From positions 1 through 47,253 of the forward strand of contig JAJFFM010000078.1 of the NCBI GenBank assembly GCA_021776675.1: a stretch of 47,253 bases of DNA. The letters run 5' to 3'. The stretch comes from Robiginitomaculum sp. (GTDB lineage Bacteria > Pseudomonadota > Alphaproteobacteria > Caulobacterales > Maricaulaceae). The translations under genes and the position numbers were made by a program. This document shows positions 1 through 47,253 of this stretch, piece after piece. A model generated the notes under the pieces. That model was not told the origin of the DNA. It saw only the letters and a list, made by a program, of their open reading frames with translations, and made no database searches. The first letter of the stretch is position 1. The number at the start of each line of letters is the position of its first letter.

Positions 1-1
1 C

Positions 2-784
2 AGCGCCCACGGCGATGTGCGCGCTGCACCCGACCCATTAGCCGCCGCCGAAATGGCTCTATTGCGCCTTGCTGTGGCCGCAGACTTGCCACCGCCAGAA
101 CTGGCTGCGCAATTACTCGCAAATTTGAAAGATGTTAGGGATGCACCAAAACCATCCGTAGGCGGGTCGTCTAGTTCTAGTGGAAATGCTTCTGGTGGTA
201 CTGGTTCTGGCGGTACTGGTTCTGGTAGTACAAGAGCTAAAATTTCAACCGCGCCCGTTTCGCGCGGAAATACCGCACCTCAAACAAACATACAGCCAGA
301 ACCTCAAACCACTCCGCAAGCACACGCCGTACAAGTGCAGGCTGTTCAGGCGGATGCGCCAAAGCTTATAATCAACACGCTGGAAGAACTGGTTTCCGCC
401 ATACCTAAAAACCAAACCGGTTTGCGTTACGATATTGAAAAATACATTCGCCCCATTCGTTTTGAGCCGGGCACATTTGTGTTTTCCCTTGCGCCGAACG
501 CGCCAAAAGATATCGAATACCAATTACGGGCATGGGTCACCGACGCTACATCAAGGCCTTGGCATATTGAGGTCGATACAAAAACCCAAGGCGCTCCAAG
601 CTTGCTTGAACGTCGCCGCGCCGCACAGGCCGCGCAACAAGACGCCGAAGACAATCACCCGGTCGCCACCGACGCCCGTGCATTATTTCCCGGTGTAGAG
701 ATTGAATTTCGTGACCGCGCCACCATATCTCCCCTATCTGGGTCTAATGTCATAGAAGCAGATTTCACGAATAGCGAGGAATAG
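2..784 (+). CDS. dnaX: DNA polymerase III subunit gamma/tau, C-terminal part (5' truncated by window edge)
   Basis: Frame is open from base 2 (SAHGDVRAAPDPLAAAEMALLRLAVAADLPP...), low-complexity Ser/Gly/Pro linker then tau-like C-terminal domain; followed by ybaB as in the usual dnaX-ybaB arrangement. Confidence 0.8.
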   Translation, partial: SAHGDVRAAPDPLAAAEMALLRLAVAADLPPPELAAQLLANLKDVRDAPKPSVGGSSSSSGNASGGTGSGGTGSGSTRAKISTAPVSRGNTAPQTNIQPEPQTTPQAHAVQVQAVQADAPKLIINTLEELVSAIPKNQTGLRYDIEKYIRPIRFEPGTFVFSLAPNAPKDIEYQLRAWVTDATSRPWHIEVDTKTQGAPSLLERRRAAQAAQQDAEDNHPVATDARALFPGVEIEFRDRATISPLSGSNVIEADFTNSEE

Positions 785-828
785 CCGCGCCAAAGGATAT
801 GCCCAAAGGATATGCCAAAGGATATACA

Positions 829-1164
829 ATGAAAGACATTATGGGCCTGATGAAACAGGCAAAACAAATGCAAGAAAAGATGGAAGTCGCCAAATCCAAG
901 GTTGCCGATTTGGTAGCCGAAGGTATTAGCGGCGGCGGTATGGTGCGTATCACCTTATCTGGCGAAGGTCATATGCAGTCTATCAATATAGACCCCAGCA
1001 TGGTTATCGCAGACGAAGCCGAAATTCTAGAAGACCTGATCATAGCCGCCTTCCACGACGCCAAGGTCAAATTAGACCAAAAGCAGTCAGAAACCATGCA
1101 AGATGCCCTAGGGGAATTCGGGGGCGACATGCAATTACCCGAAGGTATGAAACTCCCGTTTTAA
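829..1164 (+). CDS. ybaB: YbaB/EbfC family nucleoid-associated protein
   Basis: MKDIMGLMKQAKQMQEKMEVAKSKVADLVAEGISGGGMVRITLSGEGHMQSINIDPSM is typical of YbaB/EbfC. ORF opens at 799 but 829 is the preferred start (SD GGA at 820-822). Confidence 0.92.
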   Translation: MKDIMGLMKQAKQMQEKMEVAKSKVADLVAEGISGGGMVRITLSGEGHMQSINIDPSMVIADEAEILEDLIIAAFHDAKVKLDQKQSETMQDALGEFGGDMQLPEGMKLPF

Positions 1165-3452
1165 ACAGGCACGCCTTCTTTTTCGCAAAACTCTTTCACT
1201 GCTGCGCGCAAGGAATTTGCATCTGACGCGGAGGCTATTTTTGGCTTAAGCAATTTGGCTAATTTACCTGCGTCTAGAGCCAAAAGAGCGCTTTTGACCG
1301 GGCCAACGCCTGTAACTGGCATGGATAAATTTTCAAACCCGAGGGCTGTTAGGCAAATAGCTTCAAGGGGTTTACCGGCTATTTCCCCACAAACCGTGAC
1401 TTGGGTGTTTGCCGCCTTACAGCGGTCTGCGATATGCGCCAACAAAGACAAAGCCGCCGGATGTAGGCCGTCATATAGCCCGGCGACGCGCGGGTTATCG
1501 CGGTCAGCGGCAAAGAAAAACTGCAGAAGGTCATTCGCACCAACCGAGACAAAATCTGCATGCTTGCAAATCGCGTCTATCTGCCAAGCTAGTGCGGGAG
1601 TTTCCAGCATGACGCCAACTTCCAACTTTTTGGGAAGCTCTCCGCCCAATTTTTCGATACGCGCAATTTCTTTATCCAACAAAGTCCGTGCCGCTTGAAA
1701 TTCTGATACAATTGCCACCATAGGGAACATGATACGCAAATGTTGGCCGGCGCCCGCCTGTAATAAAGCCCTGAGCTGATAACGCAGCATTCCAGGTCGG
1801 TCGAGACCAATACGAATTGCGCGCCAACCGATAGCCGGGTTTTCTTCCGGCACGGGATCAGCATAAGGCAGGATTTTATCACCGCCTAGATCAAGGGTAC
1901 GGAACGTTACCGGACGATCGCCAGCGGCCTTCAGGGCACGTTTATATAAATCAACCTGTTCACTTAAGTGCGGCATTCTCTGTGATACCATGAACTGAAA
2001 CTCGGTCCGGAACAACCCGATGCCGTCCGCGCCTACGGCATTTAGTCCCGGCAGGTCTACCAATAAGCCTGCGTTCAGCAATAAAGACACGGTCTTTTCG
2101 TCCTTAGTAACGGCTTTTAAGTATCGTTGTTTTTCAAACGCTAAGTCTAATTGAGCGCGGATGCCAACCCGCACCAAGAACTCATTTATATCTTCTGGGG
2201 TAGGGCGTATGCTGACCGCGCCGAGCTCGCCGTCGACCAATATTTCGTCATCCGCCTCCACCCTGTCTAAAATACTGTCAGCCAACCCGACAAGCGGGAT
2301 ACCCAAGGTGCGGCAAATTATGGTAGCATGCGCAGTGGCCGCGCCTTCTTCCAGTACAATGCCCTTTAGCTTATCGTGGTCATAGTCCAGAATTTCCGCA
2401 GGCCCTAAATTGCGTGCAAAGACAATTGCGTTGTCCGGTAGCTGTCTTTGGCCCGGATCGAGGTCTTCCCCGCCTAATGAGCGTAACATGCGGTTGGCAA
2501 GGTCTTCTAGGTCATGTAGTCGCGCCCTTAAATATGGATCACGTGCTTTAAGCATGCGGGCTCTGTGTTCATTGCGGACACGCTCTACGGCGGCTTCGGC
2601 GGTTAGTCCGCTATGAACCGCTTCGTGTAGGCGGTCGAGCCATTGCCTGTCATAGGCAAACATACGGTAGCTTTCGAATATTTCTTTAGATGCAGCGCCC
2701 ATGCTAGCCATTTCACCGTTTACCATAGCATCTACAGAACGCCGCATTTTACGGATAGCTTTGGACAAGCGTGCTTGTTCTTCTGCGGTATTACTAGCAA
2801 TCATATGTCCCGCAGTAACAGGGGGTAAATGCAAGACGGCACGACCTTGCGCAAGCCCATCAGCAAAGGCCTGACCAGTAATTGTTTCCGCACCAGTTGG
2901 CGTGAGGCGAATACCTTTGAGGCGAGCTTCTGCACCGCCTGCGCGTTCGTCTTCGACGGCGATTTCTGCGAGTAAGGTGGCAGCGGTTAGTAGGTTTTCA
3001 ACCTCGGCCTCACCGTATATTCGTGCGCGCCTGCCTTGGACTACCAATACACCAAGATTGCGACCACCGCGTAAAAGAGGCACGCCTAAAAATGAATGAA
3101 ACCGCTGTTCACCCGTTTCTGCTTTAAAGGAAAAGTCAGGGTGTTCCGCTGCTTCGGCCAAGTTTAAAAGCCTTGCTCGTCTGGCTACGTTGCCGACCAA
3201 GCCTTCATTAAGGCCAAGGCGGGTTGTGTGGACGGCGGTTTGTTTCAAGCCTTTGGTAGCACAGAGCTCTAACTCATCGCCTGCGCGTAAATAGATCGAC
3301 GTTACATTGACCTTCATAGAAGAGCTGATGACTTTGACGAAATTATCCAGCCGCGCTTGTACCCCGTCTTCTGAGGCCATTAGCGCACGAATACGCTTAA
3401 GAAGAATAACGCCCGGATCGGACTTAATGCTTATGGGGCTCGGTATTTTCAA
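1161..3452 (-). CDS. ptsP: Phosphoenolpyruvate--protein phosphotransferase with N-terminal GAF domain (EI-Ntr)
   Basis: N-terminal GAF-like region, phospho-His region HATIICRTLGIPLVG, PEP-binding GIGLFRTEFQFM and VCGEIAGKP motifs. Start codon is TTG at 3452, abutting the lysC stop. Confidence 0.92.
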   Translation of the reverse strand: MKIPSPISIKSDPGVILLKRIRALMASEDGVQARLDNFVKVISSSMKVNVTSIYLRAGDELELCATKGLKQTAVHTTRLGLNEGLVGNVARRARLLNLAEAAEHPDFSFKAETGEQRFHSFLGVPLLRGGRNLGVLVVQGRRARIYGEAEVENLLTAATLLAEIAVEDERAGGAEARLKGIRLTPTGAETITGQAFADGLAQGRAVLHLPPVTAGHMIASNTAEEQARLSKAIRKMRRSVDAMVNGEMASMGAASKEIFESYRMFAYDRQWLDRLHEAVHSGLTAEAAVERVRNEHRARMLKARDPYLRARLHDLEDLANRMLRSLGGEDLDPGQRQLPDNAIVFARNLGPAEILDYDHDKLKGIVLEEGAATAHATIICRTLGIPLVGLADSILDRVEADDEILVDGELGAVSIRPTPEDINEFLVRVGIRAQLDLAFEKQRYLKAVTKDEKTVSLLLNAGLLVDLPGLNAVGADGIGLFRTEFQFMVSQRMPHLSEQVDLYKRALKAAGDRPVTFRTLDLGGDKILPYADPVPEENPAIGWRAIRIGLDRPGMLRYQLRALLQAGAGQHLRIMFPMVAIVSEFQAARTLLDKEIARIEKLGGELPKKLEVGVMLETPALAWQIDAICKHADFVSVGANDLLQFFFAADRDNPRVAGLYDGLHPAALSLLAHIADRCKAANTQVTVCGEIAGKPLEAICLTALGFENLSMPVTGVGPVKSALLALDAGKLAKLLKPKIASASDANSLRAAVKEFCEKEGVPV

Positions 3453-4775
3453 CTAGTTATCACCCTTGGAATCACCCGTGGAATCACCCATGGAATTACC
3501 CTTGGAATTACCCAGTGAAACACCAAGCTCAAAAGCACTGTGCAGAGCCCGCACCGCTAGTTCGGTCATGTCAGCATCAATCAACACGCTGATTTTAATT
3601 TCGGATGTGGCAATAACTTCAATATTGATATTACGCTCTGCCAGTGCAGAAAACATGGTGTGTGCAACACCCGCATGAGAGCGCATACCAATACCGACAA
3701 CAGACACCTTGCTGACCTTGTCATTGACAAGAAGGCCGTCGAATCCAATCTTTTCTTTGTTAGCCTCCAACGCAGCCAAAGTTTTATCGAGATCGCGGCG
3801 ACCAATGGTGAACACTAAATTGGCACTGTCTTCACGGCGTGATGTGCCTTGGACAATCATATCGACGCTAATATTGGCTTCAGACATGGCTCCGCACACA
3901 CGCGCGACAACGCCCGGTATATCATTTAACCGCAGCAATGAAATTTGCGCTTCATCGCGAGAATAAGCTACGCCGCTTACGACACGTTCTTCCATAATTT
4001 TGTCTCCTTTAAAGGATTCTTCTGAACAGACCAAGGTTCCGGGGTTGTCTTCATCGACATCCTTAAAACTGGTTAGTACCCTAATGGGTAAATTATTATT
4101 CATGGCCAGCTCAACGGATCTGGTCTGTAATACTTTTGCGCCTTGGGAGGCCAGCTCCAACATTTCTTCAAAGGCAATCCGGCCCAACCGTCTGGCTTCG
4201 GGCACAATGCGCGGATCCGTAGTATAGACACCGTCCACATCCGTATAAATATCACAGCGGTCAGCCTTTAAGGCTACGGCCAAAGCCACCGCAGACGTGT
4301 CCGAGCCACCACGGCCTAATGTGGAAACACGTCCCTGCGGGCTAATGCCTTGAAATCCTGCAACCACACCAACAACCCCGTCTTTAAGGGATTGGTTAAA
4401 AGCCAATGTTTCAATGCCTTTAATGCGTGCAGACGCATGGGCTCCGTCCGTCTGTAAGGGGATTTGCCAACCTTGCCAAGAACGGGCTTTTACGCCGCGC
4501 CTTCTCAGGGCAATGGACAAAAGCCCACTTGTGACCTGTTCACCCGATGCAACAATAGCATCATATTCGTCGTCTATTTCCCCGCCTGCGTTAGAATCTG
4601 CTGAAAGGTCGTCCACAAAGCCTACCAAGCGGTTAGTTTCGCCCGACATAGCCGAAACCACAACCGCCACTTCATTGCCATTCGCGTGCTCTGCGGCCAC
4701 TAGCGCAGCCACACGGCGGATCCTATCCAGATCAGCCACGGATGTGCCTCCAAATTTCATGACAATGCGTGCCAT
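3453..4775 (-). CDS. lysC: Aspartate kinase
   Basis: MARIVMKFGGTSVADLDRIRRVA, TDVDGVYTTDPRIVPEARRL, tandem ACT domains. C-terminus ends in a repetitive GNSKGNSMGDSTGDSKGDN tail. Confidence 0.95.
   Translation of the reverse strand: MARIVMKFGGTSVADLDRIRRVAALVAAEHANGNEVAVVVSAMSGETNRLVGFVDDLSADSNAGGEIDDEYDAIVASGEQVTSGLLSIALRRRGVKARSWQGWQIPLQTDGAHASARIKGIETLAFNQSLKDGVVGVVAGFQGISPQGRVSTLGRGGSDTSAVALAVALKADRCDIYTDVDGVYTTDPRIVPEARRLGRIAFEEMLELASQGAKVLQTRSVELAMNNNLPIRVLTSFKDVDEDNPGTLVCSEESFKGDKIMEERVVSGVAYSRDEAQISLLRLNDIPGVVARVCGAMSEANISVDMIVQGTSRREDSANLVFTIGRRDLDKTLAALEANKEKIGFDGLLVNDKVSKVSVVGIGMRSHAGVAHTMFSALAERNINIEVIATSEIKISVLIDADMTELAVRALHSAFELGVSLGNSKGNSMGDSTGDSKGDN
3461..3513. repeat. 12-bp tandem repeat, about 4.4 copies, at the lysC 3' end
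   Basis: cacccttggaat cacccgtggaat cacccatggaat tacccttggaat taccc. Confidence 0.95.
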
Positions 4776-4838
4776 AATGCCTCTTTGTTTATTCGCTTCA
4801 TTGTCTATAAGGGTTTTTCAAGATTGGAAAGACCGATT

Positions 4839-5609
4839 ATGCCCAGTTCCGCTAACTATTCTGCGAGCCACAAAACAGAAACAAGCGTTGATCCGTCCGA
4901 AATGGCACATTTCGCCAAGATGGCAGAGGATTGGTGGAACCCAAATGGTAAGTTCAAACCTCTGCATATTATGAACGGCTGTCGGGTGCGGTTTATCAAG
5001 GACGAAATTTGCGCCCATTTTCTGCGTGATCCTAATAGTGCATTGCCGCTTAAAGGCTTACGCATTTTGGATGTAGGGTGCGGCGGGGGATTACTGTGTG
5101 AGCCTATGGCGCGGCTCGGCGCGGAAGTTACAGGTGTTGATGCGCTGGAGAAAAATATCAAAACCGCAATGGTGCATGCGCAGAGCTCCGGCCTTGATAT
5201 TGACTATAGATATTCCACCATAGAAGCCTTGATAGACGGCAGTGAAAAACCTTATGATGTTGTGCTCAATATGGAAGTACTGGAGCATGTCACCGACCCG
5301 GCCGAGTTCACCAAATATTGCGCGAGGATGCTCAGAAGCGGCGGCATAACATTTTGCTCGACAATTAACCGTACCGCCAAAGCCTTTGCGCTGACCATTT
5401 TAGGGGCAGAATACATAATGAGCTGGCTCCCTAAAGGCACCCATCAATACGCAAAATTTATCAAGCCCATAGAGATGATACGGATGCTGAAAGATGCGGG
5501 GTTGGAGCCAGACGCACCATTGGGTATGACATATAGCCCGCTTGGTGGAAGTTGGGAAATTACGAATGATTCCAGTGTTAATTATCTGGTGCGTTCTGTT
5601 CAAAGTTAG
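4839..5609 (+). CDS. ubiG: Ubiquinone biosynthesis O-methyltransferase
   Basis: EMAHFAKMAEDWWNPNGKFKPLHIMN...LRILDVGCGGGLLCEPMARLGAEVTGVD is characteristic of UbiG. ORF opens at 4785; start at 4839 preferred. Confidence 0.93.
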   Translation: MPSSANYSASHKTETSVDPSEMAHFAKMAEDWWNPNGKFKPLHIMNGCRVRFIKDEICAHFLRDPNSALPLKGLRILDVGCGGGLLCEPMARLGAEVTGVDALEKNIKTAMVHAQSSGLDIDYRYSTIEALIDGSEKPYDVVLNMEVLEHVTDPAEFTKYCARMLRSGGITFCSTINRTAKAFALTILGAEYIMSWLPKGTHQYAKFIKPIEMIRMLKDAGLEPDAPLGMTYSPLGGSWEITNDSSVNYLVRSVQS

Positions 5610-5702
5610 CTTGTTCTGTGGGACAGAATAAGTGCGTGTCCGGACACGAAAAGCATTGAATTGCGCAAGGTTATTTCCTCTACTTAAAAACAGGAGATTG
5701 CT

Positions 5703-6677
5703 GTGGAACAAAACAATAAGACACAAGGCCATTTTGAGAAAAAGTCCGAGCGATTAGATATTCGGGTGTCCCATAAAAAGAAACAAGAGTTTACCGATGC
5801 TTGTCATGATCAAGGGGATACACCGAGTAACGCTGTACGGAGATTTATCACTTCTTATACGCGGCGGTCGAATTATGATAATCTCGGTGCAGCAATTCGC
5901 ACAAGCCCTCTACGTCGTATATTAGGGATACGGGGTTTGATTGGATTTGCTACGATAATAATGCTTGCATATGGGGGCCTTGTTGGCAAAAGGTATGTTT
6001 TGAAAGCCAATGAAACCCGTATCACAGATAAAGCCTTTGATATTTACGATCACAACAATAATGGCTTGATCGAACTCGGAGAAATTGCGCCTAACGACTT
6101 TCATCTCCACCGTGTTTTAAACATTGACGGGCAGGACGGGATAACTAGGGAGGAATTTGTAACCCATTCGACCATGATTTGGCGGTATGTCGACCCTGAC
6201 AACTTCCAAGTTATTGAGAATAAATTTAGCCGCTTCAAGCAAAAATCTGTTACTCGAACTATAACCGCCATCAGACAGGATGGGAAACCGTACAAACCGT
6301 CCGATAATACAAAGATGAAGAAATACATAATCGTTAACGGCGAACCGGTAGAACTAACAAGCGATAATATAATTTTGGAAAATGTTGGTGCAACCGAGGG
6401 AAATACCGATGGAAATTATAAGTATTTGCGTAAAAACGGTGGTCTTCCCAACTTTTCATCTGAAAGTTTTAAGACAAAAATAGTTAAGTTTGACTTGCGC
6501 AATCCTGACAAATTGGAACTGACTGTTTATGAGCAGCAGAGTCACAACTTGATATCTAAATCAATTAGCGTCCACCAAAGATCTGTTAGTTGGGTCGAAG
6601 GGCGGAAAACGCCAGAGTTGGTCGTGGGTATGGGGCGCGAAATGGCCGTCCTGACCAAGGAGTTACAAATCAATTAG
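5703..6677 (+). CDS. Hypothetical protein: N-terminal ribbon-helix-helix-like segment, one TM helix, EF-hand-containing C-terminal region
   Basis: GTG start with SD GGAG; SERLDIRVSHKKKQEFTDACHDQGDTPSNAVRRFI resembles an RHH domain; TM GLIGFATIIMLAYGGLVG; EF-hand loop DHNNNGLIELGE. Confidence 0.65.
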   Translation: MEQNNKTQGHFEKKSERLDIRVSHKKKQEFTDACHDQGDTPSNAVRRFITSYTRRSNYDNLGAAIRTSPLRRILGIRGLIGFATIIMLAYGGLVGKRYVLKANETRITDKAFDIYDHNNNGLIELGEIAPNDFHLHRVLNIDGQDGITREEFVTHSTMIWRYVDPDNFQVIENKFSRFKQKSVTRTITAIRQDGKPYKPSDNTKMKKYIIVNGEPVELTSDNIILENVGATEGNTDGNYKYLRKNGGLPNFSSESFKTKIVKFDLRNPDKLELTVYEQQSHNLISKSISVHQRSVSWVEGRKTPELVVGMGREMAVLTKELQIN

Positions 6678-6800
6678 ACGATTGTAATAATTGAATACTA
6701 TAAGTATTATTATTGTTGCGTATTCTTACAATAAAACTTCTCGCAAAATGGCTTCATAGCATTTACAAGACGTTTCAAGCAAAGCACCTTATGAGCCAAC

Positions 6801-7955
6801 ATGTCAGACCCCGCCATCATCGACCCCATAGACCTCGCCCGTACTCTGATCCGCTGTCCGTCTGTGACACCTGCTGATGCGGGGGCGCTTGGGGTTTTGC
6901 AAAATGCGTTAGAGGCAATGGGGTTTGTTTGCACACGATATCCTTTTGCGGAAGTTGATAATCTTTATGCACGTTTAGGCAAGGCGGCACCAAATTTTTG
7001 TTATGCGGGGCATGTAGATGTGGTGCCTGTGGGCGATGCGACGCAGTGGCGGCATAATCCGTTCGGCGGTGAGATCGAAGACGGTAAAATTTGGGGGCGG
7101 GGCGCCGCAGATATGAAGGGCGGGATTGCGGCCTTTGTTGCAGCAGTTTCAGAATTTCTAGCGGACGGCAAACCATTTAATGGTTCTATCAGTTTCCTCA
7201 TTACGGGTGATGAAGAAGGACCGGCACTTAACGGGACTAAGAAAGTCCTTAAGGCTATCACTGAAGCGGGTGAAATTATCGATCATTGTTTGGTGGGCGA
7301 ACCGACCAATCCGAACACACTCGGCGAGATGATAAAAATAGGTCGGCGCGGTTCACTGAACGGCGTGTTACGTGTCATTGGCACACAAGGCCATGTGGCC
7401 TATCCGGATTTGGCAGGTAATCCAGTGCCGACTTTGATGAAGCTCTTGACGGCTCTTTCTAGTAAAAAGCTGGACGACGGCAATGATAGCTTCCAACCTT
7501 CTAATCTTGAGATAACTTCGGTTGATGTTAACAACCCTGCCCATAATATTATCGCAGGGGCTGCGACGGCAAGGTTTAATATCCGCTTTAACACGGAACA
7601 CACTGGGGATGATTTGCTGGATTGGATTAATAATGAAATAAGGATTGTAGGTGAAGGTTATTACGGACGTATAGAGGCTGATCTCTCTGTACCCGGCCAT
7701 CCTTTCCTCACCAAGCCATGTGTACTAACGGAAAAACTTTCTGCGGCTATCACGGATATCACTGGACGTAAACCTACGCTGTCAACAAGCGGCGGCACGT
7801 CGGATGCGCGTTTTATCACACATTATACGCCAGTGGTCGAGTTCGGCCTAATCGGTAAAACTATACACCAGGTCAATGAGCATGCAGAAGTTTCGGATAT
7901 AAAAAACCTGATGGAAATTTACAAATCGTTTTTAGTGCGCTACTTTAAGATATGA
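6801..7955 (+). CDS. dapE: Succinyl-diaminopimelate desuccinylase
   Basis: AGHVDVVPVGDATQWRHNPFGGEIEDGKIWGRGAADMKGG and SGGTSDARFI motifs of M20 peptidase family DapE. Confidence 0.95.
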   Translation: MSDPAIIDPIDLARTLIRCPSVTPADAGALGVLQNALEAMGFVCTRYPFAEVDNLYARLGKAAPNFCYAGHVDVVPVGDATQWRHNPFGGEIEDGKIWGRGAADMKGGIAAFVAAVSEFLADGKPFNGSISFLITGDEEGPALNGTKKVLKAITEAGEIIDHCLVGEPTNPNTLGEMIKIGRRGSLNGVLRVIGTQGHVAYPDLAGNPVPTLMKLLTALSSKKLDDGNDSFQPSNLEITSVDVNNPAHNIIAGAATARFNIRFNTEHTGDDLLDWINNEIRIVGEGYYGRIEADLSVPGHPFLTKPCVLTEKLSAAITDITGRKPTLSTSGGTSDARFITHYTPVVEFGLIGKTIHQVNEHAEVSDIKNLMEIYKSFLVRYFKI

Positions 7956-8518
7956 GTTTATTAAAAGTTTTCAAAGGGTCGCTAAATGCCCTATTTGGTA
8001 ATACGGTGGGAGGTAAAGCCTGGGAAAGTGATTTTGATCTAACTGCTCCTGCCCTATCGCGTTCATTTATCGCAGTTGCCGCTTATGTTCCGCTCGGTTT
8101 GGTTGCCGCCTATGCAGCGGTAAAATATAATGATAATACAAGCCATATTCCTTACGGTCCGATTGTAATTACACTGACATTAATCGCTCTGACATTTCCG
8201 CTTATTGCTTATGTGCTGTGTATGGTGTTCGATAAAATGCAACGGTTTCGCCCATGGGTCATCGTGCGAAATTGGACGGTTTTGTTTGTCTTAATGCTTA
8301 TTGCTGCTGTGCTCGGGCTTTATCTTATTGGCCTGCTTCCGTTTTTCCCCGCCTATGTGATAGCGCTTACGCTGTATATTGGTACATTGGCCATAGATAT
8401 CAGATTGGCGTGGAAGGTAGCGGAATTTGACTGGATGGGGGCTATATTTGCCGGAATTTTGATAAGTGCCGCCACCATGATGGTGTTATCGCTTATTATA
8501 AGCCAATACATCGGGTAA
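7952..8518 (+). CDS. Hypothetical multi-pass membrane protein
   Basis: Overlaps dapE stop by 4 nt; about five hydrophobic segments; no family recognised. Confidence 0.6.
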   Translation: MSLLKVFKGSLNALFGNTVGGKAWESDFDLTAPALSRSFIAVAAYVPLGLVAAYAAVKYNDNTSHIPYGPIVITLTLIALTFPLIAYVLCMVFDKMQRFRPWVIVRNWTVLFVLMLIAAVLGLYLIGLLPFFPAYVIALTLYIGTLAIDIRLAWKVAEFDWMGAIFAGILISAATMMVLSLIISQYIG

Positions 8519-8524
8519 TTTTGT

Positions 8525-9412
8525 ATGGCTGATCCAAAGCCAGATTTGTTTGACCTGATTATCAAGACGCCTGTTTTATTTTTGCGAGAAGTCCACCATA
8601 GGTTTGTCGCAGACGACGGGTTTGCGCTTTCTGGCAATATTGCTTTCTCGTCTCTGCTTGCCTTTTTTCCGTTTTTGATATTCCTGACGGCGCTGGCGGG
8701 TTTCATAGGCAATGAACTTTTGGCGCGCACCGTCATTGATTATTTACTATCAGTTGCACCTGCTGAAATTGTGGGGCCTGTATCAGATGATATCCATTCA
8801 ATTTTAACGGAATCCAATAAGCGGGTGTTGACGCTGTCTATTGCTTTTACTTTGTATATTGCAACGGGTGGAGTTGAAAGCTTGCGGGTAGGGTTTAACC
8901 GCGCTTACGGGTTAGGCGCAGATGATAGGCGGCCTTGGTGGATGCGGTTTTTACAAAATTTGGCATTTGTTATTGGCGGCGCAGCCGTTCTACTCATCTT
9001 GGCGGTATTTATTGTCTTTGCGCCCCTTTGGTGGGGCGCGGCTGAGGCTCGTCTTGTGTTTTTAGAAAATTTCTCCGGATGGTTTCACTTATTGCGTCTC
9101 CCTATTGGATTGTCTGTTATGTTTCTTGCCCTTTGTTTTGGGCATTTGTATCTACCACGTAAACGCTTGCGCCTCCGCCAAGTGTTGCCTGGTATATTGG
9201 CGACTATGGTGGTGTGGCTTTTCGCCGCTCAGATATATGCCAAATACACGGCCGAGTTTTCTCGTGCGCAAATCATGTATGCGGGGCTAGGGAGTGTTGT
9301 CATCGCTCTGTTATTTGTCTACATTTCTGCTGCATTGATTATTCTCGGTGGGGAGTTCAACGAGGTGTTGATTTTAAGAAGACAAAAAACTGAAAACAAA
9401 ACAGGAGACTAA
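8525..9412 (+). CDS. YihY/BrkB family membrane protein
   Basis: DDGFALSGNIAFSSLLAFFPFLIFLTALAGF and ATGGVESLRVGFNRAYG motifs typical of YihY/BrkB. Confidence 0.88.
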   Translation: MADPKPDLFDLIIKTPVLFLREVHHRFVADDGFALSGNIAFSSLLAFFPFLIFLTALAGFIGNELLARTVIDYLLSVAPAEIVGPVSDDIHSILTESNKRVLTLSIAFTLYIATGGVESLRVGFNRAYGLGADDRRPWWMRFLQNLAFVIGGAAVLLILAVFIVFAPLWWGAAEARLVFLENFSGWFHLLRLPIGLSVMFLALCFGHLYLPRKRLRLRQVLPGILATMVVWLFAAQIYAKYTAEFSRAQIMYAGLGSVVIALLFVYISAALIILGGEFNEVLILRRQKTENKTGD

Positions 9413-9413
9413 T

Positions 9414-9818
9414 ATGGAATCGATTATTGCTTATCACGGAACGGGGCTCGCTATGGGGGTCGCAGGGGGACTTTTGTTTCTCCAACTTTTGGTGGCGGAT
9501 ATTGCGGGCATGAAAGTTAAGCGGATTCCAGGAGCGCCTATTGAGCCAGATCATGATAGTTTCTTGTTCAGGGCCAGCCGCGCTCTGGGTAATATGAATG
9601 AGGGTGTCTCCATATTTATTATTTTCACACTGGTCGGCATATTATCAGCCGCAGATCCAATATGGCTTGGCCGCATGGCGTGGTTATATGTTATTGCAAG
9701 AACCGGTTATATGCTGTGTTATTGGTTCAATATCAAATTGATGCGGTCTGTGTTTTTCGGCATTAGTTTCTTAGCCCTCCTCGGTCTCGGTATAGTCATG
9801 GCCGGTGGGTTAATGTGA
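9414..9818 (+). CDS. MAPEG-like small membrane protein
   Basis: About 134 aa, four hydrophobic segments, FLFRASRALGNMNEGVSIFI resembles the MAPEG RaxxNxxE motif. Confidence 0.72.
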   Translation: MESIIAYHGTGLAMGVAGGLLFLQLLVADIAGMKVKRIPGAPIEPDHDSFLFRASRALGNMNEGVSIFIIFTLVGILSAADPIWLGRMAWLYVIARTGYMLCYWFNIKLMRSVFFGISFLALLGLGIVMAGGLM

Positions 9819-9901
9819 TAATGGGGTAATTGCGACCCGGAATATTTTTCTTGATTTAATTTTCTTCTTGACCATATGTGACAAACGTCGCATAATGAAG
9901 T

Positions 9902-10282
9902 ATGAAAAACATACCAAACCCGCCTGAACTGGTTCTGCTCAAAGCTCTTTGGGCTAAGGGCGCATTACCCGTGCGCAGCCTACACGAAACCTGCGCTGAT
10001 GAATTGGCGTGGTCATTCTCATCAACCCGTAAAACCTTGGAGCGCATGGCCGATAAGGGGTTTGTGGAGATTTCTAAGCTTGAGGGAAAAACGTCTGGCC
10101 CTGCTCATGCCAAGGCGCGCGTATCCAAAACCACAACGCTCGCCCATATGGCACGAGAGTTCTTTGGCCGCGTCCTAGAGGTCGACGGTGCCCTCCCTGC
10201 ATCCGCCTTCACAGGCAGCACGCTATTATCCGATGATGAGTTAGACGAGCTAGAAGGCCTTTTGGGCGGCGGCAGAAAATGA
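9902..10282 (+). CDS. BlaI/MecI/CopY family transcriptional regulator
   Basis: PPELVLLKALWAKGALPVRSLHE...WSFSSTRKTLERMADKGFVE winged-helix; overlaps downstream M56 peptidase gene (ATGA). Confidence 0.88.
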   Translation: MKNIPNPPELVLLKALWAKGALPVRSLHETCADELAWSFSSTRKTLERMADKGFVEISKLEGKTSGPAHAKARVSKTTTLAHMAREFFGRVLEVDGALPASAFTGSTLLSDDELDELEGLLGGGRK

Positions 10283-11532
10283 GTCCAGAAAACTACATCC
10301 TTTTAAGTTCCCTTTGGGTATTGTTTGTTTGGATGTTATCAGTTGTCACCTCAAAGATATTTTCTTCATTGAGGAACTGGCCAGAGTTTTGGCTAGCTGT
10401 GATTTTCGCTGGTTTTTTCACACCCACAATATCTCTACTTTTGCTAACCATTGGCATGCATGCGCCCGCTGATATTGCTGTATTTAAACCCATAACAAAT
10501 CTACCCTTTGTTGGCACTGAACAAAATGGCCACATAAGCGCACTCATGCAATTTGCAGTGCCTATAAGCCTTTTGATTTATTTTGGTGGAACAATTATAT
10601 ATCTTTATCGCCTCTCAATAGGGTGGCGCCAGTTAAGAAAAGCTGTGCTGAACAAAAGCACAAAACTCATCCACGGCAATAATGTTGTTTTTACGGACGG
10701 CAATGAAGCGCCTTGTGCATTTGGTGTTTTTAAGCCCGTTATAATTATGCCTACGGCTTTACAAGCTCAATTAAAACCAAAAGTACTGGGGCTTATACTC
10801 AACCACGAAGCCGCACACATCCAATTTAAGGATCCCGTCATCATGTTATGCCTGCATGTAGCTAAGGCCTTGTTTTGGCCTCACCCCGCTATTCACGCCT
10901 TGGTAAAACACTGGCAATTTGCTGCTGAACTTCGCGCAGATACTATAGCGCTTATGGGTGAGGATAAAAATTTACGACAAGCTTACGGCCAGGTATTGGT
11001 CAAAATTTTGCGCACATATGGCGCAGAAAACCGCCGCAAGGAAGGCAAAGGGACACTGCCATGCCCCTCTGCTACCCTCAATCTCAACAACTATAGGAGT
11101 GCAAAAATGAGAGTGGAAAACATAATGAACCAAGAAGAAGGCTTTTTCAAGACTAAGCGCTTGAAGGTTGGACTATACGCATTGACTTGTGTCGCCCTAA
11201 TGTCTGGCTCATACGGGCTTGTAGCCGCCGCAGGACCCGGCCCAACATCCGACAGAGACGCCCAACCCATAGTCCGGTACCCCCCAATTTTTCCAGTAAA
11301 TTGTGTCGCAAACACTGGAAGTTTTGCCGCAAGTGTGAGCGTAATTTTTGATGTAGATAAAACGGGTAAGGTTGAAAACATCCACGTGACTAGTTCAGAC
11401 AACCCGTGCTTTAATCAGGCCACTATTGATTCTGTATCGCAGTGGAAATATGCCCCCGTTTTAAATCGCGGAAAGCCACGAAAGCGTACAGGTGTGCAAT
11501 CAATGATAAAATTCATGTTAACTAGCGACTAG
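10279..11532 (+). CDS. M56 (BlaR1-type) family metallopeptidase with C-terminal TonB-like domain
   Basis: HEAAHIQFKDP (HExxH), N-terminal TM segments, C-terminal PIFPVNCVANTGSFAASVSVIFDVDKTGKVENIHV...SVSQWKYAPVLNRGKPRKRTGVQ. Confidence 0.85.
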   Translation: MSPENYILLSSLWVLFVWMLSVVTSKIFSSLRNWPEFWLAVIFAGFFTPTISLLLLTIGMHAPADIAVFKPITNLPFVGTEQNGHISALMQFAVPISLLIYFGGTIIYLYRLSIGWRQLRKAVLNKSTKLIHGNNVVFTDGNEAPCAFGVFKPVIIMPTALQAQLKPKVLGLILNHEAAHIQFKDPVIMLCLHVAKALFWPHPAIHALVKHWQFAAELRADTIALMGEDKNLRQAYGQVLVKILRTYGAENRRKEGKGTLPCPSATLNLNNYRSAKMRVENIMNQEEGFFKTKRLKVGLYALTCVALMSGSYGLVAAAGPGPTSDRDAQPIVRYPPIFPVNCVANTGSFAASVSVIFDVDKTGKVENIHVTSSDNPCFNQATIDSVSQWKYAPVLNRGKPRKRTGVQSMIKFMLTSD

Positions 11533-11550
11533 AGAAACATTTAAATATAT

Positions 11551-11579
11551 TTTCTGTCCGGCTTTCAGCCGGGCAGAAA
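11551..11579. other. Stable inverted repeat (hairpin) between M56 gene and rho
   Basis: TTTCTGTCCGGCT-TTC-AGCCGGGCAGAAA, near-perfect 13-bp arms; no clear U-tract follows. Confidence 0.55.
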
Positions 11580-11772
11580 TGCTTGCCCAACACCTCGCCC
11601 GACACAAAGCTGTTGGCCACACAAATTTAACCCGTCCTTTTTCTCTTGACCCATGAAACGCTTGCAGCGTATATATTGGGTGTCTGATAGCAAAATGTTT
11701 CTGTTTTGCATCTCCCCAAAAATTACATCGTCCTGATGTGTTATGCTTTGCATTATTTTATAAAGAACACCC

Positions 11773-13086
11773 ATGAATATTACTAAAAAACTCGACCCTG
11801 CAGAAATAGATATCGACTCTATCACTAAACTTGGTCTTGATGATCTTAAAAACAAAAAGCCAGCGGAGCTGGTACAATTTGCCGAAGCTGTCGGCATTGA
11901 AAATGCGGGTGCAATGCGCAAGCAGGAAATCTTTGTTGCGGTCCTCAAGGAGCTCGCCGACCAAGATGTTGAAATTTCAGGCACGGGTGTTCTCGAAAGA
12001 CTGCAAGACGGTTTCGGGTTTTTGCGCTCCCCAGAAGCAAATTATCTGGCTGGGCCCGATGATATTTATGTTAGCTCCCAGCTCATCCAGAAAATGGGAT
12101 TGCGTACCGGAGATACATTATCTGGGGAAATTCTAAGCCCTCAGGGTGATGAAAAATATTTTGCTCTGACCAAAGTTCATTCCGTAAATTTCGAAACACC
12201 GGAAGAGGCCCGCAACAAAGTCCATTTTGATAATTTAACGCCGCTTTACCCTGACCAACGCTTGACCATGGAAATTGAGGACCCAACCCTAAAAGATATT
12301 TCTGGTCGGGTTATTGATATTGTTTCACCAATTGGCAAAGGCCAACGCTGCTTAATTGTCGCGCCGCCGCGGACGGGTAAAACGGTTATTTTACAAAATA
12401 TCGCCCACTCCATCGAAGCTAATCATCCGGAAATCTATGTTATTGTTCTTTTGATAGATGAGCGTCCCGAAGAAGTAACCGATATGCAAAGATCGGTTAA
12501 AGGCGAAGTTGTCAGCTCTACATTTGATGAGCCAGCAACACGCCACGTTCAAGTTGCCGAAATGGTTATCCAAAAAGCGAAGCGACTGACCGAACACGGT
12601 AAAGACGTGATTATTTTGCTCGACTCCATCACCCGTTTGGGCCGCGCCTATAATACGGTTGTCCCCAGCTCTGGTAAAGTTCTGACCGGCGGTGTTGATG
12701 CCAACGCTCTACAACGCCCGAAGCGGTTCTTTGGTGCTGCGCGAAATATTGAAGAAGGCGGCTCCCTAACAATTATTGCCACCGCTTTGATCGAAACTGG
12801 CTCACGTATGGATGAAGTTATTTTTGAAGAATTTAAAGGTACGGGCAACTCTGAGATTGTGCTCGACCGCAAAGTGGCAGACAAACGGGTTTTCCCAGCC
12901 ATTGATGTGACCAAATCCGGTACACGTAAGGAAGAGCTTTTATTGACGCCGGTTGAGCTTCAAAAAACCTATGTGTTGCGCCGCATCCTCAATCCTATGG
13001 GGACTATGGACGCTATCGAGTTTTTAATCGGCAAGCTTAAAGATAACAAAAACAACGCCGAATTCTTTGAAAGCATGAATACATAA
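11773..13086 (+). CDS. rho: Transcription termination factor Rho
   Basis: [24 protein letters not shown] Walker [56 protein letters not shown]. Confidence 0.97.
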
Positions 13087-13092
13087 TTTATT

Positions 13093-13800
13093 ATGTCCGG
13101 TGTTCGCGAAATTGCTTTTGATACGGAAACCACGGGGTTTGATGCCAAAGGTGATGACAGGGTTACCGAAATCGGCTGTGTTGAGCTTATCGATTTTTTA
13201 CCAACAGGAAAAACTTGGCATGCCCATGTAAATCCGCAGCGAGAAATTTCGGCGCGGGTGACTGAAATCACGGGCTTGACCGAAGAGTTTTTGAAAGACA
13301 AACCGCTGTTTAGAGACGTCGCAGACGGGTTTTGTGATTTTGTCGCGGACAGCCCAATGGTTGCCCACAATGCTGATTTTGACCGTGGTTTTATCAATGC
13401 GGAACTTGAACGTAACGCGTTTGATCCCTATCCGCGCACCCGATTTATTGATACCTTAATTTTAGCAAGGCACAAATTTCCCGGCGCCAGTAATTCATTG
13501 GACGCTCTTTGTAAACGCTTTGATATATCGCTTGCGTCCAGATCTACCCACGGGGCTTTGATCGATGCAGAGTTATTAGCAAAAGTTTATCTTGAGCTTA
13601 AAGGTGGCCGCGCTAGGTCTTTTGATCTGCAAAGCGAAGAAACGGTCGTAGAGATAGTCGTACAAGCGGCGCAAGCTAGACCTAAGCCACTGGCGGCATT
13701 GCTAACCTCTGAAGAGAAGACTACACACGAGAAGTTTATTGCTGAAACATTAGGCGACAATGCAATTTGGAAACGTTCCGCAGATTATTCAGGCAAATAA
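13093..13800 (+). CDS. dnaQ: DNA polymerase III subunit epsilon
   Basis: REIAFDTETTGFDAKGDDRVTEIGCVEL (ExoI), VAHNADFDRGFINAEL (ExoII), HGALIDAELLAKVYLEL (ExoIII). Confidence 0.95.
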   Translation: MSGVREIAFDTETTGFDAKGDDRVTEIGCVELIDFLPTGKTWHAHVNPQREISARVTEITGLTEEFLKDKPLFRDVADGFCDFVADSPMVAHNADFDRGFINAELERNAFDPYPRTRFIDTLILARHKFPGASNSLDALCKRFDISLASRSTHGALIDAELLAKVYLELKGGRARSFDLQSEETVVEIVVQAAQARPKPLAALLTSEEKTTHEKFIAETLGDNAIWKRSADYSGK

Positions 13801-14633
13801 AAATTGCCGCGCATATAAGTAATTGCTTGTCCGGTGATATACACTTTATCCATTGCGAGCCTTAATTTTAACGCACCGCCGCGCGCTGATGCTTGATAGG
13901 CAAGCATTTCTTTTTTTTCCAATCGTTTAGCCCAAAACGGAGCTAATGATGCGTGGTTTGATCCCGTAACAGGGTCCTCGTCTATACCAAATGCAGGTAC
14001 AAAATACCGCGAAACGAAATCATAATTTGCAAAGCTTCCATTACCTGCGGCCATTATGACAATACCATCATCAACCCCTTTTTGCGCGGACAGTGCCTTG
14101 ATAGCGCTGAAATCCGGCTTGAAATCGGCAACCGCATCAGCGCTTGGAAACATTAGAAATATATTTTTTCTAGACTGCCACGCGGCCACAGGAAGGTCTT
14201 TAAAAGTGGCCTTTAACTTGTCTGTCAATTCGGTTTCGACCATGGGGAATATAGGCGCACACATCTCATAACCTTCACCGCCTAGCGAAACTTGTAGGCG
14301 GCCTATTTTAGTATGGAAGATTACAGGGGACGGTTTTTTCAACTCGGTCAAAATAACATGGGCCGAAGCTATAGTCGCATGTCCGCAAAAATCAACTTCA
14401 GCCGTCGGCGTAAACCAGCGAAGGTCGTATTGACCTCCTTTCTCACCGTCATTTTCCCCGTCAGGACGTGGCACCACAAAAGCCGTTTCAGATAGATTGT
14501 TTTCTGCTGCCAAGGACTGTAATTGCTCAGATGGTAGGAAATTTTCTAGCGGCACAACGGCGGCGGGGTTTCCTGCAAATAATGTGCTGGTAAATGCATC
14601 AACCTGATAAATGGGATATGTTTTCATACCCAC
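13785..14633 (-). CDS. PhzF family phenazine biosynthesis-like epimerase
   Basis: YPIYQVDAFTSTLFAGNPAAVVPL; LRWFTPTAEVDFCGHATIASAHV; DEDPVTGSNHASLAPFWA. Confidence 0.9.
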   Translation of the reverse strand: MGMKTYPIYQVDAFTSTLFAGNPAAVVPLENFLPSEQLQSLAAENNLSETAFVVPRPDGENDGEKGGQYDLRWFTPTAEVDFCGHATIASAHVILTELKKPSPVIFHTKIGRLQVSLGGEGYEMCAPIFPMVETELTDKLKATFKDLPVAAWQSRKNIFLMFPSADAVADFKPDFSAIKALSAQKGVDDGIVIMAAGNGSFANYDFVSRYFVPAFGIDEDPVTGSNHASLAPFWAKRLEKKEMLAYQASARGGALKLRLAMDKVYITGQAITYMRGNFYLPE

Positions 14634-14650
14634 AGCTTATATTAGCCCAA

Positions 14651-17539
14651 TTAAGCTGACAACTGTTCGCTAGCATTGCGTAGTTTTTTCTCGCGCACAA
14701 ACCTGATTGATGCAAATAGTTCGCTAACAATAACTGGTTTTGTTAAAAATACGTCTGCACCTGCTGCCAAGCATTGTGCGTTATTTTCAGCTGAGGCATC
14801 AGCAGTAAGAGCAATTATTGGTACGTCTTGGTGAGGTCCAGCCTGCCTTCTTATAGCCTTAGTGGTTTCTATACCGTCCAAAATTGGCATACGAATATCC
14901 ATCAATACAACATCAAAAATTTGATCTTCCAGAAGCTTTAATGCTTCCCTACCTTCATTCGCCGCACTGACCGTGCATCCCGCTGGCTCCAATAGTGAGC
15001 GAACTACTTCTTGATTAGCAATTATATCTTCAACGATGAGGATATTTAGCCCCTCCAGTTGGTCTGGCGTTACACTTGTCTCATCTTTTCTAAGCACTCG
15101 TCTTGAAAACCCGCTGCGTTCATTCTTTTGCTTGGCCTCATTTTCTCGTTCTAAGCGTGCGCGCTCATGCACCAATGGTACTGCCGTTGAAGGAATAATA
15201 TCTTGGGCACTGTCTGCAGTTGCCTCGCGTAGTTGTTTTTCATCTTTAATGCGTTTGCGTTCTTCCATCTGTTCCATAGTGACACCTGGGCTAAAGGTAA
15301 TACCGTGATCCTCATGAGCAACACAGCTAAACATCGGCAGACCTGTGTCAGGCTCTTTAGTCGCTAAGCCTGCATCAATAGTTTTAAGGCTAAAGGCAAA
15401 TTCTGAGCCATATCCTGATTTACTCGTAACAACAACATCCCCGCCCATTACCCGTGCGAAGCCGCGCGTTACAGCAAGACCAATACCAGCACCGCCATAG
15501 TCTCTGGTCATAGAGCTATCCGCTTGAACAAATGGTTTGAACAGATTGGACTTCATTTCGTCGTTAATACCAATACCGGTATCAGCAATAATAATAGATA
15601 GACCTTGTACATTTGGATTGTCGCCCGGCTTAACATCAGCCTGTTGCATTGTTATGTGAATATGTATGCGTCCAGCGGAGGTAAACTTTACAGCGTTGGA
15701 AATCATATTGCGCATAGAATGTGTAACACGTTTGACATCCAGCATCATACTATCAGGTACGTTCTCAGCCACACCATATGTAAACATTACATTTGAACCA
15801 ACTTTGCTTTGCCATTTTTCATACAGATCGGCTGTAATTTTACGGATGTCTGCTGGTTCAGCAAATACTTGAAGGTCGCCCGCTTCCAAATAAGTCATGT
15901 CTAAAATCCCTGTTAACAGTTCGAGCAAACCTTCACCTGATTCCAGTATTATTTTGTTCTGGTTTCTCAGTGTTTCCGTTTGACCGTGATGTGACAATAG
16001 ATCAGCAATCCCTATTATACCGTTAAGAGGCGTTCGAAACTCGTGTGACATGACCGATAAGAACTGTTTTTTGGCTCTTTCGCCTGCTTCTGAGGCTATT
16101 TGTGCTAGTTCTAGCGTATGTACGACCTTCTTGCGCATATGGGCTATACCAAAGCCTGCAACCGCTAATGCAAATAAAGTCATTGCTAAAATACCTAAAA
16201 CATAGGCCTTTTGTTCATTAGCTGCAGCCTCCGCCCTCGCCATATCAGCTTCGCGCGCAAGGCCGTCCGCACGTTCTTTTTGGCGTTGTTTGTCATTCTC
16301 TAAGGATGCGTGCAGGCCCGATATGCCCTTGTTTTGAAAGCGTAGAAGGCGTTGTATTATGGTTTTTGCGCGTGAGTTTTGCAGGCTGGTTGCTGTTTTT
16401 ACATTGCCGTTGGCCAAGGCGATTAGCATTTGTGCGTGCAAACGCTTTCCTTGATATCCAGCTGGATCAATTTTATTGTCATTGGCAATTTTGTCAAATT
16501 TAGCAAATTCCTGTTCTGCGCCGCGCACTCGCCCCAATCCAGCCAAAGAAATAGCCCGTTCAGACACCAATCCTATTTGTCTTGTTGGGTCTTCTGTGTT
16601 TTTCAGTGCGGTATCAATAGTTGAGAGGGCGCCCAGATAATTTTCAGCATTGTTCTGTGCCTGAGCATAACGGTAATACACCAAAGCGTTGACGCCCTGA
16701 CTTGATTTATTGTTGATCCGAAACAGAATTTCAGCCAGTTTTTCCGCGGTTTCGTACTCACGCCAATTTTCAAAGGAATAAGCCATATTGTTAATGAGGC
16801 TGATACCATCGATTTGACGTCCGGACTTTAAACCGGTTTCAAGTACTAGCTCAGTCGTGCCAATACCGTCTTCCAGATTATATAGTATGAGCTGTAGATA
16901 GGATATAAAGTCATAGGTCTCATACCTAGCTTCATCATAATCAGCACCTAATTTATTGGGGATTAAGTTGAGAGCCGCTTGTGCATCATTTAAACCTACG
17001 TCAAACTGACGCCCATAAATTTGCAAGCTTGACTCCAACAGCGCAGCTCTTTGGGCAACAAACCAGTCTTTATCGTCCCAATAGTTATGCAATATTTTCA
17101 GGTTAGTTTGGTTTGGCTCAATACTATGGTCCGTATTCATTAGTTTGTTCTGCAGGGAAAATAACTTTACAAGTTTTATGTCTCTAAGGCTGTTTTGGGA
17201 TTCTGCGGCTCTTTTGTATTGTTCAAGTAATGCTTCCTTATCAGGGTCATTTCTAAGCATAGCTGCGTTCATAGCCATAATACGCAAGGCCTTTAGTTGT
17301 TCATTGACGGGTATATTTTCTAACGACTGCTCCTCATCGTATTCAGGAAGGTGCAAAATCAGGCCATCTTGTTCAATCTTTTGTGCAACCCGTAAGGCTT
17401 GCGAAATGGTTTTAGGTGGAACTAACGAGTCTGATTGCGCATGGGCGGGTGAGATAGCAATAAAAAAGGTAAGCAATAACGCACACAACAATAGGCATTG
17501 CTTTTGGCAAACCCCATATATGTACTGTAATTTAGGCAC
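14651..17539 (-). CDS. Hybrid sensor histidine kinase: signal peptide, TPR-rich predicted periplasmic domain, TM, HisKA-HATPase, receiver
   Basis: GTG start preceded by SD AGGGGGAAAGT; signal peptide CLLLCALLLTFFIAISPAHAQS; helical-repeat region; TM AYVLGILAMTLFALAVAGFGIAHM; H-box SVMSHEFRTPLNGIIGIADLL; DTGIGI; YGGAGIGLAVTRG; receiver ILIVEDIIANQEVV...VVLMDIRMPILDG...LTKPV. Confidence 0.92.
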   Translation of the reverse strand: MPKLQYIYGVCQKQCLLLCALLLTFFIAISPAHAQSDSLVPPKTISQALRVAQKIEQDGLILHLPEYDEEQSLENIPVNEQLKALRIMAMNAAMLRNDPDKEALLEQYKRAAESQNSLRDIKLVKLFSLQNKLMNTDHSIEPNQTNLKILHNYWDDKDWFVAQRAALLESSLQIYGRQFDVGLNDAQAALNLIPNKLGADYDEARYETYDFISYLQLILYNLEDGIGTTELVLETGLKSGRQIDGISLINNMAYSFENWREYETAEKLAEILFRINNKSSQGVNALVYYRYAQAQNNAENYLGALSTIDTALKNTEDPTRQIGLVSERAISLAGLGRVRGAEQEFAKFDKIANDNKIDPAGYQGKRLHAQMLIALANGNVKTATSLQNSRAKTIIQRLLRFQNKGISGLHASLENDKQRQKERADGLAREADMARAEAAANEQKAYVLGILAMTLFALAVAGFGIAHMRKKVVHTLELAQIASEAGERAKKQFLSVMSHEFRTPLNGIIGIADLLSHHGQTETLRNQNKIILESGEGLLELLTGILDMTYLEAGDLQVFAEPADIRKITADLYEKWQSKVGSNVMFTYGVAENVPDSMMLDVKRVTHSMRNMISNAVKFTSAGRIHIHITMQQADVKPGDNPNVQGLSIIIADTGIGINDEMKSNLFKPFVQADSSMTRDYGGAGIGLAVTRGFARVMGGDVVVTSKSGYGSEFAFSLKTIDAGLATKEPDTGLPMFSCVAHEDHGITFSPGVTMEQMEERKRIKDEKQLREATADSAQDIIPSTAVPLVHERARLERENEAKQKNERSGFSRRVLRKDETSVTPDQLEGLNILIVEDIIANQEVVRSLLEPAGCTVSAANEGREALKLLEDQIFDVVLMDIRMPILDGIETTKAIRRQAGPHQDVPIIALTADASAENNAQCLAAGADVFLTKPVIVSELFASIRFVREKKLRNASEQLSA

Positions 17540-17669
17540 ACTTTCCCCCTGTTTTTTTCAACAGAGCATAAAACCGTTATTAATTTCCTACTTTTTTGAT
17601 AATTTGACCCTAAATGTATGACAAACCAGTATTTTTTGTAAATCACAACACTATCTAAACTCCAGACAC

Positions 17670-17699
17670 AAAAAAACCCGAACGCCGAAGCGACGGGTT
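17670..17699 (-). terminator. Intrinsic terminator downstream of the GG-leader peptide ORF
   Basis: Minus strand: AACCCG-T-CGC-TTCG-GCG-TT-CGGGTT followed by TTTTT; GC-rich stem with UUCG tetraloop and U-run. Confidence 0.75.
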
Positions 17700-17727
17700 G
17701 CCCACAAGGCCGTTGTTTGTATTTGGT

Positions 17728-17796
17728 CTAGTTTCTAATAACAATCGGTGTACCGCCTGTTACGATTTCTAGTTCTTCAATGGTAAGTTCACGCAT
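17728..17796 (-). CDS. 22-aa double-glycine leader peptide precursor (MRELTIEELEIVTGG|TPIVIRN), putative secreted heptapeptide
   Basis: Not in the supplied ORF track. ATG with SD GGAG 8 nt upstream (GGAGACTTCATTATG). Leader matches the LSxxELxxIxGG consensus: L-12, T-11, E-8, L-7, V-4, G-2, G-1. Sits 174 nt downstream of a C39-peptidase ABC exporter and ends just before an intrinsic terminator. Confidence 0.82.
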   Translation of the reverse strand: MRELTIEELEIVTGGTPIVIRN

Positions 17797-17970
17797 AATG
17801 AAGTCTCCAAGGTTAGAGTTAAAGTAAATACTTTCCTACCACCAATGGTAAACAAAGCCTTACTAATTAAGGTTACTATAGAATTAATGGTGATAAATCA
17901 ATGGTTTAGTGAAAAAAGATTATCCAGAGCGTTAACCATAATTAATGCCCATAAAATCGGGCTTTTTTGC

Positions 17971-20073
17971 TTATTTGAGAGTAAATATTTCGTCTGCGCG
18001 ATTTATTAATTGCTGTCTATGTGCGATAATTATGCGGGTTATGGTCATTTTTCCTAAAACATCAGCAATTCTTTCTTCTGTCTCAGCGTCAAGGTTTGCC
18101 GTACCCTCATCAAGGAATAATATTTTTGGATCGTGATATAAAGCGCGCGCCAATAACACCCTTTGTTTTTGCCCGCCCGACAACACGCTGCCCATATCAC
18201 CGACCATAGATAAATAATGCATAGGGATAGCAGATATTTCGTCGTGGATTTGTGCGGCCATTGCGGCACGGTAGACCTTCTGCATATCTATCTGCGGGTC
18301 AAAAAAGCTGATATTGTCTGCGATTGTGCCTGACAACAACTGATCGTCCTGCATCACCACACCAATTTGTGCGCGCCAATTTAGCATGCCTATATCTGAC
18401 AAAGACTTTCCGTCTACTTCAATATGACCTGACGTGGGGGCGTAAAGTCCCAACAACAGCTTCATCAATGTCGTTTTACCACCACCGCTAAGGCCGGTAA
18501 TCGTCATCATCTTCCCTGCCGGAATTTCTAAGCTAAGGTCCTTAAGCACCCAAGGATCATTATCTGAATATCTGAAGCTTATGTTTTTAACAGAGATGGC
18601 ACCCTGTAAAGTCGACAGTATTTTATCATGTGTTTTTTCAGGTATTTGCTCTGATATATCTAAAGCCTCTGTCTTTTCATAAACAATGTCTGCCAAACGA
18701 TCGAGATGTAGCGTTAACAGCGACACTTTAATGCCTTCGCTCAATAGTTTTTTCACACTTTCCGTAAAATGTTGCTGATACCCCAAAAATGCAAATAACA
18801 TGCCCACCGAAAAAATATTTGGTTCAGCAATTATTAGCCTAGCCCCCAAATACACGGTTATTACGATCTGCCCGCCCATTAGTAATGTCTCAAAAAACTT
18901 TTGCAGGACTAGGTATTTACCGTGGCTCGTGGCCGCGTTGATTGTGTCAGCAAACAAATTCCTCCACGCGGCTTCGCGGGCGGCTTCACGTCCAAACAAT
19001 TTGACCGTAGTCGCAGCGCGAATACTTTCTATGACATGGGTGTTTTCAATGGCTTTAGTTACAATGGTTTCTTCTTCGGTACGGCGCAGACTTGGATATA
19101 TCAATATAGTCGCCAATGCCAAAACCGCCGTAAGAACAAGCACCACACATGCTAATGAAGGTGCGTAAATAAACATGATGACCAAAGTAAACACTGCCAT
19201 AAAGCCGTCCAGAACAATGGCAACGACACTTTCGGTTAATGCCTCTTGTATGGGCCGCGCAGAACCAATCCGCGAAATAATATCACCCACATGCCGTTTT
19301 TCAAACCAACCCGTTGGCAAACGAATGAGGTGCCTAAAAATATTGCCAACCATTTGAAAGCTAATCTGGTTTCCGTAAACCAATATAGCCCATCCCCGAA
19401 TTGCTTCACTAGCAGCACGAATTATCACCAAACCGCCAAACCCAAGAAGTAACGCAAAGAGTAAACCTAAATCCCCAGCACTGCCCTGTGGGCCAACCGC
19501 CCTGTCGACAACTAATTGTAAATAAAACGGTGCCGCCAATGCCACTATTTGTAATATAATGGACAAGGACAGGGTTTGCAAAACCGCACGCTTCATGCCG
19601 ACCAAGCGGCTCCATAAATCGCGCAAATGTGGCCGCAGGCGGTTTTCGAGCAAGTTGAAATCCGCAGAAGGTGACAGCTCCAATACTACACCAGAAAAAT
19701 GGTCTGACACTTTTTCCAACGCCATCACGCGTAGACCCCGCCCGGGGTCAATGAAATGTACTTTTCCGTTCGCTATTTTTTTCAGGACAACAAAATGGTT
19801 GAGGTCCCAATGTAAAATCGCAGGGGTTTGGACTTTGTTCAATTGGTCAAGCTCAACCCGCAATGGACGCGAAGACAAATGTAAATTCGCGGCTGTCGCC
19901 ATGACTTGCTTTAGACTCGCACCTTTAAGAGAAACCGATGCGGTTTTACGAAGCGCATTCAAATCGATATCGTGCCCATGATAACGCGCTATCATTACCA
20001 AACAGGCAATGCCGCACTCGGTCGCTTCGGTTTGCAATACGGTTGGTAGTTTTTTACGACCCAGCAAATTCAT
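17971..20073 (-). CDS. Peptidase-containing ABC transporter (C39 peptidase-TM-ATPase; PCAT/CvaB-like bacteriocin/peptide exporter)
   Basis: N-terminal C39 domain LPTVLQTEATECGIACLVMIARYHG (catalytic C), WDLNHFVVLKK (catalytic H), HFIDPGRG (catalytic D); ABC Walker A TGLSGGGKTTL, signature LSGGQKQRVLLARAL, Walker B ILFLDEGTANLD. Start at 20073 preferred over 20100 because it overlaps the upstream stop (ATGA). Confidence 0.93.
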   Translation of the reverse strand: MNLLGRKKLPTVLQTEATECGIACLVMIARYHGHDIDLNALRKTASVSLKGASLKQVMATAANLHLSSRPLRVELDQLNKVQTPAILHWDLNHFVVLKKIANGKVHFIDPGRGLRVMALEKVSDHFSGVVLELSPSADFNLLENRLRPHLRDLWSRLVGMKRAVLQTLSLSIILQIVALAAPFYLQLVVDRAVGPQGSAGDLGLLFALLLGFGGLVIIRAASEAIRGWAILVYGNQISFQMVGNIFRHLIRLPTGWFEKRHVGDIISRIGSARPIQEALTESVVAIVLDGFMAVFTLVIMFIYAPSLACVVLVLTAVLALATILIYPSLRRTEEETIVTKAIENTHVIESIRAATTVKLFGREAAREAAWRNLFADTINAATSHGKYLVLQKFFETLLMGGQIVITVYLGARLIIAEPNIFSVGMLFAFLGYQQHFTESVKKLLSEGIKVSLLTLHLDRLADIVYEKTEALDISEQIPEKTHDKILSTLQGAISVKNISFRYSDNDPWVLKDLSLEIPAGKMMTITGLSGGGKTTLMKLLLGLYAPTSGHIEVDGKSLSDIGMLNWRAQIGVVMQDDQLLSGTIADNISFFDPQIDMQKVYRAAMAAQIHDEISAIPMHYLSMVGDMGSVLSGGQKQRVLLARALYHDPKILFLDEGTANLDAETEERIADVLGKMTITRIIIAHRQQLINRADEIFTLK

Positions 20074-20336
20074 TGATTGCCACCCAATACCCAGCGCCAA
20101 ATTGGTAAACTCTCTCCGTCAATTTGCACAACTCCAAAAGCCCCAAACGCAACAAGTCCGACAAGTATCACCGCCAACAGACCAGTAATCAACCAAGTAC
20201 TTAAGGGCGCGGCCAGGACTACATCCCCGAACAAAGCGCGGGTACGATGGCGGATGGCTTCTTCGCGGAACAAAGGCGTTTTGTCCCCAGCATTGTCATC
20301 TGTTTCTTTGGTGGTTGTCTTTTGCTTTTCTGTCAT
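20070..20336 (-). CDS. HlyD-like membrane fusion protein N-terminal stub (88 aa, single TM, no periplasmic domains)
   Basis: LFREEAIRHRTRALFGDVVLAAPLSTWLITGLLAVILVGLVAFGAFG resembles the N-terminus of bacteriocin-type HlyD secretion proteins; ends 20 residues after the TM with TGA overlapping the exporter ATG. Confidence 0.65.
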   Translation of the reverse strand: MTEKQKTTTKETDDNAGDKTPLFREEAIRHRTRALFGDVVLAAPLSTWLITGLLAVILVGLVAFGAFGVVQIDGESLPIWRWVLGGNQ

Positions 20337-20349
20337 TGGCTAGCTCTTC

Positions 20350-21375
20350 TTAACTTTGGCGTATCCGTTTAACCAGGTCGTCGAACTGCTCCATAGATTT
20401 GTACTTTATGGTCAGTGTGCCGTCCGGGTTTTTGTGTTTTATGCTGACATCCATTCCAATATGTTGGGATAATTTACGCTCTATGAAGGCTATATTTGCA
20501 TCCGGAGTTTTGCTGTCGGTTTTTATGTTTCCGAACTTAGCATAGGTATTTGCCCACTTTTCTGCGGCGCGCACGGATAGACCGTCTTTGACAATCGCTT
20601 CTGCCAAGGCTTGCTGGTCAGGCGCAGCAAGAATTGCGCGAGCATGTCCTGCGGTAATTTTTCCGTCTTCTAAATACTCCTGTGCCAATACGGGGAGGTT
20701 CAGCAAACGCAAGCTATTGGCGACATGGGAACGGCTTTTGCCTGTGGCTTCTGCGATTTCTATTTGTTTGCGGCCAAATTGCTCGACCAAATCATGATAG
20801 GCATTCGCCTCTTCCATGGGGTTTAAATCGGCTCGCTGTACGTTTTCAATGACACCTATTTCTAAAACTTCTTGGTCAGATAAGTCGCGTAGCAAAGCCG
20901 GCATGGTTTCCAGCCCAGCCGCTTGTGATGCATGCCAACGCCGTTCCCCGGCTACGATCTGGTAGCGGTTGTCTATGCGTTTTCCTTTGCTGCCGTAACT
21001 GGCGGGTAGTGGCCTTACTAAGATCGGCTGTAAGACGCCCTTTTGCTTAATCGAGTTTGTAAGTTCTTGTAATTTAGTTTTGTCAAAATGCCGCCTTGGT
21101 TGAGATGGGTTTCTCTCTAACTTATCAATAGGAACTTCAAACGTGCCGCCTTTTGTTGCGCTCGGACTGGGTTTTGAGCTATCAGCTTTTTGTTTAGCTA
21201 CAGGCTTTTTAACGGGCTTTTTATCAGATGTTTTTGCCGTTTTTTTAGCCTGTTTTTCGAGTGAGCCTTTTGGTGCTTCTTCTTCGGGCATTTCTTTAGG
21301 CACTTCTGGCACAGCAATATCAGCCATCAACGCAGACAGACCGCGCCCTAGTTTTGATGCAGGTTTCTTAGCCAT
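20350..21375 (-). CDS. parB: Chromosome-partitioning protein ParB
   Basis: ASKLGRGLSALMAD; LERNPSQPRRHFD; YQIVAGERRWHASQAAGLETMPALLRDLSDQEVLEIGVIENVQRADLNPMEEA; HTH SRSHVANSLRLLNLP. Confidence 0.97.
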   Translation of the reverse strand: MAKKPASKLGRGLSALMADIAVPEVPKEMPEEEAPKGSLEKQAKKTAKTSDKKPVKKPVAKQKADSSKPSPSATKGGTFEVPIDKLERNPSQPRRHFDKTKLQELTNSIKQKGVLQPILVRPLPASYGSKGKRIDNRYQIVAGERRWHASQAAGLETMPALLRDLSDQEVLEIGVIENVQRADLNPMEEANAYHDLVEQFGRKQIEIAEATGKSRSHVANSLRLLNLPVLAQEYLEDGKITAGHARAILAAPDQQALAEAIVKDGLSVRAAEKWANTYAKFGNIKTDSKTPDANIAFIERKLSQHIGMDVSIKHKNPDGTLTIKYKSMEQFDDLVKRIRQS

Positions 21376-22187
21376 TATCTCTCTCCTTTATTCTTACCGT
21401 GTCGATTTAACAATTCCTTTGCCAGCGCCGTATAGGCAAGCGCACCTTTGCACGTTGGGTCATAGTCCGTAACCGGCTGTCCAAATGAAGGTGCCTCTGC
21501 GATTCGGACATTGCGCGGGATAACGGTTTTAAGAACTGCCCGCCCCAAATGTTTACGCACATCGGAAGCCACATTATCTGATAATCTGTTGCGCCTGTCA
21601 TACATAGTCAGCATCACCCCGTCGATGACCAGATCTGGATTAACGGACACTTTAGCGACTTCAATGGTTTTTAAAAGCTGCGACAACCCTTCCAGAGCAT
21701 AAAACTCACACTGCAAAGGCACCAATACGGAACGCGCGGCTGATAATGCGTTGACGGTTAAAAGCCCAAGTGCAGGCGGGCAATCAATTAGTACATAATC
21801 GGGCTTGGAGCCCGTTTGTTCAAAAAGCGTTTCTAAATAATCAGCCAATGCCGTTTTTAACCGTATAGTGCGCCCGACCTCATTACCAATAGCCAGCTCC
21901 GCGCCTGACATATCCATATCTGACGGCACAAGTGTTAGTCCGGGCACATCCGTATCCACCACTGTGCCCGCCAAAGCTTCCCCCTCGACGATCACATCAT
22001 ACAATGTGACATTAGTCGCGCCCCTCTGCCTACCGAGTCCCGTCGTCGCATTACCTTGGGGGTCAAGGTCGATTAACAGGACGGTTTGTCCTTGTTTAGC
22101 CAAGGCCGCCGCCAGATTGATAGACGTAGTCGTCTTCCCGACCCCGCCTTTCTGGTTCACAATAGCAATAGTGCGTGTTTTAGACAT
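21375..22187 (-). CDS. parA: Chromosome-partitioning ATPase ParA
   Basis: RTIAIVNQKGGVGKTTTSINLAAALA; LLIDLDPQGNATTGLG; DYVLIDCPPALGLLTVNAL. Confidence 0.97.
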   Translation of the reverse strand: MSKTRTIAIVNQKGGVGKTTTSINLAAALAKQGQTVLLIDLDPQGNATTGLGRQRGATNVTLYDVIVEGEALAGTVVDTDVPGLTLVPSDMDMSGAELAIGNEVGRTIRLKTALADYLETLFEQTGSKPDYVLIDCPPALGLLTVNALSAARSVLVPLQCEFYALEGLSQLLKTIEVAKVSVNPDLVIDGVMLTMYDRRNRLSDNVASDVRKHLGRAVLKTVIPRNVRIAEAPSFGQPVTDYDPTCKGALAYTALAKELLNRHGKNKGER

Positions 22188-22204
22188 TCATATTTCCTTT
22201 TGGC

Positions 22205-22242
22205 TGTAGGGCGGATTAACCGTAGGCATAATCCACCCTACA
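22205..22242. repeat. Palindromic (REP-like) repeat upstream of parA
   Basis: TGTAGGGCGGATTA ACCGTAGGCA TAATCCACCCTACA; 13 of 14 arm positions pair. Confidence 0.7.
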
Positions 22243-22323
22243 ATTATTTTGATGTTTATGTGTGTTTCTAGTCTCATAGATAACACTCTAAGTAAGTTTT
22301 TAAAATCAGGGATAATTATTTCT

Positions 22324-22498
22324 CCTTCCCCCACTTGTGGGGGAAGTGCCGAAGTAAAGCGAAGGCGATGGGGGCGCGCACATCTTGTGCGCCTCTTAAC
22401 TCAAAAATAAATCTCGGGCGCTGATAGGCGGACAAAAGTCCGCGCCCCCATCCCCCCTCTGAAGAACGAGGGGTACTTCCCCCACAAGTGGGGGAAGG
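22324..22498. repeat. 175-bp palindromic element with perfect 24-bp terminal inverted repeats (MITE/REP-like)
   Basis: Left end CCTTCCCCCACTTGTGGGGGAAGT (22324-22347) and right end ACTTCCCCCACAAGTGGGGGAAGG (22475-22498) are exact reverse complements, and each arm is itself a hairpin; the interior has inverted copies of GATGGGGGCGCG. Confidence 0.85.
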
Positions 22499-22518
22499 AT
22501 AAAATATTGTGTCCTTCA

Positions 22519-22737
22519 TCATTCTCTCTCTTTTCTAAGCTCTTCCACCATCTTGATAAAAACCTCCCGTTTAGCAGGCCAAAGCTCAGCCTTACCGCGC
22601 TCCAGCCGCGTGATTTCATTATCCGCCGTGCGCTTACTGCCCTTAAAGCCAAGCGCCTGCGCAAATTCCAACCGCGACATCCCAAGCTTCCCCCGCGTCC
22701 GTTTAATCAAATTAGGTGTAATATGAATTTCAGTCAT
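22519..22737 (-). CDS. Small helix-turn-helix (XRE-like) protein
   Basis: 72 aa, TPNLIKRTRGKLGMSRLEFAQALGFKGSKRTADNEITRLERGKAELWP; ATG overlaps stop of upstream RM gene (ATGA). Confidence 0.65.
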   Translation of the reverse strand: MTEIHITPNLIKRTRGKLGMSRLEFAQALGFKGSKRTADNEITRLERGKAELWPAKREVFIKMVEELRKERE

Positions 22738-25700
22738 GACTTTTCCTGCTTTGTATCCGGCAAATCCATTTTTATGGTTTTCATGATGCGGTCTGTCTCG
22801 GACAAGATTTTTATTATTTTTTGATAGTGACGGATATCTTCAAAACTGAGGGTTCTGCCTTTGCGGTCTTTGAGCCATTTTTGCGCTGGTTGATAGCCAC
22901 CAATATAAAATTCCCAAACCACAAGCGGCACATCTTCGAAATACTGGGTTTTGTTGATGTGGACAGTGCCGATTTTGCCTGCGCCGGGCGTGAACACGGG
23001 TTTCTCGACCACACTATCGCCGTCCTCATTTGGCGTACCGTCAAATTTATAAGGTGTCTTGCCAATAGCCGCGTCTTGCATCAGGTGTAGTTCGCGCAGC
23101 GTTGTGCCTTTCTTGCTGATATCCCAAAAGGATTTTGGCGTTGCAGGATAAGGCACACGCGGGAAATCAATTTTCAGAAACTCCTTATAAGTCTCGCGGT
23201 ATGCAGGGCAATGCAGCACCCCGTAAATATAATCAAAAATAGCCACCTCATCCGGCGTACCATGTTTTTTATCCGTCGCAGCTTTCTCTATTTTCGCCCG
23301 TATTTTTGGCTCCATATTGACCGTGCGATCCGTGGGTGCGAATGCATCTGATTGTATTGTTGTGTCGTCTGGGAAGAGGTAGAGGGGGAATATTGCAGAC
23401 TGCTTACTACTTTCCCCTAGCTTTGCCTCTGTCAAATACTTTGATATGAAAAAATGATTTATTTCCTGATTGCCAGTACTCCTACCTGTGACAAGCCCAA
23501 AGTTTGTTTGGTTTGATATATGCCTCATCACCTTAAACCTTCTTCGCGTCACAAATTCATCCGTATAATAAATATACCTAAAGTCAAAAGGACGGTAAGT
23601 GATTGGTTTTACATAGCTTTCATTTACAGTTTCGCTATGTTCTATAATCTGCTGAGAAAGTTCTTTTTTATTAAATGCGATAGATGTCTTATCTCTACCG
23701 GTTACTAATCCCACGGAATGTATTTGCATCATCTCCTTAACAGAAAAACCATGTTCATATTTCTCTGCCAGTTCCCAATTACGATGTATAAATGAGAATT
23801 GTGGCTTCCTAATATCAAGTAAAGTTTTTCGTACGAATGATGCGGTTTTCTGCCAAAGTACATCATACTTTTCTTTGCGCGCGCCCCATAATTCATCATG
23901 ATAGACTTTGGCTAATTTGCCTGATTTACCTTTGGTTTTCACTGCTATAATAATGCTGACGCCCTGCATAATATCAAACACGTTTTTATCCGGCGAACCA
24001 TCTGGTGAGACTTCCTTTTTCTTGGCATTTCCGTGCAAATCCAACACATGGATTTTATCAAAGGTTTTGAGCAAGTGCCAACGCATGCCCCGGAAAGTCG
24101 GGTTGTCGAGATAGCCATGATTGGTGATAAAAGCCAGGATGCCTTCACCGTTTTTCTCTATCAAATGTTCAGCGAAACGAATAAATTTAACATAATCATC
24201 ATTGATCCATTTTGGGTTTCTTTCGTTGAGTTTATCTACGCCGCCTGGTTCTTTCTTATAGGCCTGCATCAGGCCTTCAATCCACTCAAACCCCTTGCCT
24301 TTATTACCACTTTCGCCCGAATAAGGCGGGTTGCCGATTATGCACATTATTGGCTTGTCACGTTTAACCTCGTTGGCACCGCGGGCTTCGTCAGATAACC
24401 ATCTGGCCATGAACAGGTCGCGGACTTCGCGCTCACCTTCTTCTAGTGAATTTGTCAAAAATACATTGAGGCGCGGCGGGTTTTCGCTAGTCGGTTTATA
24501 GCCCATATCGGTGAGCATCATATCGAGCTTCATGTGGCACATTGAATAGGACGCCATCAACAACTCGAACCCGTGCAAGCGCGGTATGAGGTCGTCTTCT
24601 ACATATTTTGACCACTGGGCTGGTGCGATATCTTGAATTTTAGGTGCGATTTGTTTGATAACTTCGGCCAAGAATGTCCCCGTTCCCGTGGCCGGATCCA
24701 GAATTTGCACACGGTGCATTTCGCGCATTTCGGTTTTTGGTTTCCCTCTTTTATCGGTTTCGCCCGTATCGACTTTGACAGATATTTTCGACGTATCGGC
24801 CAAGCCATCACTAAGACCAAATTCGGTTTTTAATACATCATCAACGGCGCGGACGATGAAGTTTACTACGGGTTCCGGCGTATACCAAACACCGCGGGCT
24901 TTTCTTTTTTTCGGGTTATACTCCGCAAGGAACGTCTCGTAAAAATGAATGAACGGGTCATTGCGTTTGGTAAAGTTACCGAAGTTTTTAAACAATGCTT
25001 GCAAATTGGTGGCTTGGAATATTTCCGCTAATTCTTCGATATCTCGTCTTATACGGTCGTCCAATGTTGGCCCTGCAACATAGGAAAATAACTTGCGCAA
25101 GAACGGATTGGATTTGGGTAAAAGCTTTAGTGCTTCTTCGCGAGAAAAATCCTCTGGCGTGTCATCGTGTAGCCGCGCCGCAAACAAACCGTATGCGATC
25201 GTTTCGGCGTAAATATCGGCAAAATTTTCTATGGTGAGGTCGTGAATAAGTTGGTCTTTAAACGCCTTGTATTGTCCAGCCAGTTCCGATTCCAGCTCTT
25301 CGTCTTGCAGCAAAGTATTGGCCAATACCGTTTTTATCAATACGGCCTTACCTGCCATCATTTGTGCCAATGATTTTGCCGAAGTGATGGTTTGTAGGCG
25401 TTCTGCTGTGAAGTCCTTCAGCGCCGCATATAACGCGGCATAATTATCCGGTTTTGGCGCAATGCCCATGAGGAAATCTGCTATAGAGATTTCGCGGACA
25501 AATTCTCCTTTTATATAAAACCGAAAGTCCAGACCATTAGTATAAACCAAATTGGGTAAACCTTTTACATAACGGTCATATTGACCTTTGTTAAAAGGGT
25601 TCAGGCTGCGGGGATTTATGTCTTTATCAATATCCTTGGCTTCGCAATGCCCGACAGTTATTTGGCTTGTGCCTATAGTGCGCTTAAAAACAAAATCCGG

Positions 25701-25868
25701 GCGGCCAACATCAACCACTGCTTTTGGTTCATTGATACACCGTACATCATCAACAATACCGTTGAACAAGAACTCTAGAGCCGCGCGAAAGGAATGTTCT
25801 GTCGTTACACCCGTAGCATAAACCGATTGCACTTTAGCAAGATATTCTGCGATATGTTGTTGGCTCAC
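22734..25868 (-). CDS. Type IIG-like restriction-modification enzyme (fused PD-(D/E)XK-like nuclease and N6-adenine methyltransferase)
   Basis: Motif I DPATGTGTFLAEVI; motif IV IIGNPPYSGESG; N-terminal VGRPDFVFK...VGHCEAKD fits D-ExK. ORF opens at 26039, but GTG at 25868 preceded by GGAG and lying just after the gidB stop is the likely start. Confidence 0.87.
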   Translation of the reverse strand: MSQQHIAEYLAKVQSVYATGVTTEHSFRAALEFLFNGIVDDVRCINEPKAVVDVGRPDFVFKRTIGTSQITVGHCEAKDIDKDINPRSLNPFNKGQYDRYVKGLPNLVYTNGLDFRFYIKGEFVREISIADFLMGIAPKPDNYAALYAALKDFTAERLQTITSAKSLAQMMAGKAVLIKTVLANTLLQDEELESELAGQYKAFKDQLIHDLTIENFADIYAETIAYGLFAARLHDDTPEDFSREEALKLLPKSNPFLRKLFSYVAGPTLDDRIRRDIEELAEIFQATNLQALFKNFGNFTKRNDPFIHFYETFLAEYNPKKRKARGVWYTPEPVVNFIVRAVDDVLKTEFGLSDGLADTSKISVKVDTGETDKRGKPKTEMREMHRVQILDPATGTGTFLAEVIKQIAPKIQDIAPAQWSKYVEDDLIPRLHGFELLMASYSMCHMKLDMMLTDMGYKPTSENPPRLNVFLTNSLEEGEREVRDLFMARWLSDEARGANEVKRDKPIMCIIGNPPYSGESGNKGKGFEWIEGLMQAYKKEPGGVDKLNERNPKWINDDYVKFIRFAEHLIEKNGEGILAFITNHGYLDNPTFRGMRWHLLKTFDKIHVLDLHGNAKKKEVSPDGSPDKNVFDIMQGVSIIIAVKTKGKSGKLAKVYHDELWGARKEKYDVLWQKTASFVRKTLLDIRKPQFSFIHRNWELAEKYEHGFSVKEMMQIHSVGLVTGRDKTSIAFNKKELSQQIIEHSETVNESYVKPITYRPFDFRYIYYTDEFVTRRRFKVMRHISNQTNFGLVTGRSTGNQEINHFFISKYLTEAKLGESSKQSAIFPLYLFPDDTTIQSDAFAPTDRTVNMEPKIRAKIEKAATDKKHGTPDEVAIFDYIYGVLHCPAYRETYKEFLKIDFPRVPYPATPKSFWDISKKGTTLRELHLMQDAAIGKTPYKFDGTPNEDGDSVVEKPVFTPGAGKIGTVHINKTQYFEDVPLVVWEFYIGGYQPAQKWLKDRKGRTLSFEDIRHYQKIIKILSETDRIMKTIKMDLPDTKQEKS

Positions 25869-25870
25869 TC

Positions 25871-26506
25871 TTATACTCCTGCTTTCCGCTGCAAGTTTGT
25901 CACCTGCAAAATCATGGCTTGGTCGTTGGTTTGGCTTTTTGTTGTGGTTAGATCGAAAGTGTAGTGTTTGCGGGCTTCGTCTAGTTCGGTTTGCCAGTTT
26001 TCTCCTTTTGGAAATATTGCGGTGGTTTTGTCGCTCCAAATAGGTAGGCTGTATTCCAGTAATTTTGGTAGGGGGGCGAAGGCTCGGGCTGTGATTACGT
26101 CATATTGATGTTCTTTAGTGGAGTTTAGGTTTTCGACGCGCTCTTGCACAGCTTTCGCAGGGAGGCCTAGCTCTCTGATTACCGTACGCAGGAAATTGCA
26201 TTTTTTACCGTTAGATTCGACCAGAGTTATTTGGGCATTTGGTATATTTTTGAGGCTTATTGCTAATGCTAAGCCAGGAAACCCTGCGCCTGCGCCCATA
26301 TCTAGGACGGTTTTTGTACTCTTTGGTAACAGGCCAACAACTTGCCAGCTATCCAATGCGTGGCGCAACCAAAAGTCGTGTATAGTTGAGTGTGCAACTA
26401 AATTTATCTTTTTATTCCAATGGCTTAGCAGGTTATACCAAATTTGATATAACTCTAATGTTTCACGTGAAACATTTGTTTGTCGCTGGAATTGCTCAGC
26501 ATTCAT
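25871..26506 (-). CDS. rsmG: 16S rRNA (guanine(527)-N7)-methyltransferase RsmG (GidB)
   Basis: [61 protein letters not shown]. Confidence 0.95.
26459..26474. promoter_or_regulatory. parS site 1 (inside rsmG)
   Basis: Exact TGTTTCACGTGAAACA 16-bp palindrome. Confidence 0.95.
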
Positions 26507-28404
26507 GCCGATTTCTCCGGATTTAGTTTAGAGCGCGAACCCCGTTTTATATATGCGAGCACCGCAGATAAAGCGCCGGGGGTGACACCTTCCATACGTG
26601 CCGCTTGTCCTAATGTTGCGGGACGAACAGCCGCCAACTTCTCGCGCACTTCATTGGAAATTCCGCCAATAAGGCCGTAGTCCAGTGTGTCAGGTAAGCG
26701 CAAACCCTCATCGCGTTTAAAGGCCGCAATATCCTTGGCTTGCCGCTCAATATAACCGGCATAGAGAGCGTCTGCTTCTAAGGCCGTTCTGGTGCTTTCC
26801 GGCATAGTCTCTAGTTCGGGCCATACAGCGATTAGGGTTTTTATAGTGGTTTTGGGGTATGCCAATAAATCTAGCAAAGTTCTGCGCACACCGTCTTCAT
26901 TGATCTTGATTCCTAATGATTTAAGTTCATTTGGTGTTTTGGACAAAGTTGTCGCCAAAGCGCGAGCTTCGGCAAGGTCTTTCATTTTGGCGGAGAATGC
27001 TTTTATGCGAGATTTGCTGATAATCCCTAATCTCTCTGCAATCGGGGTTAGGCGTTGATCTGCATTGTCAGCCCGCAGAGAAAGGCGGTATTCTGCCCGG
27101 CTGGTAAACATGCGGTAGGGCTCACTAACGCCTTTTGTGATCAAATCATCAATCATTACACCGATATAGGCTTCTGAACGGTCGAGTATGAAAGGCTCTT
27201 TGTTGTTCACTGCAAATGCTGCATTAAGGCCGGCCATCAAACCTTGGGCTGCCGCTTCCTCATATCCTGTCGTGCCGTTTATTTGTCCGGCCAAATACAA
27301 GCCAGGGATACGGCGGGTTTCTAGCGTTGCGCGCAATTCTCTGGGGTCGACATAATCATATTCTATAGCGTAGCCGTATCGCTGTACCTGCACGTTTTCT
27401 AAGCCTTTAATAGTCTTCAAAAAAGCGAGTTGGACATCTTCAGGTAATGAGGTGGAAATACCATTTGGGTACACTATTTCCCCGTCTTGCGTGCCTGGCA
27501 AGCCTTCTGGTTCTAAGAAAATTTGATGTTTGTCACGATCTGCGAACCGGTTAATCTTATCTTCTATGGATGGGCAATATCTCGGACCTCGTCCTGATAT
27601 ATGTCCCGCATGAATTGCAGATTTTTGTAAGTTTTTAGCAATTATCTTGTGCGTGTTGGCGTTGGTAAAGGTAATACCACAAGATAATTGAGGAACAGTG
27701 ATTTCGTTTGTCATGAAAGAAAATGGTATAGGGTTTTCATCCGGCTGCTGCATCTCCAACGCATCCCAATTTATACTCTTATAGTACAGACGAGCCGGAG
27801 TCCCTGTTTTTAGGCGGCCCATTTTCATGCCGCTATCATATAAACGTTCTGACAATCCTATTGCTGGTTTTTCTCCGTGCCTTCCTGCAGGGACTCTTTT
27901 GTCGCCTATATGGATCATTCCCTTAAGAAATGTACCTGTAGTTAATACCACACGCGAAGCTAACCATTTACGGCCATCCTCGGCAACAACACCCTTAAGC
28001 AAGTCACCATCTATTATTAGATCCTTTACAGCTGCAGCTTCAACGCATAAACTTTTACATGAAAACAATGCTTTTTGCATAGTTTTTTTATAAAGCGCTC
28101 GGTCAGACTGAGTACGAGGCCCACGAACTGCCGGTCCCTTTGAGCGATTAAGCAACCGAAACTGGATTCCGGATGCATCTGCTATTTTAGCCATTTCTCC
28201 GCCTAGCGAATCTATTTCTCTTACTAGGTGGCCTTTTCCGAGACCGCCAATTGCAGGGTTACATGACATTTCTCCAATTGTTTCTAATTTATGGGTAAGC
28301 AATAAAGTCTGCGCACCAGCACGCGCTGCTGAACTAGCCGCTTCACAGCCAGCATGGCCGCCGCCAATTACAATAACATCGTATTGTGTGGGTGTTTGTT
28401 TCAC
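26503..28404 (-). CDS. mnmG: tRNA uridine-5-carboxymethylaminomethyl(34) synthesis enzyme MnmG (GidA)
   Basis: [92 protein letters not shown]. Confidence 0.97.
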
Positions 28405-28491
28405 GGGTGAAATCCTCTCGATGTGACTTTTCTATCGCCAAACCATTGGTTTGTCATGGATTTTATCATTAGTAATGTTTGTAAATATGAA

Positions 28492-28507
28492 TGTTTCACG
28501 TGAAACA
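28492..28507. promoter_or_regulatory. parS site 2 (mnmE-mnmG intergenic)
   Basis: Exact TGTTTCACGTGAAACA. Confidence 0.95.
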
Positions 28508-28529
28508 TTCTGCTAAATTTTCGGGATAC

Positions 28530-29870
28530 TTATTTTCCAATGCAAAACTGTGTGAAAACCCTATCTAAAACCGCCTCTATATCAGATTCACCCGCCAATT
28601 CTTTGATGGCGTGCAAAGCAACTCTTAAATCAGCCCCAGCAAGTTCAGGTGCTATAGATAGATTAGCAAGAGTGTTTTCAAGGGCTGAAAGCGCGCTACG
28701 CACACACTCCACATGCCGGGACCGCGTTAGTCCCGCTTGCTCCGTAAGTGAAAACCGGGATTTTATTTCCTGCTCTAAAGCATCTTCCAGTTCATCAAAT
28801 CCAGATCCAGTTGTAGCAGACAGTAAAAATGTTTCACGTGAAACATTTTTAGGAATTTTCACATCCCCTAGATCGGCTTTGTTATAAAGGGCAAAATCTC
28901 CTACAGTTAAAGTATCCAGTACCTCACTGTTATCGCTGGATAAGTCTATTACACCCAGACAAAGATCGGCATCTTGAGCACGGAGTCTTGCGCGCCTGAC
29001 ACCTTCAGCTTCAATCAAGTTTTCAGTTTCACGCAATCCTGCCGTATCAGAAACCCTTACAGGTATTCCTGAAATATGCATTTGTACTTCAACTATGTCA
29101 CGTGTCGTACCGGCCTCATCTGAGACAATTGCTGCATCGCGGCGCGCTAAACGATTGATAATACTAGATTTTCCTACATTTGGTGCGCCAATTATAGCTA
29201 TATCTAAGCCAGAACGAACCCGCTCACCGCGGTCAGATTTAGCCAACGCTTCTTTAAGTGCTTCAGATAATTCAGTTAAGTCCGCTACAGCACGATGCGC
29301 TAACTCCTCAGGTACGTCCCCTTCATCAGGAAAATCTATTTCGCCTTCTACCATTGCCAATGCATCCAGTATTTTAGAACGCCACCCTTCATAAACGTGC
29401 TTAAGGCCGCCTTCCATTTGTCGTAAAGCCTGTTTTCTTTGCCCTTCGCTTTCAGCATCTATTAAATCGGCCAAACCCTCGGCTTCTGTTAGGTCTAGTT
29501 TTCCATTTTCAAAAGCTCTGCGGGTAAACTCGCCTGGCTCTGCTTGTCGCAAACCAAGGTCGTAGAGTGTGTTAGATACAGCCTCGATAACTGCGGTACT
29601 GCCATGGGTGTGAAGTTCTACCATGTCTTCGCCGCTAAAACTCTTCGGGCCAACAAACCAAAACACCAGTGCCTCATCCAGTTTTATTCCATCAGCATTC
29701 TTTAAATGACGTAATGAAGCCATGCGCGGTACTGGAAGTTTTTTCCCCGTCAATTCTTGTAAAACCTTAGTAGATTTTGGACCGCTGATCCTTATAACTG
29801 CCACACCCGCTCGTCCAGATGCGCTGGCCAAAGCAAAAATTGTGTCTGGAATAACTGGCATATAACTCAT
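28530..29870 (-). CDS. mnmE: tRNA modification GTPase MnmE
   Basis: DTIFALASASGRAGVAVIRISGP; IIGAPNVGKSSIINRLARRDAAIVSDEAGTTRDIVE; C-terminal FTQFCIGK. Confidence 0.97.
   Translation of the reverse strand: MSYMPVIPDTIFALASASGRAGVAVIRISGPKSTKVLQELTGKKLPVPRMASLRHLKNADGIKLDEALVFWFVGPKSFSGEDMVELHTHGSTAVIEAVSNTLYDLGLRQAEPGEFTRRAFENGKLDLTEAEGLADLIDAESEGQRKQALRQMEGGLKHVYEGWRSKILDALAMVEGEIDFPDEGDVPEELAHRAVADLTELSEALKEALAKSDRGERVRSGLDIAIIGAPNVGKSSIINRLARRDAAIVSDEAGTTRDIVEVQMHISGIPVRVSDTAGLRETENLIEAEGVRRARLRAQDADLCLGVIDLSSDNSEVLDTLTVGDFALYNKADLGDVKIPKNVSRETFLLSATTGSGFDELEDALEQEIKSRFSLTEQAGLTRSRHVECVRSALSALENTLANLSIAPELAGADLRVALHAIKELAGESDIEAVLDRVFTQFCIGK
28830..28845. promoter_or_regulatory. parS site 3 (inside mnmE)
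   Basis: Exact TGTTTCACGTGAAACA. Confidence 0.95.
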
Positions 29871-29988
29871 CTTCTAGTATTCGCTTTTGTATTTACTTAC
29901 GTATCTTATAAAGAAACGGTTTATAAGATAGATAATGATAAATATAAACCCGTTCTGTGCATGCAGGATAAATTAATTGGAGATTTAT

Positions 29989-30999
29989 GTGACTAAGTTT
30001 TTAGGTTCAAATTTTTATAAAGGCTCTATTTTCAGCATCTTATTGCTTTCAGCAACAGCTCTCTCGTCGTGCCAAAAGGGTAATACTACCGATAAAATTA
30101 CTAAGGACGACGTCAGAGCAAGTAACAATACGTCAAATATCTCAAATAATACGACATATCCAGATGTAATCGACTTATTTGCCTGTAAACCCGCAGAAAA
30201 TGCATTTGTCGCAGCACACCGCGGAACTCATATTGGTAGTAAATTTCCAGAAAATTCGTTGATTAGCTTACAAGCGTTGGTAAAAAATAATGTGTCCTTT
30301 GCTGAAATAGACGTAGCGCAGCTTACTGACGGTAAACTAATTACTTTCCATGATGGAACCTGGGAACGGCGATCTGTCGGACCCAATGAAGTACTATCTT
30401 TACCAGTAGCAGCAACAACATGGGAGCAATCTCAAAAACTACTTTTAAAGGATACCAATGATGCTATAACTGCAACTCGTCCTAGCTCATTTGCCGATAT
30501 CCTTACCTATGCAAAGGATAAGATATATTTAGAAATTGATTTTAAGTCCTCCGCAAGTGAAGCAGATGTAATCAGCAAAATTAAATCGGCTGGTATGCTC
30601 CATCAAGTCATATTAATATCCTATACCACAGAGCAAGCACAACGTTTACACAATCTCGCACCAACGGCGGCTATATCGGTAGGAATTTTCAAACCAAACG
30701 ATATTAAAGACCTCGAAGCACAAGGAATTCCAATTAATGTTATGACTGCATGGACAGGTGAAGGCCCCCTAACTCTTGAGCTAGCAAACGCACTCCGCCA
30801 ACATAATATTCCCATTTTAGCAGCAAGTTTTTTCTCGATTGACAATCAAGTCAAACAATCAGGAAACACGTATATTTATACTGAATTTGCAAAACTACCG
30901 GATTTAATTGTTACTGATTCAGCTTTTCAAACACAGCAAGTCCTTGAGATTAAAGGTAACAACCTTCAAAATATGAAAACCTGTTTGGCACAACAATAA
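29989..30999 (+). CDS. Glycerophosphodiester phosphodiesterase family lipoprotein
   Basis: Lipobox-like SILLLSATALSSC; FVAAHRGTHIGSKFPENSLISLQALVKNNVSFAEIDVAQLTDGKLITFHDGTWERRS (GDPD motif). GTG at 29989 with SD GGAG preferred over TTG at 29977. Confidence 0.88.
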   Translation: MTKFLGSNFYKGSIFSILLLSATALSSCQKGNTTDKITKDDVRASNNTSNISNNTTYPDVIDLFACKPAENAFVAAHRGTHIGSKFPENSLISLQALVKNNVSFAEIDVAQLTDGKLITFHDGTWERRSVGPNEVLSLPVAATTWEQSQKLLLKDTNDAITATRPSSFADILTYAKDKIYLEIDFKSSASEADVISKIKSAGMLHQVILISYTTEQAQRLHNLAPTAAISVGIFKPNDIKDLEAQGIPINVMTAWTGEGPLTLELANALRQHNIPILAASFFSIDNQVKQSGNTYIYTEFAKLPDLIVTDSAFQTQQVLEIKGNNLQNMKTCLAQQ

Positions 31000-31059
31000 T
31001 CAAATTAATAAGCGACAAATGTCACATATGTGATAATATTTTCTTTTACAAAAAGTTAT

Positions 31060-31686
31060 CTAAAGAATTAGCTCAGATACATCCCTAAAATCACCAATTT
31101 TTCCTCTTACAAATGAGTTAAATGCAATAGAAAATCGAGGTAGGGATGAAGTATTTTCTTCCACATAATGTTGTAGTCTTGAGGAAAACAATACAAGTTC
31201 TTGGCTTTCTGGCTCCACAACATTTATTTTAGTATTGTACAAATTTTGTTTCTCAGGATCATATGTGAACTCAAGCTGCTGATATCCACTATGTCTATGA
31301 AAGATCATCTTTGCACTAGGTTTTGGCAGGTCAGCAAAATAAAAAGAACCGTAAACAATAGAATTGGAATGGGAGTGACCATGCATACCTTTACCAGGGT
31401 CATTTCTTAAAACCCACGATTGGGTAACATGTAGTTTTTGCTTAATACCCATAATTGAACTTGCATATACATCCAAAGTTGCTTGAACAGCTTTTTTAAT
31501 GCTTTCAAGTTTAGGGTCTTCAAATATGTATAAGTCTTCGGAAATCAAATTCACCTGATTACCAACCATTTTAATATTTTTTAAATACTCAATTTGTTCT
31601 TCGGAAATAGCAGAAGCTAAATTTGTACGAAACAAAGGTTCAATAAACATAGGTTGAACTTCGTATTTATTGTCGGCATTTACCAT
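31060..31686 (-). CDS. Putative 2OG-Fe(II) oxygenase family protein
   Basis: QSWVLRNDPGKGMHGHSHSNSIVYGSFYFADLP and LVLFSSRLQHYVEENTSSLPRFSIAFNSF resemble uncharacterised 2OG-Fe(II) oxygenases. Confidence 0.7.
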   Translation of the reverse strand: MVNADNKYEVQPMFIEPLFRTNLASAISEEQIEYLKNIKMVGNQVNLISEDLYIFEDPKLESIKKAVQATLDVYASSIMGIKQKLHVTQSWVLRNDPGKGMHGHSHSNSIVYGSFYFADLPKPSAKMIFHRHSGYQQLEFTYDPEKQNLYNTKINVVEPESQELVLFSSRLQHYVEENTSSLPRFSIAFNSFVRGKIGDFRDVSELIL

Positions 31687-31757
31687 ATTGTAACCCCCAT
31701 TAATTTATCTAAATTATAATATTTATATTCCAAAAATAGCAAGCTTCATTACAAAAT

Positions 31758-32378
31758 TTATATTTTACTAATCGCAAGCCAAGCGGATCGATCCGTAAGC
31801 GTATCCCAATAGTCTTCAATACGGTCCGTTATTTGAGCGTGAGCTTTAGCAAGTCTAGCTAGAAGTAGACAATAGCCGACTGAAATATCAGCAGCCGAAA
31901 AACCTGATTTAAGGATATAATCATGATCGCTTAGCTGTGTTTCAAGCATTGAAAAAACCTTAATTAATTCTGCCTCGGCCCATGTTTCAATATCTTTACT
32001 GCGTTTATCAGCTGCAAAAAAGTGACGTTGATACATTAAAGTCGCTATAACTGGCGCCAACGTACTTTCTCCGTAATGGAGCCATTGTAGATATGGTCCA
32101 TATTCAGGGTCTTCTATAGATGGGCTAAGTTTACCGTCCGCATATTTATCAAGCACATATTGCATGATAGCAATACTTTCAAACATCACCATATCCCCAT
32201 CCTTGATTGCAGGAACTTTATTAAGAGGGTGTATCTTGGTGTAATTCTTACCGCCAAATTTACCCGGGATAAAGTCAATACTTTCCACATTATATGACAG
32301 ATTAAGTTCTTCTAATAACCAAAGAACCCGTAAAGATCGGGAGCGCGGTAGATGATAGACAGTAATAGGCTTTACCAT
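31758..32378 (-). CDS. Glutathione S-transferase family protein
   Basis: ITVYHLPRSRSLRVLWLLEELNLSYNVESIDF; HPLNKVPAIKDGDMVMFESIAIMQYVLDKY. Confidence 0.9.
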   Translation of the reverse strand: MVKPITVYHLPRSRSLRVLWLLEELNLSYNVESIDFIPGKFGGKNYTKIHPLNKVPAIKDGDMVMFESIAIMQYVLDKYADGKLSPSIEDPEYGPYLQWLHYGESTLAPVIATLMYQRHFFAADKRSKDIETWAEAELIKVFSMLETQLSDHDYILKSGFSAADISVGYCLLLARLAKAHAQITDRIEDYWDTLTDRSAWLAISKI

Positions 32379-32399
32379 GAATAACTTTCGACTAAATAC

Positions 32400-33010
32400 A
32401 TAAAATTTGGATTATGTTATAATTTAAAATAAGAAAATTTAAAAGACAAGTTAGTTAAACAAATAGCTAAGAGTAAAATATTAAATCACAAAACGGCTTC
32501 AATACCGAAAAGAAAAATAACTGGAAAAGAGACCGTACACACATATCTTATTCCCTCTTAATTTATTTATATAAGGAGTGATTGTAGTAGGGCCTGTGTG
32601 CATGTTTGTAATATTAAGGAATTGGCAAGAAACACTAATATTATATTAATATACACACATGATATATTAATAGAAAACGTCAACTAAAAATACAGTACAA
32701 AAAATCCATAAATATCAAAGTCTTAATAACGCTAGAAACAATAAAGCAACCGAATGAAGTTATCCACATTCATACCCATTAACATTATACAGTTTATCTA
32801 TATGTGCATAAACTGTACAAAAGAAACTATAAAATGCACACAATTCCATTTGCAGTAAAACGATCCAATGGGTTGTGAATAAATTAAAAACTATCCCCTA
32901 AAGGTAATAAAAAGTAGATAAAAAAGCTCAAAATTATAGATGCAGTTAAGGAAAACTCTAGCTAAGCTTGGACCTAAGCTTAGACCTAGATTTGGTTTGG
33001 ATAAGACGGA
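32400..33010. other. Candidate chromosomal replication origin (oriC)
   Basis: About 0.6 kb AT-rich non-coding region with three exact DnaA boxes (TTATNCACA): 32760-32768 (+), 32803-32811 (-), 32874-32882 (-). Adjacent genes diverge; parS sites and gidA/gidB/parAB lie within 4-12 kb; the regulatory protein/maf/aroE/coaE block is on the other side. Confidence 0.72.
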
Positions 33011-33016
33011 TACAAA

Positions 33017-33871
33017 ATGACCCAAATTAACAATGAGAAAAAAGGAGATGCAATTCGCGACATTTTTTTCCATGTCCATCTTGTTTCAGACTCGACCGGA
33101 GAAACCTTAGTTGGCACATCAAGAGCTTGTTGTGCACAATACCAGCACGGCATTGCTGTAGAGCATTTACATGCACTGGTACGATCAAAGCTACAATTAG
33201 AAAAGGCACTCACCTCAATCCAGGGTTACCCGGGTGTTGTGTTTTACACATTGGTAAATCCGGAAAGACGAAAATTACTGGAGAATAAGTGTACTGAGTT
33301 AAATGTCCCAATGGTGTCAATTTTAGACCCTGCTTTGGCAACCCTCGGCCGTTATCTAGGTGCGCCCATGAGCTCGGAAATTGGTGCGCAGAGAACTATG
33401 GACGTAGAGTATTTTTCGCGTATCGGCGCTTTGGATTTTGCAATGAGCCATGATGACGGCCAAAATATTGATGGCCTCAAAGACGCAGATATTGTGCTCT
33501 TCGGAATTAGTAGGACATCAAAAACACCCACATGCATATATTTAGCCAATAGAGGCTTTAAGACTGGTAATTTTCCTCTAGTTCCAGGAGCAAAAATTCC
33601 GCCGCAATTGCTCGCTTTGAAAAAACCATTTATTGTCGGCTTGGTATCAAGCCCTGACAGAATAGTGCAAATTAGACGAAATAGAATCTCTTCATTGGGT
33701 GAAAACCAAAGCACACAATATATAGACAAACAGATGGTCCGCGCTGAAATGACAGCAGCCAAACGACTATATGCAAAAAATGGTTGGCCTGTAGTTGATG
33801 TAACCCGTCGCTCAATTGAAGAAACGGCCGCACGGATTATAAATTTATATCAAGACAGAGTTGGGAAATGA
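33017..33871 (+). CDS. Pyruvate,phosphate dikinase / PEP synthase regulatory protein (kinase-pyrophosphorylase, DUF299 family)
   Basis: FHVHLVSDSTGETLVGTSRACCAQY; DIVLFGISRTSKTPTCIYLANRGFKTGNFPLVPGAKIP. Confidence 0.92.
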   Translation: MTQINNEKKGDAIRDIFFHVHLVSDSTGETLVGTSRACCAQYQHGIAVEHLHALVRSKLQLEKALTSIQGYPGVVFYTLVNPERRKLLENKCTELNVPMVSILDPALATLGRYLGAPMSSEIGAQRTMDVEYFSRIGALDFAMSHDDGQNIDGLKDADIVLFGISRTSKTPTCIYLANRGFKTGNFPLVPGAKIPPQLLALKKPFIVGLVSSPDRIVQIRRNRISSLGENQSTQYIDKQMVRAEMTAAKRLYAKNGWPVVDVTRRSIEETAARIINLYQDRVGK

Positions 33872-34479
33872 TAAGACCTCCATGCACACCAAAAATAATA
33901 CTGGCCTCCGCAAGTGCAATCCGGGCTGAAATAATGAGAAATGCAGGGATAACGTTTTCGGTAAATCCGACAAATATTGACGAAGAACCCATTAAAAAGA
34001 AATGTTTACAAAAAGGTCGCACCACAGCACAGTTGGTGGAAGAACTGGCCCTCGCAAAAGCAAGTGGTCTTAGACCATCTGGCAAGGAGATTATAGTTGG
34101 CGCAGACCAAGTACTGGAATTTAACGGTAAAGTTTTCGATAAACCTAGTTCGGTACAAGAGGCTCGCACAAGACTAATTGAGCTGCGAGGTCAGGAACAC
34201 AGGTTAATTGGCGCCGTGTGCATACTTCAAAAAGGCGCGAACCCTTGGTGCCACATTAGTACAACAAAATTAAGAATGCGCCAGTTCAGTGACGAATTCT
34301 TAAGGGGTTATATAGAGGTAGAAGGAGAGGCGCTGACTTCATGTGTTGGGGCTTATAAATTTGAAGGTAGAGGCGCGTTATTATTTGACAGGGTTGAGGG
34401 AGATTTCTTTTCTATACTTGGTTTGTCTTTATTGCCGCTATTATCAGAGCTAAGACGTCGTGGCGCACTGACTACATAA
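33868..34479 (+). CDS. maf: Maf family nucleotide pyrophosphatase
   Basis: KIILASASAIRAEIMRNAGITF; EIIVGADQVLEFNGKVFDKP; YKFEGRGALLFDRVEGDFFSILGLSLLPL. Confidence 0.92.
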   Translation: MIRPPCTPKIILASASAIRAEIMRNAGITFSVNPTNIDEEPIKKKCLQKGRTTAQLVEELALAKASGLRPSGKEIIVGADQVLEFNGKVFDKPSSVQEARTRLIELRGQEHRLIGAVCILQKGANPWCHISTTKLRMRQFSDEFLRGYIEVEGEALTSCVGAYKFEGRGALLFDRVEGDFFSILGLSLLPLLSELRRRGALTT

Positions 34480-34529
34480 ACCTGATCACTTAGAAGCAGG
34501 CTATATGGGTAAATACGGAAACAATTGAG

Positions 34530-35435
34530 ATGACACAGAGGTTAAAAATAGCAGGCGTAGCGGGTTGGCCCGTTCACCATTCTTTGTCGCCAATGCTGCA
34601 CAATTACTGGCTAAAGCACAGCACAATCAACGGTGCAATCAGAGGCGCCTATACTATGTTTGCAGTACACCCAAATGAAGCGCTATATGCGTTTAAAACC
34701 CTAAAAAAAGCTACTATCGAAGGACTAAATATCACCATCCCTCTCAAAGCTTTGGCCTTTGAGGCGGCGGACGAAGTCACACCGGACGCACAAAAACTAG
34801 GTGTGTGCAATGTGTTGTGTAAGCGAGACGGAAAATTAATAGGTCATAACACAGATATGGAAGGTTTTGCGGCCCCACTTTTGGCCCATATTGGTCATCA
34901 CTTTATCTTAAACAACGCCGTCACTTTAGTCGGTGCAGGTGGGGTTGCACGCGCAGTGCTTGGGTCTTTGTTGGCTTTGGGTGCACCGGAAATCAGGATA
35001 ATAAACCGATCGGATGAACGGGCAAAGAAACTTGCATCCAACATAAATATTCCGAGCCTACATGCTTATAATTGGTCGCAAAGACAAAGCGCCATAAAAG
35101 ACGCAGGGTTAGTCATAAATGCGACTGCAGCCGGTATGACCGGACACGATAAATTAGATATAGACGTAAGGGTAATGGCAAAGAACACGTGGGTGTATGA
35201 TTTAGTATACACTCCGCTAGAGACACCTCTCATGTTGCAAGCAAAAAACCACGGCCTTAACACCATAGGTGGCCTTGAAATGTTGATAGCGCAAGCAAGA
35301 CCATCTTTCAGATTGTTTTACGGTGCAGAACCACCCAAAAATATTGGTGCGAAAGACATGTTGATCAAACATTTACAGACTAAACATTTACAGACTAAAC
35401 ATTTACAGGCCAAGCATTTGCAGGCGGCAAAATGA
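34530..35435 (+). CDS. aroE: Shikimate dehydrogenase
   Basis: AGVAGWPVHHSLSPMLHNYWLKH; EGLNITIPLKALAFEAADEVTPDA; NTDMEGF; C-terminal KHLQ repeat tail. Confidence 0.95.
   Translation: MTQRLKIAGVAGWPVHHSLSPMLHNYWLKHSTINGAIRGAYTMFAVHPNEALYAFKTLKKATIEGLNITIPLKALAFEAADEVTPDAQKLGVCNVLCKRDGKLIGHNTDMEGFAAPLLAHIGHHFILNNAVTLVGAGGVARAVLGSLLALGAPEIRIINRSDERAKKLASNINIPSLHAYNWSQRQSAIKDAGLVINATAAGMTGHDKLDIDVRVMAKNTWVYDLVYTPLETPLMLQAKNHGLNTIGGLEMLIAQARPSFRLFYGAEPPKNIGAKDMLIKHLQTKHLQTKHLQAKHLQAAK
35367..35426. repeat. 15-bp tandem repeat, 4 copies, at the aroE 3' end
   Basis: AAACATTTACAGACT x2, AAACATTTACAGGCC, AAGCATTTGCAGGCG; encodes KHLQ repeats. Confidence 0.95.
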
Positions 35436-36028
35436 TAATAATAGGTCTGACCGGATCCATAGGCATGGGTAAATCCACCACCGCTGAATTGTTTAGGGAT
35501 GCGGGAGCTTATGTGTTTGATGCAGATATGGCCGTGCATAATCTTTACGCCAAAGGCGGGGCGGCCGTACCTTTATTGGGCTCAGTGTTTCCTGATATAA
35601 TTGTAGATGATGCTGTTGATCGGGCAAAGCTGTCCAAACATTTACAAGCTGACCCATTGCAAATTCAAGTGCTCGAAAGTTTCATCCACCCTATGGTAGT
35701 GGAGATACGTGCCCAAGCGGTAGCAGAAGCCAAACGCCAAGGTAAAAGCGTTTTTGTCGCCGATATCCCGCTTTTATTTGAAACGGGCGGCGATGCTCTG
35801 GTTGATAAAACGGTCGTGGTAAGCGCGAGCAGCTCTGTGCAAAAAAAACGAGTGCTGGCACGAGACGGTATGACAGAAACCAAGTTTAATATGATAAAAA
35901 GTAGACAAATGCCAGACAAAGAAAAAAGAGCCCGCGCCGACTTTATAATAGAAACTGACAAAGGCATTGATAATGCACGTGGGCAAGTGCTTGAAATTAT
36001 GAATTCTCTGAATAATAAAGAGCATTGA
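35432..36028 (+). CDS. coaE: Dephospho-CoA kinase
   Basis: [67 protein letters not shown]. Confidence 0.95.
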
Positions 36029-36078
36029 CGCCCGCCCCTGCAATTGCCAAAACGAGCTCCAAATTAACGGAAGTAACA

Positions 36079-37146
36079 ATGGCCGATATTGAAACATTAA
36101 AATCTAAATACACAGGCGAGATACAAGCCGCCGCTGATCTAATGGCACTCGACGCTATACGGGTTGCTGCGCTGGGTAAAAAGGGTGAGGTTAGTTTGCA
36201 AATGCGCACGCTTGGTCAAATGTCTCCGGACGAAAAAAAGATAATGGGCCCAGCCCTGAACGGCCTTAAAAATGAATTGGCCGCATTGGTAGAGGCGCGT
36301 AAATTAGTCCTTGAAGGCGACGCATTAAACGCCGCTCTTGCATCTGAAACTCTGGACATGTCTTTACCGGTCACCAACAAAACCGGAACCTTACATCCGG
36401 TGATGCAGGTGATGGAAGAGATGGCGGTCATATTTGCTCATCAAGGGTTTTCTGTTGCCGAAGGGCCGGACATCGAAGACGATTTTCATAATTTTACGGC
36501 GCTTAATTTTCCGCCCGGACATCCGGCGCGCGATATGCATGATACGTTTTTCTTAAAACCGGACGAAAACGGTGAGAAGATGGTGCTCCGTACCCATACG
36601 TCTCCTGTGCAAATCCGCACAATGATGAACCAAAAACCGCCTATCCGCATTATCGTACCGGGGCGGACTTATCGCTGTGATAGTGATCAAACCCATACCC
36701 CGATGTTCCATCAAGTCGAAGGCTTGGTCATAGACAAGACAACTCATATGGGGCACCTCAAAGGCTGCCTGATGGATTTTGTCTCGGCGTTTTTTGAAAC
36801 CGATGTAGAAACCCGTTTCCGCCCGCATCATTTTCCGTTCACCGAACCTAGCGCCGAAATGGATGTGCGCTATGAACGGGTCGGGGATGAGATTCGTATC
36901 GGCCAAGGCGATAACTGGATGGAAATCCTTGGTTGCGGCATGGTGCATCCCAATGTGCTTATCAACTGCGGCCTCGACCCGGACGAATATCAAGGCTTCG
37001 CCTTTGGCATGGGCGTAGACCGCCTCGCTATGCTCAAATACGGCATGCCAGACCTGCGCGACATGTTCGCAGGCGACGGACGGTGGTTGGAGCATTACGG
37101 GTTTTCACCGTTACTCCAAGCTAATTTAGCAACGGGACTAAGCTGA
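36079..37146 (+). CDS. pheS: Phenylalanyl-tRNA synthetase alpha subunit
   Basis: [97 protein letters not shown]. Confidence 0.96.
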
Positions 37147-39563
37147 TGAAATTCACATTAAGTTGGCTCAAAGAGCATTTGGATACTGATGCCAAAGAAG
37201 GCAAAATAAGCATCGACGAAGTTGTCGAAGCTATGACACTTGCCGGTCTTGAAGTTGAAGATGTTGAAAATCCGGCCGAGAAATTATCCGTATTTTCTAT
37301 TGCCAAAGTTATCTCTGCCGAGAAACACCCTGACGCAGACCGCCTCAAGGTTTGTCAGGTTGAAACCCGCGACGGCATGAAACAAATCGTCTGCGGTGCG
37401 CCCAATGCGCGGGCGGGTATGACCGCCGCATTTGCGCCGCTCGGTGCATTTATTCCGGGTCTTGATTTTGCGCTCGATAAAAAGCCGCGTAAAATTCGCG
37501 GCGTCGAAAGCTCCGGCATGATGTGCAGCTCTAAGGAATTAGAGATGGGCGACGACCATGACGGCATACTGGATTTGGATGATAGTTTCGAAATGGGCAT
37601 GCCGCTGGCTGATGCGCTCGAACTAAACGATCCTGTGATTGACTTCGAAGTCACCCCCAACCGCCCCGACTGGCTGGGTGTAGATAATATTGCTCGCGAC
37701 TTGGCGGCGACAGGTCTCGGTAAATGGATCACGCCAGAGGTTAAGCCCGTCAAGGGCCGTTTCCCGTGTCCCGTGACAATTGAAACAGATGTGCCAGACG
37801 CTTGTCCGGTATTTGCTGGTCGCGTAATTCGTGGCGTCAAAAACGGCCCGTCGCCAGAATGGTTACAAATGCGGCTGAAAGCTATCGGCCTACGCCCAAT
37901 ATCCACACTTGTCGATATTACCAATCTGTTGACCTATGACCGTGCGCGCCCCTTGCATGTTTATGATATTAGCAAATTAAGCGGTACGCTACGCGCGCGT
38001 ATGGCCAAAAATAATGAGGGAAGCGGCGAAACTTTTGAAGCTCTCGATGATAAAGAATATACATGCGATGAGACTATGTGTGTTATCGCAGACGATGCCC
38101 GCGTTCTTGGCCTCGGCGGCATTATGGGTGGGACTTATTCCGGCGTTACCGAAGACACCACTGACGTGTTGATTGAATGCGCATATTTTGACCCGTTAAC
38201 CACCCGCAAAACGGCCAAAAAACTCGGGATAAATTCTGACGCTAAATACAGGTTCGAGCGCGGCGTCGATACTGGTTTTGTTACTGGCGGCATTGAGCTT
38301 GCGACAAAATATGTACTAGAATTATGCGGCGGAGAAGCTTCGGATGTGACACTTGCGGGTGCGGTTCCTGAAACCCCTGCGCCCATTGAATTTGATCCTT
38401 TGCTTAACCAACGCCTAACCGGATTTGATTTGTCTGACAAAGAGATGATCAAAATTCTTGAAGACCTTGGTTTTGGTGTGAAAAAAAGCACGCCGACTTG
38501 GACGGTCACCGTGCCGAGCCATCGCCGCGACTGTACAATGGGCGCGGATTTGGTTGAAGAGATTGCCCGCATTCACGGTCTGCACAATATGGTGGCTGAG
38601 AGCTTGCCTGTATCAAGTGGTCGCCGCGAACCTCTTGCCACAGATTTACAAAATAAAATTAGGAAAGCCCGCCGCGCTCTGGCGCATCAAGGTTTATCTG
38701 AAACCGTAACTTGGTCATTTGTATCACAGGAACACGCCAAGAAATTTGACGGCGGAGACGAAGCACTTGTTCTTGACAATCCTATATCAAGCGAGCTTGG
38801 CTGTATGCGCCCTAGTGCGCTCATTCATCTATTATTGGCGGGACAGCGTAGTGCCGATAAGGGTTATCCGGGCGCAAACCTGTTCGAGGCTGGCCCAACT
38901 TATCAAAGTCCAAAACCAGACGGGCAATCTGCGACCATAGCCGGCATTCGCCGCGTAGAAACCACGCGTGATTGGCAAGGTGGCTCAGCACCAGATGCAT
39001 TCACCGCCAAAGCAGATGCGGTTGCAGCACTTGCTGCCATGGGTGCCAAGGTTGATAATTTACAAATAGCTAAGCCTTCTGGTAGCTATTGGCATCCGGG
39101 CCGTTCAGGCCGTTTGCAAATGGGACCAAAAAACATACTGGCAGATTTTGGGGTATTACATCCGGGCGTGTTGAAATCACTCGGTATAGAAGGCCGGGTT
39201 TGTGCCTTTGAAATATGGCCTGACAGAGTGCCATCTGGCCGTAAAAAAGCCACTAAGTCCAAAGGTGCGCTTAGCGTTTCAGATATGATGCCCGTCCACC
39301 GCGACTTTGCATTTATTGTAACGGATGACACACCAGCCGATAAATTACTCCGCGCCGTTAAAGGAGCTGACAAAGCTTTGATTAGCGATGTTGTTTTATT
39401 CGATGTCTATCAGGGCAAGGGCGTAGAAGACGGCCATAAATCATTGGCGCTCGACGTCACTCTATCACCAAAAGCGGACACCCTAACCGATAAAGACATA
39501 GAGGCCGTAACCACAAAAATTATCGCACAGGCGACGAAGGTTGGAGCGGTTTTGCGCGGCTAG
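37146..39563 (+). CDS. pheT: Phenylalanyl-tRNA synthetase beta subunit
   Basis: [63 protein letters not shown]-like C-terminus. Confidence 0.96.
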   Translation: MKFTLSWLKEHLDTDAKEGKISIDEVVEAMTLAGLEVEDVENPAEKLSVFSIAKVISAEKHPDADRLKVCQVETRDGMKQIVCGAPNARAGMTAAFAPLGAFIPGLDFALDKKPRKIRGVESSGMMCSSKELEMGDDHDGILDLDDSFEMGMPLADALELNDPVIDFEVTPNRPDWLGVDNIARDLAATGLGKWITPEVKPVKGRFPCPVTIETDVPDACPVFAGRVIRGVKNGPSPEWLQMRLKAIGLRPISTLVDITNLLTYDRARPLHVYDISKLSGTLRARMAKNNEGSGETFEALDDKEYTCDETMCVIADDARVLGLGGIMGGTYSGVTEDTTDVLIECAYFDPLTTRKTAKKLGINSDAKYRFERGVDTGFVTGGIELATKYVLELCGGEASDVTLAGAVPETPAPIEFDPLLNQRLTGFDLSDKEMIKILEDLGFGVKKSTPTWTVTVPSHRRDCTMGADLVEEIARIHGLHNMVAESLPVSSGRREPLATDLQNKIRKARRALAHQGLSETVTWSFVSQEHAKKFDGGDEALVLDNPISSELGCMRPSALIHLLLAGQRSADKGYPGANLFEAGPTYQSPKPDGQSATIAGIRRVETTRDWQGGSAPDAFTAKADAVAALAAMGAKVDNLQIAKPSGSYWHPGRSGRLQMGPKNILADFGVLHPGVLKSLGIEGRVCAFEIWPDRVPSGRKKATKSKGALSVSDMMPVHRDFAFIVTDDTPADKLLRAVKGADKALISDVVLFDVYQGKGVEDGHKSLALDVTLSPKADTLTDKDIEAVTTKIIAQATKVGAVLRG

Positions 39564-39565
39564 TT

Positions 39566-40783
39566 TTAGCGCCCCCATTTTGGTTTTCTAAATGGCAGGC
39601 CGAAAAGCGGCCTTAATATCCGTATGCGCCTAATAAGTAGTTCATGAAGTATGGCACAACCCGCTATGGTGCCGATAATGACGAGTGCGCTTTCGGCGCC
39701 TAAGCTTAGATTGAATTTTGTTACCAATGCATAGCCCATTATAATGGTCACTGTTTGGTGTAAAATATACCACGGAAAAATAGCTTGGGTCATATAGGTC
39801 AAGGCTTTGGAGGGACGGTTGAGAAAGGCCTGCCCCAGACCAAATATCGTGATGATCATCATCCATGCATAAGCCACACGCAATATTTGCACAGCGGTAA
39901 GTATATAGCCATTTTGCTGCACCAGTTCCCAATTTTCATAGGCCACAACCAGAACAATAATAGAGATTAACGTCAGTATGGCTGCGGTTTTCCAAATTTT
40001 GGTAATAGCATTCCAGAAAGCGGGGCTTTTTGCCCAAAACCAACCCATTAAAAACACGGTGAAACTTATGGTATGGTTGGCCCAGTCATTGACGAAATCA
40101 TGGGTAGTTTCAAATCGTGTAACGAGTGTAAATCTGTAGAGTAAAAACAGAGCAATTGGCACGAACAATAAGCGCCAACCCTTGGTAATAAACGCAAAAG
40201 TTTTACCAATTTTACCGCGCTGTAAGCGGTTCAGCGCAGGCGCCAACAACAACACCAGCATGGTGTAAGGCAAGATATAGACAACATACCAAAGATGGTT
40301 CCAAGTCGGGGTAATAACTGACCATTCTTGGTTCAAATCGAGATAGGTTTTGTAAAAACCGACTATGTCCGCATCGATAGTACCCGCCATACGCAATTGC
40401 AAATAAGTTTGCGGCGGGACGATAACCAATATTCCAAACACAATTGGAATAAACAAACGCCAGAACCGGGTTTTGACGAAGCCCTGTCCCCCAGACGCTT
40501 TACTGTACTTTTCCGAAGCGTAGCGTACAGCTATACCTGAGACAAAAAACAAAATACTGAGCCGCCACGCATTAAGAAGCGTCATGGGTGTGCTCAAAGC
40601 TTTAACCTCATAACTACTGGCGATATGCCAATTCCACGGCACATACATCATGCCTATATGGTAAAATATCAGCAGTAAAAAGGCTCCGACCCGTATCCAG
40701 TCCAAATCATATCTACGTGTATTTCTAATGTTATCCGTGATTTGCATCATGTTCTCCTTATTTTCCTTTACACTACCAAGCAC
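39566..40783 (-). CDS. Acyltransferase 3-like family membrane protein
   Basis: RRYDLDWIRVGAFLLLIFYHIGMMYVPWNWHI; NAWRLSILFFVSGIAVRYASEKY; about ten TM segments; starts at or shortly after 40783. Confidence 0.85.
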   Translation of the reverse strand: MLGSVKENKENMMQITDNIRNTRRYDLDWIRVGAFLLLIFYHIGMMYVPWNWHIASSYEVKALSTPMTLLNAWRLSILFFVSGIAVRYASEKYSKASGGQGFVKTRFWRLFIPIVFGILVIVPPQTYLQLRMAGTIDADIVGFYKTYLDLNQEWSVITPTWNHLWYVVYILPYTMLVLLLAPALNRLQRGKIGKTFAFITKGWRLLFVPIALFLLYRFTLVTRFETTHDFVNDWANHTISFTVFLMGWFWAKSPAFWNAITKIWKTAAILTLISIIVLVVAYENWELVQQNGYILTAVQILRVAYAWMMIITIFGLGQAFLNRPSKALTYMTQAIFPWYILHQTVTIIMGYALVTKFNLSLGAESALVIIGTIAGCAILHELLIRRIRILRPLFGLPFRKPKWGR

Positions 40784-40881
40784 AAATTTATACCGCAGTT
40801 ATTAAGGGCTCTGAGATAACATGGCTGGGGTGAAAGGCAGAGTTACAGTGACAAAAATAAGATTATTAGGGACGAGCGGTT

Positions 40882-41763
40882 GTGGCTTTCACACATTGGC
40901 TCTGGTCAAAACAGGTGTTCTTGCCTCATAATAAGAACATGGAAAAACGCCTAGGACCAAAATCTGCCTTTATAATATTTGGTGATAATGACCGCATATT
41001 TATGGTTGTAATGACTGCACTCATTTTTGTAAAAATTACAGTTGATGCTTTTAGCATGTATAGCCGAGATATTAGCGATGGTGTGGGGGCAGATAGATGG
41101 TTGCCGTTTGTAGAGCAATACACCAGTTTCGTATTTATTATTATTGCAATACCGTTTATTATGTGGGCTGTGTGCCGTTACCCGCTAAATACAAGGTCTT
41201 GGGCAAAGGGTGCGGTTTATCATTTTTTATTCAGTGTTATTTTTTTCATTATACATGTCGCGGGGTTTATTGTCTTGCGCAAGGCAATTTTGTACTTGCT
41301 TGGTGGTCGATATGATTATGATGGATGGCCAAAAAGCGCTCTGTTGGAGTATCCGCTCGATATGGCAACATATTTGATCATTGCGGTATCTTATTTAATC
41401 ATGACACAATTACCTGGCAGCAAAACTGAAGACGAACAGGCGGTAGAGCTTAATTGCGGTAGTCGCACACTTTGGATCAAACCATCAGAAATTATATATG
41501 TCAAAGCTGCGGGAAATTATGTGGATGTTGTGTTGTCAGACAAAACCCATCTTGTGCGTTCGACAATGGAAGGTTTTCAATCACTGGTAAATAAGAAGGA
41601 CGGAGACTTACGCCGCGTTCACCGGAGCACTTTGGCTAACCCCTCACAAATTCGCGAGCGCACAACGGCAAAAAATGGGAGCCGAAAGCTGATTATGAGC
41701 AATGGTGATGAGATTACAATGAGCAGACGCTATTCCAAAGCCTTAAATAATACTGTGGATTAA
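40882..41763 (+). CDS. Membrane-anchored LytTR-domain transcriptional regulator
   Basis: Four TM segments then LNCGSRTLWIKPSEIIYVKAAGNYVDVVLSDKTHLVRSTMEGFQSLVNKKDGDLRRVHRSTLANPSQI (LytTR). Start may be 40939 (MEKRLGPK). Confidence 0.88.
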   Translation: MAFTHWLWSKQVFLPHNKNMEKRLGPKSAFIIFGDNDRIFMVVMTALIFVKITVDAFSMYSRDISDGVGADRWLPFVEQYTSFVFIIIAIPFIMWAVCRYPLNTRSWAKGAVYHFLFSVIFFIIHVAGFIVLRKAILYLLGGRYDYDGWPKSALLEYPLDMATYLIIAVSYLIMTQLPGSKTEDEQAVELNCGSRTLWIKPSEIIYVKAAGNYVDVVLSDKTHLVRSTMEGFQSLVNKKDGDLRRVHRSTLANPSQIRERTTAKNGSRKLIMSNGDEITMSRRYSKALNNTVD

Positions 41764-42422
41764 AACGGCAAAATACCTTTTTTGCGTTTATATGCCACAT
41801 ACCCTACATTAGCACCTAGCCTTGCACCAACACCTGTACGGATGGGCGCGAGAGTTACGCCTTCGGCCCGTTGATAGTTTACGCCCATGCCGCCAACAAT
41901 ATAGGCGGAACCGTCTACACCGGGGAAGCGGCGGTAAATATAATTTGGATCCTCAAGGCCGTAAACCAAGGTGAACACCTTGGAGGCATTGCCGCCCCAA
42001 TCCCAACCAACACTAGGGCCGCGCCAATAAACCTTTTGGCTTCTTCCGTCTTTCATCCAAAGTGTGCCATCGCCGTAACGAAGACCAACAACAAGGGCTC
42101 CACCGCCCTCTTGTCCAGTAATATAACCAACTGGACGACCTTGTTTCCGGAACAACCGCTCAATCATAGTGCCTGCACTCTCAGAGGTCACACCCAAATG
42201 GGTTGACAGGGCTGAGGTCAATTCATTTTCATTATAGGTGCCGTCGGTTGAGGTATTCATTTGCTGCTCGGTGCGGATATCAGAATGACCCACTGGATCG
42301 CTTTGTGAGGTCGCACAGCCTGAAAGCCCAAGGGCTGTCGCCAAAATAAATGCCAGCAAGACATGGGGCAAATAGCGGGCGATTCGTTGATAGTGCGTAA
42401 ACGTCAACATAATATTCTCCAT
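41760..42422 (-). CDS. DUF1134-like (EipA family) exported protein
   Basis: TMIERLFRKQGRPVGYITGQEGGGALVVGLRYGDGTLWMKDGRSQKVYWRGPSVGWDWGGNASKVFTLVYGL; lipobox-like LGLSGC. Confidence 0.82.
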   Translation of the reverse strand: MENIMLTFTHYQRIARYLPHVLLAFILATALGLSGCATSQSDPVGHSDIRTEQQMNTSTDGTYNENELTSALSTHLGVTSESAGTMIERLFRKQGRPVGYITGQEGGGALVVGLRYGDGTLWMKDGRSQKVYWRGPSVGWDWGGNASKVFTLVYGLEDPNYIYRRFPGVDGSAYIVGGMGVNYQRAEGVTLAPIRTGVGARLGANVGYVAYKRKKGILPF

Positions 42423-42988
42423 ATACAGATACCAATTTTAGATATCAATTTCAGAAACCAGATTTAGGCATCAACATGTCGTCTTCGCCGTTAAACTATG
42501 GTTAATAAAAGGCAAAAATATGACGATCATGCAGTTAATATTTTGCATAAATATATTATGCACTTATCGTAAAACGTGTTGACGGTCTTTTATCGGCAGT
42601 ATTTTGGGAATGAGTAAAACGGCAAAATAAAGCGGGATGAAAAAATTGATTGCGCTGCATCGCACAATTCCTTGGCCTTATTTTGCCGTAATATCGACCA
42701 GTGATTTGATAAGGCATGAATATGCCGTCCGCTTGACCGATTAACAAAAACCCAACGGCTCACAAGTTTTATTGTTGAGCCAATTGTGTATTATTAAAGA
42801 AAACCACATGTCCTACATTTGCGTTAGAGCTTTCCTTTGTGGGAATGCACTCAGCGCAAGTCTTGTGGCAAAGTTTACGGTACTTAAAAAGTACTAAAAC
42901 GTACAAAAACGTTACAATCTATGCTGAAACAGCTTAACAAATAAGACCAGTTTGTTTAAGAGCATAGGTGGGATGGGAAACTTAAATT

Positions 42989-44587
42989 ATGAACTACGGC
43001 GTTCAAAATATTGTGAATGTGGTAAAAGCCTCGGGCTGTTTGGGTAAATCCAAAAGACAAAACAACTTATTATTATATCTGCTCGAGCAAATGGAACGGG
43101 GACGCTCAGAAGACATTACACAATACAGTATTGCCACGGCGGTATTGGGTCGAGGTAAAGACTTTGATCCGACAACGGACAGTATTGTTCGTGTTGAAAT
43201 GCACCGTCTACGCAAAAATTTGAAAATATTCAACAAAGTGTCAGATGCCATTCAAATTATAATCCCCCCAGGGAGTTTTGAAATAATTGTTACTGAGAAA
43301 GAAAAACCTTCTCTATTCTCTTTTTCAAATAACAATAAAAAGCGGCTAATTTATACGGCAGCGGTTATAGCGATTTCTGGTATTGGGTTTTTCTCTTTCA
43401 GTTCCTATGAAAGTTTGAATGCGGTGAAAACTAGCTGTTCCTCCATAATTCCAAATATAAATGTGGTAAATTCAGGAAGCGTTTCCGACCTCCAATTATA
43501 CGTAAATAAATTAACCCGTTCAACATTGACACAATACTCCAATATAAGGCTTGTGGATAATATTGCTGATTGCGCCAACAGCGGTACGCCCTCTTACACA
43601 TTAGATTATGTCGTGTTTGAAGAAAACGGCAATCACAGAGTGGCGCTAACAACTTATAATGAACAAGCATCAAATATTATTAACTTCAAAAACATCAATG
43701 GAGACATTACGGGCGCTGAAGATAAAGACGGCTTATATTACGCAATTGTTAGAACGATTGCTGATTTGGCAAAACCATATGGAGCGCTACCAAGGCACTC
43801 TATGACTGTAACATGGGGATCCAAGCAAGCGGCGAGTAACTATGAATGTCTTATATTAAAATATGATAGTTATACAACTGACACACTCGATGACTTTGAG
43901 AGTGCTTCTAAATGTTTAAGCCGTGCGGCCAAGACTAAAATAGCATCTCTGGACATAAAGGCAGGAGCAGCTGAAAAATATATTTCTCAGGCAAGGGGCT
44001 ATAGACAAAAAACGGTTGAAAATCCATTGGCAGTGGTTGAGAAAGTTCTTGAAGACGCAGGAGAGAGCTGGATTAATAATGTTGAAATGGCCATTATTAA
44101 ACTAACGTATGAGGTTGAGAGACGAGATTTCAACGCTGTTAGGCTAGAAGAAATTTTAAATGTAGCCGAAGCTAAATATAGTGAGAACCCACTCATACTT
44201 ATATATGTATCTATGTATTATGGGTATAGGCTTGGGGATTGGGATAAGGCAAAAAGTATATCAGACAAAATAAAACTTATTCATTCTGAAAGAGATGAAA
44301 CTATATATTATGTTGACGCAGCTTATGCCTTATTACGTTTTCCACCTGATGAAATAATGGATACATGTGTTCTGATACATTCTGAACATTTATTGCTTTC
44401 AAACTTAGTTCTTAATGCCTGCGCTCGCCGTGCAAAAAACACGCGTTGGTTAGAAAAAACAGAAGATAATTTATCAAAATTAGGATACCAAGCAAAACCT
44501 AAAAGAGTACAATTTATTGAAAACAAAAACCTAGATGAAAAGTTTGCGGACGAACTTATAAAAGCCTTAAGTCTACCACAAGATTAA
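42989..44587 (+). CDS. Membrane-anchored protein with N-terminal winged-helix-like domain and C-terminal helical-repeat domain (putative regulator)
   Basis: N-terminal KRQNNLLLYLLEQMERGRSEDITQYSIATAVLGRGKDFDPTTDSIVRVEMHRLRKNL...IQIIIPPGSFEI resembles wHTH domains of adenylate-cyclase/TolB-like regulators; TM LIYTAAVIAISGIGFFSFSSY. Confidence 0.72.
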   Translation: MNYGVQNIVNVVKASGCLGKSKRQNNLLLYLLEQMERGRSEDITQYSIATAVLGRGKDFDPTTDSIVRVEMHRLRKNLKIFNKVSDAIQIIIPPGSFEIIVTEKEKPSLFSFSNNNKKRLIYTAAVIAISGIGFFSFSSYESLNAVKTSCSSIIPNINVVNSGSVSDLQLYVNKLTRSTLTQYSNIRLVDNIADCANSGTPSYTLDYVVFEENGNHRVALTTYNEQASNIINFKNINGDITGAEDKDGLYYAIVRTIADLAKPYGALPRHSMTVTWGSKQAASNYECLILKYDSYTTDTLDDFESASKCLSRAAKTKIASLDIKAGAAEKYISQARGYRQKTVENPLAVVEKVLEDAGESWINNVEMAIIKLTYEVERRDFNAVRLEEILNVAEAKYSENPLILIYVSMYYGYRLGDWDKAKSISDKIKLIHSERDETIYYVDAAYALLRFPPDEIMDTCVLIHSEHLLLSNLVLNACARRAKNTRWLEKTEDNLSKLGYQAKPKRVQFIENKNLDEKFADELIKALSLPQD

Positions 44588-44628
44588 CGCCAAATTGACG
44601 CCAGACGGATTAACCATATTGGGTAAAA

Positions 44629-45477
44629 CTAATCCAAAACCTCTAACCTGTTAGGGTCGTTGAGCCAGATGATGGGGCCGCCGAAAAGCTCCACATAGCC
44701 GCGCACCCGCACGCGCGCACCGGTTAGAGCAAGTGGATCATAGCTTGCTTTTTTAAAAGCCCTACGGGATTTTTTAGGAATGGCGATGGTAAAATCAGTT
44801 TTGTAATCTGAACCAAAATTTAAATAAATTGTCCGCTGCACATCAGCGGTTTTAACAATGACACCTTCGATAACCTGTACGGTGTCAATATATTGAGCTA
44901 AAGGGTCAGGATTAGGGCTGTGAATTTTGTAAAACCCATTTGTATTTTTCGTATTCCATATGCCCCGCCCTGCATTTCGCGCTTTGGTTTCTGCTTGGTA
45001 TAGGGCTTGCGTATCTTGGCGGTAATCTTTCCAGCTATAAACCCGCGCCATGCCTGCTTTGATCATGGCTTCTTGTAGCCAGACATCCGGTGCTCCGTTT
45101 ACGTCCAATGTATAAATTTGCGCTATGGCGCGGTCATAGCGGTCACGCTTGTCGCCACCGTAAAACAGTTTAACCGTCTTCCCCGCAGTCAATGCCCGCA
45201 AAGTGTCCCCCGCTTCATCTGCGAGAGGCCATGATAAAAACTCGTCAATCCGTTCAGATTTGGGTGCCTGTATAGCAGATAATGAAACCCTTAGACCACC
45301 CGCAAGCACCAAACTGTCCCCATCAATAACCCGCTCAACCAACCCGCTTTCCCCCGCTACTAACTTGGCCTGAGCATGTTTACTGGCCGTAGTTCTTGCG
45401 GTGGTGGCTTGCGGTATAGAGGCGGCCATAGTTATAATCACTACCGCGTAGATTATCGATTTATACCAATGCACCAA
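44629..45477 (-). CDS. Thermonuclease (SNase)-like exported protein
   Basis: GLVERVIDGDSLVLAGGLRVSLSAIQAPK; RDRYDRAIAQIYTLDVNGAPDVWLQEAMIKAGMARVY; ARNAGRGIW. Confidence 0.87.
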   Translation of the reverse strand: MVHWYKSIIYAVVIITMAASIPQATTARTTASKHAQAKLVAGESGLVERVIDGDSLVLAGGLRVSLSAIQAPKSERIDEFLSWPLADEAGDTLRALTAGKTVKLFYGGDKRDRYDRAIAQIYTLDVNGAPDVWLQEAMIKAGMARVYSWKDYRQDTQALYQAETKARNAGRGIWNTKNTNGFYKIHSPNPDPLAQYIDTVQVIEGVIVKTADVQRTIYLNFGSDYKTDFTIAIPKKSRRAFKKASYDPLALTGARVRVRGYVELFGGPIIWLNDPNRLEVLD

Positions 45478-45593
45478 TAATGCCTTTTGTTATTTAGATA
45501 ACTCTATGCGTAATTTTGGCAAAGGTAAACACCCGCTAAGCCCTAAAAAACAAGCTGGGCAAGCCTAAATTTACGGCCTACAATACCAAATCA

Positions 45594-45670
45594 GGTCCCG
45601 TAGCTCAGGTGGATAGAGCGCAAGATTCCTAATCTTGAGGCCGGTGGTTCGAGTCCACCCGGGATCACCA
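45594..45670 (+). tRNA. tRNA-Arg (anticodon CCT)
   Basis: GGTCCCG...CGGGATC-A-CCA acceptor stem; anticodon stem CAAGA/TCTTG with loop TTCCTAA; GGTTCGAGTCC T-arm; CCA encoded. Confidence 0.95.
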
Positions 45671-45716
45671 TTTTATTTAACAAAATCTCTTGGTTGTGTA
45701 CTACAAAGTATGCCGC

Positions 45717-46043
45717 TTAAATCTCAAGTGCAGCGAATAGTTTTTTCTCAGCGATAGCGCGTGCTTCTTGGTGCTTTACCATTTGTATTTTGGCTTTTTC
45801 TTGCACATCTGCAGCCGCTTTTTTAACTTTAGCAATAGCATTTTCCTTCACTTCATCAGGCGGGCTTTTAAAGCCGTAATCTTTAGCGATCTTTGCAATT
45901 AATCTTGCTGCATAAACTTTCTCATTTTTATCTGCAATTGCGCGTTCTCTCGCTTGGGTGTTAGCCGAGGCCTGTTTAGTGGCATCAGCAACAACATCAC
46001 TGATCAATTTACGCTTTTGTGCTTTGGTAAGATTTTTCGTCAT
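45717..46043 (-). CDS. Hypothetical Ala/Lys-rich helical protein
   Basis: 108 aa ORF MTKNLTKAQKRKLISDVVADATKQ... with upstream AGGAG-like SD. Confidence 0.55.
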   Translation of the reverse strand: MTKNLTKAQKRKLISDVVADATKQASANTQARERAIADKNEKVYAARLIAKIAKDYGFKSPPDEVKENAIAKVKKAAADVQEKAKIQMVKHQEARAIAEKKLFAALEI

Positions 46044-46182
46044 AATATACTCCTAATAATTAAAACTGACGCGAACATATGACGGCACTTGGACAAAAAG
46101 TAGTTGATAAATTTATATCAACTACCCAATGGTCAGTCATCTTTTGTATGAGGTAAATGGTTAGCGGGTTACAATTTACCGG

Positions 46183-47253
46183 CTAAGAACGGTTGGCACC
46201 CGGGACTCTTATTTTTTCTACCAAGTCTTGGACGCTTTGCTGTGGTGCGGGTGTAACCAAGGAAACGCAAACCCCAATTGCCATTGCGCCCCACATAAAG
46301 AGGAAGCCAATCCCTTCTGGTGATACGCCGAACCACCAGCCGTTTTGTGTGCCCCCTAAAAACTTGAAATATATAATATATGAGAGCGTAGTGATAAGGC
46401 CGAATAACATAGCCGCAATCGCACCTTCCTTATTCATGCGTTTCCAAAAGATCCCTAAGAAAATAATGGGAAAGAGAGAAGCTGCCGCGAGACCAAATGC
46501 GAATGCAACCACCTGTGCAACAAACCCCAGCTTGGAAGCAAACAACCCCAGCAATCCAGCGCACACTACGGCGCCAGCCGCAGAAAACCGTGCTACACGC
46601 AGTTCCGTTATATCGTTCATTCCAGGGAATAAAGTTCGGCGGCATAAATCATGACTAACGGCGGAGGCGATTACCATTAAAAGCCCAGCTGCCGTAGATA
46701 ATGCGGCAGCGAGGCCGCCTGCTACTACAAGTCCGATCACCCATCCGGGGAGCTGCGCAATCTCTGGATTGGCAAGCACAAAAATATCCCTATTGGGGTT
46801 AACCTCATTGGCAATACCGTCTGGCGCATTTGGCCCGCGGTATTGCATAATACCGTCGCCGTTCTTGTCTTCAAAATCAAGCAGGCCCGTCTTTTCCCAA
46901 GACTTATACCATTTCGGAACGGGCTTATCCCCTTGCGCTATAATATTGGCGGCGCTGGCATCATAATCTTCTGCGTCCGTTATATATACCGCCTGATTGA
47001 CGGTATCTATAAAATTAAGTCGCGCAAAGGCCCCAACCGCAGGTGCCGTCGTATAAAGAACGGCGATAAACACCAAAGCCCATCCCGCAGAAACCCGCGC
47101 AGCCTTGGCGGACTTAACCGTGAAAAAGCGGATGATGACATGGGGTAGGCCGGCCGTACCGAACATCAGTGCTGCGGTGATGCAAAACACATCAAATATG
47201 GATTTATTGGTAGAGGTATATTCACGAAAACCCAAATCAGTAACGACCGAATT
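46183..47253 (-). CDS. Sodium:solute symporter family protein (5' end beyond window)
   Basis: MFGTAGLPHVIIRFFTVKSAKAARVSAGWALVFIAVLY; VAGGLAAALSTAAGLLMVIASAVSHDL; similar to cation/acetate symporters. Confidence 0.85.
   Translation of the reverse strand, partial: NSVVTDLGFREYTSTNKSIFDVFCITAALMFGTAGLPHVIIRFFTVKSAKAARVSAGWALVFIAVLYTTAPAVGAFARLNFIDTVNQAVYITDAEDYDASAANIIAQGDKPVPKWYKSWEKTGLLDFEDKNGDGIMQYRGPNAPDGIANEVNPNRDIFVLANPEIAQLPGWVIGLVVAGGLAAALSTAAGLLMVIASAVSHDLCRRTLFPGMNDITELRVARFSAAGAVVCAGLLGLFASKLGFVAQVVAFAFGLAAASLFPIIFLGIFWKRMNKEGAIAAMLFGLITTLSYIIYFKFLGGTQNGWWFGVSPEGIGFLFMWGAMAIGVCVSLVTPAPQQSVQDLVEKIRVPGANRS

Follow-up and report, generated by a model that had tools for sequence, protein, structure and literature searches.

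A candidate peptide pheromone gene between a peptidase-containing ABC transporter and a TPR-type sensor kinase in Robiginitomaculum

A 22-codon open reading frame (ORF) from Robiginitomaculum sp. is likely the gene for a linear peptide pheromone precursor, which would be cleaved and exported by the peptidase-containing ABC transporter (PCAT) encoded beside it and sensed by the adjacent TPR kinase. The ORF lies in a stretch of 47,253 nucleotides, the whole of which is called the window here. As judged from sequence comparison, the trio of PCAT, peptide and kinase is a conserved set in one family of marine alphaproteobacteria, and the cassette looks like a new peptide-based signaling system in Gram-negative bacteria. 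We give a somewhat better than even chance to a fuller reading, namely self-contained Gram-negative peptide quorum sensing with a CtrA-linked, unmodified 5-9-mer, a dedicated PCAT, an RRNPP-like periplasmic TPR hybrid kinase, species-specific cores and alpha-factor-like multi-copy precursors.

The precursor gene is located on the minus strand at 17728..17796 (ATG, 17796-17794; stop codon, 17730-17728) and its product, read directly from the ORF, is MRELTIEELEIVTGGTPIVIRN. The first 15 codons (17752..17796, minus strand) encode a double-glycine leader, MRELTIEELEIVTGG, and the next 7 codons (17731..17751, minus strand) encode the predicted mature peptide TPIVIRN, with a predicted mass of ~812 Da. 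The first-pass annotation, which was made from the letters of the window alone, had proposed an unannotated 22-codon gene with a leader of the double-glycine consensus. The leader does fit L-x(2,3)-E-[LIV]-x2-V-x-GG in the sequence, the alignment and HMM searches, and the NCBIfam double-glycine leader model RiPP_CCRG-2 matched the precursor with E = 1e-4, just below the cut-off of the model. Homologues were sought from PCAT orthologues in the genus and the family, whose neighborhoods were scanned for short double-glycine ORFs. About 40 homologues in the family were obtained with a profile search. A profile that contained peptides of other genera only, so that the test is non-circular, was compared with 2365 six-frame segments of the window: the precursor matched with E = 1.1e-11 and the next match had E = 8.8. 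Homologous ORFs are present at the corresponding place near orthologous exporters, and the stops or frameshifts in relatives that had been named as grounds against the gene were not found. Selection on the homologues had also been suggested as a check. In pairwise counts among close relatives, in which the pairs are not independent and the distances are uncorrected, pN/pS was 0.17 for the leader and 0.47 for the core; the changes are mainly synonymous. These values indicate that purifying selection acts on both the leader and the core. Because of the match to the other-genus profile, the match to the CCRG-2 model, the homologues beside orthologous exporters and the mainly synonymous substitutions, the ORF is beyond chance, and the comparison indicates that it is a real gene.

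The core peptides are mostly xPI[VI][IV] followed by one to four residues, usually xPI[VI][IV]xx. Examples are TPIVIRN (in the window), VPIVIRN, FPIVITD, LPIVIEN, SPIVIDF, MPIIIDF, APIIVDF and QPIVIWL; KRLKIKV and RSIKT are basic outliers. The predicted core is MPIIIDF in Hellea and FPIDIEV in R. antarcticum. The conserved proline at core position 2 would be expected to shield the peptide from aminopeptidases. Precursors with two to four copies of one 5-7-residue unit are found in eight species: RSIKT (four copies), FPIDIEV (two), LPIDIEV (three), TPIDIEL (three), LPADIEW (four), IPVIDF (four), FPIIIG (three) and GPVIIET (three). The first copy directly follows Gly-Gly in seven of these eight species, and one Ser intervenes in the GPVIIET precursor. 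In all eight, the last copy reaches the stop codon. The spacers between the copies are variable and mostly end in small residues. Among the repeat copies, whose units were selected for being identical, there are 38 variable nucleotide columns and all changes are synonymous. The repeat units therefore indicate where the mature peptide starts (after Gly-Gly) and where it finishes (at the stop codon). The precursors of relatives thus support the cleavage site and the short product, of about 7 residues, that had been predicted for the window, and the mature product is probably a peptide of 5-9 residues. An irregular precursor was also observed in genome G143 (L141:6613-6753), where the leader is followed by TKSAEKTEKQATESAIPEIDCLNRRRRACGA; possibly, this precursor is frameshifted or has diverged from the multi-core type of G144.

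The signals around the ORF were compared among the homologous loci. A Shine-Dalgarno sequence (GGAG, 17805..17808, minus strand) is present 8 nt before the ATG, as the first-pass annotation had noted, and a similar motif is found upstream of the peptide gene in 31 of 41 loci. The intrinsic terminator described there is likewise present at the 3′ side of the gene (17670..17699, minus strand): it consists of a hairpin and a T-run, with a local fold of -17.1 kcal/mol, and separates the peptide and kinase transcripts. A generic terminator scanner missed this structure and its fold z-score alone is unremarkable; the terminator is credible because a comparable hairpin and T-run follow the stop codon of the peptide gene in 40/41 homologous loci. 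The shortness of the ORF and the existence of longer double-glycine peptides in the family might suggest a chance reading frame or a functionless, decayed bacteriocin gene. We rejected this candidate and give it almost no credence, on the basis of the purifying selection in both leader and core, the narrow length class, the synonymous-only variation among repeat units, and the terminator and genomic place that are conserved in ~40 genomes.

A sequence resembling a CtrA half-site, TTAACCAT, is located in the gap between the PCAT and peptide genes (17932..17939, plus strand), 136-143 nt before the ATG. This sequence is the CtrA half-site characterized in Caulobacter (PMC3692519). Of 31 gaps upstream of peptide genes, 13 contain it, and none of 63 comparably sized control intergenic regions does (Fisher p = 7e-8, an optimistic value because related loci share sites by descent). 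The same sequence also precedes peptide genes that have no adjacent PCAT (L114, L115 and L120). These cases suggest that the peptide gene is probably transcribed from a promoter of its own, with CtrA-type sites, and it may be under the control of CtrA.

The PCAT gene (17971..20100, minus strand) is directly upstream of the peptide gene and encodes a C39-transmembrane-ATPase protein (Pfam C39, 2e-33; ABC_membrane; ABC_tran). Its start codon is uncertain and the real start may be some codons downstream. The catalytic residues Cys29, His102 and Asp118 are invariant in 26/26 cassette copies compared. Directly downstream of the peptide gene, past the terminator, a hybrid histidine kinase is encoded (14651..17539, minus strand), which is composed of a signal peptide, a periplasmic TPR-type sensor, one transmembrane (TM) helix, HisKA, HATPase and receiver domains, as predicted by Pfam, hydropathy, AlphaFold2 and Foldseek. 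The PCAT gene adjoins the peptide gene in 34 loci, and in 33 loci all three genes share one strand and run PCAT, peptide, TPR kinase. When we started from the kinase side, 36 of the 38 strong sensor homologues whose upstream sequence was long enough had a peptide gene just upstream. The genes outside the trio differ among species. On the upstream side, parB is confined to the window and its two closest relatives; on the downstream side, phzF is limited to some members of the genus.

Several observations concern loci that depart from this order or lie beside it. Two sensor-kinase homologues, L184 (G096) and L188 (G032), have no neighboring peptide gene and are possibly orphan or eavesdropping receptors. 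In four loci of genus g19 (L114, L115, L116 and L118), a short double-glycine peptide gene precedes a gene for a TPR-type kinase or a kinase-like protein, and no PCAT is adjacent; these loci adjoin mutL or ccmF genes instead. In the window, a PhzF-family gene (13785-14633, minus strand) follows the kinase gene. Seven genomes of the genus have it in this position, some of them with different upstream neighbors, and the gene may have a loose association with the cassette. A large N6-methylase/restriction-like gene (22734-26039, minus strand) lies between rsmG and parA. A 45% identical counterpart is present there in G003 and none is present in the close relative G006; this gene seems to have been inserted into a housekeeping operon. 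Relatives also possess further PCATs (L050 and L055-L059) with much longer double-glycine proteins of ~60-160 residues, which are probably bacteriocin-like or surface proteins.

A double-glycine leader together with a PCAT is the usual arrangement for bacteriocins, the leader resembles that of CCRG-2 RiPPs, and related PCATs in the family accompany long double-glycine peptides. Accordingly, the product might be a mini-bacteriocin or a modified natural-product precursor whose production is regulated by the kinase. We consider this improbable: the cores have only 5-9 residues, the repeat units are identical and linear, and the constant partner is a sensor kinase. Moreover, no modification or immunity gene was found to be constant across the trio loci, whose outer neighbors are only partly assigned to families. 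The first-pass annotation had left the choice between a signal and the precursor of a modified peptide. The signal is favored because the constant downstream neighbor, which that annotation did not mention, is a sensor kinase with a periplasmic TPR domain, and the modified peptide is disfavored since the trio is not accompanied by a modification enzyme.

The sensor of the kinase is predicted to be a periplasmic helical solenoid of ~400 residues (approximately residues 36-440), preceded by a signal peptide and bounded by one TM helix according to hydropathy. The AlphaFold2 model, built from 25 homologues, is an all-helical solenoid (pLDDT 86, pTM 0.78). In a Foldseek search of 350,542 PDB chains, its four best matches were NprR, Rap-CSF, phi3T Rap with pheromone and RapF with inhibitory peptide. 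The similarity is modest (E = 4e-4 to 1e-3, TM-score ~0.4, 15% identity). As a control, we used the sensor of a TPR kinase of another family that has no peptide gene. For this sensor, LGN was the first match and Rap appeared at rank 27. The control model was less confident (pLDDT 66.5), and its E-values to Rap were no worse than those of the cassette sensor; therefore, the likeness to NprR and Rap is a pointer and not proof. The window kinase had no match above threshold to Pfam TPR or RRNPP models. The sensor evolves fastest: its mean pairwise identity is 0.26, compared with 0.45 in the kinase core and 0.59 in the PCAT, the last being an underestimate because a different gene occupies the PCAT position at L114 and L120. 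The sensor and the peptide core are the fast-changing parts, and the PCAT and the leader are the slow ones. Covariation between peptide and sensor beyond phylogeny was not detected (partial Mantel r = 0.01, p = 0.46) by a test that is low in power because the sensor distances are near saturation. The charges of peptide and sensor did not covary.

A profile search of 137 genomes of the family Robiginitomaculaceae found the short double-glycine peptide in ~40 genomes, which belong to Robiginitomaculum, Hellea and Algimonas. When 85,462 species genomes were scanned with a pattern that demands Pro at core position 2, 18 loci were obtained, all of which are in these three genera or in broader alphaproteobacterial metagenome-assembled genomes (MAGs) of this group. 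The organisms include Robiginitomaculum antarcticum, Hellea balneolensis, Algimonas arctica, A. ampicilliniresistens and related MAGs. Outside the family, the order-level search found leader matches in longer ORFs only and no short-core peptides, and the peptide search of 399 phylum-level genomes returned only the match of the window itself. For the sensor family, 387 class-level genomes gave two weak matches, with no double-glycine ORF in their 3.6-kb loci; there were no strong sensor matches outside Robiginitomaculaceae in the order, class and phylum samples.

From these results, we propose the following mechanism. The 15-residue double-glycine leader would be recognized by the PCAT encoded upstream, the C39 domain would cut after Gly-Gly, and the transporter would move TPIVIRN across the inner membrane. 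In species with multi-core precursors, an additional protease must separate the repeats. Because no gene for a membrane-fusion or outer-membrane component was found in the cassette loci, the peptide probably reaches the periplasm first, from which it would spread out of the cell by some outer-membrane route. The peptide would bind in the groove of the periplasmic TPR solenoid of the neighboring hybrid histidine kinase, and the peptide-bound kinase would switch a phosphorelay to downstream targets. Through the CtrA-type promoter sites, production of the peptide would be coupled to the cell cycle or to the type of cell. We suppose that the signaling takes place between cells rather than within one cell. 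In favor of the proposal are the constancy of the trio amid changing outer genes, the multi-core precursors, the purifying selection, the invariant C39 residues, the predicted periplasmic solenoid with its NprR and Rap matches, and the fast change of sensor and core beside a slow PCAT and leader. Against it weigh the terminator between the peptide and kinase genes, the negative covariation tests, the two sensors with no peptide neighbor, the g19 pairs with no adjacent PCAT, and the modest Foldseek similarity.

The lack of a membrane-fusion gene, together with a receptor that is predicted to face the periplasm, also fits a peptide that is exported only to the periplasm of its own cell and reports exporter activity or the state of the envelope there. 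HetC of Nostoc, a PCAT without a neighboring membrane-fusion gene, has been proposed as a periplasmic exporter (PMC10986499). We regard same-cell reporting as unlikely. Species-specific cores and multi-copy precursors resemble features of pheromone specificity and dosage, and HlyD-family proteins are encoded elsewhere in the genome. In addition, peptides of ~0.6-0.9 kDa could leak through porins. The reading as a pheromone between cells is the one that we retain.

Oligopeptide signaling has been described as a trait of Bacillota, and small molecules as typical of Pseudomonadota (PMC10075063); a 2026 review places peptide signals under the heading of a Gram-positive paradigm (PMC13220807). Short peptide pheromones are hardly known in Gram-negative bacteria, and signal genes of ~22 codons escape standard gene finders. 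A description of this cassette was not found in our literature search, which largely excluded subscription journals. If the proposal is correct, a compact exporter-peptide-receptor cassette exists in the culturable marine genera Hellea, Robiginitomaculum and Algimonas, and a TPR peptide receptor is placed outside the cytoplasm and mounted on a kinase. Because every predicted ligand is a plain, synthesizable 5-9-mer, peptide communication in Gram-negative bacteria would become directly testable.

Among known systems, HetC is the nearest precedent for a Gram-negative regulatory PCAT without a membrane-fusion gene. HetC has been proposed to export a signaling peptide, possibly into the periplasm; in contrast to the cassette, no double-glycine substrate was found for it, and no TPR kinase partner is described in that account (PMC10986499). 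Within this bacterial order, the system of exported small proteins that comes nearest is CdzABCDI of Caulobacter crescentus, which likewise pairs a type I secretion ABC transporter with small proteins for export. However, the Cdz toxins have 84-86 residues, are accompanied by the adaptor CdzB and the immunity gene CdzI, and kill on contact (PMC5380434). The likeness to the CCRG-2 RiPPs (NCBIfam NF033456, E = 1e-4) is confined to the leader with a score under the curated cut-off, and the cassette has no modification enzyme. With the streptococcal ComC/ComAB/ComD and BlpC-type systems, the cassette shares a double-glycine precursor, a dedicated C39 ABC exporter and a putative histidine kinase receptor in the locus. 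In contrast to these systems, the predicted product has 5-9 residues instead of 17 or more, the host is Gram-negative, several precursors are multi-core, and the trio has no separate response regulator. In ComC/ComD-type systems, the peptide is received by a multi-TM kinase of the HPK10 type, which is paired with a LytTR-type response regulator. The cassette receptor has a predicted periplasmic solenoid with one TM helix and a HisKA-type hybrid kinase; we did not assign the cassette to the Com systems because their receptor is a different kind of protein. With the RRNPP systems of Bacillota (Rap, NprR, PlcR, PrgX and Rgg), it shares a short, predicted linear peptide, a short precursor gene adjoining the gene of a predicted TPR-type receptor, and the closest structural matches of the sensor. 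Pheromone precursors duplicated in tandem occur in RRNPP systems as well (PMC11343458). However, the signal peptide and single TM helix predict that the TPR domain of the cassette receptor is periplasmic and fused to a hybrid kinase, whereas RRNPP receptors are cytosolic and depend on re-import of the peptide. The cassette peptide has a double-glycine leader, would be exported by a PCAT and would need no re-import, and its host belongs to another phylum. Because the receptor is not cytosolic according to these predictions, the cassette was not placed in the RRNPP family either. By analogy, the cassette may work like ComC/ComAB/ComD in its architecture and like RRNPP systems in the size of its ligand and the type of its receptor.
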